Of a stretch of DNA of 64,000 nt, positions 1 to 64,000 are shown one piece after another; positions within the stretch are counted from its first letter, which is position 1, and each line of letters begins with the position of its first letter. The position numbers and the translations under genes are program-made. The notes beneath the pieces are model-generated. The model ran no database searches. It had not been told where the DNA came from and saw only the letters and a list, made by a program, of their open reading frames with translations. Origin of the DNA: Thiotrichaceae bacterium (GTDB lineage: Bacteria; Pseudomonadota; Gammaproteobacteria; Beggiatoales; Beggiatoaceae); contig JAABRD010000013.1 in assembly GCA_011391085.1 (NCBI GenBank), forward strand, positions 1 to 64,000, given 5' to 3'.

Positions 1-5
1 ATTTT

Positions 6-42
6 CCCTCACCCCCGACCCCTCTCCCAGAGGGAGAGGGGC
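6..42. repeat. GC-rich palindromic repeat
   Basis: A hairpin built on CCCCTCTCCC and its complement, flanked by CCCTCACCCCC. The same palindrome recurs at 2527-2562 and 52350-52400, where it forms the inside of a GGTAGTG-type element. Here it stands without visible element ends, so it may be a remnant. Confidence 0.6.
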
Positions 43-137
43 GAAACAAAATACGAGAAAATTTCTGCTTCAGTACTTACTATATATCAATGTTTGAGAA
101 TTATAGTAGAATTTCTGTAAAATGGTACGATTCCCTC

Positions 138-207
138 TTACACGCAAGAAGAATTATTGCGCTATTGCTACGCAACGCAGGGGGGCAATAATTCTTCTTG
201 TACGTAA
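138..207. repeat. Inverted repeat with AAGAATTATTGC arms
   Basis: Two arms of about 23 bases (138-160 and 185-207) are nearly complementary around a short loop. Related arms recur at 60716-60810 and as a half copy at 51758-51782. The rest of 46-414 is AT-rich and shows no gene; a strong promoter could not be picked by eye. Confidence 0.6.
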
Positions 208-414
208 GAATAAAATAGTATAGGTTCACTGGACGTTGGTGGCAAAATACTCACTTTATTTGGCTAAATCATTTGGCACACTTAAAATGGTATTGCAAAT
301 AGGTTTAGTAAAATTTTATGATGTCTCGCGTATGTAAGACATTATTTTAATGGGAGTCCAAAACAGGTTTTGGATATAAATTCATTGATATTTAAGAACC
401 AATTATTAAGAAAT

Positions 415-2208
415 ATGGCTAAAAATATGACGTTTCCTTCTAACCGCTTAACATTATCATGGTTACTGTGTATCGCTACTCTTTTGAGTGGTTGCAATCC
501 CCATGACGCCAACATGTCATCTGCACAAAATCAATCGGTGGCGGTGGCGAAAAAACCGAGTCATCCGAATTATTTGCGGATCCCGTTCAGTGGCGATGTC
601 AGCACGGTGGACCCCGCCTTTGCTTACGAATTGAACCAGATAGAGATAGTGGGACAGATGTTTATTGCCTTAACTAGTTTTGACCCGAACAGTTATGAAA
701 CGTTGCCTGAACTGGCCACCAATTGGCAAGTGAGTCAAGATGGGACGGTTTATACTTTTCACTTACGCAAAGATGCTAAGTGGTCTTCAGGAGAAACTAT
801 AACGGCCCATGACGTGGTGTGGGCCATCAAGAGGAATTTGGCACCGGAAACGAAGTCTCCCAATGTGGTGACGTTGTATATCATCAAAAATGGAGAAGCT
901 TTCAATAAGGGTACCTTGAACCAATCAACTGCTTCGAGTCCCTCGCCACCGCCACACAATAAGAAGAAAAACGAAAAACAGGAGAAGTCTGCGTCTGCTA
1001 CGCAACCTCAGCAACCTTCAGCACCGTCCCCTTCTTCGCAGTTAGGTGTGCGTGCCTTGGATGATTACACGGTGGAATTTACGTTGGAACATCCTGCGGC
1101 CTATTTTCCTGCCATCGTTAGTATGTGGACGTATCGTCCGTTACCGCGGAAGGTCATTGAACAACATGGGGACCAATGGACTTTACCAGAATATATTCAA
1201 ACCAGTGGTCCTTACACTCTCAAGGAATGGCAGAAAAACTACCGTCTGGTGTTGTCCAAAAATCCTCATTACTATCGGGCGGAGAAAGTGGCGATTTCTG
1301 AAGTGCATTACTACATTGTTCCAGAAAGCACGTTGGGGCTGGCCATGTATGAGAATAATGAACTCGACCTGATTGGTGGACAGGTGTATCTCAATTTGCC
1401 TCAGACAGATATTCCACGCATTAGCGCAGACCCCGTGTTGCGCCAAGATTTATATGTGGGACCAGAGTTTTGTACCGAATGGTATGGTTTCAATGTGCAA
1501 CAACCACCGTTTGATAAAGTTCTGGTTCGCAAAGCCATTGCGGCGGCCATTGATAAGCAAATGTTGATTGACATTGTTATCAAGGGTGCAGAATCGCCGG
1601 CTTCGACGTTTACGCGTCCCCCTGTGTTTGGTGCCGTGGCCCCAGAAGAAGGAATCGGCATCTTGTTTAATCCCACTCAAGCAAAAGCCTGGTTAGCCGA
1701 AGCGGGTTATCCGGAGGGTAAAGATTTTCCCAAGATGACGTTAACCTTCAACTTTTCTGAAGTTCGCAAGGAAGTTGCTATCGCTGTCAAAACGATGTTG
1801 AAACACTATTTGAATATTGACCTGGAATTGCAACCCACGGACTTTGATAGATATATGGCGGCCCTGGGCGACCATACGACGCAAATCTTTCGTAATGGTT
1901 GGTGTTCTGACTATCCTGATGCCAATAATTGGTTGTATGAAGTGTTTCATCCCACCAAGGGTTACAATTGGATTGCCTGGAAAAATGCTGAATTTGCAAA
2001 ACAAGTAGAACTTGCCCAGCGAGTGGCTGACCCTAAAGAACGTCAGCGTCTGTATCGTCGTGCGGAACAGATTTTGACTCAGGAAGAGGTCGCGATTGTT
2101 CCGCTATATTTTTCTAATTCCCAGTTTTTGGTGAAACCGTGGGTAAAAAATTGGTTCAACATGGCCTTTGGTGGACAACATATTGAAGATTGGGCGTTGG
2201 AAAATTGA
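415..2208 (+). CDS. OppA/DppA-type ABC transporter substrate-binding lipoprotein
   Basis: Family 5 extracellular solute-binding protein, probably binding a peptide and delivering it to an inner-membrane permease. The ATG at 415 gives a lipoprotein signal with a hydrophobic core and lipobox LLSGC; the reading frame extends upstream to a TTG at 370, but that extension does not look like a signal peptide. The sequence carries typical family segments (FSGDVSTVDPA, ATNWQVSQDGTVYTFHLRKDAKW, GCNP after the lipobox). An unusual low-complexity insert rich in Pro, Ser, Lys and Gln lies around residues 170-210, where family members have a compact loop. No permease gene is adjacent; the next gene is the ligand-binding/channel fusion. 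The ligand cannot be read from sequence. Confidence 0.88.
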   Translation: MAKNMTFPSNRLTLSWLLCIATLLSGCNPHDANMSSAQNQSVAVAKKPSHPNYLRIPFSGDVSTVDPAFAYELNQIEIVGQMFIALTSFDPNSYETLPELATNWQVSQDGTVYTFHLRKDAKWSSGETITAHDVVWAIKRNLAPETKSPNVVTLYIIKNGEAFNKGTLNQSTASSPSPPPHNKKKNEKQEKSASATQPQQPSAPSPSSQLGVRALDDYTVEFTLEHPAAYFPAIVSMWTYRPLPRKVIEQHGDQWTLPEYIQTSGPYTLKEWQKNYRLVLSKNPHYYRAEKVAISEVHYYIVPESTLGLAMYENNELDLIGGQVYLNLPQTDIPRISADPVLRQDLYVGPEFCTEWYGFNVQQPPFDKVLVRKAIAAAIDKQMLIDIVIKGAESPASTFTRPPVFGAVAPEEGIGILFNPTQAKAWLAEAGYPEGKDFPKMTLTFNFSEVRKEVAIAVKTMLKHYLNIDLELQPTDFDRYMAALGDHTTQIFRNGWCSDYPDANNWLYEVFHPTKGYNWIAWKNAEFAKQVELAQRVADPKERQRLYRRAEQILTQEEVAIVPLYFSNSQFLVKPWVKNWFNMAFGGQHIEDWALEN

Positions 2209-2227
2209 GGCGTTGGGGCAATGCCAT

Positions 2228-2427
2228 TATAGTAATATTCCTCATCACTTGTACCCCCCCCAGCCCCCCCGCGACGTGGATGACTCCCCCCGCGACGTGG
2301 ATGACTCCCCCCGCGACGTGGATGACTCCCCCCCGCGACGTGGATGACTCCCCCCCGCGACGTGGATGACTTCCCCCCGCGTGCGGGGGGGCTGGGGGGG
2401 GTACAAGAGAACAGGAATACTACTATA
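2228..2427. mobile_element. Small element with TATAGTAATATTCC ends and an internal 21-22 bp tandem array
   Basis: The ends TATAGTAATATTCC and GGAATACTACTATA are inverted repeats with one mismatch. Inside are CTTGTACCCCC and its complement, then five copies of a 21-22 bp unit containing GCGACGTGGATGACTCC (2271-2375). Sister elements with the same ends lie at 60573-60708 and 10246-10507. No coding capacity; no clear target duplication was found. Confidence 0.7.
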
Positions 2428-2431
2428 CAAG

Positions 2432-2511
2432 GTAGGGTGCGGTAGGGTGCGTGCCTCAGCACCGTTTCTGGAACCGCACCAGGCCTACTCGGTGCGTAGG
2501 ACGCACCCTAC
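2432..2511. repeat. Inverted repeat with GTAGGGTGCGT arms
   Basis: GTAGGGTGCGT at 2442-2452 pairs with ACGCACCCTAC at 2501-2511. It is an extragenic palindrome abutting the preceding element and has no T-tract, so it is not called a terminator. Confidence 0.6.
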
Positions 2512-2526
2512 TGATGTCGCCTGTCT

Positions 2527-2598
2527 CCCCTCTCCCTCTGGGAGAGGGGCCGGGGGTGAGGGCAACTCTATAAATATCACCCAGATTGCATCACTACC
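2527..2598. mobile_element. 5'-truncated GGTAGTG-type element
   Basis: The palindrome CCCCTCTCCC...GGGGCCGGGGGTGAGGG is followed by a right end ATCACCCAGATTGCATCACTACC-like terminus. This matches the right half of the intact element at 52314-52428, including the internal palindrome. The left terminus is missing. Confidence 0.7.
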
Positions 2599-2641
2599 CT
2601 ATTTTTCATTCTCTATTTAACCATTATTCGAGTACACAACA

Positions 2642-5029
2642 ATGTCTGAAAAAAACATCATTCTCATTCCATCTCCGTTTCCTCAACAAGTTCTGCAACG
2701 ACCATCGTCTGTGGAGAATGCGGCATCGCCAGGGAAAAATAGAAAGTGGTTATATTGGCTACTTTCTTTTTTCCTAGTGGCAGTGCTTGCCGCAGGACTG
2801 GTATTCTTTCAAATCGTGCCTCTGCAAGGAGGAGGTGACACTATTTATATTGCTGCCGCAGGTCCCATGACTGGCAACGGTCAAGCCAATGGTCAGGCGA
2901 TGGTCCGCGGTGCGCAGTTATACCTTGACCAGATTAATAGTCAAGGTGGGATTCATGGCAAAAAAGTCGAACTGCTGGTATATGATGACCAAAACGATAC
3001 GGAACGGGCCAAACAAATAGCTGAAGAGATTGCGACTCACAGTCAAGCCTTGGCGGTCATTGGTCATCAAAGGAGTTCCACAACTTTAGCGGCGGCCGAG
3101 GTTTATCAAAAATATGGCGTTCCCGCGGTCACTGGTACGGCTACCGCAGACAGCATTACGGTCAACAGCCAATGGTATTTTCGTACTATTTTTAACAATA
3201 GTGACCAAAGTGCCTTAGTGGCTAACTACATCCGCAAGGTGCTAAATTTTGAAGAGGCCAATGTCATTTTTGATCAAGACGTGTTTGGGGCAACGTTGGC
3301 AGAGTCTTTCATTAAGACGGCTAAATCCATTGGTCTGACGGTTAAACATCAATGGAGTTTCAACGCCAAAGACAAAAAGAGTATCGAGGATAGTATCCGC
3401 AACATGGTTGCGGCCCTGGAAACTCCTGCCAAATCCACCATGGTATTTGTGGCAACGGCAGCCAAAGAAGGGGTTCAAGTCGTGACCTCTTTGAAACCGT
3501 TAAGTCACGTTCAAATGATTGGGGCCGATACGTTTTCTAGTAGCGCGTTTATGGATGAGTTAAGCAAACTGCCTCAGGAACGTTCTCAGCCTGGGTATTA
3601 TTCTAACGGTATCTATACCACTTCGCCGTTTCTCCCAGATATTGCCGATGAAGTAGGCCAACAGTTCAAATATGCCTTTTTTGCCAAATACGCGGAAGAA
3701 CCAACCATCAATTCATCCATGTATTATGATGCGGCACTGGTGGTTTTACAAGCACTGAGTGCGGTGGGAAGCATGAATGCAACGGCGCCTATAGAGGATC
3801 AACGTAATCAACTGAGAAATCAACTGAGAGGCATTTCTACCTCCGAAAAATCTGTCAAGGGTGTGACAGGGAGTATCTTTTTTGATAGGTATGGAAATGC
3901 GGTAAAAGCAATTCCGATGGGTACTTATCGGCAAGGGCGCCCTGTGGTTGCGCTGTTCCAATTTCAACCGTTGGGGGATTTGCGTGGTGTGGATAACCTC
4001 TTGGGAGAATTTTTGGACAACAACATTATTAACGTCAACGGCAAATTTATGCGCAAAGCGCAAGTCGTTTACGCAGGGATAGATTTCAATGAAATCAACG
4101 AGTTAGACACCAAAAATTCTTCCTTCGTCGCCGATTTTTATCTCTGGTTCCGCTACCAGGGTAAATTGGATGACAGCGGCATCGAGTTTATCAACATTGT
4201 GGATGGTGATGATGGGAAACTTAAAGACCCCGTCGTGGACCAGCTTTCCAAATTGGAACCTAACCTTACCACGAAAACCTACCGCCTAAAAGCGGAATTT
4301 AAAGGTGATTTTGATTACCATGACTACCCGCTGGACCGACAAACCTTACCGATTAAATTTCGGCATCAGAAACTGACTAAAGACCGGTTGATTTATGTCG
4401 TGGACAACCTGGGCATGAAGCAATATCAAGGCAGTCTGGAAGCGGTGGTCAAACAATTTGACAAGAAAAAAGTGTTCACCGTAGGTGGCTGGAAAATTCA
4501 GCAAGCCTCCTTTTTTCAAAATACCAAAAATAACGACTCTACGTTAGGTCTGCCAGAACTGTTTGATGTCCGGCAACCCATTGAGTATTCCCAATTCAAT
4601 GCCCAAATTCAAATCGGCCGTCAACTCTTGAACTTTATGTTGAAGAATTTCAGTACCATTATATTTTTGATGGTACTCGGCTACTTCTCGTTTTTTATTC
4701 CGATTTCGTCGTTTGCCACCCGTTTATCGTTGGGCACCAGTCTCATCATGACGGGGTCATTGTTCCATATCAAACTCAGTTCCGAACTGGCCAACATCGA
4801 CTATTTGGTGCTAATAGAATACCTCTTCTATATGATTTACCTATTGGCGACTTTCGTCGTCATCGTCTCCGTGACTTGTCACATTTTGGATGCCAAAGAT
4901 GCCAAAGGCAATAAGCTGCTGATTGACAAACTAAATCGCTGGGGGAAAATCATCTATCCGCTGATCTTGGTCGCCGGGTTTGGGATAATTGGTTATCTGT
5001 ACCGACATTTGTTGATATTTGGACTCTAA
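2642..5029 (+). CDS. Periplasmic ligand-binding domain fused to a pentameric ligand-gated ion channel-like domain
   Basis: A 795-residue membrane protein. Residues 36-57 form one membrane segment. Residues about 66-445 are a type I periplasmic binding domain of the branched-chain amino acid/LivJ class (GPMTGNGQANGQAMVRGAQL, then GGIHGKKVELLVYDDQ). Residues about 470-660 resemble the extracellular domain of Cys-loop receptors, with the Pro-loop-like DYPLDRQTL at 561-569 and GGWKI at 615-619. Four hydrophobic segments follow (about 661-687, 693-711, 720-746, 768-790), as in the channel domain. The inferred role is a ligand-sensing channel in the inner membrane with binding domains in the periplasm. 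The gene follows an OppA-type lipoprotein gene on the same strand after 430 bases of repeats, so co-transcription is uncertain. Channel activity is inferred, not shown. Confidence 0.82.
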   Translation: MSEKNIILIPSPFPQQVLQRPSSVENAASPGKNRKWLYWLLSFFLVAVLAAGLVFFQIVPLQGGGDTIYIAAAGPMTGNGQANGQAMVRGAQLYLDQINSQGGIHGKKVELLVYDDQNDTERAKQIAEEIATHSQALAVIGHQRSSTTLAAAEVYQKYGVPAVTGTATADSITVNSQWYFRTIFNNSDQSALVANYIRKVLNFEEANVIFDQDVFGATLAESFIKTAKSIGLTVKHQWSFNAKDKKSIEDSIRNMVAALETPAKSTMVFVATAAKEGVQVVTSLKPLSHVQMIGADTFSSSAFMDELSKLPQERSQPGYYSNGIYTTSPFLPDIADEVGQQFKYAFFAKYAEEPTINSSMYYDAALVVLQALSAVGSMNATAPIEDQRNQLRNQLRGISTSEKSVKGVTGSIFFDRYGNAVKAIPMGTYRQGRPVVALFQFQPLGDLRGVDNLLGEFLDNNIINVNGKFMRKAQVVYAGIDFNEINELDTKNSSFVADFYLWFRYQGKLDDSGIEFINIVDGDDGKLKDPVVDQLSKLEPNLTTKTYRLKAEFKGDFDYHDYPLDRQTLPIKFRHQKLTKDRLIYVVDNLGMKQYQGSLEAVVKQFDKKKVFTVGGWKIQQASFFQNTKNNDSTLGLPELFDVRQPIEYSQFNAQIQIGRQLLNFMLKNFSTIIFLMVLGYFSFFIPISSFATRLSLGTSLIMTGSLFHIKLSSELANIDYLVLIEYLFYMIYLLATFVVIVSVTCHILDAKDAKGNKLLIDKLNRWGKIIYPLILVAGFGIIGYLYRHLLIFGL

Positions 5030-5032
5030 AAA

Positions 5033-5230
5033 GTGTTGGAGTAAAGAGTTGGAGTAAAGAGTTGGAGTAAAGAGTTGGAGTAAAGAGTTGGAGTAGAGGC
5101 TTTAGCCGGAGGGCCCGAACTTTAATTTGGGACCACTCCAACCGGCTAAAGCCTCCACTCCAACCGGCTAAAGCCTCCACTCCAACCGGCTAAAGCCTCC
5201 ACTCCAACCGGCTAAAGCCTCCACTCCAAT
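5033..5230. repeat. Tandem and inverted repeats (GGAGTAAAGAGTT and CCGGCTAAAGCCTCCACTCC)
   Basis: About five copies of a 13 bp unit (GGAGTAAAGAGTT) run from 5033 to 5094, then one GTAGAGGCTTTAGCCGG arm, then about four copies of a 22 bp unit CCGGCTAAAGCCTCCACTCC (5139-5229). The two arms are complementary. The same extragenic family recurs at 8186-8450, 10310-10420, 32731-32787 and 61190-61209. Confidence 0.8.
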
Positions 5231-5520
5231 TTAAGATAAGAACTTTCCCTATAGTATTTCAGATTTTTCCCATAGTATGGTGAACTTTTTTGCCTTATAC
5301 TTGGAGAATATGGAAATACCGAAATTTTAAATTAATCAAAATTCAGGTAGGTATGTATTTTGCATGTCAATGTTGACTGACGACTATAAATTTTTCATTT
5401 CAACATAAGGAATTTCCCTATGCCAATTCAGATGTTTTCCGATGACATAGAGACTGTTCTTATCTTATACTTTATAGTATAGAAACACTAACTTAAAGTT
5501 AACCAAATTTTTAGGGAGAG
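5231..5520 (+). promoter_or_regulatory. Duplicated leader upstream of the acidic repeat protein
   Basis: Two imperfect direct copies of about 100 bases (about 5238-5340 and 5406-5515) share TTTCCCTAT, TTCAGAT, TTTTCC, CTTATACTT and AACCAAA/AATCAAA-like blocks in the same order. They lie just upstream of the gene at 5525, which has GGGAGAG seven bases before its start. This suggests a duplicated promoter or leader, but no exact promoter is assigned. Confidence 0.4.
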
Positions 5521-5524
5521 TATT

Positions 5525-8026
5525 ATGAATACTAACATGAATAAAAAATTGCTTGCCATTGCAATAAGCGTTGCGTTAATGGGTTCTGTAAGCGTAACAG
5601 GCAGTGCCTATGCGCAAGAGGCTGGCGCAACAACATCTACGGCATCGACAGATACCACCAGTGGTACTTCTACCGATAATACGGCCACCAGCGGCACTTC
5701 CACTGATAGCACAGCTACCAGTGGTGCGGCAACAGATACTGCGGCTCCCAGTGGCACAGTGACAGATACTGCGGCTCCCAGTGGCACAGTGACAGATACT
5801 GCGGCTCCCAGTGGCACAGTGACAGATACTGCGGCTCCCAGTGGTGCAACCACAGAGACTGCCGCTACCAGTGGTGCGACTCCGGACGACGCGACTACAG
5901 ATACGGCCGCTGCCAGCGGCTCCACTACTGAGGTAGCTACGGATACTGCCGCTACCAGTGGTGCAACTACGGATACTGCCGCTACCAGTGGTGCAACCAC
6001 AGACGCCACTACTACGGATACGGCCGCCACCAGCGGCTCCACTACTGAAGTGGAAGTGACTGTCGCAACAACTTCCGCAGACAGTGAAGATGGCGAAGCA
6101 ACTGTCACAAATAAGACACCCCATGAATATCCTCCTCAATGCGTCAATCCGGCCAAAGGCACATTAAAACCCAATGCGGAACAGCATCCTGAATGCGCCG
6201 ACGCCGTTAAAGAACTGGGTGGGAAAACCGAAGAAGCGAGTGAAGAAGGTGGAAGTGAAGAAGGTGGAACTGTCATCATTGTGACCGAACCTACCACGAC
6301 AGAAGGTGGTGAAACTGCCGCTACAGGTGAAGAAGCCGCTACGACCGCTGAGGGCGAAGCCACTGCCGAAGCACCTGCTGCTGAAGGGGAAGCCACTGCC
6401 GAAGCACCTGTCGCTGAAGGGGAAGCCACTGCCGAAGCACCTGTCGCTGAAGGGGAAGCTACTGCCGAAGCACCTGTCGCTGAAGGGGAAGCCACTGCCG
6501 AAGCACCTGTCGCTGAAGGGGAAGCCACTGCCGAAGCACCTGTCGCTGAAGGGGAAGCTACTGCCGAAGCACCTGTTGCTGAAGGGGAAGCCACTGCCGA
6601 AACGACCGCTGAAGCACCCGCTACTGAAGGGGAGGCCGCCGCTGAACAACCCGTAGCTGAAGAAAGTGTACCTACTGTAACAGCAGAAGTTGTCGCTGCT
6701 ATGACAGTTGAACAGATGCAAGCCATAACTGCCGAAGAACTCCAAGCAGTTCCTCCAGAAGCAATGGCTGGTTTGACTGCGGAACAAGTGGCAAATATCC
6801 CAACCACCGCGATAGCTGGTTTGACTGCCGAACAAGTAGTCAATTTGACCATAGATGCCGTTGCAGGATTGATAACTGCCCAACTGGATATGCTTCCAGA
6901 CTCTGTTAAGGCTACTTTCACACCAGAACAACGGCTGAACATGGTGCAATACATATTCCCACAAGTTTATCCACCTGCACCGGTTGAAGAAGTTGTCGAA
7001 GAAACGTCACCTCCTGTTGAGGAAGTGACAACTGAGGAAACGACTCCAGAAAGTACCGAAGAAGCCGCTGTGGAAGGTGGCACGGTAGTAGTTGCTGAAA
7101 GTGAAGAAGCCGCTACCGAAGGTGAAGACGCTACCGCCGAAGGTGAAGACGCTACTGCTGAAGGTGAAGAAGCCGCTGCCGAAGGTGAAGAAGCTGCTGC
7201 TGAAGGTGAAGAAGCTGCTGCTGAAGGTGAAGAAGAAGTTGCCGCTGAAGGTGAAGAAGCTGCTGCTGAAGGCGAAGAAGCCGCAGTCGCTGAAGAATTG
7301 CCAGATTTAGGCGCAACTGCCGTCAATGCAGAAGGCGAAACTGTCGTTACAGAAGCGGAAGTCATCGGAGGTATTACATCCCCTGATGGTGCCTTGACTG
7401 ACGCGGTTAGCTTAGAAGATGAAGTGGACGTCGGTGGTGAAATCGCGATTGACCCAGCCGATGCCGGCAATATCGAAGATGTTTTCGTGTATGCTTCCTA
7501 TGTCCCCGTGGAAGACCCAACAGCCGAACCCATGTACTTCATGTTGGGCAAGGGTGGTGTAGTCCTAGTGTGGGACGGCAATCCCGAAAACCTGGCTTCT
7601 TTCCAGAAGGTGAAAAACAAAGGCAAGGACAACAAGAAGAAACCAGTGAAAGTCAAAATGTACAAAGGGAAATTTGTACTTCCAGGCATCTTGAAGATTT
7701 CCTTCGGGTATCGCTTAGATGATGGCGCCATGGTCACCAATAATGAACCAATGGAAGTGACCATCACGGAACCAGAAGCACCTGCGACCATGCCGGCGCT
7801 TGAATCCACTGACACAACGGTTGATCCATCTGCTACGTTGCCTGAAGCTGACGTGACGGAAACTGACACAACGGAACCTGCTACAGATGCCACCCCAGAA
7901 GCTACCCCAGAAGTTGCGGCAGAAGAACCGGTCGCTACTGAAGAAGTCGCCTCTACAGAGGTTGCCGCAGAACCTGTTGCCACGGATGCACCTGTTGCTG
8001 ATGCAAGCACGGAAGTGACTCCATAA
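5525..8026 (+). CDS. Exported acidic repeat-rich protein
   Basis: Not recognised as a known family. Residues 1-30 form a signal peptide ending near AYAQEA. Residues about 35-190 are Thr/Ser/Ala-rich with repeated SGTVTDTAAP and SGATTDTAAT units. Residues about 275-360 hold seven copies of EGEATAEAPVA. Residues 385-490 contain LTAEQV-type repeats (MTVEQMQAITAEEL, AGLTAEQVANI). Another Glu-rich block EGEEAAA covers 530-590. A more ordered segment at about 625-750 (VFVYASYVPVEDP, WDGNPENL, GKFVLPGILKISFGYR) is followed by an acidic tail. The composition suggests an extended surface or matrix protein. The repeat copy number is likely to vary. A clear terminator follows. Confidence 0.8.
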   Translation: MNTNMNKKLLAIAISVALMGSVSVTGSAYAQEAGATTSTASTDTTSGTSTDNTATSGTSTDSTATSGAATDTAAPSGTVTDTAAPSGTVTDTAAPSGTVTDTAAPSGATTETAATSGATPDDATTDTAAASGSTTEVATDTAATSGATTDTAATSGATTDATTTDTAATSGSTTEVEVTVATTSADSEDGEATVTNKTPHEYPPQCVNPAKGTLKPNAEQHPECADAVKELGGKTEEASEEGGSEEGGTVIIVTEPTTTEGGETAATGEEAATTAEGEATAEAPAAEGEATAEAPVAEGEATAEAPVAEGEATAEAPVAEGEATAEAPVAEGEATAEAPVAEGEATAEAPVAEGEATAETTAEAPATEGEAAAEQPVAEESVPTVTAEVVAAMTVEQMQAITAEELQAVPPEAMAGLTAEQVANIPTTAIAGLTAEQVVNLTIDAVAGLITAQLDMLPDSVKATFTPEQRLNMVQYIFPQVYPPAPVEEVVEETSPPVEEVTTEETTPESTEEAAVEGGTVVVAESEEAATEGEDATAEGEDATAEGEEAAAEGEEAAAEGEEAAAEGEEEVAAEGEEAAAEGEEAAVAEELPDLGATAVNAEGETVVTEAEVIGGITSPDGALTDAVSLEDEVDVGGEIAIDPADAGNIEDVFVYASYVPVEDPTAEPMYFMLGKGGVVLVWDGNPENLASFQKVKNKGKDNKKKPVKVKMYKGKFVLPGILKISFGYRLDDGAMVTNNEPMEVTITEPEAPATMPALESTDTTVDPSATLPEADVTETDTTEPATDATPEATPEVAAEEPVATEEVASTEVAAEPVATDAPVADASTEVTP

Positions 8027-8078
8027 AATGGTTCCATAAGGTTTAAACCGTTAAAGTTTAAACTAGGGGTCATCAATT

Positions 8079-8114
8079 AAAGACCCGACAGTTTTTAGAA
8101 ACTGTCGGGTCTTT
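8079..8114 (+). terminator. Rho-independent terminator
   Basis: A 16-bp perfect stem (AAAGACCCGACAGTTT with its complement) around a four-base loop, followed by GTTTGTT. It lies 50 bases after the stop codon of the acidic repeat protein gene. Confidence 0.8.
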
Positions 8115-8185
8115 GTTTGTTAACTAGCGAGAAGCTATCAGGCAGTAGGGGGTGTTACAGTGATAATGATAAACCATTAGAACAT

Positions 8186-8450
8186 GTCGGAGTGGAGGCT
8201 TTAGCATGTCGGAGTGGAGGCTTTAGCCGGTGGGTACTGAGTTAAACTCAGGGGAAAAGCCACCGGCTAAAGCCTCTACTCCAACGCTACTACCCGGCTA
8301 AAGCCTCTACTCCAACGCTACTACCCGGCTAAAGCCTCTACTCCAACGCTACTACCCGGCTAAAGCCTCTACTCCAACGCTACTACCCGGCTAAAGCCTC
8401 TACTCCAACGCTACTACCCGGCTAAAGCCTCTACTCCAACGCTGACATCA
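8186..8450. repeat. 31-bp tandem repeat array with TTTAGCCGG palindrome
   Basis: Two copies of a GTCGGAGTGGAGGCTTTAGC-type arm (8186-8230) face an array of five to six 31-bp units, each with CCGGCTAAAGCCTCTACTCC followed by AACGCTACTA (8256-8440). Units are contiguous with no spacers, so this is a tandem array and not a CRISPR. Confidence 0.85.
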
Positions 8451-8483
8451 TTTTGCTTCCGACGACACTCCAGATACCCTTTC

Positions 8484-10199
8484 TTAATCGTCATCGTTGT
8501 CCTTAGCCTTTTCTTCAGACGTTGGTGCCACCGCCTTTTCCTCAGGTTTGGGTTCTACCACCGCTTTTTCTTCAGGCTTAGGTTCCGCGTTCTCTTCAGG
8601 CTTAGATTCTACCGCTTTCTCTTCAGGTTTAGGGGCCACCTCCGACTTCTCATTAGCCCCCGGAATTGCCGGCTTCTCTTCCGCAGGCTTTGGTTCTTCC
8701 CCTATCTTCTCCGCCGCCTCTTTCAAATTCCCAAATATCCCCAACACGGAATCGGTCATGGATCTGATTTTCGGATTCCTATCCAAAAACGACTTGGTCA
8801 AAATATCCTTGGCAGAGTTGGAGAGTTGGAGAGTGAGAGGAGGCTTGCCAGACGTCAAGTTGACGAGATACACCAATGCTTGGGCAAACAACTCGACGTT
8901 GTCTTCAGAGAGTTTCGATAAAGCAATCTCATTCTCGGCCTTGTCATTCAAACGAATCTTCCAACCACTAAGGGGGGAAGTCAAGTCCCGTTCATGAACT
9001 AGGGAAACGCTGGTGATTTGGTCAAACGGAACGCGGGTGGCAGACCCTGTCAAATTCTTCAAACTCAAAGACGTTCCAAGGACGTTTTTCCATATCAACG
9101 CTTTGTCAGTCAGTGCCAATCCTGCACCCAAAACCCCCGTTTCAAAATAGAAAGACAAAGTTTCCGCAGGATCACGAACATCTTTGAACACTTTGGCTTG
9201 TTCTTCCACATTGAAACCATCCTTGAATTTCATGGAGAGGTCACTGAAGAAGTGGGTTAGCAACACGGTTTTGAAGTTAACGTAGCCGTCTTCCAGGGAT
9301 TTGCCAGGGACTAACAACTGTTGGGTGAGTTTGTGCATCAACTCTTTGTCAGCAGGTGACAATTTGAATTCCTTACCATAACCCACCAAGCATTGATCAA
9401 AGACTTGCAAGTTTTTGATGAGGTCTTGTTGGTCCACATATTTCTCGCTGCACAATGTCACCCAGCCCGCTAAAATAGCCACTTCTCGGTCAGCAACGCT
9501 TAAAACCACCGGCTGGTCTTTCTGGTCCTTGTTGGCGTTGATGAAGTAAATCATCGCCGAAACCATAGAAATGACCGCGGTATCAGACACTTGCGACAGG
9601 CGAATGTCTTTGTTACCATTGACTTGCAGTTTCCAGCCCGTGAGGGACATGCCCAATTCATAAATTAATTGGATGGTCTGAATGTCATTGAAAGCGATGG
9701 CTTCAGGGTCGCCTGTGAAATTTTTCCACAGTAAGGACTTGTTAGTGATGGCCACACCTCTGGAATGAGGGAGAAGACGACCTGTGTCGTAATAGAAGTA
9801 AAATTTCTCTTCTGGCTTACGCACGGAGGCAAACAATTTCTTATCGTCATCCGGCTGACCCTCAAAATAGTTGGCTAGTTCAAACTCTAACCCCTTTAAT
9901 TGGTGGCCGGCTAGAACACTTTGAAAGTTGCGATACACATCATCAAAACCCAAATCATATTGGGTCAACAGTTTTTTGAGGAGGCCATCAAATGCAGTGG
10001 TATCCTCCGAGGAGGCTTTTTCATAAGCACCTAGACATTTGTCAAGGTCTTGTAGCGCACCACGGTAATCTTGTTTCTCCATGAACGTTTTGAACGTTTC
10101 CGAAGAGTCACAAGGCGCCGCAGATGCACCCTGAAGGGGTAAGGAACCCAGGGCAAGGATAATGCTATATTTCAATAACCTATTTTTCAGATGTAACAT
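8484..10199 (-). CDS. Exported protein with a duplicated PH-like domain and an acidic/Lys-Pro tail
   Basis: Not a named family that I recognise. The start at 10199 is chosen because it gives a signal peptide (LKYSIILALGSLPLQGASA) and has AGGAG about 12 bases upstream; the longer reading frame starts inside a repeat element. The mature part is an internal duplication: about residues 100-235 and 325-465 each carry FYFYYDTG/LSFYFETG, then GVAITNKSLLWKN/GLALTDKALIWKN, then an FNDIQTI/FDQITSV strand and GWKLQVN/GWKIRLN. The 'ltdkaliWKN...f..I' pattern resembles short bacterial PH-like domains (inference). The tail repeats KPEEKAV several times, like a cell-wall or linker segment. Confidence 0.75.
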   Translation of the reverse strand: MLHLKNRLLKYSIILALGSLPLQGASAAPCDSSETFKTFMEKQDYRGALQDLDKCLGAYEKASSEDTTAFDGLLKKLLTQYDLGFDDVYRNFQSVLAGHQLKGLEFELANYFEGQPDDDKKLFASVRKPEEKFYFYYDTGRLLPHSRGVAITNKSLLWKNFTGDPEAIAFNDIQTIQLIYELGMSLTGWKLQVNGNKDIRLSQVSDTAVISMVSAMIYFINANKDQKDQPVVLSVADREVAILAGWVTLCSEKYVDQQDLIKNLQVFDQCLVGYGKEFKLSPADKELMHKLTQQLLVPGKSLEDGYVNFKTVLLTHFFSDLSMKFKDGFNVEEQAKVFKDVRDPAETLSFYFETGVLGAGLALTDKALIWKNVLGTSLSLKNLTGSATRVPFDQITSVSLVHERDLTSPLSGWKIRLNDKAENEIALSKLSEDNVELFAQALVYLVNLTSGKPPLTLQLSNSAKDILTKSFLDRNPKIRSMTDSVLGIFGNLKEAAEKIGEEPKPAEEKPAIPGANEKSEVAPKPEEKAVESKPEENAEPKPEEKAVVEPKPEEKAVAPTSEEKAKDNDDD

Positions 10200-10245
10200 A
10201 ATGATTAAATCTCCTGTAGAGTTGTGAATAAAGAAAGGTTTAACA

Positions 10246-10507
10246 TATAGTAATATTGACTCAAACTTGTACAATTAAGTTAAGAGTGGAGTGGCGGTAG
10301 GCGTCCCCGACTCTTTAGTGGAGTGGAGGCTTTAGCCGGCCGGCGGTAGGCGCCCCGCAATTTTAGTGGGGGGGTGATGCCTACGGCCGGCCGGCTAAAG
10401 CCTCCACTCCACCGGGATTTTTCTTAACTTAATGGCATTGTGGCTAAAGCTTCCACTCCACTAGATTTTTTAACTTAGTCGTACCAATTTGAATGAATAT
10501 TACTATA
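10246..10507. mobile_element. 262-bp element with TATAGTAATATT ends
   Basis: Perfect 12-bp inverted ends (TATAGTAATATT), extending imperfectly through CAAACTTGTAC at the left and its counterpart at the right. The interior holds the GGAGGCTTTAGCCGGCCGGC palindrome family (10320-10420). It separates the exported protein gene from the permease fragment. The ends match those of 2228-2427 and 60573-60708. Confidence 0.7.
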
Positions 10508-10512
10508 CAAAG

Positions 10513-11070
10513 TTAACGGTTTGGACTACGGTTTGGACTCCTGGACAAGAGTACCGCCATAACCGCCATTCCCAAAGCCCCTGCTAATAAAGCTAACATG
10601 CTACCACGGGCAGGACCTGCTTGCAAGATAACACTCAGTGCAAATATTGTCAATATCGTAGCGAAAATTCCACCCCACAGTCGCCACCCTGGGCCACGTC
10701 CAGTCTCTCGAAATGGGGAACATTCCCGCGTCCAGGTTGCCACTGCATAAACGAGAGTAGCAGCCACTGCGGTGGCTAAAATAGTTGCCTCGTACCATGC
10801 TAGGAAATGCAATAATAAGGTGAAAAAGATCGCACACCCTAATAACATGAGTAAAGCATTTCTGGCAATCAAAGTGCGTGGTTCTAGCTGGGCCAGGGAA
10901 CGCGGTAAAATTCCTTGGGCGGCCAGGGCATAAATGAAACGTGAGAATGCCAATAACGCCCCATTGAAAGTTGAGAACGTGGCGATAAAGCTGACTCCAG
11001 CGACTACCATAACCATTGCCTTACTTACCACCACCTGCTTGTTCTGCCCGTTGAAAGTGTGTAAAATCAA
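10513..11070 (-). pseudogene. C-terminal fragment of an APC-family amino-acid permease
   Basis: The translated sequence corresponds to the last four or five membrane segments of an amino acid-polyamine-organocation permease (GVSFIATFSTFNGALLAFSRFIYALAAQG, then ARNALLMLLGCAIFF). Full-length members have about 12 segments and 430 or more residues; this piece has 185. The first four residues are read from an AGGACTTACGCAAC-type element end, and native permease sequence begins only at about 11056. The N-terminal half is absent on either side. I call it a truncated pseudogene produced by a rearrangement at the element. Confidence 0.8.
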
Positions 11071-11100
11071 ATAATTACAACAACGGTTGCGTAAGTCCTA
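11057..11100 (-). mobile_element. Half copy of an AGGACTTACGCAAC element
   Basis: Read on the minus strand this is TAGGACTTACGCAACCG followed by TTGTAATTATTTGATTTTACACAC, almost identical to the left end of the complete element at 19385-19526. It ends exactly where the permease fragment begins. Confidence 0.75.
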
Positions 11101-11229
11101 TTGGTTAAGAATTGCCCCCGAATTTTCTTAGACATAAAATAACACATTGTTGGGGGCGCGTCAACAAAATGAGGCCCTTGCCTCCGCGGTTAAGATAGAT
11201 GCGAGAGGGATAATAATTCGAATTATAGT

Positions 11230-11369
11230 CAGGACTTACGCAACCACTTTTGTAACTCGTTGATTTGACCCCCGCCCTAGCCCCCCGCACGCGGGGAATC
11301 ATTCCCGTACACGGGGGGGAATCACTCCCTCCCCCGCGTGCGGGGAGGATTGGGGTGGGGTGCGCAAGC
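11230..11369 (+). mobile_element. AGGACTTACGCAAC-type element with degraded right end
   Basis: The left end CAGGACTTACGCAACC is intact and followed by TTTTGTAACTCGTTGATTTGAC and GC-rich hairpins (CCCCGCACGCGGGG). The right end is degraded to GTGCGCAAG. Together with 11057-11100 it brackets about 130 bases without a gene. From 11370 to 11570 I see only AT-rich sequence and the palindrome TAGGACTGTCAGTCCTA at 11512-11528. Confidence 0.65.
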
Positions 11370-11570
11370 AATAAGATTCGTTCGTTGCCTTACTTCAGAA
11401 TTGACAGAATAAATTAACTTAACTTATAATCAAGTGGACTTAACCATATTCCTAATTCTGCAAATTCTAACATTCTACACAGTTTTGATTCAGCCCAGAG
11501 AAACACCGTTTAGGACTGTCAGTCCTAGCCTTTCATACATACTGTTAACAACATTCAAAGGACAACCCTT

Positions 11571-12959
11571 ATGACACCCAAAAAATGGCTACTATTACTC
11601 TCTCTATGGGGACTTTCATCCTCTCTACCCGCTGTGGAAGGCACTCCTGTGACCGACAATGTGTGGATGAAAGCTGTTATTCACACCGTTGAAAAAGGTC
11701 CACTGGAAGCGATTTGGAAACCTGGTCAAGATTCCAAAACGCCACGGGGGGACCGCGTAATGTGGGGCTACTTCTATGCCAATCCTGCGGAAGTGGCCTG
11801 GGGTAACGAAAATAATCCGGAAACCTTTGTCAAAGTTTGGTATGATGTCGATGGCCGCATCGATGTTAACTTCTTCCATGTTTCGGTGCCTGACATCGAT
11901 GTGTATAGCAGCCTCGAAGACTCTGTCCACGCGGGTGTCAACACTCTTAACCAATCTCATCGTTATGCCCGTCATTCTTACTTGACGACCTTCGGCACGT
12001 CCTCCCAGCAATTTAGCGGCGACCTCTATCAAACACCAGACACCTCCGCTTATGGTGCTGACCGTAACTCCTTTCAATATGTTCTCCCCCTTATGGACCT
12101 GCAAATCGGTGTCTCTATTCAAACGTTAGAAAGAGGTGCCATTGATGGAATATGGAGACTCGGCGGTTTTGACACCACTCTGCGAGGTGATCAAGTCGCT
12201 TGGGGATTTTTCTACGCCAATCCACAGATCGTCAGTTGGGGAAGTGACAACAATCCGGAAGTGTTTGTGAAAGTTTGGTATGATGCACTGAATCTGAGAA
12301 CCGATGTCAATTTTTTCCATGTATCAGTCCCTGACATTTACACGTATTCCGGTTTTGTTGGAACTGGTTACGAAAAGGGCAGTGTCACGGATCTGAGAAT
12401 GCAACGTTACACGCGCCATGAATATCCATTGAGTCTCGCCACAGAAGGGACTGCCTTCAAAAACATCAATGCTTTCAACAGTTATATAGCCAACCATCAC
12501 ATCACCCCAGCCTGTAGCACCTGCCATGCGGCGGGTCAACCACGCCTGGGTCCTTCCTACAGCGCGATAGCTTTGTATTATCAAGGACAAGCAGGGGCAT
12601 TGGCCAAATTGACTCAACAGGTTCTGGAGGGAAGCAGTGGCGTGTGGGGACCTACCCCCATGACTGCCAACCCATCAGCCAAAGATCATGCCGAAGTATT
12701 GGTGAAGTGGATTTTATCTCTCAATCCCGAAGGCGACGCCAAACGAGAAGCGTTGCAAGAAATTGCCGCCATGCCCACGATCTCCTCACCCTCTTTGCCA
12801 TCAACACCCGTTAGCCCATATCAATGTGCCGGCAAAACCAAATGTTCAGAAATGACTTCTTGTGCGGAAGCCAAATTTTACTTGCGCAATTGCGGTGGGC
12901 TACAAATAGACGGTGATGGCGACGGAGTGCCTTGTGAGGATCAATGGTGTGAAAATTAA
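11571..12959 (+). CDS. Exported paired NFFHVS-domain protein with cytochrome c and Excalibur domains
   Basis: A 462-residue exported protein; signal peptide at residues 1-22. Residues 30-137 are domain copy A (DNVWMKAVIHTVEKGPLEAI, RGDRVMWGYFYANP, NFFHVSVPDI) and 177-285 are copy B (IQTLERGAIDGIW, RGDQVAWGFFYANP, NFFHVSVPDI). Residues 303-385 are a class I cytochrome c: haem motif CSTCH at 315-319 and GVWGPTPM with probable axial Met364, as in c551-type cytochromes. Residues 417-462 match an Excalibur calcium-binding domain (six Cys, DGDGDGVPCE). The likely role is periplasmic or surface electron transfer. It is the first of five genes sharing the A-B pair. Confidence 0.85.
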   Translation: MTPKKWLLLLSLWGLSSSLPAVEGTPVTDNVWMKAVIHTVEKGPLEAIWKPGQDSKTPRGDRVMWGYFYANPAEVAWGNENNPETFVKVWYDVDGRIDVNFFHVSVPDIDVYSSLEDSVHAGVNTLNQSHRYARHSYLTTFGTSSQQFSGDLYQTPDTSAYGADRNSFQYVLPLMDLQIGVSIQTLERGAIDGIWRLGGFDTTLRGDQVAWGFFYANPQIVSWGSDNNPEVFVKVWYDALNLRTDVNFFHVSVPDIYTYSGFVGTGYEKGSVTDLRMQRYTRHEYPLSLATEGTAFKNINAFNSYIANHHITPACSTCHAAGQPRLGPSYSAIALYYQGQAGALAKLTQQVLEGSSGVWGPTPMTANPSAKDHAEVLVKWILSLNPEGDAKREALQEIAAMPTISSPSLPSTPVSPYQCAGKTKCSEMTSCAEAKFYLRNCGGLQIDGDGDGVPCEDQWCEN

Positions 12960-13027
12960 TGGACATCGTAATACCATTCTGCTAGACTACTCTGCAAATT
13001 CTGGTTCAAACCAAAAAAGAATGTTGA

Positions 13028-13098
13028 AGAAATTTAGGACTGCCAGTCCTCTCAGGATTGGCAGTCCTGAACCCAAATTAGGACTACCAGTCCTAACA
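13028..13098. repeat. AGGACTGCCAGTCCT palindromes
   Basis: Three adjacent copies of an AGGACTNNCAGTCCT palindrome lie between two genes. Single copies recur at 11512 and inside the elements at 42963 and 49177. No T-tract follows, so a termination role is unproven. Confidence 0.6.
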
Positions 13099-13160
13099 AA
13101 CAGGTCCTCAATATTTGAGGCCCCTTTATTTACTCTCAACTTTTAAGAGGAAATTCTACC

Positions 13161-15001
13161 ATGATGTCTCATAAATCACAAAACCTCTATCAACTTCATC
13201 CTCCCCCAGGACCTCCCAATTGCCGATTCCTCCTGAGAGGTCTGGCAATCCTCACACTGCTATGCCTGCCCCTCAGTTTCAACCTCGTCTATGCTTACGG
13301 TGTCTCCGGGGTACTGAGTTCCGGCTATCAGCATACTTGCGCGGTCAGAAGCAACGGTAGCATCGTGTGCTGGGGCGCGAAGGGCAATCCAATGCCCCCG
13401 CCGGCAACTTCGTTCAAGTCAGTGCAGGGGATGAACACACTTGTGCTTTGGAAACCACAGGAAAAATTCTCTGCTGGGGCAACGGTAAAACTGAACCGTA
13501 TCGCCCGCTGGAAGGTGATTTTACTCAAATCAATGGTGAATGTGGTATTAAAACCGATGGCAGTTTAGCATGTGCGGGAGATAAGGGAAATATTACTCCA
13601 TTGACTGGTACATTTACCCAAGTATCGGTAGGAGGAACAGACTGTGCTATCAAAAGTGATGGTACCCTGATGTGTTGGCGTGCCTGTGATTACTGGTGTG
13701 AAAAAGAAAACATACCAACAGGTACTTTCAAACAAGTAGCTACCGGTGATTATCGGACATGCGCCATTACCAAGGAGGGCCGCATTATGTGTTGGGGCGA
13801 CTTCTTTTCGCACATTAAGCAACCCCCCACCGGCTCCTTTAACCACATTCAAGTGGGAAAAGGAAGTCATCACTATTGCGCCATACGGGACGATGGCAAA
13901 ACAATATGTTGGGGATTTACAGGACAAGACCGTAATGGTAGTGAAATTCATGTCATTTGTGATGGAGCCGTATGTACGCCTAAACTTTATTTCTGGTCTT
14001 CAGGGACCATTTTTAACACCAAAGAAACTGGCGACGGGCGGGCCATTCCCCCCGCTGGTGATTTCGTCTGGCTTACAGTAGGAAATGATTTTTCTTGCGG
14101 AGTAAAATCCGACCAGAGTGTGACCTGTTGGGGTCAAGACGACATTGGCCAAGCCACTCCACCTGCTGGGCTAAAAGTTCTAAATTTGGCCAATGCCAAC
14201 GTCAACCCCAAACCTACCAATGGCGTGTTGATAACCCCCGACATTTGGATGAATGCCGAACTCCAAACCGTTGAAAAAGGCACCATCAATGCCGTCTGGC
14301 GACTAGGTGGCGACTCCACTACCGCCCGCGGTGACCGAGTCATCTGGGGTTACTTTTATGCCAACCCTATCGACGTTACTTGGGGCAGTGAAGACAACCC
14401 CGACCTCTATGTCAAAGCCTGGTACGATGTCAGTGACAGAATTGATGTCAACTTCTTCCATGTCTCGGTCCCCGAAATCAAGGTCTATAGTGCCAAAAAC
14501 AACGGTGGCACCTTGGTTGACACTGCCACTATGGACAATCGCTATGTCCGCCACACCTACTATCCCGACAACAACCAAGAAGCCACGGTGACTGACACCC
14601 GCAATGCTTCGGTGATCCAGGCAACGTATCCCAAAGAACATAACGTGTACCAGGCTTTGGTAGGTGGCATCATCCAAACCCTTGAAAAAGTAGCCATCGA
14701 AGGTCAACTATTTGTTGGCGGACTCAATCAAACCGCCCGCGGAGACCTAGTAGGTTGGGGATACTTTTACGCGGACCCGGCGGATGTATCATGGGGCAAC
14801 GTGAATAACCCGGAAGTCTTTTTCAAGGTTTGGGGAGATGTCAGTGGTCGGGGTGATGTCAATTTCTTCCACGTCTCGGTCCCAGATATCGAGGTCAGTT
14901 CGCAACTCATTGATGACAACGACAATGAGATAACTTCGGTTTATAACAGTACCGTGACACTGAATCAACGCTATTCTCGGCATGAATATGAACCGAAATA
15001 A
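13161..15001 (+). CDS. Exported RCC1-repeat protein with paired NFFHVS domains (frameshifted)
   Basis: Starts at ATG 13161 with AAGAGG ten bases upstream. The first frame encodes a signal segment (FLLRGLAILTLLCLPLSF) and the first RCC1-like repeat (HTCAVRSNGSIVCWG). It loses frame at about 13380-13382, where restoring one G gives WGAKGQSNAPAGNF and continues into the second frame. The second frame, which has no stop upstream of this point to matter, carries about six more repeats of the type 'G..H.CAl..dG.i.CWG' and then domain copies A (about 14235-14560) and B (about 14660-14995), each with NFFHVSVP. The RCC1-like part probably forms a beta-propeller. The frameshift could be a sequencing error or a real lesion. 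Confidence 0.8.
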
Positions 15002-15035
15002 GACATGAGACTGTTACTAGACCATTGACTGATTA

Positions 15036-15066
15036 AACCTGACAGGTCTAAAAGACCTGTCAGGTT
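15036..15066 (+). terminator. Possible terminator hairpin (ACCTGACAGGTC family)
   Basis: AACCTGACAGGTC pairs with GACCTGTCAGGTT around TAAAA, followed by TTGATTGG. It lies 35 bases after the RCC1 gene. The same hairpin sits inside small elements at 21762 and 30990, so it may be element-derived. From 15067 to 15437 the sequence is AT-rich without a supported gene. Confidence 0.45.
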
Positions 15067-15452
15067 TTGATTGGTTCCTCCGCTTGCATTAGTTATTATT
15101 CACTGGTTGAAACCATTTCAACCATGCCCTTTAAACTTGACAAGAAAATTATTATAATGATTACTCTCCAATGCGCATTGCTTTAACCGCTATATTAATG
15201 AAGTATTTAGCAATGAATTTACCGCGTAAAATCTTTGTTGACACGTTTTTTTATTGTCTTGTTAAACCGTAACAAAAGTGACCATGCCAAAGCTTTGACA
15301 TTAAACCAAAGTTGAGAAGGTTCACAAAAATGTAAATCAGGTAGGTAATTAATCCAAACCAGTTGAACTTTGACCAAAGTTCTGTCATGATACTTTTGGT
15401 AGAAACTCTTTCTACCAATCCTTTTCAACTTTTCATTCGGAGGTCCTTTATT

Positions 15453-18400
15453 ATGTTACAACTTCATAAAGTAAGTAACCAGCCACGGTTACTGGTGTTC
15501 TTCTTCTTATTCTGGTGGCATCTACTCAGCCTGGCCGTGGCTGATACGATAATTCCTTATGGCACACCCAATATCGACGGCAATTTGGCAGGTAATGAAT
15601 GGTCAGAATGGGGTCATGTCCGCATGGCCCGGTTTTATGGCTTTGACCAATTTGCTGATTTCTGGTTGCAATGGGATGACAAAAACCTGTATATCGCGGG
15701 CCGCTTGGATGACTTCACGTTGTTTGAAGACGGTGGTGAGGGTAATGAACTCTGGAGAACCTGGCAGGACGACAGTTTGGAAATTTCTCTCCATCCCTAT
15801 CCTAATGCGCCACCTGCGCTTAATGAACAAAGTCGGGTACTGGCGTTTAGTATTAACGGCAAATATCAACGGCTAGATCGCGGCAAATGGGGAAACGAAA
15901 GAGAACTTTCCACGGGGTTAGAAATTGTCGGTAACACCAATAGCAAAATCCACGACAACCGCTTCCTCAACCAAGCAATTCTCTGGGTAGATAAATGTCA
16001 ACCCGCGTTAAACACACCCCCACAACCAGAAGTGACCGTCAAATTTGCCTCCAAAGTCAATGGCACCCTGAATAATTCCAGTGACCGTGACCAAAATTGG
16101 CAATTTGAAGTAGCCTTCCCCTGGCGGTTGCTAGGGACGACCATTGGTAAGAAAATCACCGGTGACGGTTGTGTCGTCGGTGACGCCATCATCCCCTCGG
16201 ATTTGAAACCCACCGATGGGATGCCGTTGCGCATCAATTTTTACCGCATCAATAACGGCAAAGATGGCAAAGTGGAACCTGGACTTTTTACAGGCCAGTA
16301 TCAAGACAAAGACCTTAAGACCCATGATAACGGCATCACGAAGGACGAGTGGTTTGTCTATCAAGGTGACCGCAACCATCCCAATGAGTGGGCCACCTTC
16401 ACTCTCAGCTACAAAAATGCCAACGATAATCCTCGGTTTGATGACTCTCGTATTCTTGCCACTCCATTGGATGGCCGACGAGTGCGCTTAGAAGTGTTTG
16501 CCCCCACTCGTGGCCAGACTGGTGGCAGTGCAACACGTTATGAGATTGGCTTTCTCGAAGGGAACTGGCCGGCAGATGAAAACGTGTGGCGAGATAAATG
16601 GAACTTTGAAAATGCCTATCAACCGGCGGCACCCAAGACCCTTCAAGCCATGGAAGTCATTGGCTTGCAACCAGGCAAGGCTTACACCATTGCCATTCGT
16701 GCTAAAGATGAAGTGGATCGCGCCAGTCCAATTTTGACTACCACAGTCACGACTCCAGCCGATTCACATCCTTTTGTCACCGTCTCCCCCACGGGTCGCA
16801 ACTTGGTTTTCACCGATGGACATCCCTTTTTGGTAGTCGGTGAGACGGGCTTGATGCCGTGGTTGCCGTTACGTGGTCTTTACACAGGTGAGTTATGTGA
16901 TGAACATCCACCGACAGGTGATGCCGATTTTACGGCGACTGCCAAACCTTGTGGTAACGGTGGTAAAGTGCGTAACTACAGTAAAGAAAAATACTTCTTT
17001 ACCTGTTACCTGTCTAATGGTCAAACCATGACTGTAACTGACATTACCGCTTTCGGTAAAGATACCTTTTCGGGCCCCCAAGACAATTGCGAATGGGCTG
17101 CCAACAAAGCAGGTACGGGTGTCAGGGCAGTGGAGGCCATTGAAGGCCCAGAGGTTGCCGAAGCCTATATGAAGAAACTGAAAGCGGCAGGAGTCAACAC
17201 GCTGACGGTTTTCGTTGAATCGCTGGACTTGAATGTCACCCCAATTGTGTTTGAAAAGAATCAAGTGGACGTGTTCAACTTTTTAGACCGGATGGTCGAA
17301 CTGGCGCGGGAGAACGAGGTTTATCTGGTGTTTCGGTTGTATGATACCTATTATTACCAAAACAAATGGTCCCACACCAGTTGGGCAACCCGTAAAAACA
17401 CCCCCGAAGGATTCTTTGATGAAGATATGTATCCTGTTCATCAAGACCGCATGAGACAACTGTTTTCTCATGTTCACCCACGCACTCGGATTGCCTATCG
17501 TGACGAACCGCATATTTTAGGGTGGGACCTTCTCAATGAGATTGACAATGGTGACCGCTTTAACAAAGCTACCTATGAACAACATCGCAAATGGGTAGAA
17601 ACCATGCTGGACTACGCCCGGCGGGAAGCACCTAGACAATTGCTGTTCTATTCCTTCTTAGGTTGGGAACCCAAGGATGATGCCATTCATTATCGTGCGA
17701 ATTTGAAGATGGATGCAGACCTAGCATATCGCGTCCGCGGGGCCCAGATGGCGGTTCCCCACGGTTATTATGCACGCATTGCCAATCCTTATGCGGATCC
17801 ATTCGGTTTGGACTTTGAAGGTCCACTAGAATTGGCCCGCGGCACCACTTATGGCTTCTATCAAATTCGGGATGGCCGACCTCTAATCGATGGTGAAAGT
17901 GGTCCCAGTCCTCTATTTGTCACGGAAGGCAATGCGTTTGGCGGAAGATTCCATGCTAACTTTGAATTGAAACGTTTCATGGACATCAGTTGGTTACATT
18001 TTGTAGCCGGTGGGGCCGGGGCAAGTTTACAGTGGCCCATTGACTTGCAAAAGGCTGATCGCGTCAATCAAATTTCGCCGGAGAAACGGGCATTTCTAGC
18101 GACTTTCAAGAAACACGTCGGGGACATTCTCTGGCGTGGTAACCATCTCCAAATTACTCAACGTAAATTGGGAGAGAGGGCCGTTCAAATCACTCGTTAT
18201 GATGGGCGTAGTGCCTTGGTCTATCTCTACAACCAAGACAATGTGCCCATAGGTGAAATGACTCTGTCTGATTTGCCCATGACCAATGGGCGCGTCACCG
18301 TGGTCAACCCCGCCAATGGTCGAATCCTTTATGAAGCACCCAATGTGGAAGTTGGGGAAGGCAAACGGATTCTGTTCCGAGAAGTGGCGAACGAGAGTGT

Positions 18401-19316
18401 GGCGGTAATCGTGCGTGACATGCCGATTCCACCGTCTCCCCCACTGCCTCTGACGGCGGGTTCTTCTGGTTCTTCTTCTGGTTCTTCAGGACTAATAACA
18501 CCAAAAAGTTGCACAACCACCCCTAAAACGGGCGGCGTTTGTATCACCGAAACCACCTGGATTAAAGCGGTCATCCATACCCAAGAGAAGGGTCCCATTG
18601 ATGCGCTTTGGAAATCAGGAGGAGATGCCAAGACTCCCCGTGGGGACCGCGTGATATGGGGTTATCTATACGCCAATCCTGCTGATGTGAGTTGGGGGAA
18701 TCCCAATAATCCAGAAGCCTTCCTCAAGGTTTGGTACGATGTCAGTGGACGTGTGGATGTCAACTTCTTCCATGTGTCAGTGCCAGACATTGAGATATTC
18801 AGTGCTATGGAAGGGGTGAATGATACCCCCGTCAGTCGCATAACCACAGCACAACGTTATGCCAAACATGAGTATCAACCTGCGCAACGCACTGGTAAGG
18901 CAGAGTTGGCGAATACCAGAGAAATCCCAGGATCGGCGGCGCGAGGGAATCCAACTCACAATGTCATTTCTCAAGTCCAGGGTATCCAATTGGGCGCAGC
19001 TATTCAAACGGCAGAGAAAGGGGCCATCAATGGCGTCTGGCGCTTTGGTGGGGCCGACGCTACACCACGCGGTGATCAAGTGGCCTGGGGCTTTTTCTAT
19101 GCTAATCCACAAGATGTCAGTTGGGGGTTGGCGGAAAATCCCGAAGTCTATGTCAAGGTCTGGTATGATGCCGTAGCGAAGCGGTTAGACGTGAATTTCT
19201 TCCACGTTTCGGCCCCCGATATTGATGTCAATTCGGGCTTCTCGAATGCCAATTATGACAGTGGCAGTCGCGTGACAACCGGAGATCGGTACACCAGACA
19301 TGTGTATCAACGGTAG
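15453..19316 (+). CDS. Exported CBM9-like/glycosidase-like protein with paired NFFHVS domains
   Basis: ATG 15453 is chosen: CGGAGG lies ten bases upstream and a signal peptide follows (LLVFFFLFWWHLLSLAVA). The mature 1287-residue protein has, in order, a CBM9/DOMON-like carbohydrate-binding domain (DGNLAGNEWSEW, DDKNLYIAGRLDD; residues 30-310), an Fn3-like domain (about 330-440), and a TIM-barrel region resembling clan A glycoside hydrolases (about 445-960) with GWDLLNEID (candidate acid/base Glu) and DGESGPS (candidate nucleophile). After a Ser/Gly linker come copies A (1028-1140) and B (1179-1287). It probably acts on an extracellular polysaccharide; the substrate and activity are unproven. 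Confidence 0.8.
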   Translation: MLQLHKVSNQPRLLVFFFLFWWHLLSLAVADTIIPYGTPNIDGNLAGNEWSEWGHVRMARFYGFDQFADFWLQWDDKNLYIAGRLDDFTLFEDGGEGNELWRTWQDDSLEISLHPYPNAPPALNEQSRVLAFSINGKYQRLDRGKWGNERELSTGLEIVGNTNSKIHDNRFLNQAILWVDKCQPALNTPPQPEVTVKFASKVNGTLNNSSDRDQNWQFEVAFPWRLLGTTIGKKITGDGCVVGDAIIPSDLKPTDGMPLRINFYRINNGKDGKVEPGLFTGQYQDKDLKTHDNGITKDEWFVYQGDRNHPNEWATFTLSYKNANDNPRFDDSRILATPLDGRRVRLEVFAPTRGQTGGSATRYEIGFLEGNWPADENVWRDKWNFENAYQPAAPKTLQAMEVIGLQPGKAYTIAIRAKDEVDRASPILTTTVTTPADSHPFVTVSPTGRNLVFTDGHPFLVVGETGLMPWLPLRGLYTGELCDEHPPTGDADFTATAKPCGNGGKVRNYSKEKYFFTCYLSNGQTMTVTDITAFGKDTFSGPQDNCEWAANKAGTGVRAVEAIEGPEVAEAYMKKLKAAGVNTLTVFVESLDLNVTPIVFEKNQVDVFNFLDRMVELARENEVYLVFRLYDTYYYQNKWSHTSWATRKNTPEGFFDEDMYPVHQDRMRQLFSHVHPRTRIAYRDEPHILGWDLLNEIDNGDRFNKATYEQHRKWVETMLDYARREAPRQLLFYSFLGWEPKDDAIHYRANLKMDADLAYRVRGAQMAVPHGYYARIANPYADPFGLDFEGPLELARGTTYGFYQIRDGRPLIDGESGPSPLFVTEGNAFGGRFHANFELKRFMDISWLHFVAGGAGASLQWPIDLQKADRVNQISPEKRAFLATFKKHVGDILWRGNHLQITQRKLGERAVQITRYDGRSALVYLYNQDNVPIGEMTLSDLPMTNGRVTVVNPANGRILYEAPNVEVGEGKRILFREVANESVAVIVRDMPIPPSPPLPLTAGSSGSSSGSSGLITPKSCTTTPKTGGVCITETTWIKAVIHTQEKGPIDALWKSGGDAKTPRGDRVIWGYLYANPADVSWGNPNNPEAFLKVWYDVSGRVDVNFFHVSVPDIEIFSAMEGVNDTPVSRITTAQRYAKHEYQPAQRTGKAELANTREIPGSAARGNPTHNVISQVQGIQLGAAIQTAEKGAINGVWRFGGADATPRGDQVAWGFFYANPQDVSWGLAENPEVYVKVWYDAVAKRLDVNFFHVSAPDIDVNSGFSNANYDSGSRVTTGDRYTRHVYQR

Positions 19317-19328
19317 GGTATCAGCTAA

Positions 19329-19354
19329 GGAGTCCAAGACATGTCTTGGACTCC
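19329..19354. repeat. GGAGTCCAAGAC palindrome
   Basis: A perfect 26-base palindrome after the glycosidase-like gene. Related GGAGTCCAAAAC/GTTTTGGACTCC palindromes occur at 354-373, 50055-50086 and 57565-57590. It may stabilise transcript ends, but it lacks a T-tract. Confidence 0.5.
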
Positions 19355-19384
19355 AAGGTCGCCACTACCCATTTTTCTTATTCA

Positions 19385-19526
19385 TAGGACTTACGCAACC
19401 GTTTTTGTAATTATTTGATTTTACACACTATCACCCCCCCTGCCCCCCCGTACACGGGGGGGGACTCCCTCCCCGCGTGCGGGGAGGGTTGGGGTGGGGT
19501 AAAGACCGGCGGTTGCGTAAGTCCTG
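19385..19526 (+). mobile_element. Complete 142-bp AGGACTTACGCAAC element with 5-bp target duplication
   Basis: The ends TAGGACTTACGCAACCG and CGGTTGCGTAAGTCCTG are inverted repeats of about 16 bases. ATTCA is directly repeated on both sides (19380-19384 and 19527-19531). The interior has CCCCGTACACGGGG and CCCCGCGTGCGGGG hairpins and no coding capacity. It ends 24 bases before the start codon of the next gene, so it may replace or supply that gene's upstream region. Confidence 0.85.
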
Positions 19527-19550
19527 ATTCACTACCAAAAAATCATCACC

Positions 19551-20861
19551 ATGAAATTAAAACTAAAAACTGGTTCTTCCCTATTCTGCGTACTGGGCCT
19601 ATTGTTATTAGGTCCGTGGACCAGAGGGTGGGCTGATGCTACTGTTTCCAATTCATTTACCATCCAAGCAGATAACGTTTCACCCATCTCACTGATAGAA
19701 AAGGGTACTCAGGCGGATTTACAACCGTTGGTGAACTCCACTTGGCAGTTCACTTATATGACTACCACTGCGTTAACCGATACCATTACGTGTGGCGACC
19801 AGTTTGACACGGTTGAAGGGGGTGGCACAGTTCTCCTCTGTCGGGATGGATTAGGACAACCTGCAATGGCAGGTTACTCACTAGATCAGGCCGGTTTTGG
19901 CATCATGAAAGAGGATCCTCAACAAACGACCTTCTTATTCAGGTTCATGGGTCAACCATGTCAGGTTATTGGATTGCATGTAGCTTATGCCTTGGATCCA
20001 GAAATGAAAAATCCCTCTCTCTTATCTGGAACCAGGATAGATTGTCCTGGCACTTCTCCAAATCCCCCGACAACGACGACTCCATCAGGTTCTCGCGTCA
20101 CTGATGACCTCTGGATTAAAGCCTCCATTCACAGCGTTGAGAAAGGTCCGATAGAAGCGGTTTGGAAACAGGGTAGTGATTCCAAAACGCTTCGTGGAGA
20201 CCGCGTGATTTGGGGCTACTTTTATGCCAATCCTGCCGACGTGTCTTGGGGAAGTGAAAACAATCCGGATGCGTTTGTGAAAGTGTGGTATGATGTGAGT
20301 GGTCGCATCGATGTCAATTTCTTCCATGTGTCGGTGCCGGACATTGAAGTGACCAGTGCGATGTCAGATAACGTGAATGGTCAATCCAATGTGACTACCA
20401 TGTCCAAACGTTATGCACGTCACACTTATGGACAAGGCACCCCCAGCAGTGAGTTGTTAGACACCCCTGAAACTCCCTTTGGGCTGGCCAATGCCAATCC
20501 TAAGCATAATTTGGTAGCGGTTCAAGACCTTCAAATCGGGGCACTTATTCAAACGCAAGAACGAGGCGCCATTGAAGGGGTTTGGCATTTAGGTAGTACC
20601 GGCACCACCGCCCGCGGTGATCAAGTAGCCTGGGGCTTTTTCTATGCCAGCCCCGGTGATGTCAGTTGGGGGTTTGAGAACAATCCCGAAGTGTATGTGA
20701 AGGTGTGGTATGACGTGGTAGCAAAGAGAGTAGATGTCAACTTCTTCCATGTCTCGGCACCAGACATTGATGTGTATTCGGGCTTTTCTAGTGGTAACTA
20801 TGACAATGGCAGTCGGGTGACCACGGGGGATCGGTATACGAGACATGTGTATCAAAAGTAA
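19551..20861 (+). CDS. Exported paired NFFHVS-domain protein with an unknown N-terminal domain
   Basis: A 436-residue exported protein with a signal peptide at residues 1-28 (LFCVLGLLLLGPW). Residues about 30-165 form a Cys-containing domain that I do not recognise (TWQFTYMTTTALTDTITCGD, QPCQVIGLHVAYALDP). A PTTTTPSGS linker leads to copy A (about 183-295; DLWIKASIHSVEKGPIEAVW, NFFHVSVPDI) and copy B (about 323-436; GALIQTQERGAIEGVW, NFFHVSAPDI), ending RYTRHVYQK. No good ribosome binding site is visible before the ATG because a small element sits immediately upstream. It is the simplest architecture of the five family members. Confidence 0.8.
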   Translation: MKLKLKTGSSLFCVLGLLLLGPWTRGWADATVSNSFTIQADNVSPISLIEKGTQADLQPLVNSTWQFTYMTTTALTDTITCGDQFDTVEGGGTVLLCRDGLGQPAMAGYSLDQAGFGIMKEDPQQTTFLFRFMGQPCQVIGLHVAYALDPEMKNPSLLSGTRIDCPGTSPNPPTTTTPSGSRVTDDLWIKASIHSVEKGPIEAVWKQGSDSKTLRGDRVIWGYFYANPADVSWGSENNPDAFVKVWYDVSGRIDVNFFHVSVPDIEVTSAMSDNVNGQSNVTTMSKRYARHTYGQGTPSSELLDTPETPFGLANANPKHNLVAVQDLQIGALIQTQERGAIEGVWHLGSTGTTARGDQVAWGFFYASPGDVSWGFENNPEVYVKVWYDVVAKRVDVNFFHVSAPDIDVYSGFSSGNYDNGSRVTTGDRYTRHVYQK

Positions 20862-20873
20862 GTAAACAATGAC

Positions 20874-20902
20874 AGGGGCGTTTGATTTGTTGAAACGCCC
20901 CT
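20874..20902 (+). terminator. Possible terminator hairpin
   Basis: AGGGGCGTTT pairs perfectly with AAACGCCCCT around a nine-base loop, 12 bases after the stop codon. The downstream sequence is not T-rich, so termination efficiency is uncertain. Confidence 0.45.
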
Positions 20903-20936
20903 AACAGTAGATAGAATCTACTCCAGGAGTAAACAA

Positions 20937-21338
20937 ATGAGGAACGAAACCATAACATCATCTCCCACGGTGATGAGACGGGCCGATAGAGGTTTGTCAA
21001 TAGCGGGGACCCGCTTGACTCTGTATGACCTCATGGATTATTTGAAACGAGATTGGCCACCGAGATTGGTTCAGCATTGGTTTCAGTTAACTGAACAGCA
21101 GATAACCGACGTAATGCAATATTTGGAAACGCATCGTGACGAAGTGGAGATAGAGTATCAACAAGTGGTAAGGGAAGCAGAAGAATTACGGCGGCATTAC
21201 GATGATAAACATCGGGAACAAGTGGCGCAAATTAAGGCGATGCCTCCTAAACCTGGTCAGGAGAAAATCCGTGCGAAATTGGCAGCCTTGGAAGCCCGGC
21301 TAAGGCAAGCTGAACAAGAATCCCTAGTTAGGAGTTAA
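20937..21338 (+). CDS. DUF433-type antitoxin-like protein
   Basis: A 133-residue cytosolic protein. Residues about 17-60 match DUF433 (GLSIAGTRLTLYDLMDYL, then a helix-turn-helix-like helix), a domain usually found as the first gene of a pair with a PIN-like protein. Residues 65-130 form a charged coiled-coil extension. AGGAG lies nine bases before the ATG. The next gene starts five bases downstream with its AGGAG inside this gene, which supports a two-gene unit. The antitoxin role is inferred from family context. Confidence 0.75.
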   Translation: MRNETITSSPTVMRRADRGLSIAGTRLTLYDLMDYLKRDWPPRLVQHWFQLTEQQITDVMQYLETHRDEVEIEYQQVVREAEELRRHYDDKHREQVAQIKAMPPKPGQEKIRAKLAALEARLRQAEQESLVRS

Positions 21339-21342
21339 TTGG

Positions 21343-21738
21343 GTGACAAGCATTCTCATTGATTATAATATGGAGGGGCAAGCCATGTTGTTGTGGCGGT
21401 CTCTTGTCGCGGAGGGATGGTTAGAACTTTGTCCACTGCAATGGCTAACATTCTCTCAAGTAGGTTTACCAGCGGATAGTAGTGACCGGACCGTTTGGCG
21501 GTTTGTACAAGCCCAAGGAATGATATTGTTGACAGCTAATCGGAGTATGACCGGTGAAGATTCTTTGGAACAAACTCTTCGTGAGGAAAATACGCTAACT
21601 TCTCTACCAGTGTTAACGGTGGGTGATGTGGAACGAATGATAGAAAAACATTATCGTGACCGTTGTTTGAAAAGATTGCTTGATATAGTGCTAGATTTAG
21701 ACAACTATAGAGGCACAAAACGAATTTTTATCCCATAG
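21343..21738 (+). CDS. DUF5615-like PIN-fold protein, putative toxin partner
   Basis: Starts at GTG 21343 with AGGAG upstream. The N-terminus ILIDYNMEGQ and the central ILLTANRSM segment fit the small PIN-like family that pairs with DUF433 proteins: acidic residues near the start and a 'T.N/D' motif after the second strand. It is 131 residues, as usual for the family. The canonical second Asp appears as Asn in LLTANR, so nuclease activity is uncertain. It is the second gene of a two-gene unit. Confidence 0.6.
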   Translation: MTSILIDYNMEGQAMLLWRSLVAEGWLELCPLQWLTFSQVGLPADSSDRTVWRFVQAQGMILLTANRSMTGEDSLEQTLREENTLTSLPVLTVGDVERMIEKHYRDRCLKRLLDIVLDLDNYRGTKRIFIP

Positions 21739-21761
21739 ACTGACAGATTTGGAAAAATTGG

Positions 21762-21820
21762 GGTAGTGATGCACAAGGTAGTGGTTTGAACCTGACAAGT
21801 CTCATAGACCTGTCAGGTTT
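21762..21820 (+). mobile_element. Left half of a GGTAGTGATGCAC element
   Basis: GGTAGTGATGCACAAGGTAG is followed by the ACCTGAC...GTCAGGT hairpin, as in the complete element at 30990-31082. The right end is missing. The fragment ends 14 bases from the 3' end of the beta-helix gene. Confidence 0.7.
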
Positions 21821-21834
21821 AGCCCCGGTTTTAT

Positions 21835-23553
21835 TTAGTCTCCCCCACCACAAATTTGACAAACTTTACTCCCCAACGTCCCCACTCCATCCACCAATCT
21901 TTCTATCCCCATTGCCAAATCAGTATGGGCCAGGCTGTAACCCAGCATCAAACAGAGTATTCCAACCAAGATAATCGTGACCGTGCGCCGCCGTAACAGT
22001 TGCCAACTGTTTCCGACGATGCTGTTATAGCGGAAACTGGCTTGGGCAATGGGGATGCGACGGAAGTGGCGGACTAGGTTATCGTAAATGTCATTGAACA
22101 TCGCGTCATGATCAAGTAAAATGCCGTGATAGTGTTTGCCATAAATGATATTGCCAGCGACGATATTTTCCAGAGGAGGTAAAAAATCTAAAGGATGGTC
22201 TGCCGATTCAATACCTTCTTCCAAATGCGCATTACCTAGCAATATGCCGGCGAAATGCAAACGAGTGCTTTCTCCCCGGTTGTTGTCCATGATGGTATTA
22301 AACAGCAAGAGATTACGGATCCCTGTCCGTACCACTTTAATGCCGTCTCCAGCACTGTCTCGAATCACGTTCCACAGGATGATATTTTGGGCCGCGTTAT
22401 CTAAAGAGACGGCGGGTAATTTGGAGGTCGCAGAACCCTCCGCCAGTCGCCCAAAACTCAAGACTAAATCAGCCCGCAGATGTTCATCCGATTGCCGTGC
22501 CCGCCAGCCGTTGTTCAGAAACACGTTCTCCATGACGAGATTGTTGACTGCCCCAAAATCTAAACAAATTCCTTCTTTGTCATTGTCTTCAATTCGATTG
22601 TGACGAATCACTATGCCATAGCCACCATCGACATAAATTCCTTGGGCGACATGACCACTGAACTCATTATTTTCAATCAGTAACGCATGAGGTGCTGGTT
22701 GAGTAACAGGCCACAATGGTTCAGTTAACGAGACGCCCCAACTATGTTCCTCCACCACGAATTTTAAACTGCTATCGGTAATCACCACGCCAGCACCACC
22801 GTTGTCACCTCGACTACCCTGTAAAATATACGAGTCGTGTAACCACAGATGCGAGACGGCACCTTGAATTAACATGCCTCCTTTAGGGTGACGAATCAGA
22901 ATGTCTGCCATTTCGATAAATTGACCTGCTTCTATTATCGCGATGCCACGTTCACTATTGAGAATTTGCAGATTGCGTAAAATCACCTGCCGGGCATTCT
23001 GAAGGAGTACCGCCAATCCTGGCGTTTGAATCGTCAGGTTAGTCAGTCCTACCAGATTCTGGGTAACATGGACACAAGCTGGAAAAATCGGAAGCCTGGC
23101 GACTAAATGGGTGCCGTGACCATCGATTAGCACATTAGTGGGCAACCATAAAGGTTCATCGACTTCCAACAACGCACTATTCGATAGGTGAACACAGTGT
23201 TTCTCCCCCGCCAGGGTTTTGAGAAACTGGTTAAGTTCACTGACCTTCTGGCCTGTAAAAAAATGCTGAGTAGCGATTTCAAAACGAGGCAATTGCAATT
23301 GAATGTTGCTACGTAACGTTTGCTGATAAGTCTGCGGGTCTTCTATGGAAGCAAAGGGGACCGAGACTGACAAAGCCCGTTTTAGCACTCTTGCCTTATT
23401 CAACAGCAGGTTTGCCATTTTGGCGATTCGTCCCTTCCGCAACGCAATTCGTTCTAGGGGTGGCATTTGATATTGGCGAAACATACTTTGTAAATGAGGC
23501 GGTTGGATACCCTGCCACCACATTTTTAACTTTAATTCCAGTTGAGAAATCAT
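21835..23553 (-). CDS. Right-handed beta-helix repeat protein with C-terminal membrane segment
   Basis: The start at 23553 (MISQLELK) is chosen because AAGG lies seven bases upstream; the frame continues further but into AT-rich leader. The 572-residue protein has a basic helical N-terminus and then, at about 125-500, repeated short strands typical of pectate lyase/NosD-like beta-helices (GLTNLTIQTPGLAVLLQNA, NNEFSGHVAQGIYVDGGYGI, NRIEDNDKEGI). A hydrophobic segment (VTIILVGILCLMLGYSLAH) lies near the C-terminus, followed by a short tail with CQIC. There is no signal peptide, so the topology is odd: the helix domain would be anchored by its tail. The substrate is unknown. Confidence 0.75.
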   Translation of the reverse strand: MISQLELKLKMWWQGIQPPHLQSMFRQYQMPPLERIALRKGRIAKMANLLLNKARVLKRALSVSVPFASIEDPQTYQQTLRSNIQLQLPRFEIATQHFFTGQKVSELNQFLKTLAGEKHCVHLSNSALLEVDEPLWLPTNVLIDGHGTHLVARLPIFPACVHVTQNLVGLTNLTIQTPGLAVLLQNARQVILRNLQILNSERGIAIIEAGQFIEMADILIRHPKGGMLIQGAVSHLWLHDSYILQGSRGDNGGAGVVITDSSLKFVVEEHSWGVSLTEPLWPVTQPAPHALLIENNEFSGHVAQGIYVDGGYGIVIRHNRIEDNDKEGICLDFGAVNNLVMENVFLNNGWRARQSDEHLRADLVLSFGRLAEGSATSKLPAVSLDNAAQNIILWNVIRDSAGDGIKVVRTGIRNLLLFNTIMDNNRGESTRLHFAGILLGNAHLEEGIESADHPLDFLPPLENIVAGNIIYGKHYHGILLDHDAMFNDIYDNLVRHFRRIPIAQASFRYNSIVGNSWQLLRRRTVTIILVGILCLMLGYSLAHTDLAMGIERLVDGVGTLGSKVCQICGGGD

Positions 23554-23939
23554 TGAATGTACCTTGTGAAGTTTATTGAAGTTTATTATCGACAGATTAG
23601 TATTTAATTGTATCTCAATTTTATTCGTTAATCTATAACTGAAAAATAGGCACTCCATGTTATCTTGTATGCAATTTTATCTAATCTGTAGTCATTTCAG
23701 GTTGAAGTCCCAAAACCTGTTTTAGGAATCCGGCGTGGAATAACACGGATTAAATGGTATTACACATAAAATAAAAAATATAATTAGCAAATTCTTTTGT
23801 ACAGTAAACCAGAATGTATTATAATATTTATAATTACGCATTCACAGAAGCTGACTAAACTGAATCTGAAATTTTTTAAAGCATGTCTGATGATGCGTAA
23901 AATGTACTCCCCCTATTTTCTATTTCTTGAGGAATTGTT
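23554..23939. other. Divergent intergenic region without a gene
   Basis: AT-rich space between two divergent genes. It holds a weak CCCAAAACCTGTTTTAGG palindrome at about 23709-23726. Promoters for both genes must lie here, but none stands out. AGGAATTG precedes the ATG at 23940. Confidence 0.4.
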
Positions 23940-25859
23940 ATGAAGAGAACTCGATTAAACCTTCCCATCTGCCTATTGACGGGAGGACTCCTTGTGTCAC
24001 CCGTTGTACATGCCGAAGGCACGATTAGCACGGCGGTTGGCAACGGTATCCCAGGTTTCAATGACGACTGGTATCCGCCTAAGGAATTGCAATTGAATAA
24101 ACCCAGTCAAGTGGTCTTAGACTCTCAAGGCAATTTGTATATTGCAGACACCTTCAATCAACGGATCCGAGGCCTGATGAAATGTTCTTATTACTCGGAA
24201 TGCGTCCAGCCGAGAACCATCGCTGGAAGTGGCAACACCCCTGGCTATAGTGGTGATGGAGGGGCATCGAATCGGGCCCAGTTGAACAATCCGTGGGGAA
24301 TCGCGGTTGATAACAAGGGCACCTTGTACATTGCCGATACCGACAATCATCGCGTTCGCAAAGTGTTGGACATTACCAGAGATGATACTAACAGTGGCAC
24401 TATCGTAACAGTTGCCGGTAATGGAACTGGTGGCAATGCCGGCGATGGTGGCGTGGCGACCAACGCGCAACTGAATCATCCCACTGGGGTGGCAGTGGAT
24501 GGCGCCGGCAATTTATATATTGCGGACAGTGACAACCATGTGATTCGCAAAGTCGATATCACCGGGATGATCACCAAAATTGCAGGTACTGGGGTGGCTG
24601 GTTTCAGTGGTGATGGAGGACGTGCGATTGAAGCACAACTGAATTATCCTAAACGAGTGGCGGTCACCAGAACCGGTGTCGTCTATATTGTTGACAAAGG
24701 AAATGATCGCATTCGGCGGGTCGATACCAATGGTATTATCACCACCGTGGTGGGCAATGGACGTGGTTACGGCGGTGACAATGGGCCTGCGACCTCGGCA
24801 CAACTCAATTCGCCTAGCGACATTAGCATCGATGCCAGAGGTAACTTGTTTATTGCCGATACCCTTAATCATCGCATTCGCAAAGTGGATGCCGCGACGC
24901 ATTCGATTTCTACCATTGCAGGTAGCTTATCTGGTTATGGTGGAGATGGCGGACCTGCCTTATCAGCCCAATTAAACATGCCCGATGGAGTGGCTGTGGG
25001 GAGTTCCAATTCTCTCTACATTGCGGATACCAATAATCATCGTATTCGGAAGATCGATAATGCTTCTGCTACCAGCGATTCCGGTGGTGTGGCGGTCACC
25101 GACAACTTATGGATTAAAGCAGTGATTCAGACCGACAACCGTGGGCCCATTGAAGCGGTTTGGAAACAGGGAGGAGATTCTAAGACTCAAGATCAAGACC
25201 GTGTGATTTGGGGATATTTCTATGCCAGTCCCAATGATGTCGACTGGGGAGTAGTGGAAAATCCAGACCTATTTGTGAAGATTTGGTACGACCACCGTGG
25301 TTGGGTAGATGTCAATTTCTTTCATGTCTCCGTGCCCGAAATCGAAGTCTATAGTGCCATGGCAGAAATTAAGAAAGAAGCCGCTTACAACCGGAGTACC
25401 ATGCAAAAACGCTATGTGCGTCACACTTATAAACCCCAGGAAGGGGTTTACGAATCAGAAGTGGTGAACACCGTCGAGAGTCCTGTTTTATCCGTGGTGG
25501 ACAACCCACTTCGTTATCCCATGCCGTTTTATGACTTGGGGTTGGGGACCAAAATCCAAACGGAAGAAAGAGGTGCCATTGATGGTGTCTGGAGACTCGG
25601 TGGTTCGGGTCGTACCCCGCGGGGTGATGAAGTGGCTTGGGGGTTCTTTTATGCCAACCCACTTGAAGTTAATTGGGGACTGTCGGATAATCCCGATGTG
25701 TATGTCAAAGTGTGGGCCGATGTGAATGGACGCATTGACGTGAATTTTTTCCATGTCTCAGTGCCTGACATCAAGGTTTATTCTGGTCATATTGGTTATG
25801 AGAAACAAGGAGTCACGACTATGTCGCAACGTTATACAAGGCATGAGTATCAGAAATAG
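23940..25859 (+). CDS. Exported NHL-repeat protein with paired NFFHVS domains
   Basis: A 639-residue exported protein; signal peptide residues 1-24. Residues 25-375 hold about six NHL repeats (LNKPSQVVLDSQGNLYIADT, LNNPWGIAVDNKGTLYIADT, LNHPTGVAVDGAGNLYIADS and others) that should form a six-bladed beta-propeller, with GYSGDGG-type loops between blades. Copy A (383-490) has NLWIKAVIQTDNRGPIEAVW and NFFHVSVPEI but TQDQDRV where the other proteins have T.RGDRV. Copy B (523-638) has IQTEERGAIDGVW and ends RYTRHEYQK. The stop codon's last base is the first base of a small GGTAGTG element. A binding or scaffold role is inferred. Confidence 0.85.
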   Translation: MKRTRLNLPICLLTGGLLVSPVVHAEGTISTAVGNGIPGFNDDWYPPKELQLNKPSQVVLDSQGNLYIADTFNQRIRGLMKCSYYSECVQPRTIAGSGNTPGYSGDGGASNRAQLNNPWGIAVDNKGTLYIADTDNHRVRKVLDITRDDTNSGTIVTVAGNGTGGNAGDGGVATNAQLNHPTGVAVDGAGNLYIADSDNHVIRKVDITGMITKIAGTGVAGFSGDGGRAIEAQLNYPKRVAVTRTGVVYIVDKGNDRIRRVDTNGIITTVVGNGRGYGGDNGPATSAQLNSPSDISIDARGNLFIADTLNHRIRKVDAATHSISTIAGSLSGYGGDGGPALSAQLNMPDGVAVGSSNSLYIADTNNHRIRKIDNASATSDSGGVAVTDNLWIKAVIQTDNRGPIEAVWKQGGDSKTQDQDRVIWGYFYASPNDVDWGVVENPDLFVKIWYDHRGWVDVNFFHVSVPEIEVYSAMAEIKKEAAYNRSTMQKRYVRHTYKPQEGVYESEVVNTVESPVLSVVDNPLRYPMPFYDLGLGTKIQTEERGAIDGVWRLGGSGRTPRGDEVAWGFFYANPLEVNWGLSDNPDVYVKVWADVNGRIDVNFFHVSVPDIKVYSGHIGYEKQGVTTMSQRYTRHEYQK

Positions 25860-25994
25860 GTAGTGTTGTACAAGTAATGATATAGCGGTTTTGGAGTACG
25901 GAATTGATTCCGTTGGAGTCCGGAATTGATTCCGTTTCAAGCGGAATCAATTCCGGACTCCAAAACCCATAACCATTACCTTTGCAACACTACC
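25859..25994. mobile_element. 136-bp GGTAGTGTTG element
   Basis: The ends GGTAGTGTTGTACAAGTAAT and ATTACCTTTGCAACACTACC are inverted repeats. Inside are palindromic GGAATTGATTCCG units and TTTTGGAGT/ACTCCAAAA arms. It is the short relative of the element at 32790-33322, which carries about 21 internal units. No target duplication is evident here. Confidence 0.75.
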
Positions 25995-26011
25995 CTAATG
26001 CTTAATCCACC

Positions 26012-27733
26012 CTACCTTAACTTAAAGGCATTTTTTCTTACCATTTCCACCGGTTGCTTCAACTCCTCCGGGTACTCCCCATGACGAATAGAATGATGTT
26101 GAGTCGTTATCTCAATTTCCCATAAGGGCAACACCGCTTGTTGATAAGGCGTAAACATCACTTCTTTATTTACCGCATACACTTTGTTAGGACTGGGAAC
26201 AAATAGCATATAGGCATTGTCATACGCATGTCGCATAATGTGATAGACAATCTCATTGTAACCAGGTTCATCAGTCCCCGTTTGAAAGAGTTCCTCAAGA
26301 TAACTATCCATCACATCATCTTTGGGGATGCTACTCCAGTGCATAGAAGTGTCCCAATAGTTGATGGTACGATAGACTAAGAAATTTGACCAAGGGTGGT
26401 AAGAAAACCAGTCATCATTGCCCCATATCAGTAAGTCCCAGTGGTTCGTATTCTTGCCCGTGGCAGTAGTAAAGAGTTGGGCAAAAATGTCCTTTTCGCT
26501 GGGCAACACTTCCAATTCTAAAGTGACGCCGACTTTACTCAGTTGGTCTTCGATGCCGCGCCAGAGAAACATAAAATTGTCTTGAGTTAAGACTTTTAAA
26601 TGAAGTCCGTTGAGAAGAGTGGTTAAATGAGTTTGATTGACTGGTAAGTAAGGGTCACTGACTTCTGAATAAGGTTTCAGTTTTTCCAAGGTCGCTTTGA
26701 CTCCGGTCATGTTGGGGGCGGTGCCGGTGGGTGACAATTGTCCTTCGTTTTGAAACACGAAGTGGAGAAGATTCGCTTGATGAATAGCTTGATTGAGGGC
26801 AATGCGGGTCTCTTTTTTCAACAGTTTAGGATGACCATTGTGTAGATTGAAATGAATCATATAACTCTTGTTGGAGGGAGAGATAACCAATTTGGCATAC
26901 GGTGATAATATCGTTTCTACTTTGTATTCAAATGCAATTGATACAATGTCTAGTTTGCCCTCTGCATGGAGGACCAGGTCTTTAGCCAATTCAGGGTTTA
27001 ATTCAGTAAAAACCGTGACTCGTTCAATTTTGGGGTAGCGTTTGTCCCAGTAGCGGGGATTAGCGACCAGTTCAATTTTGGAGGTTTGTCGGTCCCCTTC
27101 CACATAACCTTCGGTCAAGATATAGGGACCCAAACCATAAGGACCTGGTTCGGCTAAATTGGGGCAAGTAGATTTGCCATTCCAACCTATTTTTTGCAGA
27201 TAGGCATCACTATAAAATTGAAGCCAAACGACATCATTGAGAAACATTCCATATTTTTGGGAGAGGTGAAAACGTACCGTGTAATCGTCGACCTTTTCAG
27301 CATGGTCAAAGACTTCACTGAGTTTGGTGAAGAGGTAGGGTTTGTAAGTAAAGTATTCCATATTGAGGAGAACGGCATTGGCATTGAAGGGGGTGCCGTC
27401 TTGAAAGAAAACACCTTGACGCAGTTTAAATTCGTAAGTGGTGTCGTCAATCTTTTTATAAGAGGTGGCCAAGTCATAATCCCAACCGCGTTCATTATTG
27501 GCAGGCCGAAAGAAGGCGCCGTTAATGGCGTGGGAGAGGTAAACGTGGGGCAGGCTGGGGAGATACACTTTGAGGTGGGAACCTTTGACCAGGGCCGGGG
27601 CGGCGCGGAGTTCGGCGTCGTCGGGGCGCAGGGTGAGGGGGTTATAAGTGAAGGGGGTCTCTTGGACACTGTGGCCAAGGAGAGGGATGCAGGAGAGGAG
27701 AAGGAGAAGAGTGAATGGGAATTTAGGTATCAT
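26012..27733 (-). CDS. Family 5 ABC transporter substrate-binding protein
   Basis: An OppA-class periplasmic binding protein. The start at 27733 gives a signal peptide (FPFTLLLLLSCIPLLGHS); the frame upstream lacks signal features. Family segments include YDLATSYKKIDDTTYEFKLR followed by GVFFQDGTPFNANAV and YGLGPYILTEGY. The length of 573 residues is in range. It differs clearly from the lipoprotein at 415-2208 and lacks a lipobox (LSC is present in the core but not followed by a typical site). No permease is adjacent; yejBE-like genes lie 5.6 kb away on the other strand. The ligand is unknown. Confidence 0.85.
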   Translation of the reverse strand: MIPKFPFTLLLLLSCIPLLGHSVQETPFTYNPLTLRPDDAELRAAPALVKGSHLKVYLPSLPHVYLSHAINGAFFRPANNERGWDYDLATSYKKIDDTTYEFKLRQGVFFQDGTPFNANAVLLNMEYFTYKPYLFTKLSEVFDHAEKVDDYTVRFHLSQKYGMFLNDVVWLQFYSDAYLQKIGWNGKSTCPNLAEPGPYGLGPYILTEGYVEGDRQTSKIELVANPRYWDKRYPKIERVTVFTELNPELAKDLVLHAEGKLDIVSIAFEYKVETILSPYAKLVISPSNKSYMIHFNLHNGHPKLLKKETRIALNQAIHQANLLHFVFQNEGQLSPTGTAPNMTGVKATLEKLKPYSEVSDPYLPVNQTHLTTLLNGLHLKVLTQDNFMFLWRGIEDQLSKVGVTLELEVLPSEKDIFAQLFTTATGKNTNHWDLLIWGNDDWFSYHPWSNFLVYRTINYWDTSMHWSSIPKDDVMDSYLEELFQTGTDEPGYNEIVYHIMRHAYDNAYMLFVPSPNKVYAVNKEVMFTPYQQAVLPLWEIEITTQHHSIRHGEYPEELKQPVEMVRKNAFKLR

Positions 27734-27760
27734 AGGGTTGAATGTGGTAATGTGGATGAT

Positions 27761-27789
27761 ATTTGACAACTTTTTGAAAGTTGTCAAAT
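27761..27789. repeat. ATTTGACAACTTT palindrome
   Basis: ATTTGACAACTTT and its complement AAAGTTGTCAAAT around a short loop; the same palindrome recurs at 28481-28509 between the next two genes. The two copies flank the nuclease-fold gene. Confidence 0.55.
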
Positions 27790-27810
27790 CTGTCAAAGGT
27801 CTTGAATATT

Positions 27811-28437
27811 CTAAGGTCTCGTGCCAATATGAAAATTGACAATTTGTTGCAAGACCCCTAGTATGTCTTCCACTTGGTTGATGTAATAACATTTGTCGTC
27901 AACGACGATGGTATCTTTCTCTAACTTGAGAAACTGCCAAACTTCTCCCGTGGTGACACACCCATAGATAGTTTCTACGGAATTGCCTTGCTGTTGGTTG
28001 AGAATTTTGGCACCCAACATTTGGGCAACACAATCAGACAAACCATATCTGATTGCGTCATCTTCCGCCTCCAGCAAACAAAAAATTGGAACTTCAAGGG
28101 TATACTTCTTCATGGGTTGCGCGGCAAGAATAAAATCACAATCGCCCTTCAGTTCGTGCTTCGGTTCGTCGAGGTGGTTCACATTCAGGTAGAAACCTGA
28201 ATAAATGGAAAATTGGCGATGATTGCGTTCGCGTATTTCAAATAGTATCGGGGACAAAATGCGTTCGGAACGTTCTTTTTCCGTTAGCAGATGTTCGCTA
28301 AGTCCAATGGCTAATGTTTGTTGAAGCCATGGACTGGGTACCACTTTTTCCACGGTTGCAAAAAGTGACTGAGTCTCTTCAGTCAGTTGAAATTTCTTTT
28401 TTAAATCCTGGAGGCTAAATTCTGTGTAAAAAGCCAT
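27811..28437 (-). CDS. PD-(D/E)XK nuclease-fold family protein
   Basis: A 208-residue cytosolic protein. It fits a family common in cyanobacteria and Beggiatoa-like genomes: an N-terminal FSLQDLKKKFQL segment, then LLTEKERSERILSPILFEIRER, a strand with GDCDFIL, and LLEAEDDAIRYGLSDCVAQM, then YGCVTTGEVWQFLKLE. Such proteins are predicted to have a restriction-endonuclease-like fold with D...ExK. Here the expected EAK reads EAE, so the catalytic Lys is replaced and the protein may be inactive as a nuclease. AGGAG precedes the ATG by nine bases. It is flanked by identical palindromes. Confidence 0.65.
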   Translation of the reverse strand: MAFYTEFSLQDLKKKFQLTEETQSLFATVEKVVPSPWLQQTLAIGLSEHLLTEKERSERILSPILFEIRERNHRQFSIYSGFYLNVNHLDEPKHELKGDCDFILAAQPMKKYTLEVPIFCLLEAEDDAIRYGLSDCVAQMLGAKILNQQQGNSVETIYGCVTTGEVWQFLKLEKDTIVVDDKCYYINQVEDILGVLQQIVNFHIGTRP

Positions 28438-28480
28438 GTTTGGTTCTCCTGAGTTTGCGCAAAAAGGGACTTGTTGAAAG

Positions 28481-28509
28481 ATTTGACAACTTTTGGAAAG
28501 TTGTCAAAT
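28481..28509. repeat. ATTTGACAACTTT palindrome, second copy
   Basis: Same sequence as at 27761-27789 with one base changed in the loop. It lies between the nuclease-fold gene and the NMT1-like gene. Confidence 0.55.
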
Positions 28510-28521
28510 CTCACCCACATT

Positions 28522-29658
28522 CTAATTTTCTATCTTTTCATTCTCCGCCCGAACCACCCCTACCGGACTTTCCAACCCTCTCTCTTTTAAAACCTGTCTA
28601 GCCAGGTCATCGCTTATCCCACCTTCACGTATCTTCGGTTCTGCCGCGGGCTTCTTGGGTAAGCTATTCAAAAAGAGAGTCGCTTCGTCTAGCATTTTTT
28701 GAACGCGGTCATTGACGATAAAATCAAATTGCAGGTTTATCTCACTGGCTTGGCCCGTCGTGGCTGTATGTTCCCCGTAAAGGGCTTCCCATAAGGCTTT
28801 TTCATCAATGTCAGTCACCTGTGATTTCACCATGTCGATGACTTCTTTCGCATGGGCTGGATCCGCTAGAAACAATTGGGCGTCTAGTTCAGCTTGTAGC
28901 CAGGCTTTCTGAATGTCAGGGCGTTGTTCTATCAAGTCGTTCAACATCACTAGCATACCTGCATCGAGGGTGTTGAAGTCTTTGCCGGTGGCGGCCCGTT
29001 TAGCCAGTCCCGCTTGGACGAGTTTGGAAGCGATGGGTTCCCAAACGGCAGCAGCGTCAAGTTTGCCGGTTCTCAAGTTTGCCGTAATCACTTCGATATT
29101 CTGATTCAAATATTCCTTGGGTTTCACTCCCGTCTCGCTGAGTATGAAACGTACAAAGAGGTCTGTACATGTGCCATGAGAAGCCGCGATAGTTTTGCCT
29201 TCTAACCATTGGACCGCGTCTTTACCTGTCGCAAAGGTAGGCGCCTCATTTTGCACTAGCAGCGTATTGCAGATTTGTTGCGAGGTACTGGTCACCGCGA
29301 TAATTCGGATGTCAACACCACCGCGTGGTTTGAGGTAGCGAAACGTCGCCTCAATGCCCGGCATATCACCAACATAGCCCAAATGTGGTTTTCCCTCCAT
29401 CATGTTTTTGACAATCACGCTACCTTGCATAGACGGTTGAAATTCGACAGTGGAACCAGCGGGTAGGTATTTCTTCCAGAATTGTTTGTGGTGGTTGACG
29501 ACGGCTGACCAGGCGCCAGTGTAGTAGGGTTGATAGCCGACTATCAAGTTAATCGGTTCTCCAGGTTTCCCAAATTCTACGCGGGCAAAGCCAGGAGGAC
29601 TGATGGCTAAAGTCAACAGTACCGCAGTTGACAAATATTTGGTGACAATGTTAAACAT
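28522..29658 (-). CDS. NMT1/SsuA-type ABC transporter substrate-binding protein
   Basis: A periplasmic binding protein of the nitrate/sulfonate/taurine/thiamine-precursor class. It has a signal peptide (LSTAVLLTLAISPPGFA) and type II binding-protein segments: INLIVGYQPYYTGAWSAVV, VGDMPGIEATFRY, LEGKTIAASHGTCTDLFVRFIL and TGKLDAAAVWEPIASKL. The length is 378 residues. GGGGAA precedes the start. The gene begins five bases after the receiver/kinase gene on the same strand, with no transporter genes nearby, so it may serve as a sensory partner of that kinase (inference). The C-terminal 50 residues are a charged, possibly coiled extension. Confidence 0.85.
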   Translation of the reverse strand: MFNIVTKYLSTAVLLTLAISPPGFARVEFGKPGEPINLIVGYQPYYTGAWSAVVNHHKQFWKKYLPAGSTVEFQPSMQGSVIVKNMMEGKPHLGYVGDMPGIEATFRYLKPRGGVDIRIIAVTSTSQQICNTLLVQNEAPTFATGKDAVQWLEGKTIAASHGTCTDLFVRFILSETGVKPKEYLNQNIEVITANLRTGKLDAAAVWEPIASKLVQAGLAKRAATGKDFNTLDAGMLVMLNDLIEQRPDIQKAWLQAELDAQLFLADPAHAKEVIDMVKSQVTDIDEKALWEALYGEHTATTGQASEINLQFDFIVNDRVQKMLDEATLFLNSLPKKPAAEPKIREGGISDDLARQVLKERGLESPVGVVRAENEKIEN

Positions 29659-29663
29659 GAGTT

Positions 29664-30883
29664 CTATTCCCCAATGGATTTTTTATGAAGAGGTAATTTT
29701 ACCCAAAAAGTGGAGCCTTGGTCAACTTCGCTGAGTACCGTGATGGTGCCTTCCATCATTTCTACCAATTGCTTAGTAATGGCCAATCCCAAACCGGTGC
29801 CACCATATTTGCGAGTGGTGGAATCATCCGCCTGAGTAAACGGTTGAAAGACCTTACTGAGTTGTTCAGAAGTCATCCCAATACCGGTATCGCAGACGCG
29901 AAAACTGACCCATTCTCGGTGTTCATGGGTGATAGAAGCGATTTCTAAAGAGATGTTTCCGGTTTCGGTAAACTTAGCGGCATTGCTTAATAAGTTCAAT
30001 AAGATTTGCCGTAGTTTGGTCGAGTCAGCATACATTTCTTGGGAAACCTCAAAATGATAATGGAGTTGAAATGTATTGTTTTTTTTTCCAACAGCGGTTG
30101 CACGGTCTGAATAACCTCAGTGATGAGGGCGGACAAGTTGAACATTTCGTAAAATATACTCATTTTACCCGCTTCAATTTTCGACAGGTCTAGCAAATTG
30201 TTAATCAGTCCCAATAACTGCTTGCCTGCCGATTGAATTTTCCGCAAATCTGTGCTGAAATCGTTCTCTCCCAACTCCTCTGCATATTCTTGTAGCATTT
30301 CACTGTAGCCAATAATAGCATTCAACGGAGTACGCAATTCGTGACTCATACTGGCCAAGAAGCGACTTTTCGACAAGTTTGCCTCCTCGGCGACTTGTTT
30401 AGCTTCTTGTAATTGCTGATTGGCGTTGGAAAGTGCCTGAGTACGTTCCTCCACTTTACGTTCCAATTCTTGTTGATGTTGCCGTTCTTGTCGAATAAAA
30501 CGTAAATAGGAGTTAATTCTACTAATTAATTGAACGGTGTCAATTGGTTTAGTCAGATAGTCAGATGCCCCAATCGCAAACCCTTGTTGTTCAAATTCCT
30601 TAGATTTATAGGCGGCAGTCAAGAACACGATGGGAACATGTTGCATTTTTTTCCAGGAACGAATGGTTTGGGCGGTTTCAAAGCCGTCCATCGTTGGCAT
30701 TTGCACATCCAGGAGAATGAGGTCCACAGATTGTCTCATCACGATATTTAAGGCCAGGATGCCTGAATCTGCTTCAATCACCTGAACATTTTCAATGTAT
30801 TGTTCAATAAGACTATGCAAACTTAATAAGTTGTTTTTATTGTCATCAACAATTAATATATTAAGATGTTCTGAGTTTGACAT
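29664..30883 (-). CDS. Response regulator-histidine kinase hybrid, frameshifted in an A-tract
   Basis: Signal transduction protein of about 406 residues. From the start at 30883: a receiver domain ([20 protein letters not shown] with phospho-acceptor Asp, TKP), a coiled coil, HisKA with [18 protein letters not shown], and after a frameshift the ATPase domain ([24 protein letters not shown]). The frame is lost in a run of nine A residues on the coding strand (30079-30087). Ten A residues would read [17 protein letters not shown] and restore a normal kinase. The cause may be sequencing error, a real mutation or slippage-based phase variation. The next gene (NMT1-like binding protein) follows after five bases. 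Confidence 0.85.
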
Positions 30884-30989
30884 TTGATATAACCCCTGTT
30901 GTTATTACAATCACCGTGGTAGTATATTATTTATTTGTCTTTAATATCAAGACGTGGGCATTGAATGATATTGATAACCGTGTTAAATG

Positions 30990-31082
30990 GGTAGTGATGC
31001 ACAAGGTAGTGGTTTAAACTTGACAGGTCTCGCAGACCTGTCAGGTTTGGTGACAGTTACCACTACCTTGTGCATCACTATC
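30990..31082 (+). mobile_element. 93-bp GGTAGTGATGCAC element with 8-bp target duplication
   Basis: The ends GGTAGTGATGCACAAGGTAG and CTACCTTGTGCATCACTATC are inverted repeats with one terminal mismatch. GTTAAATG is directly repeated at 30982-30989 and 31083-31090. The interior is the ACCTGACAGGTCT hairpin. No coding capacity. Confidence 0.88.
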
Positions 31083-31124
31083 GTTAAATGATTATTTTGA
31101 TGGATTCACAATGGGGTTAAGAAA

Positions 31125-31295
31125 CTCACCTTACGCAAGAGATGCTAAGAAACTAAGTTTCTTAAAGAAACTTAGTTTCTGTGGTGCAGAACACCTTCGT
31201 GAAGAAACTAAGTTTCTGTGGTGCAGAACACCTTCGCGAAGAAACTAAGTTTCTTTAAGAAACTTAGTTTCTGTAGTGCCGTTGCGTAAGGTGAG
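31125..31295. mobile_element. 171-bp CTCACCTTACGCA element with 8-bp target duplication
   Basis: Ends CTCACCTTACGCAA and TTGCGTAAGGTGAG are perfect inverted repeats. TTAAGAAA is repeated at 31117-31124 and 31296-31303. The interior consists of alternating GAAACTAAGTTTC palindromes and two copies of GTGGTGCAGAACACCTTCG. Because TTAAGAAA resembles the internal motif, the duplication is slightly less certain. The rest of 31091-31594 shows a half AGGATTTACGCAACG end at 31407-31445 and the hairpin CAGCTTTCCTAAACC at 31461-31495, without a gene. Confidence 0.75.
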
Positions 31296-31594
31296 TTAAG
31301 AAACTTAGTTTCTTTGAAGAAACTTAGTTTTTAATGCAATCGTTTTGAAAAATGTGTTCAAAGATGGTATAGTAGATTCAAGTTAGTTTGATTAATGCTT
31401 CATTGATAGGATTTACGCAACGATTTTTATAACTCTATGATTTTACAGGAGTGCATCGTTCAGCTTTCCTAAACCTTCAAGGTTTAGAAAAGCTGGTTTG
31501 TGATTGACATCAATAAATTAATACAACACTCAAAAGACAATATATTAACAGACTTTCTTTTGAGAATGGTACAATTTTTCAAGAGACAATATAT

Positions 31595-32050
31595 ATGTGG
31601 GGAAATCGTAAAAGAAAAGTCACTCGGATTGATTCATTGATTGGTCAACATACCGAGATTCACGGCAATATTGCTTTCAGTGGCGGATTACATGTGGATG
31701 GTAAAGTCGAAGGCAATATTGTGGCCCCAACCGAATCAAGTTCCGTGTTAACTCTCAGTGAACAAGGCTACATTAAGGGCGAGATACGAGTGCCTAATGT
31801 GATTCTCAATGGTAAAGTCATTGGCAACGTTTATGCAGAGGAACATGTCGAACTTGCACTCAATGCACGTATCATTGGAAATGTCTATTATAATCTCATT
31901 GAGATGGCCATGGGGGCCGAAGTGAATGGCAGTTTAATTCATGCTTCCAATATGACTGAACAACCGGCCTTACCTATTGGGTATGAGAAAACCGGTGAAT
32001 CCAAAGTGTCCACCAAGGGTACTCGTGAGGAAGGGAAAGCGTCAGCGTAA
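31595..32050 (+). CDS. Bactofilin-family polymer-forming protein
   Basis: A 151-residue cytoskeletal protein of the bactofilin/CcmA family. The central 100 residues show the beta-helical repeat of the family: GGLHVDGKVEGNI, GYIKGEIRVPNVILNGKVIGNV, NARIIGNVYYNLIEMAMGAEVNG. The short charged N-terminus and disordered C-terminus flank this core as usual. Bactofilins polymerise without nucleotide and organise cell shape or envelope proteins. The next gene encodes an exported OmpA-like peptidoglycan-binding protein 70 bases downstream, which fits a cell-envelope role for the pair. Confidence 0.9.
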   Translation: MWGNRKRKVTRIDSLIGQHTEIHGNIAFSGGLHVDGKVEGNIVAPTESSSVLTLSEQGYIKGEIRVPNVILNGKVIGNVYAEEHVELALNARIIGNVYYNLIEMAMGAEVNGSLIHASNMTEQPALPIGYEKTGESKVSTKGTREEGKASA

Positions 32051-32123
32051 GTCAATAATCGTCGAAAAATCATCAGTCACATTTTATCTTCAACATCTGA
32101 ACATAACGAGGAGTCATTTCACT

Positions 32124-32687
32124 ATGAATATCAATGTTCGTCAACCGTGGTCAATTCTTATTGTCATCTGTGGGTGGTTGGGTTGGGCTACTCTCGTGCA
32201 GTCGCAAACCAACCCAGAAGACTATCCCCCTCCTCCTGTGGGCGTCCAATGGGGATGGCAGGGTGAAGTGTTATTTGATTATAACAGCGCCAAATTGATA
32301 GAACCATACAAACCGTTATTGTTGCGCATTGCCGAAACGCTGAAGCAATCTCCCAGTGTCAGTTTGCTGATTACGGGACGTGCGGACAACACTGGGAGTT
32401 TGGAACACAACCGTAGTTTGAGTCAGAAACGCATTGAAGCAGTCAAGAAGTTTCTGACCAAGAAAAAAATCGCCTCTTCCCGAATCTATACCCAAAATTT
32501 GGCCGAACAAAAACCCGTTTCCATTGATGCTTGTGCGCAAGACCGGCCCTATAACCGTCGTGTTGACTTAGCATTCTACCCCACCGGCAGTCCTCCACCG
32601 TTGACCAAGGTGACACACGGAGATACTCAACCTTTACCGGGGGAGTGTGAACAGATTAAAAGTGATTTGGACACGATGAAAAGGTAA
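32124..32687 (+). CDS. OmpA-family peptidoglycan-binding exported protein
   Basis: ATG 32124 is chosen: CGAGGAG lies ten bases upstream and a signal peptide follows (SILIVICGWLGWATLVQSQ). The 187-residue protein is one OmpA C-terminal domain: VLFDYNSAKL, then LLITGRADNTGSLEHNRSLS, then KRIEAVKKFL and NRRVDLAFYPTG. The usual GHTD reads GRAD, retaining the Asp that contacts peptidoglycan. A short Pro-rich and acidic tail follows. There is no beta-barrel, so it is a periplasmic domain. It is probably co-transcribed with the bactofilin gene. Confidence 0.85.
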   Translation: MNINVRQPWSILIVICGWLGWATLVQSQTNPEDYPPPPVGVQWGWQGEVLFDYNSAKLIEPYKPLLLRIAETLKQSPSVSLLITGRADNTGSLEHNRSLSQKRIEAVKKFLTKKKIASSRIYTQNLAEQKPVSIDACAQDRPYNRRVDLAFYPTGSPPPLTKVTHGDTQPLPGECEQIKSDLDTMKR

Positions 32688-32730
32688 GGAGTGGATAGTG
32701 GATAATGGATAGATGAAAATTATTAGTGCG

Positions 32731-32787
32731 GGACTAGAGGCTTCAGCCGGGAATCATACCCCTTCCACCGGCTAAAGCCTCTAGTCC
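32731..32787. repeat. TTTAGCCGG-type palindrome
   Basis: GGACTAGAGGCTTCAGCCGG pairs with CCGGCTAAAGCCTCTAGTCC around GAATCATACCCCTTCCA. The following element inserted in its right-hand arm: the 8-bp target duplication overlaps TAGTCC. Confidence 0.75.
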
Positions 32788-32789
32788 GG

Positions 32790-33322
32790 GGTAGTGTTGT
32801 ACAAGTAATGGTATAGCGGTTTTGGAGTACGAAATTCATTCCGTTGGAGTACGAAATTCATTCCGTTGGAGTACGAAATTCATTCCGTTGGAGTACGGAA
32901 TTAATTCCGTTGGAATACGAAATTCATTCCGTTGGAGTACGGAATTAATTCCGTTGGAGTACGGAATTAATTCCGTTGGAATACGAAATTCATTCCGTTG
33001 GAGTACGGAATTAATTCCGTTGGAGTACGGAATTAATTCCGTTGGAATACGAAATTCATTCCGTTGGAGTACGGAATTAATTCCGTTGGAGTACGGAATT
33101 AATTCCGTTGGAGTACGAAATTCATTCCGTTGGAGTACGAAATTCATTCCGTTGGAGTACGAAATTAATTCCGTTGGAGTACGGAATTAATTCCGTTGGA
33201 GTACGGAATTAATTCCGTTGGAGTACGAAATTAATTCCGTTGGAGTACGGAATTAATTCCGTTGGAGTACGGAATTAATTCCGCACTCCAAAACCCACAA
33301 CCATTACCTTTGCAACACTACC
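32790..33322. mobile_element. 533-bp GGTAGTGTTG element carrying about 21 tandem 22-bp palindromic units
   Basis: The ends GGTAGTGTTGTACAAGTAAT and ATTACCTTTGCAACACTACC match the short element at 25859-25994. TAGTCCGG is duplicated at 32782-32789 and 33323-33330. The inside (32822-33290) is an array of a 22-bp unit, TTGGAGTACGGAATTAATTC plus CG, with sequence variants such as GAAATTCATTCCG. Each unit contains a palindrome. Open frames on both strands through the array are a product of the repeats. Confidence 0.9.
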
Positions 33323-33370
33323 TAGTCCGGTATCCATTACCTCATTTTCCATTTTCCATTATAAATAAAC

Positions 33371-34426
33371 ATGTTACACTACATCCTCAAACGTCTCCTC
33401 CTCATGGTCCCCACCCTGTTTGGAGTCATGTTAATTACCTTTGTCGTGACCCAATTTGTTCCAGGGGGACCTGTAGAACAACTTATCAACCAATTGAAAC
33501 ACCATAATCAAATAGGTGGCGAAGCCTCTGGAGGACTCCAGGGACTCTACCGCGGTGCCACCGGTTTAGATGAAGAACGAGTCAAGGAACTCAAAGCCTT
33601 CTATGGTTTTGATAAACCTGCCTATGAACGCTTCTTCACCATGATTTGGCGTTACCTCACCCTAGATTTTGGTGACAGTTACTTCCATCACAAAACCGTG
33701 TTAGAACTCGTCATCTCCAAAATGCCGGTGTCCATTAGCTTAGGACTCTGGACCTTCTTTCTCACCTATTTAATCTGTATTCCACTAGGCATTGCCAAAG
33801 CCGTCCGAGATGGTACCGCTTTTGACGTGACCACCAGCACCGTGATTTTAATTGGCTATGCCATCCCAGGCTTTATCTTAGGACTCACCTTATTAGTCTT
33901 GTTCGGCGGTGGCAGTTTTTGGAACGTCTTCCCCCTCCGTGGTCTTGTCTCTGACGGTTGGGCCCAAATGCCATGGCCTTCGAAAATCTTGGATTACTTA
34001 TGGCACATGGTGTTGCCCATTACGTCTATGATGGTTGGCAGTCTAGCCGTGATGACCTTGCTAACGAAAAATAGTTTCATGGAAGAAATTCGCAAACAAT
34101 ACGTGTTGACCGCCCATGCCAAAGGACTGACTAGCCGTCGGGTCCTGTATAAACACGTCTTCCGCAATGCCGTAATTCCTTTAATAACAGGATTCCCAAG
34201 TGCCTTCATTGGTGCATTTTTTACCGGCGCCCTTCTCATTGAAACCATTTTTTCATTAGATGGTATGGGCTTACTTTCTTACGAATCTATTATGAAACGC
34301 GATTACCCCGTCGTGCTTGGCACGTTATATATGTTCACCTTGTTGGGCCTACTCGCTAAATTATTCACCGACCTTAGCTATGTCCTGATAGATCCACGCA
34401 TTCAATTTGAGTCAGTCGAACGATGA
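33371..34426 (+). CDS. yejB: YejB-type peptide/microcin C ABC transporter permease
   Basis: Inner-membrane permease of the dipeptide/oligopeptide class. Residues match YejB closely along the chain: RRLLLMVPTLFGV-like start, FVPGGPVEQLI, GFDKPAYERFF, LDFGDSYF, LPVSI-like PVSISLGLW, and the cytoplasmic coupling motif QYVLTAHAKGLTSRRVLYKH. It has 351 residues and about six membrane segments. The gene is the first of three: its stop overlaps the next ATG (ATGA). A YejF-type ATPase is not found downstream, so the transporter must borrow an ATPase encoded elsewhere. The substrate is presumably a peptide. Confidence 0.9.
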   Translation: MLHYILKRLLLMVPTLFGVMLITFVVTQFVPGGPVEQLINQLKHHNQIGGEASGGLQGLYRGATGLDEERVKELKAFYGFDKPAYERFFTMIWRYLTLDFGDSYFHHKTVLELVISKMPVSISLGLWTFFLTYLICIPLGIAKAVRDGTAFDVTTSTVILIGYAIPGFILGLTLLVLFGGGSFWNVFPLRGLVSDGWAQMPWPSKILDYLWHMVLPITSMMVGSLAVMTLLTKNSFMEEIRKQYVLTAHAKGLTSRRVLYKHVFRNAVIPLITGFPSAFIGAFFTGALLIETIFSLDGMGLLSYESIMKRDYPVVLGTLYMFTLLGLLAKLFTDLSYVLIDPRIQFESVER

Positions 34427-35457
34427 ATACCACCTACTTGACCCGTACCCCCGCCCAACGCCGTTGGCAACGGTTCACCACCCATCGACGCGGCTATTAT
34501 AGCCTTTGGATCTTTGGCATTCTCTTTTTTCTCAGCCTCTTTGCAGAAGTGTGGAGTAATGACAAACCCGTGTTGATTTACTATCAGGGTGAATACTACT
34601 TCCCCCTGTGGAAAACTTACCCTGAAACCACCTTTGGAGGAGATTTTGACACTGAAGCAGATTATAAAGACAAGTTTATTAAAGACAAACTGGACCTGCC
34701 TGGCAATTGGGTGTACTATCCCCCCAATCCTTACTCTTATGACACCATCAACTATGACCTGGCCAAACCTAACCCAGCGCCACCGTCCAAAGAGAACTGG
34801 CTGGGCACCGATGACCGGGGACGAGATGTGTTTGCCAGATTGATTTATGGCTTCCGCCTCTCCGTACTCTTTGGCTTCGCCTTAACCCTCATTGGCACCT
34901 TCATTGGCATTCTAGCCGGCGCCATACAAGGCTATTTCGGAGGCAAAATCGACTTACTTTCCCAACGTTTCATCGAAATTTGGGGCAGTATGCCAGAACT
35001 CTACCTCCTCATTATTTTTGCCTCCATCTTTCGCCCCAGCGTTCTCCTCCTCCTCATTTTACTTTCTCTCTTTGGTTGGATGGGACTGTCTGACTACGTT
35101 CGTGCTGAGTTCTTACGGGGACGCAACATGGACTATGTCAAAGCCGCCCACGCGCTGGGCGTATCCAACACCAAAATCATCTGGCGCCATTTATTACCGA
35201 ATGCCATGACCCCAGTCATCACCTTTTTACCTTTCCGCATCAGCAGTTCCATTTTAGCCCTCACCAGTTTAGATTTTCTAGGCTTAGGTCTCCCCCCCTC
35301 CTCACCTAGTTTGGGAGAACTCCTGGCCCAAGGCAAAGCTAACATCAGTGCCTGGTGGTTATCTCTCTCCACTTTTAGCGTGTTAGTGGGCACCTTGGTT
35401 CTATTAATCTTTATTGGTGAAGCACTTCGAGAAGCAATGGACACCAGACGAGGATAA
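34423..35457 (+). CDS. yejE: YejE-type peptide ABC transporter permease
   Basis: Second permease subunit. Features of YejE are an N-terminal RRWQRFTTHRRGYYSLWIF segment, a large periplasmic loop with KPVLIYYQGEYYFPLWKTYP and HNWLGTDDRGRDV-like ENWLGTDDRGRDVFARLIYG, and the coupling motif YVKAAHALGVSNTKIIWRHL. It has 344 residues. The start overlaps the yejB stop by four bases, so translation is probably coupled. The following channel-like gene begins five bases after its stop. Confidence 0.92.
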   Translation: MNTTYLTRTPAQRRWQRFTTHRRGYYSLWIFGILFFLSLFAEVWSNDKPVLIYYQGEYYFPLWKTYPETTFGGDFDTEADYKDKFIKDKLDLPGNWVYYPPNPYSYDTINYDLAKPNPAPPSKENWLGTDDRGRDVFARLIYGFRLSVLFGFALTLIGTFIGILAGAIQGYFGGKIDLLSQRFIEIWGSMPELYLLIIFASIFRPSVLLLLILLSLFGWMGLSDYVRAEFLRGRNMDYVKAAHALGVSNTKIIWRHLLPNAMTPVITFLPFRISSSILALTSLDFLGLGLPPSSPSLGELLAQGKANISAWWLSLSTFSVLVGTLVLLIFIGEALREAMDTRRG

Positions 35458-35462
35458 TTTCT

Positions 35463-36524
35463 ATGTCAGTGAACAAATACATCATCATCTTTCTAATCAG
35501 TCACTTGGCCCTGTTTATGGCCGCTACGCCTCATTCTTTGGTGGCTGAAGAACATAAACCAATCAATCAAAAGGATTCAAAAAGCGCATCCAAACCGAAA
35601 CCTCCAAAAGTGATTCCTAAACCAGAACCGGAAATTAAACCGATCTGGCAACCTAGAGTAGGCGTGTTTATCACCAGCCTCCATAGCTTTGATTTACGGA
35701 ATCAATCCTACAATATCGCCTTCTGGACTTGGTTTGTTCATCCTTACGACGATTATAAACCAGAACTGACCACTGAAATTGTGAACGCACACACCTATAA
35801 TAGAGAAAAATTTTTTGTCGAGGAAAAGGAGAATAAGGTCAAGTGGGCACAGGCTAAATTTACCGGTAAAATCGCCCATCAATGGGACGTTTCCAACTTT
35901 CCGTTTGACCGTCAAGTCTTACAAATCATTATGGAAGACTCGGAACTCGATTCTTCTGGAATACAATATGTGGCTGACACACATAACAGCAAAGTGGACC
36001 AGAATGTTTATTTATCCGATTGGAAGATTGTTGATTTTAAGATCCAAGCCCCTCTCATTACTTATCAAACCACGTATGGCGACCCGGACCTCGTGAACGG
36101 GGATAGCACGTATAGTAGAGTCACCGTTTCCATTACCATCGAACGCCAAGGCGCCAGATTATTTTTCAACATGTTCTTGGCACTATACGTTGCGTTCGTC
36201 TTATCCTCGTTAGCCTTTTTTATTCCCCTTGATAACACTTCTGCAAGACTCGGTTTAGCCACCGCCGCCATCTTTTCCGCGATAGGAAATAAATATGTCG
36301 TGGATTCCATGTTGCCCCCCACGACGACGTTAACTCTGGTGGATAAGATACAAATACTCACCTTTTTATTTATTGGTATCGGCGCCATCGTTACCGTGAT
36401 TCATGCTTATTTGGGTAGCGAACAAGAGAAGCTGGCCCAAACTATCAACAAGTGTGGAGAAATGATGTTTCCTGTTTCTTATATTACTCTCAATGTTTAT
36501 TGGATTTATCAAGCGGTTCAATGA
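35463..36524 (+). CDS. Pentameric ligand-gated ion channel-like protein
   Basis: A 353-residue protein with prokaryotic Cys-loop receptor architecture. Residues 1-28 are a signal peptide, and 30-60 a Lys/Pro-rich linker. Residues about 62-230 are the extracellular beta domain with the Pro-loop NFPFDRQVL (145-153) and SDWKI (185-189). Four membrane segments follow at about 231-254, 262-280, 291-315 and 330-350; the second is rich in small residues (GLATAAIFSAIG) like a pore helix. It lies five bases after yejE with GAGGA upstream, so it is in the yejBE operon at the place where yejF is normally found. A role in sensing or coupling to peptide uptake is inference. Confidence 0.85.
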   Translation: MSVNKYIIIFLISHLALFMAATPHSLVAEEHKPINQKDSKSASKPKPPKVIPKPEPEIKPIWQPRVGVFITSLHSFDLRNQSYNIAFWTWFVHPYDDYKPELTTEIVNAHTYNREKFFVEEKENKVKWAQAKFTGKIAHQWDVSNFPFDRQVLQIIMEDSELDSSGIQYVADTHNSKVDQNVYLSDWKIVDFKIQAPLITYQTTYGDPDLVNGDSTYSRVTVSITIERQGARLFFNMFLALYVAFVLSSLAFFIPLDNTSARLGLATAAIFSAIGNKYVVDSMLPPTTTLTLVDKIQILTFLFIGIGAIVTVIHAYLGSEQEKLAQTINKCGEMMFPVSYITLNVYWIYQAVQ

Positions 36525-36664
36525 GGAGAGACACAAAGCGAAGCTTTGAAATGGCAAAGCTTTGCTTTGGATTCATGGAAGAGTAGCATCACACCAAACT
36601 TAACCACCACCTCGCCTTGCGATATTCTAAAACTCGTTCCAACTAACCCTAAAAGGTATTATTT
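36525..36664. other. Gap with an AAAGC palindrome
   Basis: It holds the imperfect inverted repeat ACAAAGCGAAGCTTTG/CAAAGCTTTGCTTTG at 36533-36568, which may end the yej operon transcript, and AAGG before the next ATG. Confidence 0.4.
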
Positions 36665-37042
36665 ATGTCTAACCTGACTCAAGAACAACAAATTTCTGCC
36701 CTCTTGGCTGATGAAGAAAAACGTTACCAAGACTGGTACATTACGCTTACCCAACCCAATGTGGACCCTGAAATGCTTCAGTTCGGTGTCCCCGATTCTC
36801 TAAACAAACTGAAACAACGTTTTCAAGACTGGTTTGAAAGCAGCCGTGACCGTGTGAAACAGATCCTTTGTCAAAGATACCAACGTGAGAAAAAACAATT
36901 CCAAAGAGTAGAATTCATCATTGCGGCATTGTCGGTAGATGGCGTGGCTATTGCCCTGTCACTTCCAACGACTAACTTGATTATGACCACCACTATCCTC
37001 GTCGCCGATGGCTATTTGGATAAACTTTGCCTCGAGTGCTAA
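36665..37042 (+). CDS. Small protein of the conflict cluster, function unknown
   Basis: A 125-residue protein not recognised. The N-terminal 85 residues are charged and helical, with DWYITLTQPNVDPEMLQFGV and LKQRFQDWFESSRDRVKQIL. Residues about 88-118 are hydrophobic (FIIAALSVDGVAIALSLPTT, then LIMTTTILVADGYL) and could form a membrane hairpin. The peptidase-EAD gene follows after 15 bases, so the two are probably co-translated. By position it could be a regulator or membrane-targeting partner of the peptidase. Confidence 0.65.
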   Translation: MSNLTQEQQISALLADEEKRYQDWYITLTQPNVDPEMLQFGVPDSLNKLKQRFQDWFESSRDRVKQILCQRYQREKKQFQRVEFIIAALSVDGVAIALSLPTTNLIMTTTILVADGYLDKLCLEC

Positions 37043-37057
37043 CTCAGGTGAATGACT

Positions 37058-38023
37058 ATGGCTACTGAAGACCTCCATCAATCACTGGAAAAAGCCACCG
37101 TCAAAATTTGGGTGGCCAATGAGTTTAAAGGCACTGGCTTCTTCATTACATCCAAGGGCTATGTACTGACAGCCTATCACTGTGTAGGGAAGGAGTTAGT
37201 TTTCTCTCAAAAAATTGGTAAAACGCCTCCTGACATTTTTGTAGAAACCCACGGTTCTGGCAAATTCCAGGCCCAATTGGAAATGAACAAAAGTTTGGAA
37301 TCCTCTGATATTGCCGTGTTAAAGGTCGAACATCAAACAACCGAATGTGTCCCGTTAGGGCGAATCTCCAATTCATCTAAAGAAAAGGACATCGTAGCCC
37401 TGGGTTACCCCGCCGGCCATCGTCCCGAAAATCAGGAAATTGCCACCTATATTGGCAAACTCTCCCGGTTTTGTACTAATCAACAATTTGAAACCGAAGC
37501 GATTAAGGGACAAGGACAAAGTGGCGGCCCCGTTTATCACTACCAGACCAGGCGTGTCATTGGCCTAGCCGTATCGGGCTACGACCCTAATGAAACCAAA
37601 GTGTTTGGCATCGGCCGGGCGGCCCAATTTGATGACCTCTTTCAAAGATGGCCAGCACTGGAAGCTATCAATGAGGAAGTGGCCAAAGCCTGGGAAAAAC
37701 GTTGCTATTCCTCCGCTTCTGAACTTAGGAAGCTGACACGAGAGGAGAAACAGAAAATCGTCAACGCCCTGCTGAAGTTTTCCAATATGAGTGATCGAAA
37801 CGAACGTCTAGTGGTATTGAGACAACTGTCACCTAAAATATTCAATAACATTCGTGACGCATCGCAATCCCGACTCCATGTCATAAACATTGTCGAGACT
37901 TGTCTCGACTATACCGAAGGTATGACGGAGTTAGTGGAAGTGTTACGAGACTTGGAAGACGATCCAAATTCAATCCCCATGCAAGCACTTGACGAAGTGC
38001 TAAAGGAGATTTATCATCGATAA
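37058..38023 (+). CDS. Trypsin-like serine peptidase with C-terminal effector-associated domain
   Basis: A 321-residue protein. The peptidase domain (about 10-205) has the triad His41 (TAYHCVG), Asp84 (SSDIAVLKV) and Ser155 (GQGQSGGPV), with no signal peptide, so it acts in the cytosol. Residues about 226-320 form a helical effector-associated domain (EEKQKIVNALLKF, HVINIVETCLDYTEGMTEL) that is clearly related to the N-terminus of the VMAP protein at 39086. Such death-domain-like modules are thought to bring effectors and VMAP together. The ATG at 37058 is preferred over 37052 because AGGTG is then seven bases upstream. It is probably the proteolytic component of the system. A strong terminator follows. 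Confidence 0.85.
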   Translation: MATEDLHQSLEKATVKIWVANEFKGTGFFITSKGYVLTAYHCVGKELVFSQKIGKTPPDIFVETHGSGKFQAQLEMNKSLESSDIAVLKVEHQTTECVPLGRISNSSKEKDIVALGYPAGHRPENQEIATYIGKLSRFCTNQQFETEAIKGQGQSGGPVYHYQTRRVIGLAVSGYDPNETKVFGIGRAAQFDDLFQRWPALEAINEEVAKAWEKRCYSSASELRKLTREEKQKIVNALLKFSNMSDRNERLVVLRQLSPKIFNNIRDASQSRLHVINIVETCLDYTEGMTELVEVLRDLEDDPNSIPMQALDEVLKEIYHR

Positions 38024-38037
38024 CTAAACCAACCAAA

Positions 38038-38080
38038 CCAGAAGTTCAAAGTGTCGCTTTGAATTTCTGGTCTTCATTTT
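38038..38080 (+). terminator. Rho-independent terminator
   Basis: A 14-bp stem CCAGAAGTTCAAAG with its complement (one G-T pair) around TGTCG, followed by TCTTCATTTTTTTT. It ends the peptidase-EAD transcript and isolates the next toxin-antitoxin pair. Confidence 0.85.
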
Positions 38081-38101
38081 TTTTAATAAGGAGACTTGAT
38101 T

Positions 38102-38413
38102 ATGACACAACCCAATATTAATTTTACCCTCCCAGACCTTTATCGGTTGCGTCTTAAACCTTTTGTAGAACAAGAGGTTAACACAGCCAAAGACCAAGTA
38201 TTTTTGGAAAAACACAGCCTACCAGAATGGGTGGACTATATCGTCACCACACTGGTGGAACGACTCTCCCTGGAACGATTCATGACCCTCCGCGATAACG
38301 ATCTCCAAGGTATGGTAGGCCGCTTAATGTCGTTGGAATTGGTAGCGGGTATGTTAGCCGATTTTACGCCTGAACAGATGCGAATTTTCGATGACTGTTT
38401 GGTGAGGAGATAA
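38102..38413 (+). CDS. Putative antitoxin of VapC pair 1
   Basis: A 103-residue protein that I do not assign to a named antitoxin family. ATG 38102 is chosen because AAGGAG lies eight bases upstream. It is about 60% similar by eye to the protein at 42139-42447 (shared LYRLRLKPFVE, VFLEKH, GMVGRLMSLELV, DFTPEQ). The protein is acidic, helical and without a membrane segment. It sits four bases before a PIN toxin gene, as does its paralogue, so an antitoxin role is inferred from order. Confidence 0.7.
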   Translation: MTQPNINFTLPDLYRLRLKPFVEQEVNTAKDQVFLEKHSLPEWVDYIVTTLVERLSLERFMTLRDNDLQGMVGRLMSLELVAGMLADFTPEQMRIFDDCLVRR

Positions 38414-38417
38414 TCTC

Positions 38418-38837
38418 ATGGGCAAACAGTATTTGTTGGATACCAACATTATTTCAGCCATGCTGAAACCATCACAACACATTTGGAAAAAAATACAGGA
38501 TGTGATTGTCGCCGATGAGAAAATCTTTATCAGCACCATCTCCTATTACGAGACCAAACGCGGTTTGTTAGCCACGCAAGCCACGACAAAATTGCAACGT
38601 TTTGATTACATCCGTCAAAAGTATGAGATGGTCGGCATAGATAACGAATCGGTGCTAGACACTGCCTCCGAAATCTATGCCACCCTGAAAAAATGTGGCC
38701 AACCTCTGCCCGATGCCGACATTCTGATTGCGGCGATGGCCAAAACGTATGATTTAATTTTAGTGACAGATGATAATCATTTTGAGAGAATGGAAGGTGT
38801 GCGGGTGGAAAATTGGGTAGTGATGCAATCTGGGTGA
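38418..38837 (+). CDS. VapC-family PIN toxin 1, C-terminus altered by an element
   Basis: A 139-residue PIN-domain ribonuclease toxin. It shows LLDTNIISAM (first Asp), SYYETKRGLL (Glu), PDADILIAAMAKTY (Asp pair) and VTDDNHF. The last residues VVMQSG and the stop codon are read from the left end of the GGTAGTG element at 38816. The original end, GTAAGAACCGCTTAA, survives beyond the element and would have given ENWVRTA, like ENWVRES in its paralogue at 42455. The change affects only the extreme C-terminus, so activity may be kept. It pairs with the gene at 38102. Confidence 0.88.
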   Translation: MGKQYLLDTNIISAMLKPSQHIWKKIQDVIVADEKIFISTISYYETKRGLLATQATTKLQRFDYIRQKYEMVGIDNESVLDTASEIYATLKKCGQPLPDADILIAAMAKTYDLILVTDDNHFERMEGVRVENWVVMQSG

Positions 38838-38980
38838 AATATCGTGCGGTTTCTCTTAGGTCTGGAACTGTGATTGAGATGATTAAATGAAGGCTATGAA
38901 AGGAGGCTTGACTAATCATAGTCCATCTGAAAATCATTCTAATCATAGTTCAGACATTTCACCCACATTGCATCACTACC
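38816..38980 (+). mobile_element. 165-bp GGTAGTG element with 8-bp target duplication
   Basis: Ends GGTAGTGATGCAATCTGGGT and ACCCACATTGCATCACTACC are inverted repeats. GAAAATTG is duplicated at 38808-38815 and 38981-38988. The interior (GTGCGGTTTCTCTTAGGTC, AAAGGAGGCTTGA, AATCATAGTTCAGAC) is nearly identical to that of 41908-42072 and, inverted, 51359-51523. A hairpin ACCTTGAAGGTTTT lies just beyond at 39017-39048. Confidence 0.93.
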
Positions 38981-39085
38981 GAAAATTGGGTAAGAACCGC
39001 TTAACTTTTCTGGCCAAACCTTGAAGGTTTTGAAAACCTTCAAGGTCTTAATTCAGTTTCTATAACCATCAACCTAAGGGAGAAA

Positions 39086-40501
39086 ATGATGAGTATCGAA
39101 GTTTCTGCATATTATATTTGGTCTTACCATTATGACCATCAGAAAAAACTGGTCAACGCTTTGTTGAATTGTACAAATTTGTTGTCAACTACACTTTCCT
39201 GGCCAGATATAAAATCTGGCGACACCAAGCAACAACAAGTTGAAAATCTTGTTGACACTTGCCTGAGATACCCTGGTAGAATTGAACTCTTGGTGGACGA
39301 TCTATTTTCTCATGAAAGAGACTCACAAAACATGTTAAAAGTTTTTGACGTGTTGGACCAGGTAATCAAGTTGCCAGTTCCCTGGAAAGAAGTCACCCAC
39401 TTGAAAAGTTTATTGACGGAGGCTTGTGGTATCCCCAATCATCAAGAGTTACTGAACATGTGTGGAAAATGCCTCTCCACTGAAGAAAGGTTGCCAAAAG
39501 AAGTTTCTCAAGAACCCAAGGACCGAGATACTGTAATTTACTTGACCGATTGGCTGGTTAGAAAAGGCCGTCTATCAACAGGCAAAGTTCCTATTTTAGA
39601 GTTTGTCAGAGAAGTGGGACAGTCTGTCAATAAACCTGAACTTAACATTTGGGTTAACGAGATGACTGCACATTTTGCCTCGACAGTGGTTGAACCGGTA
39701 GTGAAAACGGTTGAAAAAAATGAGGGTCACGAAATATCAACAACCTCTTTTCTGACCCCGTTGCATTTGGTGATAGTGTTAGAACCAAAATCTAAAAAGT
39801 CCAAAAAATACAATGTTCAGGCCTGGTTATTTGAACAGGGAAAAAATTATCCTAAACAAATTCACGAAAAGGAAAACATCGTGTTGAAGGAATTGCCGGA
39901 ACAAATTAAGCAGGCGCGTGGAAAAATCAATCAGCTTCTGATTCAGAATCAGAACCGTCTCACCCTGGAATTTTTTCTGCCGATAGACCTACTTCTCAGT
40001 TACCCTCTTGAGGAAGAATATTTGCCCCAGAGTAAGGGGCCAATTGGTTGTGATTATTATGTATTGGTACGCCCGTTAGAACGTCTCCAAAATGAGGATG
40101 CTTTTTTACGTTTATGCAAAATTTGGAACCAAGGTGAAAAGTTACCACAATCATTTGCAAGTTGTGCAAGATGGCTGACTGAAATCGATCCCAAATGGGG
40201 TAAGGACCTGGGTAAAGTTTTTAGTTTGAATTTTAAACCGGAACCTGCTTTTCTTGGTGAATTGATTGGATTCGGTACGCCAATCGTGATGTGGATTAGA
40301 GAGGAAACCGCTAAAGAAAGGCATTCTAGGTTACATCAAGAATGGTCATGCTGTCGTCTGGCAGATATACCCAAAACTCTTTATGAGGAAAGGTGTTCTA
40401 TCTTTTGGGACCAGGATAAAAAACACACCGGCCACCTTTCTTTACTGTGGGATGACCCAACCAGGGTCCCGCCTAGTTTCCAACTTGGACCACCCACTTA
40501 A
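39086..40501 (+). CDS. EAD-VMAP (vWA-MoxR associated protein)
   Basis: A 471-residue cytosolic protein. Residues about 12-95 are an effector-associated domain (KKLVNALLNCTNL, ENLVDTCLRYPGRIELLVDDL) homologous to the C-terminus of the peptidase at 37058. A helical middle region (100-215) follows. Residues about 230-470 match the VMAP C-terminal domain: LHLVIVLEPKSKK, PIGCDYYVLVRPLERL, a C-rich SFASCARWL and the closing LSLLWDDPTRVPPSF. In the vWA-MoxR-VMAP systems described by comparative genomics, this protein is the hub linking effectors with the ATPase. AAGGGAG precedes the start, and the MoxR gene begins 24 bases downstream. The enzymatic role, if any, is unknown. Confidence 0.82.
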   Translation: MMSIEVSAYYIWSYHYDHQKKLVNALLNCTNLLSTTLSWPDIKSGDTKQQQVENLVDTCLRYPGRIELLVDDLFSHERDSQNMLKVFDVLDQVIKLPVPWKEVTHLKSLLTEACGIPNHQELLNMCGKCLSTEERLPKEVSQEPKDRDTVIYLTDWLVRKGRLSTGKVPILEFVREVGQSVNKPELNIWVNEMTAHFASTVVEPVVKTVEKNEGHEISTTSFLTPLHLVIVLEPKSKKSKKYNVQAWLFEQGKNYPKQIHEKENIVLKELPEQIKQARGKINQLLIQNQNRLTLEFFLPIDLLLSYPLEEEYLPQSKGPIGCDYYVLVRPLERLQNEDAFLRLCKIWNQGEKLPQSFASCARWLTEIDPKWGKDLGKVFSLNFKPEPAFLGELIGFGTPIVMWIREETAKERHSRLHQEWSCCRLADIPKTLYEERCSIFWDQDKKHTGHLSLLWDDPTRVPPSFQLGPPT

Positions 40502-40525
40502 TCATCTTAACTGAGGACACTGACT

Positions 40526-41491
40526 ATGCCTGAAACTAACCGCACTTGGTGGATTTACCAAGGCACTAACCAACCTGATAAAGAGGCCATTACCCGTTTA
40601 CCACCGGCCCCACCCTGGCGACAATTTACCGACAAGGCCAGTGACAACCGAGGCACGCAATTTAAACCGACTGACCCAAACGAAATAGAATTAGTCAACG
40701 CCGCTTTGTACCTACGCCGACCCTTACTGGTCACGGGCAGACCGGGCACAGGCAAAACTACCTTAGCCTTTGCCGTTGCCCATGAATTGCAATTGGGGAA
40801 GGTTTTACACTGGTCCATCACCACCCGTTCCACCTTGCCAGAAGGACTCTATCGTTACGATGCTATCGCCCGCTTACAAGATGCCTCCTTGCGAGGAGAT
40901 CGAACCACATTGCCTGACATCAGTCGTTATTTACGCTTAGGTCCATTAGGTACGGCATTTGCCGCAGGAAAACGGCCACGGGTGTTGTTAATTGACGAGA
41001 TTGATAAAAGTGATATTGACTTACCCAATGACTTACTGCATATTTTTGAAGAGGGCGAATTTGAAATTCCTGAACTGGCCCGCTTGCCAAAAGACCAACA
41101 AACGGTTAAGATTCGTTCCTATGATGATAATGGCGAGACCATTGAGATTAAACAGGGACGAGTCCGTTGTCAAGAGTTTCCATTGGTGATTATGACCAGC
41201 AATGGCGAGAAAGAATTTCCACCTGCATTTTTGCGCCGTTGCTTACGGTTAGAAATGCAACCTCCTACTAAGGAACAACTGAGTGAGATTGTCACGGCCC
41301 ATTTGGCATCCATTTCCAAAGAAGAGATAGCGGGGTTACTTGATGAATTTGTGCAACGGCGGGAAAAACAAGATTTGGCCAATGACCAATTGTTAAATGC
41401 CGCGTATTTGGTGCTAAATAGTATCAAAGTGTTGGAACGACAAGAGTTGCAGGATGCGTTATGGAAATCGTTGTCTGGGGAGGGGGAGTAG
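40526..41491 (+). CDS. MoxR-family AAA+ ATPase
   Basis: A 321-residue AAA+ ATPase. It has Walker A GRPGTGKT (about 70-77), Walker B VLLIDEIDKS (about 153-162), sensor 1 VIMTSNGEKEFPPAFLRRC and the NDLLHIFEEGEF region typical of MoxR. It probably remodels or activates a vWA partner using ATP. It sits between the VMAP gene and a small gene, with the vWA/FGE protein 1.6 kb downstream, the arrangement expected for a ternary vWA-MoxR-VMAP system. AGGA lies upstream of the ATG. Confidence 0.93.
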   Translation: MPETNRTWWIYQGTNQPDKEAITRLPPAPPWRQFTDKASDNRGTQFKPTDPNEIELVNAALYLRRPLLVTGRPGTGKTTLAFAVAHELQLGKVLHWSITTRSTLPEGLYRYDAIARLQDASLRGDRTTLPDISRYLRLGPLGTAFAAGKRPRVLLIDEIDKSDIDLPNDLLHIFEEGEFEIPELARLPKDQQTVKIRSYDDNGETIEIKQGRVRCQEFPLVIMTSNGEKEFPPAFLRRCLRLEMQPPTKEQLSEIVTAHLASISKEEIAGLLDEFVQRREKQDLANDQLLNAAYLVLNSIKVLERQELQDALWKSLSGEGE

Positions 41492-41521
41492 GGGTTGACA
41501 ATTTGTATAGGAGAGATTATT

Positions 41522-41815
41522 ATGAATGACACCCCCAAAGCCATTCAAGAGTTATTTCATCACCTACTGATGCAACGTTCTGGTGAAGAACGTTTGAAAA
41601 TGGGTTGTGAGATGTTTAGCACCTCACGGGCCATTATTCGGTCTAGTTTGGCAGACCAAGGACTGAGTGAGAGTGAAATGGCGGTGCAAATTTTCTTACG
41701 AACTTATCGAAGTGATTTTTCTCCAGAAGTGTTAGCCAAGATTGTGGAACGGGTGCGGACGTATTGGGAAAATCGTCGTCATTCTGAATTGAGGAATATA
41801 ACAAATCCTGGGTAG
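41522..41815 (+). CDS. Small helical protein of the conflict cluster
   Basis: A 97-residue protein that I do not recognise. ATG 41522 is chosen because AGGAGAG lies seven bases upstream; the frame starts earlier at 41495 without support. The sequence is helical (IQELFHHLLMQRSGEERLKM, IFLRTYRSDFSPEVLAKIVE). The phrase 'RSGEERLKMGCEMFSTSRAI' resembles small proteins often annotated next to hydrolases or PIN genes. It follows the MoxR gene by 30 bases and is probably in the same transcript. Confidence 0.6.
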   Translation: MNDTPKAIQELFHHLLMQRSGEERLKMGCEMFSTSRAIIRSSLADQGLSESEMAVQIFLRTYRSDFSPEVLAKIVERVRTYWENRRHSELRNITNPG

Positions 41816-41907
41816 TTTCGGGATGGCATTTAGCCCATAGCTAATACTAACGACGTTTCCAAATTTGAAATGTTTGACTCCAGCGACCTAATTTACCTTG
41901 ATTAATT

Positions 41908-42072
41908 GGTAGTGATGCAATCTGGGTGAAATATCGTGCGGTTTCTCTTAGGTCTTGAACTCTGATTGAGATGATTAGATGAGGGCTATGAAAGGAGGCT
42001 TGACGAATCATAGTCCATCTGAAAATCATTCTAATCATAGTTCAGACATTTCACCCACATTGCATCACTACC
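41908..42072 (+). mobile_element. 165-bp GGTAGTG element
   Basis: Nearly identical throughout to the element at 38816-38980, in the same orientation. The flanks share only AATT, so a full target duplication is not evident. It separates the MoxR-small gene unit from the second antitoxin/VapC pair. Confidence 0.9.
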
Positions 42073-42138
42073 AATTATTTTTACTTACCTACTTAGATTA
42101 ACCAACAGCAAACTTGAGTTTGCACAGGAGAAATGACT

Positions 42139-42447
42139 ATGACACCACCTAATATTGATTTTACTCGCCAAGAACTTTATCGTTTGCGGCTTAAACCTTT
42201 TGTTGAACGAAGAATGGCCAAAGCGGAATCGGTGTTTTTAGAAAAACACAACCCCTCGGAATGGATCGAATATGTCGTCAGTACTCTCATAGAACGACTC
42301 CCAATGGAAAAATTGTTGACCCTCAGTGATGAAGACCTCAAAGGTATGGTGGGGCGACTCATGTCACTGGAACTGGTGACGGGCATGTTGGACGATTTCA
42401 CGCCGGAACAAACACGAATTTTCAACGAATGCTTGGTCAGGAGGTAG
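42139..42447 (+). CDS. Putative antitoxin of VapC pair 2
   Basis: A 102-residue paralogue of the protein at 38102. ATG 42139 is preferred over 42133 because AGGAG is then eight bases upstream and the start aligns with the paralogue (MTPPNIDF versus MTQPNINF). Shared blocks include LYRLRLKPFVE, VFLEKHN, GMVGRLMSLELVTGM and DFTPEQTRIF. It precedes the VapC gene by seven bases. The antitoxin role is inferred from order and duplication of the pair. Confidence 0.7.
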   Translation: MTPPNIDFTRQELYRLRLKPFVERRMAKAESVFLEKHNPSEWIEYVVSTLIERLPMEKLLTLSDEDLKGMVGRLMSLELVTGMLDDFTPEQTRIFNECLVRR

Positions 42448-42454
42448 TACCATA

Positions 42455-42883
42455 ATGAAACGCTACCTGTTGGATACCAACATTATCACTGCCATGGTCA
42501 AGCAATCATCGCCAGTTTGGAAGAAAGCGATGGCAGTAGTGATGGCTGGAGAGAAAATTTTTATTAGCACCATCTCCTACTATGAAACCAAACGAGGTCT
42601 ATTAGCCACGCAAGCAACCACCAAATTGCAACGTTTTGACCAAATCCGTCAAGACTATGAAATGGTTGGCATAGATAACGAACCCGTGCTTGACACTGCT
42701 TCGGAAATCTATGCCGTTCTGAAGAAACGTGGTACTCTCTTGCCTGATGCCGACATTCTGATTGCGGCAATGGCCAAAACTTATGGCTTAACCTTGGTGA
42801 CTAATGATAGTCATTTTGATAGAATTGAAGGGTTGCAGGTGGAAAATTGGGTGAGAGAGTCGACCAGTCCGGTTGAAAAGTAG
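42455..42883 (+). CDS. VapC-family PIN toxin 2
   Basis: A 142-residue PIN-domain toxin closely related to that at 38418 (LLDTNIITAM, SYYETKRGLLATQATT, PDADILIAAMAKTY, VTNDSHF). It has an intact C-terminus, VENWVRESTSPVEK, which shows what the interrupted copy originally looked like. CAGGAGG precedes the ATG. After the stop comes the ACCTGACAGGTCT hairpin at 42887-42919, a possible terminator or element remnant. Confidence 0.9.
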   Translation: MKRYLLDTNIITAMVKQSSPVWKKAMAVVMAGEKIFISTISYYETKRGLLATQATTKLQRFDQIRQDYEMVGIDNEPVLDTASEIYAVLKKRGTLLPDADILIAAMAKTYGLTLVTNDSHFDRIEGLQVENWVRESTSPVEK

Positions 42884-42962
42884 CCAAACCTGACAGGTCT
42901 TCAAGACCTGTCAGGTTTTACTACTGCGATTCTACTACTTCCTTGTGCATCTTAATTTCTTG

Positions 42963-43057
42963 GGTAGTGATGCAATCTGGGTGATGGCCGAGGACTGCCA
43001 GTCCTTAAAGGACTGGCAGTCCTGACAGCACTTCATCACCCACGTTGCATCACTACC
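42963..43057 (+). mobile_element. 95-bp GGTAGTG element with AGGACTGCCAGTCC interior
   Basis: Ends GGTAGTGATGCAATCTGGGT and ACCCACGTTGCATCACTACC surround an AGGACTGCCAGTCCTT palindrome. The flanks do not show a perfect duplication. It lies 43 bases before the SAV_2336/FGE gene, where it could affect expression. Confidence 0.85.
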
Positions 43058-43099
43058 AAACTACCAATTTTTGATTTGATATGACAGCTTACCAATTAT

Positions 43100-45589
43100 A
43101 TGCTTAACCCATTAATTACCGCCCTTCACTCCCTTGACCTTGACCCCACTGCCGAAGAATTGGCGGAAGTGTTATGGCTGGCGTTACAGATGCGTCGGGC
43201 AAAGCCGTTAAAGCCACTTTCTCAAAGGTTGTGGTTGGCGTTACAGATTCGTATGGCAATGTTGTTAAAGCCATTTTTTCAAGGATTGAAGAATAGTCAG
43301 TCGTTGAAATCTCTTCCTATGTTTCGCAAAGAGACCGGCCGTCAGGAGGAAACTCAAATTGACACCGTTAAAACTGACGATAGTTTCTCCCTCTATCCAA
43401 GTTCTCCAGGAAAGAAGAACCGTAGCGGGCTACCGTTTAGAACGCCAGCGGCCCGGATGTTACCTCATGCCCTCAAATTAGCCCGTGCATTGCGTCCTTT
43501 GAAGCAATGGGTGACGTCTCGGACGATTTATCAAATCAATGAAGCCGCTACCATAGAACAGATTGCTGAAACGCAGATTTGGTTGCCGATATTGCAAGGG
43601 ATTCCAGAACGTCGTTTTGACATGATGTTGGTGGTTGAAAACAGTGGTTCTATGGAGATTTGGCCGCCGGTGATTGCCGAATTTCAGAAGTTGTTAGAAA
43701 ATCTGGGCGCGTTTCGGAAGGTGCAAACGTGGGAATTGCGAGTGGCGGAGGGTAAAGTTCAGCTGTATACCCAGACGCATACTACCACTCGTTCTCGTCA
43801 TGGCAAAGAGTTACTGGACCCCACGCAACGACGGTTGATTTTAGTGGTCAGTGATGCTGTGTCGGCGGCCTGGTATAATGGTCAAATCACGGAATTGTTA
43901 GAGTATTGGGGACACCATCATCCCGTGGCGATTTTGCAGATGTTACCGCAACGATTATGGCGTGGTACGGGTTTCAGTGAAGGGTTGCGAGTGAATGTAC
44001 GGGCAACGGTGGCCAATGTGGCCAATCGGCAATTAAGTGATGATAGCGCAGACGCTTGGTTGACGGATGATATTCCTAAAGGTATCAAAGTGCCTATTGT
44101 CACTTTGGAAGCCGAATCTTTGAATAATTGGGCTAAGTTAGTGATGGGGAAGGGGGATAATTGGGTACAAGGTGTGATATTTGAATCCAGTCGCCTCTCT
44201 TCAAAACAGGAAGTCACACCTTCCCCTGCTTCCTCTGGTTCGGGCGAAGTGACTGCCGCACAACGAGTTCAACGTTTTGTTGCGCTGGCCTCCCCGCTGG
44301 CCCAACAATTGGCAGGCTATTTAGCGGCGGCCCCGTTGACGTTGGAAGTGATGCGGTTGGTGCAACAGGTGATGTTGCGAGAATCGGGGCAAATTCATTT
44401 AGCGGAAGTGTTTTTGGGTGGGTTGTTGAAACGGGAGGAGGTGTCTTGGGTCAAGTATGATTTTCATGATGGGGTTCGAGAGATATTGTTGGATTCTAGG
44501 TTGGTGCCGGAAGGGATTGAGGTGTTGAAAGTGGTGTCGATGTTTATCGAACGACGGCTGGGGTGTGCTTTGGATTTTAAGGCGTGGTTAGAGAATCCGG
44601 CGGGGACTCAGGTGGTGTTGGAGGAGGGGAGTCGGCCATTTGCGAAGGTGGCTTGCAAAGTGTTGAAGAGGTTGGGAGGAGAATATGCAACGTTGGCGCA
44701 ACAAGTGGAAGTGGAGTTGCATCAATTGCAACCTGCTATGGAAAAGCGTAAAAATCAAAAGCGTAAGGAACAATTGTTCACTTTTGAAACCGTCTTAGTG
44801 GACCGTCGTGGTCAAATAATTGAACGTCAACCCCGACAAGCCTATCAAATAGTGATAGACTTGGGTGAGGGAGTTAACTTGGAAATGGTCCATATCCCAG
44901 CTGGCACTTTTCTGATGGGTGCGGCACCGAATGAAGTTGGGGCAGATTCAGATGAATACCCACAGCATCCAGTTACCGTGAAATCTTTTTATATGGGCAA
45001 ATATCCTGTGACGCAGGCGCAATGGCAGGCGGTGATGGGCGGCGACAATCCGTCATATTTTAAAGGCGAAAATCGCCCAGTGGAACAGGTCTCTTGGGAA
45101 GATGCTAAGGCATTCTGTGACCGCTTGTCACAACGTACAGCTCAAACTGTTCGCTTGCCTAGTGAAGCGGAATGGGAGTATGCGTGTCGGGCTGGTACCA
45201 CGACTCCCTTTTATTTTGGTGAGACCATCACACCTGACCTGGTCAATTATGATGGTAATTATCCTTATGGCGGTGCTCCAGAGGGCAAATATCGTCAAGA
45301 GACGACTCCTGTGGGCAGTTTTCCTCCCAATGCGTTTGGCTTGTATGATATGCACGGCAATGTCTGGGAGTGGTGTGAAGATGTTTGGCATAAGAATTAT
45401 GAGGGTGCGCCGAGTGATGGGAGTGTTTGGGAGACAGGAGGAGAGAATAGCTACCGCCTGCTGCGCGGCGGTTCGTGGGACACTCTTGCCGTTTGGTGCC
45501 GTGCCGCGTCTCGCTACAGGCTCACGCCAGGTTCCCGCTACAATACCGTTGGGTTGCGTGTCGTTCTGTGTGCTGTGTGGACTCTGTAA
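43100..45589 (+). CDS. SAV_2336/vWA-like protein with C-terminal FGE-sulfatase domain, probable DGR target
   Basis: An 829-residue protein. Residues 1-33 resemble the SAV_2336 N-terminal motif (PTAEELAEVLWLALQMRR). Residues about 165-340 form a vWA-like domain; the metal site reads VVENSGSM, with Glu in place of the first Asp, and LILVVSDAVSAAWYNG follows. A helical region (380-560) leads to an FGE-sulfatase/C-type-lectin-fold domain at 591-829 (MVHIPAGTFLMG, GKYPVTQAQW, RLPSEAEWEYACRAGT, GLYDMHGNVWEWCEDV). The end, LLRGGSWDTLAVWCRAASRY, followed by VGLRVV, matches the variable region of DGR target proteins. It probably supplies the recognition surface of the vWA-MoxR-VMAP system. No ribosome binding site is obvious. 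Confidence 0.83.
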   Translation: MLNPLITALHSLDLDPTAEELAEVLWLALQMRRAKPLKPLSQRLWLALQIRMAMLLKPFFQGLKNSQSLKSLPMFRKETGRQEETQIDTVKTDDSFSLYPSSPGKKNRSGLPFRTPAARMLPHALKLARALRPLKQWVTSRTIYQINEAATIEQIAETQIWLPILQGIPERRFDMMLVVENSGSMEIWPPVIAEFQKLLENLGAFRKVQTWELRVAEGKVQLYTQTHTTTRSRHGKELLDPTQRRLILVVSDAVSAAWYNGQITELLEYWGHHHPVAILQMLPQRLWRGTGFSEGLRVNVRATVANVANRQLSDDSADAWLTDDIPKGIKVPIVTLEAESLNNWAKLVMGKGDNWVQGVIFESSRLSSKQEVTPSPASSGSGEVTAAQRVQRFVALASPLAQQLAGYLAAAPLTLEVMRLVQQVMLRESGQIHLAEVFLGGLLKREEVSWVKYDFHDGVREILLDSRLVPEGIEVLKVVSMFIERRLGCALDFKAWLENPAGTQVVLEEGSRPFAKVACKVLKRLGGEYATLAQQVEVELHQLQPAMEKRKNQKRKEQLFTFETVLVDRRGQIIERQPRQAYQIVIDLGEGVNLEMVHIPAGTFLMGAAPNEVGADSDEYPQHPVTVKSFYMGKYPVTQAQWQAVMGGDNPSYFKGENRPVEQVSWEDAKAFCDRLSQRTAQTVRLPSEAEWEYACRAGTTTPFYFGETITPDLVNYDGNYPYGGAPEGKYRQETTPVGSFPPNAFGLYDMHGNVWEWCEDVWHKNYEGAPSDGSVWETGGENSYRLLRGGSWDTLAVWCRAASRYRLTPGSRYNTVGLRVVLCAVWTL
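45461..45570 (+). other. Candidate DGR variable region
   Basis: It starts at the invariant CTGCGCGGCGGTTCGTGG and ends at GGGTTGCGTGTC. At the positions that vary in DGR targets, 13 of 16 codons end in C or T (GAC ACT CTT GCC GTT, TCT, TAC, CTC, TCC, TAC AAT ACC GTT). That is what A-specific mutagenesis of AAC/AAT template codons would leave. The stretch is poor in A compared with the rest of the gene. No matching template repeat or reverse transcriptase is in the window. Confidence 0.6.
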
Positions 45590-45967
45590 CCCTTTTTGCT
45601 ATAGACCTGTTGCCCTTTGCCCTTTTTCCTTTTGCCCTTTTGAAGGTTGGAAAGGTACTTATTTAGGGAGGGAGTGGGGTTTGAGCCGCCGCTTTGCGGT
45701 GGCCGGCGCTAAAATTTTAATACACGTATGTTTTATATGTTTATTAGAGTACACACCGTGAGGACAACGAATTTAGAAATAAACGAATGGGTCAAGAGGA
45801 ATCAATTCGTTTATTTCTAAATTCGTTGTACTCATTTTAAATAGCACGATACCAAGCCCGTCTCAAGTCGTGGTATTTGCTAAATTGTTGTGATAGACTA
45901 TTGCTTACTATAAAAAACCTTGTACATTTTAACTCGCCCCCTGGTTTAATCAGGAAACCATATTAAT
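45590..45967 (+). other. Region after the variable gene with pyrimidine tract and hairpins
   Basis: It holds a pyrimidine-rich tract with repeated TTGCCCTTT (45608-45645), a GCCGCCGCTTTGCGGTGGC hairpin (about 45683-45701), and a 25-bp perfect inverted repeat with ACAACGAATTTAGAAATAAA arms (45764-45828). Downstream hairpins are a feature of DGR target sites, but here the function is unproven. No gene is supported. Confidence 0.5.
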
Positions 45968-46441
45968 ATGAAAAACACCGTCTATCTGGACACCACGATT
46001 CCCAGTTATCTGTTTGAAGAACGCGACGAATTGCAACCGTTTGTGCAGATTACGCAACGTTGGTGGGCCGAGGAACGTCAAGAGTTTGACGTGTATCTTT
46101 CCCAGGAAACGCTGGCCGAACTAAATCAAGGGAATTATCCTAATAAAGACAAAGTGTTAGCGTCGGTGGAGGGTATCGCAACTTTACCGTATAACAAACG
46201 TATCGATGAAATTGTTCAGGTGTATATAGACCACTACTTGATGCCCCGGAAGTTGCAAGGTGATGCCCGACATTTAGCGTATGCCTCGTTCTATCAAATG
46301 GATTTGTTGTTGACCTGGAACTGCAACCATTTAGCCAATGCGAATAAACTCAAACATATCCAAATCATCAATTCTCGTTTGGGGTTGCCCGTGCCTCAAT
46401 TGGTCACCCCCTTACAATTATTTAAGGAGAACATTCCATGA
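45968..46441 (+). CDS. PIN-domain toxin-like protein
   Basis: A 157-residue PIN-fold protein of the type that begins VYLDTTIPSYL. Acidic residues appear in VYLDTT, LSQETLAELNQG and GDARHLAYASFY, and WNCNHLANA matches the later family motif. The next gene overlaps by four bases (ATGA) and encodes a 74-residue partner, so the two form one toxin-antitoxin-like unit with the toxin first. The gene begins an island of such modules. Confidence 0.75.
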   Translation: MKNTVYLDTTIPSYLFEERDELQPFVQITQRWWAEERQEFDVYLSQETLAELNQGNYPNKDKVLASVEGIATLPYNKRIDEIVQVYIDHYLMPRKLQGDARHLAYASFYQMDLLLTWNCNHLANANKLKHIQIINSRLGLPVPQLVTPLQLFKENIP

Positions 46442-46662
46442 TAACTAACCCGATTCTAGCGGAAAAAGACCGCGTACAAATGGCTTTGGCAGAAGAGGCC
46501 GAGTATGATATTCATAAGTATTCCGAACTTATTCACCGCATTGTTCTGGACATGGAACAGCAATATGGCTTTAAAGTCAACTATGTGACCCGGCGCAATG
46601 GGGTGTTTGTACCGATGGAGTCACCAGATACTTTGGATGGACCGCGAATGGAGTTGGATTGA
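46438..46662 (+). CDS. Small partner of the PIN protein, putative antitoxin
   Basis: A 74-residue acidic protein with ILAEKDRVQMALAEEAEYDI, HKYSELIHRIVLDMEQQYGF and a short C-terminal extension. The start overlaps the PIN gene stop. Proteins of this form are regularly found directly after this PIN subtype. DNA binding is not evident. Its antitoxin role is inferred from position. From 46663 to 46786 there is only a GTAGGGTGGGC/GCCCGCCCTAC inverted repeat. Confidence 0.65.
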   Translation: MITNPILAEKDRVQMALAEEAEYDIHKYSELIHRIVLDMEQQYGFKVNYVTRRNGVFVPMESPDTLDGPRMELD

Positions 46663-46786
46663 TCTGAATCTAGGTAGTCCAGGTAGGGTGGGCAAGTACT
46701 TACTGATCCACCTTAAACTGTTGCCCGCCCTACATAACTGTGATAAACTATCTTTTCAAATTTCCACCTTTTCAAGACTAAACCAC

Positions 46787-47038
46787 ATGACTCATTTACT
46801 ACAGTTAGAAGTCCCTAATCACCTTTATCAATCTCTCCATAAAATCGCTACTCACACCGACCAAACGACCGAAGCAGTGGCGGTAGAATGTTTGATGAAT
46901 ACACTGGCCCAACCAGACCCTTTGGAAGAATTTATTGGTGCTTTTCCCAATACCATTGCCGATTGGTCTGAGGAACATGATAAGTATCTTGGGTTGGCAC
47001 TGATGGAAAATTTGCCGGTGACGAGAGAAACGAACTAA
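46787..47038 (+). CDS. Putative antitoxin of VapC pair
   Basis: An 83-residue protein with an MTHLLQLEVPNHLYQSLHKI start typical of ribbon-helix-helix-like antitoxins or their cyanobacterial relatives. ATG 46787 is chosen because the upstream frame runs through a repeat. The stop is followed immediately by the start of the PIN toxin gene (TAAATG). The C-terminal half (FIGAFPNTIADWSEEHDKYL) probably contacts the toxin. Confidence 0.75.
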   Translation: MTHLLQLEVPNHLYQSLHKIATHTDQTTEAVAVECLMNTLAQPDPLEEFIGAFPNTIADWSEEHDKYLGLALMENLPVTRETN

Positions 47039-47455
47039 ATGACAGACATTTTCATTGACACGTCGGGCTGGGCGGAGTTGGTTGACCCGAAATTACCTTA
47101 TCATCCCCTAGCCGCCAAAATTTACTATCAGACTCGACAACGGAAAGCGAAAATTGTTACGACTAATTACGTGATTGCGGAAGTGGTGGCATTGTTAACC
47201 AGTCCTCTGCGTTTCCCTAGACCGCGAATTATCCAATTTGTTGAAGGTTTGAAAACTTCTCCACTGGTGAAAATTGTGTATATCGATGCCACGTTGGATG
47301 ACCAGGCCTGGCAATTATTAACCCGCCGTGCAGATAAAAATTGGAGTCTAGTGGATTGTGCCAGTTTCGTGGTGATGCGTCACTATAACCTCACTGAAGC
47401 CTTGACGACAGACCATCACTTTGAACAAGCCGGTTTGATTCGGTTGTTGAAGTAG
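47039..47455 (+). CDS. VapC-family PIN toxin
   Basis: A 138-residue PIN-domain ribonuclease toxin: IFIDTSGWAELVD (first Asp), TTNYVIAEVVALL (Glu), WSLVDCASFVVM (Asp) and ALTTDHHFEQAGL (Asp). The full catalytic set is present. It is translated directly after its antitoxin. A remnant of a different toxin begins right at its stop codon. Confidence 0.92.
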   Translation: MTDIFIDTSGWAELVDPKLPYHPLAAKIYYQTRQRKAKIVTTNYVIAEVVALLTSPLRFPRPRIIQFVEGLKTSPLVKIVYIDATLDDQAWQLLTRRADKNWSLVDCASFVVMRHYNLTEALTTDHHFEQAGLIRLLK

Positions 47456-47502
47456 TTAATCAAGCCATTGAATATTGGCGTGAACATCGAAGAGGTAAAT
47501 AA
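47455..47502 (+). pseudogene. C-terminal remnant of a HigB/RelE-like toxin
   Basis: The frame reads NQAIEYWREHRRGK and a TAA that overlaps the ATG of the next gene (TAATG). Toxins of the addiction-module killer family end in this way directly before their antidote gene. Everything upstream of these 15 codons is missing, replaced by the VapC module. The assignment rests on a short segment and on context. Confidence 0.45.
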
Positions 47503-47753
47503 TGATGGCCAGTCGTCCTTACCAAGCCAGTCGTTATCTGCAAGACCCACAAGACCAGGCAGCCTATCTGAATGAAGTCTTAACCCAGGGTGATAACCAA
47601 GCCTTATTGGTGGCCTTACAAAACTTGGCAGCAGTTGAACCACCTACGGATTGGCAGTGGGTGGCAACTGCTACCACTCAATTTACTAAGTTAAATCAAT
47701 TTCTCCAAAATTTGGGATTGCGTTTGTCAGTGGAGGTGATGAAGCCCGGGTAG
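47502..47753 (+). CDS. Addiction-module antidote-like protein (orphan)
   Basis: An 83-residue protein beginning SRPYQASRYLQDPQDQAAYL, followed by LTQGDNQALLVALQNLAAVE. This matches the N-terminus of the probable addiction-module antidote family, whose members continue into a Cro-like helix-turn-helix. The middle is degenerate here (PPTDWQWVATATTQF), but the closing LGLRLSVEV is kept. Its toxin upstream is reduced to a remnant, so it is an orphan or decaying module. A 48-base copy of its 5' end lies at 49971-50018. The gap 47754-47911 holds a GTAGGGTGGGC palindrome. Confidence 0.7.
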   Translation: MMASRPYQASRYLQDPQDQAAYLNEVLTQGDNQALLVALQNLAAVEPPTDWQWVATATTQFTKLNQFLQNLGLRLSVEVMKPG

Positions 47754-47911
47754 TCCGGGTAGGGTGGGCCAGTGTTTATTTGCCCACCTTCTAATTTAAA
47801 TCGGCGAAGTGGGGGGCAATAATAAACCTGTTGCCCATCCTACCTAACTGGCGTGTGGGAATGAGAAAAAATGAATTTGCTTTTAATTAAATCCAACCAG
47901 AGGAAGTTACC

Positions 47912-48226
47912 ATGATTTACAACGTCATTCTCAGCAAACAAGATAATCAATACTTGGCCAGAACCAAAGAATGGCCTGAAGTTTGGGTCACAGGTGCGAC
48001 GCGAGAACAAGCTATTTCAGGAGTCCAAACCAAACTGATGGAATATCTGACCCAGGACCTGGAAGTTGTTCCGATTGAAGTCCCTATCCCGACTCACACG
48101 GCCAATCCTTGGCTAGAAAAATTCGGTTGGTTCAAAGATGACCCAACCTTTGCAGATTTACAGGCCGAAATAGCGGCTTATCGACGCACTTTGCCACAAG
48201 CCAACGCTTCAGAGGTTGACGCATGA
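47912..48226 (+). CDS. HicB-like antitoxin of VapC pair
   Basis: A 104-residue protein whose first 50 residues resemble the HicB fold (MIYNVILSKQDNQYLARTKEWPEVWVTGATREQAI). The second half (NPWLEKFGWFKDDPTFADLQ) is a toxin-binding tail seen in cyanobacterial and Beggiatoa-like PIN partners. AGAGGAAG precedes the ATG. The stop overlaps the start of the next gene by four bases, so translation is coupled. Confidence 0.78.
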   Translation: MIYNVILSKQDNQYLARTKEWPEVWVTGATREQAISGVQTKLMEYLTQDLEVVPIEVPIPTHTANPWLEKFGWFKDDPTFADLQAEIAAYRRTLPQANASEVDA

Positions 48227-48648
48227 CCCTCTATGTGTTAGACAGTGACCATCTGAGTTTACATCAGCGTGGTTATGAACCGCTTAAACCTTATCTGTTA
48301 ACCATACCTCCTGACCAAATAGGCATCACTATTATCAGTGTGGAAGAATTAATTCGAGGACGGTTAGCCCAAGTTCGTCGTGCGGTTCAGCCCGAAGAAC
48401 GAGTGAAGGCTTATTATTGGTTGACCAGAACTTTTGAGTTTCTAAAAGGGTTCCAAGTGTTAACGTATGATGCCACCGCCGAAATTCATTTTCAATCGTT
48501 ACTTTCTCAAAAGTTACGAATCGGTATGCAAGACTTAAAAATTGCGGCCACGGTCCTGAGTCAAAATGCTATCCTAGTGACCCGTAACCGTAAAGATTTT
48601 GAGAAGGTCCCTCAGTTGAAAATGGTAGATTGGGCCAGTGAGGAGTAG
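48223..48648 (+). CDS. VapC-family PIN toxin
   Basis: A 141-residue PIN toxin: YVLDSDHLSLHQRG (Asp), ISVEELIRGRL (Glu), IGMQDLKIAATVL (Asp) and LVTRNRKDFEKV (Asn in place of the usual last Asp). This subtype is common in cyanobacteria and large sulfur bacteria. It overlaps the upstream antitoxin gene by four bases. Confidence 0.88.
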   Translation: MTLYVLDSDHLSLHQRGYEPLKPYLLTIPPDQIGITIISVEELIRGRLAQVRRAVQPEERVKAYYWLTRTFEFLKGFQVLTYDATAEIHFQSLLSQKLRIGMQDLKIAATVLSQNAILVTRNRKDFEKVPQLKMVDWASEE

Positions 48649-48757
48649 CGGGGCGAGGGCCCGCGTAGGTAACTAGGGTGATCTTGCTGGAGGAGATTCT
48701 CTCGTTCCTACGCGGTTGAGTCAGAATGAGAAACAATTTGAGAGGAAACCAGCTCGT

Positions 48758-49060
48758 ATGACTACCGACAAACTACCACCGATTCACCCCGGCAAAATTT
48801 TACGAGAAGAATTTTTAGAACCATTAGACATTGCCCCCCTTCAACTCGCCCAAGATTTGAAGGTGTCGCCGTCGAAAATTACGCAACTGATTCAAGAAAC
48901 ACAACCACTTACCGCCGAGTTAGCCTTACGTCTGGGACGATACTTTGACATCTCCCCCATGTTTTGGCTGAACTTGCAAAGTCACTATGATTTGGATGTC
49001 ACGGAAGATGCTTTAGCAAGTCGTCTGTGGCAAGAAGTGAGTCCTCGGCGGGCGGCTTAG
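48758..49060 (+). CDS. HigA/VapI-type XRE antitoxin (orphan)
   Basis: A 100-residue helix-turn-helix protein: HPGKILREEFLEPLDIAPLQLAQ-type start, LKVSPSKITQLIQ, LTAELALRLGRYF and FWLNLQSHYDL are diagnostic of the HigA antitoxin family. The start at 48758 matches the family; the frame upstream is not conserved. The cognate HigB toxin normally lies directly upstream. Here 48649-48757 contains only a CCGCGTAGG/CCTACGCGG palindrome and no toxin, so the toxin is lost or elsewhere. Confidence 0.88.
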   Translation: MTTDKLPPIHPGKILREEFLEPLDIAPLQLAQDLKVSPSKITQLIQETQPLTAELALRLGRYFDISPMFWLNLQSHYDLDVTEDALASRLWQEVSPRRAA

Positions 49061-49075
49061 TTCATGTAGGGGTTC

Positions 49076-49352
49076 CTCGTTCCCACGCGCCCGCGTGGGA
49101 ATGCCGTGCGGACGCGCCAGCGTCCCGATCTGAAACCAGATGTCCAGGTCCTGAGTGAACACCGCCTAGCTTCGGCGGTAGTGATGTAATCTAGGTGATA
49201 GGCAAGGACTGGCAGTCCTGATACTTCTATCACCCACATTGCATCACTACCGCTTCGGCCACACGGAGGCGTAGTACACAAACCTTGAACCGCTTTCGAA
49301 CGGGACGCTGGCGCGTCCACACGGCATTCCCACGCGGGCGCGTGGGAACGAG
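49076..49352. mobile_element. Large inverted-repeat element with a nested insertion
   Basis: Arms of about 50 bases (49076-49126 and 49300-49352), each with CGTTCCCACGCG, GCGTGGGAATGCCGT and GGACGCGCCAGCGTCCCG, are inverted copies. The 75-bp element at 49177-49251 is inserted inside. Without that insert and its duplication the element would be about 194 bp. No coding capacity. Confidence 0.8.
49177..49251 (+). mobile_element. 75-bp GGTAGTG element nested in a larger repeat, with 8-bp duplication
   Basis: Ends GGTAGTGATGTAATCTAGGT and ACCCACATTGCATCACTACC surround one AGGACTGGCAGTCCT palindrome. GCTTCGGC is duplicated at 49169-49176 and 49252-49259. It shows that GGTAGTG elements moved after the larger element was already in place. 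Confidence 0.92.
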
Positions 49353-49448
49353 AAAAAAGCTGTTGCCCCCTACCTAACTTGTAGTCTTCGCCCATTCGTA
49401 GTAAAATATCTCACTATTTTGACTCAATTCCAGGAAGGTATCCATTTT

Positions 49449-49706
49449 ATGTACACTGTTTATCAAGTACATCCAGAGGAACTCGATGACCGTTTCTTGC
49501 AAGCCCTCAAACTGCTGTTTCAGGGCAAACAGATTGAAATTGCGGTGCGGGAACTCGCCACGATTGAAACCGAAGATGAAACGACCTATCTGTTAAAATC
49601 GCCAGCGAATCGTGAACAATTATTGACCGCTATAGCAAATGTCGCCAAGGGTGAAAATCTTATTACCGTCGATTTGGATAACTGGCATGAATCAAGTCAC
49701 CTTTGA
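49449..49706 (+). CDS. YefM-like antitoxin of YoeB toxin
   Basis: An 85-residue antitoxin-like protein (MYTVYQVHPEELDDRFLQAL, FQGKQIEIAVRELAT). This family, common in cyanobacteria, pairs with YoeB/Txe toxins. ATG 49449 has AGGAAGG about ten bases upstream. The C-terminal tail (SPANREQLLTAIANVAKGEN) would wrap the toxin. The toxin gene starts 20 bases before this gene's stop codon. Confidence 0.82.
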   Translation: MYTVYQVHPEELDDRFLQALKLLFQGKQIEIAVRELATIETEDETTYLLKSPANREQLLTAIANVAKGENLITVDLDNWHESSHL

Positions 49707-49950
49707 AAAAACAGCTTTTCAACAATTTGTTGAGTGGGCAAGGCTAGATAAAAAAGTTCATCAAAAAATAGTTGATCTCATCTTGGAGATTCTACGCCAA
49801 CCTTATGCGGGGCTTGGTAAACCAGAATGTCTGAAGCATGAATTACGCGGTTATTGGTCACGACGTATTAATGAGGAACATCGTCTTGTTTACAAGATAG
49901 AAGGGGGCCGGGTGATTATTGTGTCTTGTAAATATCATTATGAGAAATGA
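49687..49950 (+). CDS. yoeB: YoeB/Txe-family endoribonuclease toxin
   Basis: An 87-residue RelE-superfamily toxin that cuts mRNA at the ribosome. Family hallmarks are WARLDKKVHQKIVDLI, GLGKPECLKHEL, GYWSRRINEEHRLVYKI and the closing VSCKYHYEK, including the catalytic His and Tyr near the end. ATG 49687 gives the standard length and overlaps the antitoxin gene by 20 bases. Confidence 0.93.
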   Translation: MNQVTFEKTAFQQFVEWARLDKKVHQKIVDLILEILRQPYAGLGKPECLKHELRGYWSRRINEEHRLVYKIEGGRVIIVSCKYHYEK

Positions 49951-49970
49951 CGAGGTTTCTAGTCGTTGAA

Positions 49971-50018
49971 CGAAGAGGTAAATAATGATGGCCAGTCGTC
50001 CTTACCAAGTCAGTCGTT
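49971..50018 (+). pseudogene. Relic copy of the 5' end of the antidote gene at 47502
   Basis: 48 bases match 47488-47535 with one mismatch, including the toxin end, the ATGATG start and the first codons. A stop follows at once. AGTCGTTGAA occurs on both sides (49961-49970 and 50012-50021), suggesting recombination between short repeats. Confidence 0.75.
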
Positions 50019-50091
50019 GAAAGGGTGGGCAACAACAAATCTGTTGTCCACCCCACATAACTGTCGTCCAAAACGTGTTTTGGACTCCAGG

Positions 50092-51318
50092 TTAGGTGTT
50101 GGAACGCGGCAAGTCCAGCAATGTTTCAATGCGTAACTCTTTATACCGGGATAACACTTGCATGACGATGCCGATTAAAACGACGCCTTCCACGGTTAGA
50201 ATGACGCCCGTATAGGTAGGTAACAACGCGGCTATGGAGGTTACGCCTAAGTAAAAAGTGTAGGCAACGAATACTGCAAATGCCAATTTGGCCCCATATA
50301 AGGTTCTGGTATAGTTGAAGATAAGTAACCCCAGAATACCAAACGACAGGGCGAAGGCATAGTAGAGGTCCAAGTACATGATGAGGTAGGCAAATAGGGG
50401 ATAAAAGAGGAAGTAAGCCACGCTGATGATTCCCATTTGGAGGAGGTTTAGAGGTTCTTTAACCAATCGTAACAGGGCGACGACGGAGATGAAAAACAGG
50501 AAAAAGAAGAAGGGCGCCCGCCATGCCATAATGGAAAGTTGTTGTTCTATATCCAATTTATCGGGGAGGATGACGCCAATGTTGAATTGGGTCAAGGTTC
50601 TGTCTAATTTCCATAGTAAAATCTTCCCGGTCAGATTCTCTTCAATCGGTTCCGTAGGTGGCATAGTGGATTCCGCATAGTCCAATTCTTTGGCACCGCG
50701 TACATCGATCTTCATTTGGAAGTGATTGACCTGCTTGTTGGATTCAAAGCCATATTCAAATTGATCCAGTCCTCGACCATTATAGGAGACCGTAATATCC
50801 AAGGTTTGGGCTGGTTCAAGAACGCCGGTCCACAAGGCCAAGTTGGGTTGATATTCGGTGTCTTCAATATCTTCTTGACCACCAACCAAGAGTTTGACAT
50901 TTTGCAACATGCCTTCGCCTGGCGTGGTGGGATAGGGGAAAATGAAGGAGAGATAAATTTTCTCGTTCTCTGGGTTGCGGAGAGTATATTTACTCATGAA
51001 CTGGGCATTGTAACCCGTGTAATAGACGAGACCTTTCTTTCGATAATCCAGATCGAGTATCACTGCAATGTCGGAAGCACTCACTTCCCCTTTGTTCAGA
51101 CTAGGGACATCGGAACCGAAACGTTTGTAACGTATGGAGGGCATCGGTTGGGCAAGATTTCCTCCCCAAATTTGTTTGACGGAATCGAGTTGAGTATACA
51201 GGGCTTTCTGGGTCCTGGTGTGGAGACGGTCCGCTAATCCTAGCCAGCCCACTGACAGGGGTAGCAGAATCAACCAGACGTACTTGTTGAGTAAAAGGTG
51301 GTGGAGAATTTTTCGCAT
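50092..51318 (-). CDS. CreD-like inner-membrane protein
   Basis: A 408-residue membrane protein. It has an N-terminal membrane segment (WLILLPLSVGWLGLADRL), a periplasmic domain of about 230 residues with KALYTQLDSVKQIWGG and a beta-rich region, and six C-terminal membrane segments from about residue 265 (FFFFLFFISVVALLRLV, then LLQMGIISVAYFLFYPLFAY). The overall topology and the YLFYPLFAYL-type segments resemble CreD, but similarity is weak. It could be any family with an 'N-TM, periplasmic, 6-TM' design. The neighbour upstream is an element, and no creBC genes are present. Confidence 0.55.
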   Translation of the reverse strand: MRKILHHLLLNKYVWLILLPLSVGWLGLADRLHTRTQKALYTQLDSVKQIWGGNLAQPMPSIRYKRFGSDVPSLNKGEVSASDIAVILDLDYRKKGLVYYTGYNAQFMSKYTLRNPENEKIYLSFIFPYPTTPGEGMLQNVKLLVGGQEDIEDTEYQPNLALWTGVLEPAQTLDITVSYNGRGLDQFEYGFESNKQVNHFQMKIDVRGAKELDYAESTMPPTEPIEENLTGKILLWKLDRTLTQFNIGVILPDKLDIEQQLSIMAWRAPFFFFLFFISVVALLRLVKEPLNLLQMGIISVAYFLFYPLFAYLIMYLDLYYAFALSFGILGLLIFNYTRTLYGAKLAFAVFVAYTFYLGVTSIAALLPTYTGVILTVEGVVLIGIVMQVLSRYKELRIETLLDLPRSNT

Positions 51319-51358
51319 ATTGATTTCTGTAAGTGAAAAGGAGTGGGGTCCAAACTTT

Positions 51359-51523
51359 GGTAGTGATGCAATGTGGGTTCTCTGTCTGAACTCTGATTAG
51401 AATGATTTTCAGATGGACTATGATTAGTCAAGCCTCCTTTCAGAGTCCTCATTTAATCATCTCAATCAAAGTTCAAGACCGACGAAAAATCTCTCGATAT
51501 TTCACCCAGATTGCATCACTACC
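51359..51523 (-). mobile_element. 165-bp GGTAGTG element, inverted, with 8-bp target duplication
   Basis: It is the reverse complement of the 38816 and 41908 elements. CAAACTTT is duplicated at 51351-51358 and 51524-51531. It lies 40 bases upstream of the CreD-like gene's start. The rest of 51319-51812 is AT-rich with a half AAGAATTATTGC repeat at about 51765-51782. Confidence 0.92.
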
Positions 51524-51812
51524 CAAACTTTAAGTTGAAGTCGCTACGGTAATTTTGCCCAAAGTTGCGCTTTGGACTCCTGGGTATCGTATAATACGTT
51601 TTGGGTAGTCAATTATCTAGTGCGTTAATAAAAAGTATCATAGTCTAGCATTGAAAACAAGACTTCTTTGTTGACGGATAAAGTGAATTGAGTTATTATA
51701 TTATTTATCATTTCAATTATATAGTCATATTCTCTTAGAACTCTACGATTTTTTCTGGAACGCAATAAGAATTATTGCGCTATTTATCATTCATTATCCA
51801 TATTCATTACCC

Positions 51813-52295
51813 ATGATTATCCCCCAATATACCATCGCCCCCTCCAAGATACCCAATGCGGGTCAAGGCGTTTTTTTAGCGCAATTCGTTGAAATAGGTA
51901 GTATTATGGTTGCGCCGGATAACATAACCAAGATACTGTCTTTCGCAGCCCTTCAAAAATTTGAGGTGGATTCCATAGAGTATCGCAGTAATGTGCGGTG
52001 GTTCGAAGAATTTTACACCATCACCCCAGAATGGTCTGATGAATGTTACATCAATCATTCTTTTACGCCCACTGGTTTATGGCATTTGGGATTTGTATTT
52101 GCCATTGAAAACTTGCCCGCAGGTACGGAAGTGACGATAGACTATCGTCTGCTAATTTCAGAACATGAGGAATTGGATTTTAAAGATGCCCACACTGGCC
52201 AACCTGTGGTAGGTTTTCCTTGGAAAGACAGTATCAGCATGTCAACTGGCATTCTTTCTCGTCTCTTGCAATCAAAATATGATGCGGTAAACTAA
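51813..52295 (+). CDS. SET-domain protein
   Basis: A 160-residue protein with the SET methyltransferase pattern: GQGVFLAQFVEIGSIM at the start, ECYINHSFTPTGLWH (the NHS motif that contacts S-adenosylmethionine) and ENLPAGTEVTIDYRLL (the closing Tyr motif). Bacterial SET proteins of this size are thought to methylate lysines, but targets are rarely known. The pre-SET and post-SET cysteines are absent. It stands alone between repeat elements. Confidence 0.85.
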   Translation: MIIPQYTIAPSKIPNAGQGVFLAQFVEIGSIMVAPDNITKILSFAALQKFEVDSIEYRSNVRWFEEFYTITPEWSDECYINHSFTPTGLWHLGFVFAIENLPAGTEVTIDYRLLISEHEELDFKDAHTGQPVVGFPWKDSISMSTGILSRLLQSKYDAVN

Positions 52296-52313
52296 CAATC
52301 GCTAATAAAAAAC

Positions 52314-52428
52314 GGTAGTGATGCAATGTGGGTGATATTCATAGAGTTTCCCTCACCCCCGGCCCCTCTCCCAGAGGGAGAGGGGCCGGGGGTGAGGGTA
52401 ACCATATCACCCACATTGCATCACTACC
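52314..52428. mobile_element. 115-bp GGTAGTG element with GC-rich palindrome and 8-bp target duplication
   Basis: Ends GGTAGTGATGCAATGTGGGT and ACCCACATTGCATCACTACC. TAAAAAAC is duplicated at 52306-52313 and 52429-52436. The interior is CCCTCACCCCCGGCCCCTCT and its complement, the same palindrome as at 6-42 and 2527-2562. Confidence 0.92.
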
Positions 52429-52734
52429 TAAAAAACTAAGTTTCTTGAAGAAACTTAATTTATCACCTGACGCATTCTCTAGTGAAGAGTGCGTCAGCTG
52501 AATGAGTTTCCTTAACAGCGTCATTCCCATGCCATAAAATCTTCACTGCCTGGCAAAATGCCGACAGTTTGCTGTATTGAGGTCTCTAAAATCAGACGAA
52601 TTTTTCGTATTTGTTAGAATAACGATAATGGGAACCCATTTTGCATTTCAAACGAGGATAATGAATAGGTTAACATGACCTTATTTGTGACCCTCATCAT
52701 CGATTATTCATTATTCATTAAAAAATAAACTCTT
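52429..52734. other. Intergenic region with two palindromes
   Basis: It holds AAACTAAGTTTCTTGAAGAAACTT-like arms (52432-52458), related to the interior of 31125-31295, and a CTGACGCATTCTC/GAGTGCGTCAG hairpin (52467-52500). The rest is AT-rich leader for the next gene; no gene is supported. Confidence 0.5.
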
Positions 52735-53982
52735 ATGCAACTTCCAGATAAATGGCGAATCTTGATTGTAGATGATGAAGAAGATGTTCATACTCTCACC
52801 CACTTTGCCTTAGACGACTATGTCTATCAAGGCAAAGGGTTAGAATTTATCAGTGCTAATTCGGCCCAAGAAGCCAAAATGATTCTTGAACAGCATCTTG
52901 ATATTGCGGTTATCTTTCTGGATGTGGTGATGGAATCCAACGATGCGGGTTTGCAATTGGTGCGCTACATTCGTGACACTCTTCAGAATCATTTTGTCCG
53001 TATTATCCTGCGCACCGGTCAACCCGGTCACGCCCCCGAAAAGGAAGTCATTTTAAAATACGACATCAATGATTATAAGAATAAGACCGAATTGACTGAC
53101 AAGAAATTGTTCACGGCCCTCACTGCCAGTCTGCGGGCTTATGCCGATTTGATGGAAATTGAATCTTACCGGCAACACTTGGAAGACAAGGTGGTAGAAC
53201 GCACTTACCAGTTACAACAGAAAAACTGGGAACTTCTCACCGCTAATCAGGAACTGAACAAACTGAATCAGGAGAAAACGGAATTTTTAAGAATGGTGGC
53301 CCTGGATATAAGAAATCCACTCTCCTCCATTCAAGAACTGTCGGTTCTCATTCAACGTTCTTTTGATACCTTCCCCAAGGAAAAACTCATCAAATTAGTG
53401 CGTATCATTGAACTCAGTTCCCAACGTATGGTGGGACTGATTAAGAATTTACTCGATGTGAATGCCATTGAAACAGGAGATATAAACTTATCTCTAGGTC
53501 TCTTCGACTTTCGTCCCTCTTTGCAATTTCTAAGAGACGATTATGTGGAATTGGCCGGCGACAAGGGAATTAAATTGCAGTTTCAATTTCCCGCAGGAGA
53601 AGAGTACAAGCTACTGGTGAATAAAGGTGCCACGTTGCAAGTCTTGGACAACTTAATTTCCAATGCCATCAAATATTCTCTGCCAAGCAAAAATATTTAT
53701 ATTCGTGTCAATCAACGTGGCCACTTTATGCGTTGTGAAGTTCAAGACGAAGGCCCTGGTCTGAGTCAAGAGGACCAGGCCAGGTTATTTGGCAAATTCG
53801 CCCGCTTAACACCGCAACCCATAGGAGATGAACACACCACAGGTTTAGGATTGTTTATTGTCAAAAAGTTAGTGGAAGCCATGAATGGCAACCTTTGGTG
53901 TGAAAGCGAATTAGGCAAGGGGTCCACGTTTATTGTAGAATTTCCACTGGCAAATAACACCACTATCAGTCATTCGGATTGA
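52735..53982 (+). CDS. Receiver-kinase hybrid lacking the phospho-acceptor His
   Basis: A 415-residue signalling protein. The receiver domain is of the DUF3369-associated type (ILIVDDEEDVHTLT, VIFLDVVMESNDAG, RIILRTGQPGHAPE, YDINDYKNKTELT). A coiled coil and a HisKA-like domain follow, but the usual SHDLRNPL reads ALDIRNPL: the His is replaced by Leu. The ATPase domain seems intact (NLISNAIKYS, DEGPGLS, TTGLGLFIVKKL). The kinase can therefore bind ATP but should not phosphorylate itself at the normal site. It may act as a scaffold or phosphatase-like partner of the kinases encoded just downstream. Confidence 0.85.
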   Translation: MQLPDKWRILIVDDEEDVHTLTHFALDDYVYQGKGLEFISANSAQEAKMILEQHLDIAVIFLDVVMESNDAGLQLVRYIRDTLQNHFVRIILRTGQPGHAPEKEVILKYDINDYKNKTELTDKKLFTALTASLRAYADLMEIESYRQHLEDKVVERTYQLQQKNWELLTANQELNKLNQEKTEFLRMVALDIRNPLSSIQELSVLIQRSFDTFPKEKLIKLVRIIELSSQRMVGLIKNLLDVNAIETGDINLSLGLFDFRPSLQFLRDDYVELAGDKGIKLQFQFPAGEEYKLLVNKGATLQVLDNLISNAIKYSLPSKNIYIRVNQRGHFMRCEVQDEGPGLSQEDQARLFGKFARLTPQPIGDEHTTGLGLFIVKKLVEAMNGNLWCESELGKGSTFIVEFPLANNTTISHSD

Positions 53983-54060
53983 ATAAAATTCAGGCGTCTA
54001 AAGCGTAGCTTTGTGCCTGGCTACGCCTTGGACGTCTGGAAAGTGAAAACCACCGTGACT

Positions 54061-57000
54061 ATGAATATACCGCTTACAATCATTATTTTACTCCTCATTA
54101 CGTTGAGTTTGCTTCTAAATTATGTTAGGTTGCAGAAACAACAACTGCTTAAATACCAGCAGGAATTGGAACATATTACGCGATTAATAGAGACGACACA
54201 TCTGGGGAAACCTGGGCAAGCCAACCTTTCTCCACAAGATCGACTGCAATTGATGGAAGCCATGTTGCAGGCGATTCCTAATCCTATTTTTTATAAAGAC
54301 CGCTTTGGTTGCTATCAAGGTTGCAATAAAGCATTTGAACAAGCTATTGGCCGTTCTAAAGAGGAGGTGATCGGTAAGACGGTGTTTGAGTTACGGTCTC
54401 CAGAATATGCCAACATTCACCATGAAGAAGATTTAAAACTACTTAGTCACCCTGGCATCCGGGTCTATGAAACGGCGGGAGAATATGCCGATGGCAAAGA
54501 TCACCATGTGATCATTCATAAAGCCACTTATACCAATACCGCAGACGAAGTGATCGGTATCGTAGGTATTCTCACCGACATTACGGAACGCAAACAATTG
54601 GAACAAACTCTTAAAAATAGCGAAGAACAATTTCGTTGCTTATTTGAATACTCTGACGACCCTTGTCTCCTTTTGGACGATGGCCTATTTGTCGCTTGCA
54701 ATCGGGCCGCCATTAACATGCTACGTTACAGCAGTAAAGAACAACTATTACAAAAATCCCCCGTGGCTATTTCCCCAGAGTTTCAACCTGATGGGCGCCG
54801 TTCTAAGGAGAAAGCCATAGAACTGACAGAACAAGCTTTTCAAAAAGGTTCCTTGCGCTTTGAATGGGTCCATTGCCGGACCAATGGTGAAGAGTTTTAT
54901 GCAGACGTATTACTCACGGTGATACCTATGCACAACAAGCCCATTTTATATACCGTTTGGAGAGACCTCACCGAACGTAAATACACCGAAACAATCTTAC
55001 AACAACGCACCAAAAAATTACAACTCATTCATCGAATTAGTCAATTATTCAACTCGACCTTGGAATGGAAAAAAGTTCTGCAAACCGTCTTAGGCGAACT
55101 ACAACATCTGTTAGAGATTACAGGCACCTCTTGTTGGTTAAAAAATTCCACCGGCGAATTAATTTGTCAACATGCCGAAGGTCCTGGCAGTGACAAAGTG
55201 ATTGGTTTCTGTTTACCCAAAACACAAGGTATTGCCAGCTTTGTCGCCCGCACGGGTCAATCCTTAATTGTGTCAGATACCCTCGTGGATAAACGACACT
55301 TTAAAGAAATTGATAAACAAATCGGCATCTCCTTACGTTCCATTCTCAGTCTCCCTTTGTTGAACCAAGGTCTAGTGATTGGTGTTCTCAATTTAGTTGA
55401 CACCCGTATTGGTCGCTTTACCCAGGAAGATTTGAACTTGTTAGAACCGATTGCGGCAGCCGCGGCCAATGCCATTGACAATGCCCGGTTATACACCCAA
55501 GTTCAACAAGAACTCCGCGATCGGCAACGGGCGGAGGAGACCCTAGCCAAACGCGAAGCTTATTTAGCCGCCTTGGTGGAAATACAACGGCGGTTACTGG
55601 CGTTTGGTAGCAGTCATCAGAAACCAGAAAGAATCGCATCGTTAACGCCTAATTCCGATAATTTTCCCTATTTGGACATTTTAGAACGATTAGGACCTGT
55701 GTCTCAAGCCAACCGAGTGTATATTTTAGCCACCCATCATAATTTCTTGGAACAGAATAATACTCATCACCAGTTATCAATGAGTCTCCGCGGCGAATGG
55801 TGGACACCAGAAACAGCGCCACAAGCATCCCACTCACTCTGGCGCATTGAAGAGTTACCGCGTTGGATCAAAAATCTGAAAAAGGGGGAAACCATTGCCG
55901 GGCAAGCCACCGATTTTCCGGAATCTGAACAACGTTGTTTAGACTCTTATGGGATACGTTCTATTCTCGTGTTACCTCTTCTCGTCAATGGCAATTTCTT
56001 TGGCCTGATTGGCTTTGAAAATGACATCAAAGCACATTGTTGGGAGTCTTCCGAAATCGCCCTACTACAAGTGGCGGCAGCCGCTATTTCCCTGGCTAAA
56101 GAACACCAACATGCCCACCTCAAATTACAACAAGCTAAAGCCACCGCCGAAGAAGCCCGGCAAGCTGCCGAAATGGCCAATCGAACCAAAAGTGCGTTCC
56201 TGGCCCAAATGAGTCATGAACTCCGCACCCCCTTGAATGGTATCTTAGGTTATACGCAACTGTTTGGACAAGATAACAATTTAACTCATTTGCAACAACA
56301 AGGCATTCACGTCATTCACCGGTGCGGTGAACACCTCCTCACCCTGATTAACGACATTTTAGATTTTTCCAAAATGGAAGCCGGCAAGTTAGAACTCAAT
56401 CCCACGATAGTGTCACTGGCCGATTTTTGCCGGGATATTGTCGATCTCTTCAAACTGCGGGCCGAACAAAAAGGTCTCACCTTTGTTTATCAACCCTTGA
56501 CGACGTTACCAACACGAATCGCAGTCGATGCCAAAAGGTTGCGGCAAATCTTGCTTAACCTCCTTAGTAATGCCGTCAAATTCACTTCCCAAGGACAAGT
56601 CACCTTAACCGTGCATTATCATCAAAGCGTGACCCGGTTTGCCATAGCAGACACCGGCGTGGGCATTGCAACCAATCAACTCGAAGCCATTTTTCTACCT
56701 TTTCACCAAGTAGGTGACAAAAACAGTCAAGCCGAAGGGACTGGATTAGGATTGTCCATCAGCAAAAATTTAGTCGAACTGATGAACGGACAATTACAAG
56801 TACATAGCCAACCGGGTCAAGGTAGCCTCTTCTGGTTTGAAATCGCCCTTCCAGAACTTAGCTACCCGCTGACGATTTCGTCACCCGTGGCGGACCGAAC
56901 GGCGTCTGGTTTTAAAAACGTCAACCCCCAGGCAATCAAAATTTTGGTCGTCGACGACCTCCAAGAAAGTCGTGTTCTTTTAGTCAATTTCCTTGGTGGA

Positions 57001-57555
57001 CGTGGCTTTCATGTAAGAGAAGCGGAAAATGGCGCCACCGCTTTGCAATTGGCCTTAAATGACTTACCAGACCTTATCATCACGGACTTGGCGATGCCAG
57101 TGATGGACGGTTTAGAATTAACTTGCCAACTCCGTAACACCGAAAAGTTAACTGGCGTCCCCATTTTTGCCTTTTCTGCCAATACCCTTGACTCTTCAAG
57201 ACAGAACAGTTTAGATGCGGGATGTAATGAGTTTCTAGCGAAACCTATTGACCTGGACTTATTGTTTAACTTGTTACCGAAATATTTGCCGCTAAAATTC
57301 CAAACGGACGTGGACAAAACTTTTCCAAACTTGACTTCTTCACCAATGACGCTACCCTCTCAGAAACAAGTAGCTGGTCTCCTTCAAGCCGTGGCATTGG
57401 GAGATATTGATGAACTCATGAAACAAATCATTGAATTAGAACAACAAGATACTATATTATCATCGTTCCTGGCCCAGGTAAAACAACTGACCGAAAATTT
57501 TGAAATAGATAAATTGGAAATATTTTTAAAGCGAACGATAGAGAATAGGGAATGA
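54061..57555 (+). CDS. Hybrid sensor histidine kinase (PAS-PAS-GAF-GAF-HisKA-HATPase-REC)
   Basis: A 1164-residue kinase. ATG 54061 places a membrane segment at residues 3-24 (PLTIIILLLITLSLLLNY). Two PAS domains (about 65-185, 190-305), two GAF domains (about 330-470, 520-680), HisKA with [18 protein letters not shown] (His near 718), the ATPase ([25 protein letters not shown]) and a receiver (ILVVDDLQESR; Asp in IITDLAMPVMDG) follow. A C-terminal helical segment of about 60 residues (GDIDELMKQIIELEQQ) is shared with the next kinase. It sits 78 bases after the His-less kinase and could work with it. Confidence 0.92.
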   Translation: MNIPLTIIILLLITLSLLLNYVRLQKQQLLKYQQELEHITRLIETTHLGKPGQANLSPQDRLQLMEAMLQAIPNPIFYKDRFGCYQGCNKAFEQAIGRSKEEVIGKTVFELRSPEYANIHHEEDLKLLSHPGIRVYETAGEYADGKDHHVIIHKATYTNTADEVIGIVGILTDITERKQLEQTLKNSEEQFRCLFEYSDDPCLLLDDGLFVACNRAAINMLRYSSKEQLLQKSPVAISPEFQPDGRRSKEKAIELTEQAFQKGSLRFEWVHCRTNGEEFYADVLLTVIPMHNKPILYTVWRDLTERKYTETILQQRTKKLQLIHRISQLFNSTLEWKKVLQTVLGELQHLLEITGTSCWLKNSTGELICQHAEGPGSDKVIGFCLPKTQGIASFVARTGQSLIVSDTLVDKRHFKEIDKQIGISLRSILSLPLLNQGLVIGVLNLVDTRIGRFTQEDLNLLEPIAAAAANAIDNARLYTQVQQELRDRQRAEETLAKREAYLAALVEIQRRLLAFGSSHQKPERIASLTPNSDNFPYLDILERLGPVSQANRVYILATHHNFLEQNNTHHQLSMSLRGEWWTPETAPQASHSLWRIEELPRWIKNLKKGETIAGQATDFPESEQRCLDSYGIRSILVLPLLVNGNFFGLIGFENDIKAHCWESSEIALLQVAAAAISLAKEHQHAHLKLQQAKATAEEARQAAEMANRTKSAFLAQMSHELRTPLNGILGYTQLFGQDNNLTHLQQQGIHVIHRCGEHLLTLINDILDFSKMEAGKLELNPTIVSLADFCRDIVDLFKLRAEQKGLTFVYQPLTTLPTRIAVDAKRLRQILLNLLSNAVKFTSQGQVTLTVHYHQSVTRFAIADTGVGIATNQLEAIFLPFHQVGDKNSQAEGTGLGLSISKNLVELMNGQLQVHSQPGQGSLFWFEIALPELSYPLTISSPVADRTASGFKNVNPQAIKILVVDDLQESRVLLVNFLGGRGFHVREAENGATALQLALNDLPDLIITDLAMPVMDGLELTCQLRNTEKLTGVPIFAFSANTLDSSRQNSLDAGCNEFLAKPIDLDLLFNLLPKYLPLKFQTDVDKTFPNLTSSPMTLPSQKQVAGLLQAVALGDIDELMKQIIELEQQDTILSSFLAQVKQLTENFEIDKLEIFLKRTIENRE

Positions 57556-57617
57556 AAAATAGTTGGTGTCCAAAATAGGTTTTGGACTCTGGTCCCTACC
57601 CCGACATTTATTCTCCA

Positions 57618-57807
57618 CAGGACTTACGCAACTATTTTTGTCACTCGTTGAGTTGACACCCCCCCTAGCCCCCCCGCACGCGGGGGGAATGACTCCTTCC
57701 CCGTGTGTGGGTTGGGGGAATGACTCCCTCCCCGTGTGTGGGGTGGGGTGACTGACTCCCTCCCCGTGTGCGGGGAGGGTTGGGGTGGGGTGAGTGCATA
57801 AGTCCTA
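57618..57807 (+). mobile_element. 190-bp AGGACTTACGCAAC element with 5-bp target duplication
   Basis: Ends CAGGACTTACGCAAC and GTGCATAAGTCCTA are imperfect inverted repeats. CTCCA is duplicated at 57613-57617 and 57808-57812. The interior has CCCCGCACGCGGGG and three related CTCCCTCCCCGTGTG units. A TCCAAAATAGGTTTTGGACT palindrome precedes it at 57565-57590. Confidence 0.82.
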
Positions 57808-57844
57808 CTCCATTATTCATTATTCATTATTCATTAACAAATTC

Positions 57845-60505
57845 ATGAACATCCAAAACCGCATCAACATCTTCATGTTTATCATGTTAACCCTACTGGT
57901 CGTCCCCATTGTCACCGTAGGCTACCTCATTATCAATGAAGTCACCTACCGACTGAATGAAGAAGGATTAACCAGGGAACTGGATAACATCAACCTGAAA
58001 ATTCGAGACGCCTATAAAGAGTTAGAATCGGCCGGCAAACTAGATGAACCTAACGAAGTGGTAACGGCCCAAAATCAGTTACTCGAAAAGTTGCGTAACT
58101 ACCGATTTGGTAAGACGGGTTACTTGTACATCCTCGACTCCCAATCACGGGTCGTCTTACATAAAGACCATCCCAGAGGTTACCTGTTCAAAGCCATCTT
58201 TGCCGACGAAATGCTGTTGCAAAACAAGGGCACGACTCAATATGTTCATCAAGGCAAACCGCAATTTTGTGTCTATCTGACCTCTATTCAGTGGGACTGG
58301 CTACTGGCGTTAACCATCACGCAAGAAGAAATGTTGGGAGATCGACTCTCGTATGTCCAATTTGTTCTGATCTTCTGCGGATTCATCTTCTTTTGTGTCC
58401 TCCTCTTGTCTTCCATGCTAACTAAAAGCACTAGCAAGAAAATTGAAGTCACGTTGTCTTATTTGAAACAGTTTGAAAGTGGCAACCTGGATGTACATAT
58501 TCCTATTGTCAGCCATGACGAAATCAGCACGATTCAAGCTGGCATCAACTCGATGATAGCCAATGTTTCGGCCACTAAACGTTCCATGTTGCATGAAATT
58601 GAACAACGCAAACGTATTGAGGAAGAATTACGTCATCAAGAAGAATTGTTGCGAAACGTCAATTTGGAATTGAACCAATTTAAAACCACCCTCGATATGA
58701 CGCTTGACAGTGTCTTCATGTTTGATGCCCAAACATTCAAATTTTTCTATGTGAATCAAGGCGCCGTTCACCAATTAGGCTATTCTCAAAAAGCACTGTT
58801 ACAGATGACGATTCAAGACCTCAATCCCCAATTCAGCCGAGAATTTCTCGCCCCCTTGATTTCCGGCACACAGCCGGCGTTGCGCATTGAAACGACCCAT
58901 TTACATCAAGATCAAACCTTGGTGCAAGTGGAATCGTTTCTACAATATATTGTCCCATCTTCCAATCATGCCCTATTTGTGGAAATCGTGCGGGACATTA
59001 CCGAACGTAAACAAGCGGAAACGAAATTGCAGCAAGCCAAGGAAACCGCGGAACAAGCACAACGGATTGCAGAATCTGCGAATCGGGCGAAAAGCACGTT
59101 TTTGGCGAATATGAGTCACGAGTTGCGCACTCCTCTCAACGGTATCCTTGGTTATACGCAAATTCTGAGACGTGATAAAAGCCTCTCGCCGAAACAATTG
59201 GAAGGGATTCAAATTATTCACCGCAGTGGAGAACACTTGTTGACGTTGATTAACGACGTGCTAGACTTATCTAAAATTGAAGCTGGTAAATTAGAACTGG
59301 TTCATTCCGATTTTCGCTTTCCTGACTTTCTGAAAAATATTGCTGACTTATTCAAAATGCAAGCGGATCAGAAGCATATTCAGTTCGTCTATGAAGTGAT
59401 ACCCACTCAAACGGGTGACAAACATGATGGCTTGCCCGTGGCGGTCCACGCCGATGAAAAGAGATTACGGCAAATTTTATTAAATCTGTTAAGCAATGCG
59501 GTCAAATTTACCAAAGCCGGTCAAGTCAGATTGACAGTTCGGTATCATCAAGGGAAATGTTACTTTGTCGTGGAAGACACCGGCACAGGCATTCCCAATG
59601 ACCAATTAGAAGCGATTTTCTTACCGTTTCAACAAGCCAATACTCCAGGCACTCTCTATGTAGAAGGCACTGGATTAGGTCTGTCGATCAGTAAGAAACT
59701 GGTAGAATTGATGGGGGGGCAATTACACGTCAGTAGCACCCTGGGTAAAGGAAGCCGCTTTGGATTTGACATTGAATTACCTGCGGTCAAAGGTTTTTCC
59801 GACCACACTTCTCCGCTATCGCCAAGCATTATTGGTTATCGTTCCAAAACGGGTCCCGACCCTCACACGTTTAACGTTTTAGTGGTCGATGATAAATGGG
59901 AAAACCGGGTAATTTTAATCAGTCTCCTGAGTGAACTGGGTTTTCATGTCACCGAAGCCACTCAAGGTATGGAAGCCCTGGAAATGGCTAAGAAACAGGT
60001 GCCAGACTTGATTATCACAGATTTAGTCATGCCCATCATGGATGGTTTTGAACTCGCCCGGGCCATTCGTAACGCCGAAGGTAGCTTAAAAGAAGTCGTT
60101 ATGTTTGCCGCTTCTGCCAGTGTTTTTGAGTACCACCAAAACGAGAGTTTAAAAGCCGGTTGCAACGAGTTTATTGCCAAACCCATTCGGACTGACATTT
60201 TGTTAAATTTGTTGCCCAAATATTTGCCGTTAGAATGGCTCCATGACACTGAATCGAAACCCTCTTCGGGCACGGGAACCACCGCAGGAGAAGACGCTTC
60301 GGCCCCTTTCGTAGCGCCAGCTATTGAACAGGCGAAAGCCCTGTTAGATTTGATTATGCGCGGAAATATCAAGAAAATTTTGGAAAAAACCGATCAATTG
60401 GAAGAACAAAATGCGCTGTTAAGACCTTTTGCAGAAGAGGTTAGGAAAATGGCGAAGCGGTTTGAAGTGGCGAAGTTGAAGGAGTTTGTGAAACAGTATG
60501 TTTGA
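57845..60505 (+). CDS. Hybrid sensor histidine kinase (Cache-HAMP-PAS-HisKA-HATPase-REC)
   Basis: An 886-residue membrane kinase. ATG 57845 puts a membrane segment at residues 8-31. A periplasmic Cache domain (about 35-175; RFGKTGYLYILDSQSRVVLH), a second membrane segment (about 180-203), HAMP (about 205-255), a PAS domain (about 275-395), HisKA with [18 protein letters not shown] (His near 424), the ATPase ([26 protein letters not shown]) and a receiver (VLVVDDKWENR; Asp in LIITDLVMPIMDG) follow. The final helical segment (MRGNIKKILEKTDQLEEQ) matches that of the preceding kinase. It probably senses a small periplasmic ligand. Regulated output is unknown. Confidence 0.92.
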   Translation: MNIQNRINIFMFIMLTLLVVPIVTVGYLIINEVTYRLNEEGLTRELDNINLKIRDAYKELESAGKLDEPNEVVTAQNQLLEKLRNYRFGKTGYLYILDSQSRVVLHKDHPRGYLFKAIFADEMLLQNKGTTQYVHQGKPQFCVYLTSIQWDWLLALTITQEEMLGDRLSYVQFVLIFCGFIFFCVLLLSSMLTKSTSKKIEVTLSYLKQFESGNLDVHIPIVSHDEISTIQAGINSMIANVSATKRSMLHEIEQRKRIEEELRHQEELLRNVNLELNQFKTTLDMTLDSVFMFDAQTFKFFYVNQGAVHQLGYSQKALLQMTIQDLNPQFSREFLAPLISGTQPALRIETTHLHQDQTLVQVESFLQYIVPSSNHALFVEIVRDITERKQAETKLQQAKETAEQAQRIAESANRAKSTFLANMSHELRTPLNGILGYTQILRRDKSLSPKQLEGIQIIHRSGEHLLTLINDVLDLSKIEAGKLELVHSDFRFPDFLKNIADLFKMQADQKHIQFVYEVIPTQTGDKHDGLPVAVHADEKRLRQILLNLLSNAVKFTKAGQVRLTVRYHQGKCYFVVEDTGTGIPNDQLEAIFLPFQQANTPGTLYVEGTGLGLSISKKLVELMGGQLHVSSTLGKGSRFGFDIELPAVKGFSDHTSPLSPSIIGYRSKTGPDPHTFNVLVVDDKWENRVILISLLSELGFHVTEATQGMEALEMAKKQVPDLIITDLVMPIMDGFELARAIRNAEGSLKEVVMFAASASVFEYHQNESLKAGCNEFIAKPIRTDILLNLLPKYLPLEWLHDTESKPSSGTGTTAGEDASAPFVAPAIEQAKALLDLIMRGNIKKILEKTDQLEEQNALLRPFAEEVRKMAKRFEVAKLKEFVKQYV

Positions 60506-60572
60506 AATGCCATTGTGGTTAAGGTAGGGTGGATTAAGCGTTAGCGTATCCACCATTACTGAAACTGGAATA

Positions 60573-60708
60573 TATAGTAGTATTCCTTTTCTCTTGTACC
60601 CCCCCCAACCCCCCCGCACGCGGGGGGGAGTCATCCGCGCCGCGGGGGGAGTCACCCCCCCGTGTACGGGGGGCGGGGGGGGTACAAATGGATAGGAATA
60701 TCACTATA
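60573..60708. mobile_element. 136-bp element with TATAGTAGTATTCC ends
   Basis: Ends TATAGTAGTATTCC and GGAATATCACTATA, then CTTGTACCCCCC and its complement, then CGCACGCG and GTGTACG hairpins with AGTCATCCGCGCCGCG in the middle. It is a sister of 2228-2427 with fewer internal units. Confidence 0.7.
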
Positions 60709-60715
60709 CTTGATC

Positions 60716-60812
60716 GCAATAAGAACTATTACGCTCGTACATGTCCTTTGGAGCGCAATAAGAATTATTGCGCACGGTAGCACAATCATTCTTATTGTGC
60801 TACGGTAGGAAT
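60716..60812. repeat. CGCAATAAGAATTATTGCG-type inverted repeats
   Basis: Several copies of GCAATAAGAAYTATTRCG in both orientations, plus CGGTAGCACAA and its complement TTGTGCTACGG. It is related to 138-207. Confidence 0.6.
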
Positions 60813-60877
60813 AAAACAGAAATTGTACAAAGAAGAATATTACTCTCACTAGAAAATTTAATTTGTGAATAACTACC

Positions 60878-61183
60878 ATGAATGTTTCTGCAACCCAATT
60901 TAGAATGAACTTTATTGAATACCTTGACACTGTTCAACAGTCTCCTGTCATTGTCGAAAAACACCATAAGCCAATAGCGGTGTTGATTTCTTATCAACTT
61001 TACGCTACCCTCAAGAAGAGTTGCACCCAAATGCGGGCCACCTCAAAAAGTGTTCAAACAGACTTAGCGGGTTATTTGGAAATGACTCTCATTCAACCTG
61101 TCGTCATCGAAACAAGACCGGGCGGACCTGTTGCGGTGATGATTTCTTATCAAGTCTATCAATCAGAACCTATTATCAATTAA
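60878..61183 (+). CDS. Tandem Phd/YefM-like antitoxin (orphan)
   Basis: A 101-residue protein. Residues 1-43 match the Phd/YefM DNA-binding fold (NVSATQFRMNFIEYLDTVQQ, PVIVEKHHKPIAVLISYQLY). Residues 61-96 repeat the second half of the same pattern (LAGYLEMTLIQPVVIETRPG, GPVAVMISYQVYQ). It is therefore a fusion of one full and one partial Phd unit, where a normal antitoxin has one unit and a toxin-binding tail. No toxin gene follows; the next gene is an acyltransferase. Function as a stand-alone repressor is possible. Confidence 0.75.
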   Translation: MNVSATQFRMNFIEYLDTVQQSPVIVEKHHKPIAVLISYQLYATLKKSCTQMRATSKSVQTDLAGYLEMTLIQPVVIETRPGGPVAVMISYQVYQSEPIIN

Positions 61184-61189
61184 ATAACT

Positions 61190-61209
61190 GGACTAGAGGC
61201 TTTAGCCGG
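61190..61209 (+). repeat. Half TTTAGCCGG repeat at the acyltransferase start
   Basis: GGACTAGAGGCTTTAGCCGG is a single arm of the repeat family seen at 32731-32787. Its last G is the first base of the GTG start codon of the next gene, and its AGAGG lies nine bases upstream, in position to act as ribosome binding site. Confidence 0.65.
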
Positions 61210-62096
61210 TGCGCGAGTTATTCATCAAAAGTTTGCTACATTTTTTGGCAGCCTTACCTCTGCCTGTCACTCATACCATTGCCACTTGGCTAGGTCAATG
61301 GATAGCCAGACGTCCTGCGTTTCGTATCACTTCCGTCACTCAAACCAATATCCGTTTATGTTTTCCACACCTGTCAGAGGAGGCACAAACCGAATTGGTG
61401 ACGCACAGTTTGATAGAGACTTGTAAAACGTTTAGTGAACTGGGTACCTTATGGTTAAGACCTCCTCAACAAGTGTTGAAGTTAGTGCGACACGTCAGTG
61501 GTGAAGAGTCTTTACAACACGCCCTGCAACAAGGTCAGGGGGTGATACTTCTGACGCCTCATCTAGGCGCGTGGGAAATGGCAGGATTATATGTCTCTTC
61601 TCATTATCCTCTCACGGCCCTGTATCGGCCACTTAAATTAGCTGGGTTACATGACTTGATTTATACTGCCCGTCAACGGGCGGGAGGACGGTTTATGCCG
61701 ACTGACCAAACTGGAGTACGGGCACTTTATCAAGCGTTACGACGGGGTGACGTAGTGGGAATTTTACCGGATCAAGTCCCTAGTCAAGTGGGAACTGGCG
61801 TTTTTGCCCCATTTTTTGGCATACCAGCTTACACGATTGTCTTAGTCTCTCGGTTTGCCCAAAAAACTGGGTCTCCCGTAATTTACACCTTTGCGGAACG
61901 ATTGCCTAAAGGTCAAGGGTTTCATCTCTGCTTTTTACCGGCCCCAAAGGAGATTGCTTCGGAAAATCTGGCGGAGGCAGTGACAGCACTGAATCAAGGT
62001 ATCGAACAATGTGTGCAAACTTGTCTAGCCCAATATCAGTGGAGTTATAAACGGTTCAAGGTGCGGCCGGCGGGGGAAGAGGAAGTTTATGAGTAA
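61209..62096 (+). CDS. LpxL/HtrB-type lysophospholipid/lipid A acyltransferase
   Basis: A 295-residue membrane-associated acyltransferase that adds a secondary acyl chain during lipid A synthesis. The catalytic HxxxxE motif is HLGAWE, preceded by GVILLTP. Other family blocks are TNIRLCFPHLSEEAQ, LTALYRPLKLAGL, GDVVGILPDQVP and VFAPFFGIPAYT. The start is a GTG formed partly by a repeat arm, and the length matches family members, so the protein seems complete. Whether it is the lauroyl or myristoyl type cannot be told. It implies an outer membrane with lipopolysaccharide. Confidence 0.88.
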   Translation: MRELFIKSLLHFLAALPLPVTHTIATWLGQWIARRPAFRITSVTQTNIRLCFPHLSEEAQTELVTHSLIETCKTFSELGTLWLRPPQQVLKLVRHVSGEESLQHALQQGQGVILLTPHLGAWEMAGLYVSSHYPLTALYRPLKLAGLHDLIYTARQRAGGRFMPTDQTGVRALYQALRRGDVVGILPDQVPSQVGTGVFAPFFGIPAYTIVLVSRFAQKTGSPVIYTFAERLPKGQGFHLCFLPAPKEIASENLAEAVTALNQGIEQCVQTCLAQYQWSYKRFKVRPAGEEEVYE

Positions 62097-62168
62097 TGGG
62101 TAGTGAGGCAACGAGGGTAGTTTTTGGTAGAGGAATTTCACTCAAGAACTAACCATATCCACTCTCAT

Positions 62169-63236
62169 CTATCCCCCATTCTGCCCCCGATGCCGCAACG
62201 CATGATCCATTAAGACCAATGCCAACATCGCTTCTGCAATCGGAGTAGCGCGAATCCCAACACAAGGGTCATGGCGTCCTGTGGTTATCACTTCTACAGG
62301 TTGTCCATGTCTGTCAATGCTACGTCCTGGCAATCGTAAACTGGAGGTGGGTTTCAAGGCGATGCTGGCAATGAGGTCTTGACCTGTGGAAATGCCTCCT
62401 AAAATGCCGCCAGCATGATTGCTTAAAAAGCCTTCTGGCGTCATTTCGTCACGATGTTGCGTTCCCTTCTGTTCGACTACGGCAAAACCATCGCCGATTT
62501 CGACGGCTTTCACTGCGTTGATACTCATCAAGGCATGGGCAATCTCGGCATCGAGTCGGTCAAAAATCGGTTCTCCCCAACCGACAGGGACGTGTTGGGC
62601 GATGATGGTAACACGTGCCCCAATCGAATTTCCTTCTTTACGCAAAGCATCCAGATACTCTTCCAGTTCTGGTACTTTGGTGGCGTCTGGACAGAAAAAG
62701 GAATTTCGATTAATCTCCTCCCAATCAAACTGTTCTGGCGTGATGTGAATCGGTCCCAATTGGGCTAGATAACCCCGTATCTGCACCCCATATTTTTCTT
62801 TGAGATACTTTTTCGCAATTGCCCCCGCGGCCACTCGAATGGCCGTCTCTCGTGCCGAGGACCGGCCACCGCCACGATAGTCGCGGTGTCCATATTTTTT
62901 CTGATAAGTATAGTCAGCATGACCTGGGCGAAATTGGTCTTTGATTTTGTCATAATCTTTAGACCGTTGGTCGGTATTTTCTATCAACAATCCAATGGGG
63001 CAACCTGTGGTTTTTCCCTCAAATACGCCTGATAGAATGGTGACCTTATCTTCTTCACGACGTTGCGTGGTATGCCGAGAGGTGCCGGGTTTGCGACGGT
63101 CTAAGTCAACTTGTAAATCTTCGGCATTCAATTCCAAACCAGGTGGACAACCGTCGACAATTCCGCCAATGGCAGGGCCATGACTTTCTCCAAAGGTGGT
63201 TACGGTAAAATTTTTTCCAAAAGTGTTTCCGGACAT
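62169..63236 (-). CDS. aroC: Chorismate synthase
   Basis: A 355-residue enzyme that converts 5-enolpyruvylshikimate 3-phosphate to chorismate with reduced FMN, the last common step of aromatic amino acid synthesis. The three signature regions are present: [39 protein letters not shown]-type [14 protein letters not shown], and [19 protein letters not shown]. The start ATG at 63236 gives the normal N-terminus [10 protein letters not shown]. The bifunctional flavin reductase domain of fungi is absent, as in bacteria. Confidence 0.97.
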
Positions 63237-63638
63237 GTTTTTTTATGATGTGTCATGTATAATGCAATGGATAACCTGAATGTACGGTGCAATTTTGAAT
63301 TAAGGAGAGAGGTAGGTGAAATTTCTCTATCGATTCACTTAATTCATATCACTTACCATAATTATAATTGACGGCGGGCAAAAAAAACCCTGGATTCATC
63401 ACTAGATTTTTCGCTAGGAGAGGAATTGCCCAGGGACTGCTACTCTGATAATGGTATCTCAGGTTGAAAAATGCAAGTAGAGTTCACTGAAAAAATCTTG
63501 AGTATCCTTTCAAATGAGAGATTATTTGGTTATCCTTTCATCACCGGCTGACATCTTTACTTCAACGTTCTTTAACTAATGGAAACGCCGTTTTTTCCCA
63601 AAACAAGGTTTATCAACAACTTTAGTTTATCAATACCC
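63237..63638. other. Divergent intergenic region
   Basis: AT-rich space between aroC and the ATPase gene. CCCTGG and CCAGGG occur 48 bases apart (63389-63438), but no convincing gene or RNA is seen. The promoter of aroC should lie in 63240-63360. Confidence 0.4.
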
Positions 63639-64000
63639 ATGAAACTACATTCTCTTAAAATTGACAATTTCCGTGCCATTGACCACCTAGAATTAGACTT
63701 TACTGACAGCCTCTCTCGACCCCGACCAGTTACTTTAATTGTGGGGCCCAACGGGAGTGGCAAAACGTCAATTTTGGATGCCGTTTCGGTAGTGGTCCGG
63801 ACTTTAGAAAATCCATATCAACCTCGTTTAAGAGAAGGTTTAGAATGGTCCGCCGCACAATTAGTTCGTGGTAGTGGTACCCAGACACAAATAGAATTTG
63901 AGTATTCCATAGAAGAAGAGGAGGCTAAAGCTATCAATGATATTTACCAAAAGTTGGGTTACACGATACCCTTTAAATTATCTGAAGGTGAACTGATTCC
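63639..64000 (+). CDS. AAA ATPase of the RecF/SMC-like class, partial
   Basis: The first 120 residues of a protein cut by the window end. The start LHSLKIDNFRAIDHLELDFT and Walker A VGPNGSGKTSILDAV are typical of SMC/RecF-like ATPases (AAA_15/AAA_23 type). These include defence proteins such as OLD-like nucleases and many DNA-repair factors; the missing part would decide. No ribosome binding site is obvious before the ATG. Confidence 0.8.
   Translation, partial: MKLHSLKIDNFRAIDHLELDFTDSLSRPRPVTLIVGPNGSGKTSILDAVSVVVRTLENPYQPRLREGLEWSAAQLVRGSGTQTQIEFEYSIEEEEAKAINDIYQKLGYTIPFKLSEGELI

What the first reader, a model, noticed from the sequence alone, without database searches (positions are those of the whole stretch)
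43100..45589. Conflict-system protein with a probable DGR-diversified FGE domain
The SAV_2336/vWA-like protein ends in an FGE-sulfatase domain whose C-terminus has the form of a diversity-generating retroelement target: invariant LRGGSW, a variable stretch, CRAASR, a variable stretch, then VGLRVV. Thirteen of 16 codons at the expected variable positions end in C/T and the stretch is poor in A, as expected if AAC/AAT template codons were mutated at A. Targeted hypermutation of the recognition part of a vWA-MoxR-VMAP system would make this an adaptive-like sensor. No reverse transcriptase or template repeat is in this window, so the driving retroelement must be elsewhere.
Basis: partly seen in the sequence, partly recalled or inferred. 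Interest (0 to 1): 0.9.

Follow-up and report, generated by a model that had tools for sequence, protein, structure and literature searches.

The report
Sensor gene rewritten by distant retroelement
A bacterial defence-type protein carries a sensor-like tip that has been rewritten at set positions by a mutation-making retroelement located elsewhere in the same genome, a known kind of arrangement shown here base by base for a new case.

Summary
The 829-aa protein at 43100-45589 (SAV_2336 N-terminal domain plus FGE/C-type-lectin domain) ends in a DGR variable repeat (VR). On another contig of the same genome (C67) lies a complete DGR: cis target, Avd, DGR-type reverse transcriptase, template repeat (TR). 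The window's VR, 45455-45578 (124 nt), aligns to that TR without gaps; all 14 differences fall on its 24 adenines, none on its 100 other bases (Fisher p = 1.8e-12). Four more targets on C47 (two), C50 and C67 bring this to 64 of 65 differences at template A. Upstream DNA of the five targets is only 51-87% identical, so the repeats look overwritten by cDNA. The orthologue in a Thiomargarita MAG keeps 4 of 14 residues at template-A codons, against 86% in the domain upstream. Neighbours are a MoxR-type ATPase, a VMAP-C protein and a trypsin-EAD2 protein: a VMAP ternary conflict system, with the vWA part unproven. DGR-diversified VMAP components (Kaur 2020) and in-trans diversification (Doré 2024) are published, so this is a new member of a known kind. 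Sensing and present-day activity remain inferred.

The parts
43100..45589 (+). DGR target gene, 829 aa: SAV_2336 N-terminal domain plus C-terminal FGE/C-type-lectin domain; the genome's only match to SAV_2336_NTERM
   Evidence: NF041121 426 bits, PF03781 203 bits; 1 match genome-wide
44756..45586 (+). FGE (CLec) domain stretch that was modelled; closest solved folds PvdO and the DGR target TvpA
   Evidence: AlphaFold mean pLDDT 95.5; PvdO 5hha Z 33.0, TvpA 2y3c Z 31.5
45455..45578 (+). Variable repeat (VR), 124 nt, gapless match to the TR at G000:C67:3357-3480; 14 of 24 template-A positions changed, 0 of 100 others
45579..45640 (+). Putative IMH-type 3' end: just after the 124-nt core the VRs read GGACT where the TR reads GTACT; the first 60 nt after the core, across the stop codon, are 45-59 of 60 identical between pairs of the five targets
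   Evidence: 8 of 8 VRs examined; pairwise identities
40526..41491 (+). MoxR-type AAA+ ATPase of the ternary system
   Evidence: AAA_5 35.6 bits, cut-off 22; bpMoxR 21.2 bits, below its cut-off 27
39086..40501 (+). VMAP protein: C-terminal VMAP-C; N-terminal EAD2-like domain
   Evidence: PF20028 86.5 bits; PF19956 17.2 bits, below its cut-off 23.8; single-pair BLASTP with the trypsin protein's EAD2, 29% identity, E=3e-06
37052..38023 (+). Trypsin-like protease with C-terminal EAD2, predicted effector
   Evidence: PF13365 61.3 bits, PF19956 60 bits
42963..43057 (+). MITE-like element with terminal inverted repeats directly upstream of the target gene; ends of the same family lie at 38816-38980 and 41908-42072 and in the DGR locus on C67

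Best explanation
The last ~41 codons of this gene are the recipient site of a diversity-generating retroelement acting in trans. On contig C67 an intact cassette reads: FGE target with VR (194-1345), Avd (1801-2163), DGR-type RT (ATG at 2280, stop codon ends at 3338), TR (3357-3480). The TR RNA is copied by the RT with errors at adenines, and the cDNA replaces matching repeats, flanked by identical 5' and 3' ends, in five genes, of which this is one. By contig ends it lies at least ~47 kb from the RT. [Shown by sequence: cassette, TR, five VRs, A-restricted differences, homogenised repeats.] [Inferred: ongoing activity.] The diversified FGE face probably serves as a ligand-binding sensor of a VMAP ternary system. 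Binding would be passed by the SAV_2336/vWA-like part and the MoxR ATPase to the VMAP protein, whose EAD2-like domain recruits the trypsin-EAD2 protease for a defensive or suicidal output. [Inferred from domain content and from the published models of Kaur 2020 and Doré 2024.]
For: TR and five VRs: 14/14, 13/13, 8/8, 16/16 and 13/14 mismatches at TR A; spectrum A>G 23, A>C 22, A>T 19, G>C 1. VR non-A bases are 99-100 of 100 identical in every pair of targets while the 600 nt upstream are 51-87% identical. One intact RT of this kind: best PDB hit 8ub7, E=6.8e-46, next a group II RT at 1.8e-19; motifs IGNLTSQ and YVDD. One Avd: NF033474 131 bits, cut-off 80 (single copy). Orthologue L054: template-A codons 4/14 residues conserved, against 0.857 in FGE upstream of the VR and 0.926 in other VR codons; third positions of template-A codons 0.93 against 0.75 in the rest of the gene. 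Across 56 aligned FGE sequences the 14 template-A codons have mean entropy 3.30 bits, against 1.24 for the domain upstream of the VR and 1.29 for other VR codons, p = 2e-9. Of 17 FGE stretches in the genome, the 5 with a VR and the TR itself match the template; the other 11 do not. Ternary-system neighbours.
Against: No population data: held genomes are one per species and no same-genus genome was listed, so current activity is not shown. A MITE-like element sits at the Avd/RT junction and supplies Avd's last codons, which could impair expression. A second DGR-type RT (C47) is a pseudogene, one VR (C50) carries a stop codon and one (C67) a non-A change, so part of the system may be decaying. 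The window and C67 are separate contigs of a 140-contig assembly, so the joint genome rests on the assembly. NCBIfam names the RT only as group II-like, below cut-off (132.9 of 300 bits). The vWA fold of the N-terminal part is not established. No ligand and no defence phenotype are known.
Confidence: 0.88

Rival explanations
1. The VRs were produced by a DGR in the past, but the element no longer acts on this gene; the window repeat is a frozen relic.
For: MITE-like element at the Avd/RT junction; dead second RT on C47; stop codon in the C50 VR; no polymorphism data.
Against: RT and Avd frames are open, and the RT aligns over residues 2-339 with the solved RT 8ub7. Four of five VRs have 0 of 100 non-A changes from the TR, including three silent sites that differ from all three VRs of the relative, so rewriting is recent on the scale of the species split.
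Confidence: 0.25
2. The repeats are similar because of ordinary gene duplication or gene conversion between FGE paralogues, with positive selection at binding residues.
For: Targets are paralogues; C47_11k and C47_24k are 87% identical over the 600 nt upstream and 78% over the 300 nt that follow the first 60 downstream.
Against: Conversion would not spare exactly the A positions of a repeat that lies next to an RT: 64 of 65 changes are at A. The near-identity begins at the 5' end of the core even for the C50 target, whose upstream DNA is only 51-54% identical to the others.
Confidence: 0.02
3. The FGE domain is a catalytic formylglycine-generating or related enzyme, and the variation concerns substrate choice rather than sensing.
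For: Strong sequence and fold match to FGE, PvdO and EgtB. In the alignment to human FGE the query's one cysteine there falls on the column of the second reactive cysteine.
Against: The column of the first reactive cysteine holds a template-A codon (Thr in the window; Gly, Asp, Ser or Tyr in the other four VRs), so the pair is not kept. That C336/C341 are the reactive pair comes from mutant entry titles and recall. The alignment is ambiguous: the query cysteine may instead match the later Cys of RCAAR.
Confidence: 0.07

Closest known systems
DGR-associated VMAP ternary conflict systems (Kaur et al. 2020, eLife, PMC7159879; section 25 read; other passages by search)
   Same: MoxR ATPase, VMAP-C protein and a vWA component fused to an FGS/FGE domain with a DGR VR; [quoted passage not shown] trypsin and EAD domains in the systems; [quoted passage not shown]
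   Different: Here the vWA place is taken by a SAV_2336 N-terminal domain whose vWA fold is not established; trypsin and VMAP are separate proteins with related EAD2 domains
Thiohalocapsa PB-PSB1 DGRs 2/4/5 (Doré et al. 2024, PNAS, PMC10907252; abstract, part 1 of 3 of Results, part 1 of 2 of section 11, and search passages seen)
   Same: vWA-CLec targets in VMAP systems; [quoted passage not shown] degenerate DGR copies; MITE-like repeats at the loci; a protein kinase domain among the target annotations of its Fig. 2 legend
   Different: One TR for five targets with different N-termini here; one FGE domain per target where DGRs 4 and 5 have three CLec domains; an AAG codon in the TR gave a stop in one VR, whereas that paper reports a codon composition that prevents nonsense codons; no population sequencing here
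Treponema denticola TvpA (PDB 2y3c)
   Same: FGE/C-type-lectin DGR target; Z 31.5, rmsd 1.8 over 226 residues
   Different: Different organism and no ternary-system partners (recalled)
BPP-1 phage DGR (Mtd, bRT, Avd)
   Same: RT, Avd, TR and VR with A-directed changes (recalled); RT best PDB match 8ub7 (that 8ub7 is the BPP-1 RT is recalled); Mtd fold Z 14.0
   Different: Phage tail target, single cis target (recalled)

Membership tests
Diversity-generating retroelement (DGR) | RT of the DGR class | tested here: met
   Best PDB match 8ub7 E=6.8e-46, next 1.8e-19 (8ub7 as a DGR RT is recalled); motifs IGNLTSQ and YVDD (that the first is the DGR form is recalled). No NCBIfam RT model above cut-off; the best is group II RT/maturase, 132.9 of 300 bits. 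No tree was made
Diversity-generating retroelement (DGR) | Accessory protein Avd | tested here: met
   NF033474 DivGenRetAVD 131 bits, cut-off 80; PF22296 bAvd 71.1 bits, cut-off 40
Diversity-generating retroelement (DGR) | Template repeat beside the RT, near-identical to the VR | tested here: met
   TR C67:3357-3480, 18 nt after the RT stop codon
Diversity-generating retroelement (DGR) | VR differs from TR essentially only at template adenines | tested here: met
   14 of 14 in the window VR; 64 of 65 over five VRs
Diversity-generating retroelement (DGR) | IMH versus IMH* difference at the 3' end | tested here: inconclusive
   8 of 8 VRs have G and the TR has T at the second base after the core, which fits; that this base or region directs homing was not tested
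Diversity-generating retroelement (DGR) | VR diversity arising in living cells | not testable with these tools
   No reads or same-species genomes held
VMAP ternary conflict system | VMAP-C domain protein | tested here: met
   PF20028 86.5 bits, cut-off 27
VMAP ternary conflict system | MoxR-type AAA+ ATPase | tested here: met
   AAA_5 35.6 bits, cut-off 22; bpMoxR only 21.2, below 27
VMAP ternary conflict system | vWA-domain component | tested here: inconclusive
   SAV_2336_NTERM 426 bits; no Pfam family up to E=1 for residues 1-552; profile comparison aligns only 19 columns around a VENSGSM loop, P=3.5e-4, probability 37%, reversed control P=0.17; N-terminal model pLDDT 38.7
VMAP ternary conflict system | EAD-linked effector (trypsin) | tested here: met
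   Trypsin_2 and EAD2 above cut-off; EAD2-like N-terminus in VMAP, below cut-off
Formylglycine-generating enzyme (catalytic) | Reactive cysteine pair | tested here: not met
   One of two columns has cysteine in the alignment to human FGE; the other is a template-A codon, Thr here. The pair's identity is from entry titles and recall; the alignment is ambiguous there

The most novel reading that the evidence does not exclude
A single DGR works as a genome-wide hub: one template and one RT keep re-randomising the sensor tips of at least five proteins with different outputs (a VMAP/MoxR protease system, two Ser/Thr kinases, two others), including a target left orphan beside a dead RT. The template's AAG codon also lets the element switch a sensor off by creating a stop codon, as seen in the C50 copy.
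Probability: 0.3. Interest if true: 0.65.

Novelty: new member of a known kind. Interest (0 to 1): 0.45.

Why it matters
It turns a sequence-only guess into a tested case of a DGR that has acted in trans on a VMAP-type conflict-system protein. It gives the exact 24 positions (14 changeable codons, about 3.4e13 protein variants) at which reads can be checked for present-day diversification. The closest relatives found are Thiomargarita MAGs; in the held library 3 papers hold 'diversity-generating' and 'Thiomargarita' (PMC10907252, where the genus occurs only in the reference list, and two group II intron papers seen as listings) and 0 hold 'diversity-generating retroelement' and 'Beggiatoaceae'. 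The same TR-matched repeat on kinases and on a MoxR-linked protein offers a way to ask whether one diversified ligand site is plugged into several outputs.

Tried and rejected
Gene conversion or duplication alone was rejected (A-restriction; near-identity confined to the repeat and its 3' end). Catalytic FGE was put low; on rechecking I corrected an earlier view that no cysteine was kept there, and raised that rival slightly (0.06 to 0.07). Other RVT_1 matches (4 in all) were checked as possible drivers: C50:4986 gave no tblastn match to the DGR RT at E<=1 and is absent from the RT protein search; C52:20692 is distant (28% over 87 aa); C47:13125-13844 is 65% identical but has five stop codons. 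Only one TR was found genome-wide.

Led nowhere: the N-terminal model from 4 sequences (pLDDT 38.7) was not used for fold searches; PDB sequence searches with that domain gave only chance-like hits (best E 0.16 and 0.051). The first VR alignment had one copy on the wrong strand and is superseded. A first vWA profile comparison (probability 86%) was spoiled by wrong-strand loci in my script and is superseded, where 15 of 20 fetched vWA loci (22 matches in the genome) were tried and 14 used (one dropped for a stop). One search's third item (C50 stretch) was read in an unchecked frame and tells nothing. PADLOC was scanned too and gave no match for the target or the VMAP protein. Of 85 FGE stretches found, 55 plus the window's were given to the alignment used for fold and entropy. 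No RT tree was made. A 2016 Thiomargarita nelsonii genome paper (PMC4853749) was searched for 'retroelement' (0) and 'reverse transcriptase' (5 passages seen, on group II introns and counts).

Full report
What was claimed and what is there. The ORF at 43100-45589 is real. Its N-terminal part matches NF041121 SAV_2336_NTERM (426 bits), the only match in the genome. Its C-terminal third is an FGE-sulfatase domain, modelled with mean pLDDT 95.5. The best solved folds are PvdO (Z 33.0) and the DGR target TvpA (Z 31.5), followed by formylglycine-generating enzymes and related proteins; the DGR targets TaqVP (14.6) and Mtd (14.0) come far lower in the same list.

The template was found. A DNA search of the window's own genome (5.77 Mb, 140 contigs, 99.9% complete) with 45440-45595 returned the window itself, five other strong places (E 3e-43 or better) and three chance-like hits (E 0.4-5). 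One of the five lies directly after a reverse transcriptase on contig C67. The locus reads: FGE target 194-1345 with VR, Avd 1801-2163, RT (open frame 2160-3338, first ATG beyond a MITE-like element at 2280), TR 3357-3480. The RT's best solved relative is 8ub7 (E=6.8e-46, far ahead of group II RTs at 1.8e-19), listed only as 'Reverse transcriptase'; that it is the BPP-1 DGR RT is recalled. It has IGNLTSQ and YVDD. The accessory protein passes NCBI's 'diversity-generating retroelement protein Avd' cut-off. Genome-wide there is one intact RT of this kind plus one copy on C47 with five stops, one Avd and one TR.

Adenine-restricted differences. Aligned without gaps over 124 nt, the TR has 24 A and 100 other bases. 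Mismatches to the TR: window 14 (14 at A), C47_24k 13 (13), C47_11k 8 (8), C50_87k 16 (16), C67_1k 14 (13; one G>C). In total 64 of 65 are at A, going to G 23, C 22, T 19 times. Fisher p for the window VR is 1.8e-12. Of the 15 codons with a template A, 14 can change the residue, for about 3.4e13 proteins. Of 17 FGE stretches in the genome, five carry a VR and one is the TR itself; the other 11 do not match the template.

The repeat was copied in rather than inherited. Between the five targets the 600 nt upstream are 51-87% identical. Yet the non-A bases of the VR agree at 99 or 100 of 100 in every pair, and the 60 nt downstream at 45-59 of 60. The second base after the core is G in all eight VRs examined (five here, three in the relative) and T in the TR, which fits an IMH/IMH* difference (recalled concept; function not tested).

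The relative. A scan of species genomes (334 stretches encoding a relative, 78 loci kept) gave as closest a Thiomargarita MAG (isolate SulCav_PC08_66_44_25), 79% identical in the best segment with residues 1-829 matched (L054). Against it, template-A codons keep 4 of 14 residues; the FGE domain upstream keeps 85.7% and other VR codons 92.6%. Third positions in template-A codons are 93% identical against about 75% in the rest of the gene. Its three VRs (L054, L057, L058) agree with this genome's TR at 94, 96 and 97 of 100 non-A bases. All three share three silent differences from this TR and its five VRs (core positions 44, 92, 98); L054 has three further private ones and L057 one. The simplest reading is that each species' repeats follow their own template; for the relative this is inference, since its TR was not seen. 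Across 56 aligned FGE sequences the template-A codons are far more variable than the rest (mean entropy 3.30 bits against 1.24 upstream and 1.29 in other VR codons).

The setting. Upstream lie a trypsin-EAD2 protein (37052-38023), a VMAP-C protein with an EAD2-like N-terminus (39086-40501) and a MoxR-type ATPase (40526-41491). Kaur et al. 2020 (PMC7159879; section 25 read; passages) describe such VMAP ternary systems, often with a vWA-FGS fusion and a DGR whose TR may be 'elsewhere in the genome'. The vWA identity of the SAV_2336 part stays open: only a short VENSGSM loop aligns to vWA profiles. The other four targets are two Ser/Thr kinase-FGE fusions on C47, a short FGE protein next to Avd on C67, and an FGE protein on C50 that ends early where the template's AAG became TAG. 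The FGE's reactive cysteine pair is not kept: one column has cysteine, the other is a template-A codon.

How it most likely works. Shown: template, machinery, and A-directed rewriting of five genes on four contigs, one of them this gene, at least ~47 kb from the RT by contig ends (for contig lengths). Inferred: that rewriting continues, that the variable face binds ligands, and that binding is relayed through MoxR and VMAP to the trypsin protease. Doré et al. 2024 (PMC10907252; parts seen) propose this kind of sensor role and report remote targets explained by in-trans action, so the kind is known. Points against activity: a MITE-like element at the Avd/RT junction, a dead second RT, one stop-bearing VR, and no population data.

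Verdict. The finding is a well-supported new member of a published kind. The more novel reading, one hub element driving sensors with different outputs and a template that can also switch a target off, is not excluded.

Noticed in passing
G000:C50:87503-87626 (L134:10504-10627): The C50 target's VR carries TAG where the TR has AAG, ending the frame at 420 aa with 22 codons left before the next stop. The template codon can give a stop, whereas Doré 2024 reports templates that avoid nonsense codons. A sequencing or assembly error is not excluded.
   Followed up: partly
G000:C47:13125-13844: Second DGR-type RT, 65% identical to the intact one, with five stops, ~1.8 kb downstream of a kinase-FGE target whose VR matches the C67 template at 100 of 100 non-A bases: an orphan target apparently served by the other element.
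   Followed up: partly
window 38816-38980, 41908-42072, 42963-43057, 49177-49251, 51359-51523, 52314-52428; C67:123-287, 1539-1703, 2142-2256: MITE-like family with ends GGTAGTGATGCAATCTGGGTGA: 372 + 379 end matches genome-wide at up to 2 mismatches, control 0; 13 ends in the window at up to 3. Copies lie between genes of the conflict system, on both sides of Avd, and over the start of the C67 target frame.
   Followed up: partly
window 38418-38837, 42455-42883, 45968-46441, 47039-47455, 48223-48648: Five PIN-domain ORFs (four above Pfam's cut-off, 45968-46441 below it) interspersed with and following the conflict system; possibly toxin-antitoxin modules.
   Followed up: no
window 45764-45787 and 45806-45829: Perfect 24-bp inverted repeat with an 18-nt loop, about 175 nt downstream of the target gene; terminator or small mobile element.
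   Followed up: no
relatives G004, G010 and ten others: 12 of 56 searched relatives have DNA matching this TR at E<=0.001, some only over the conserved LRGGSW stretch; G004 and G010 show AAC/AAT-rich template-like repeats (L034/L046, L033), so related DGRs probably occur in the family.
   Followed up: no
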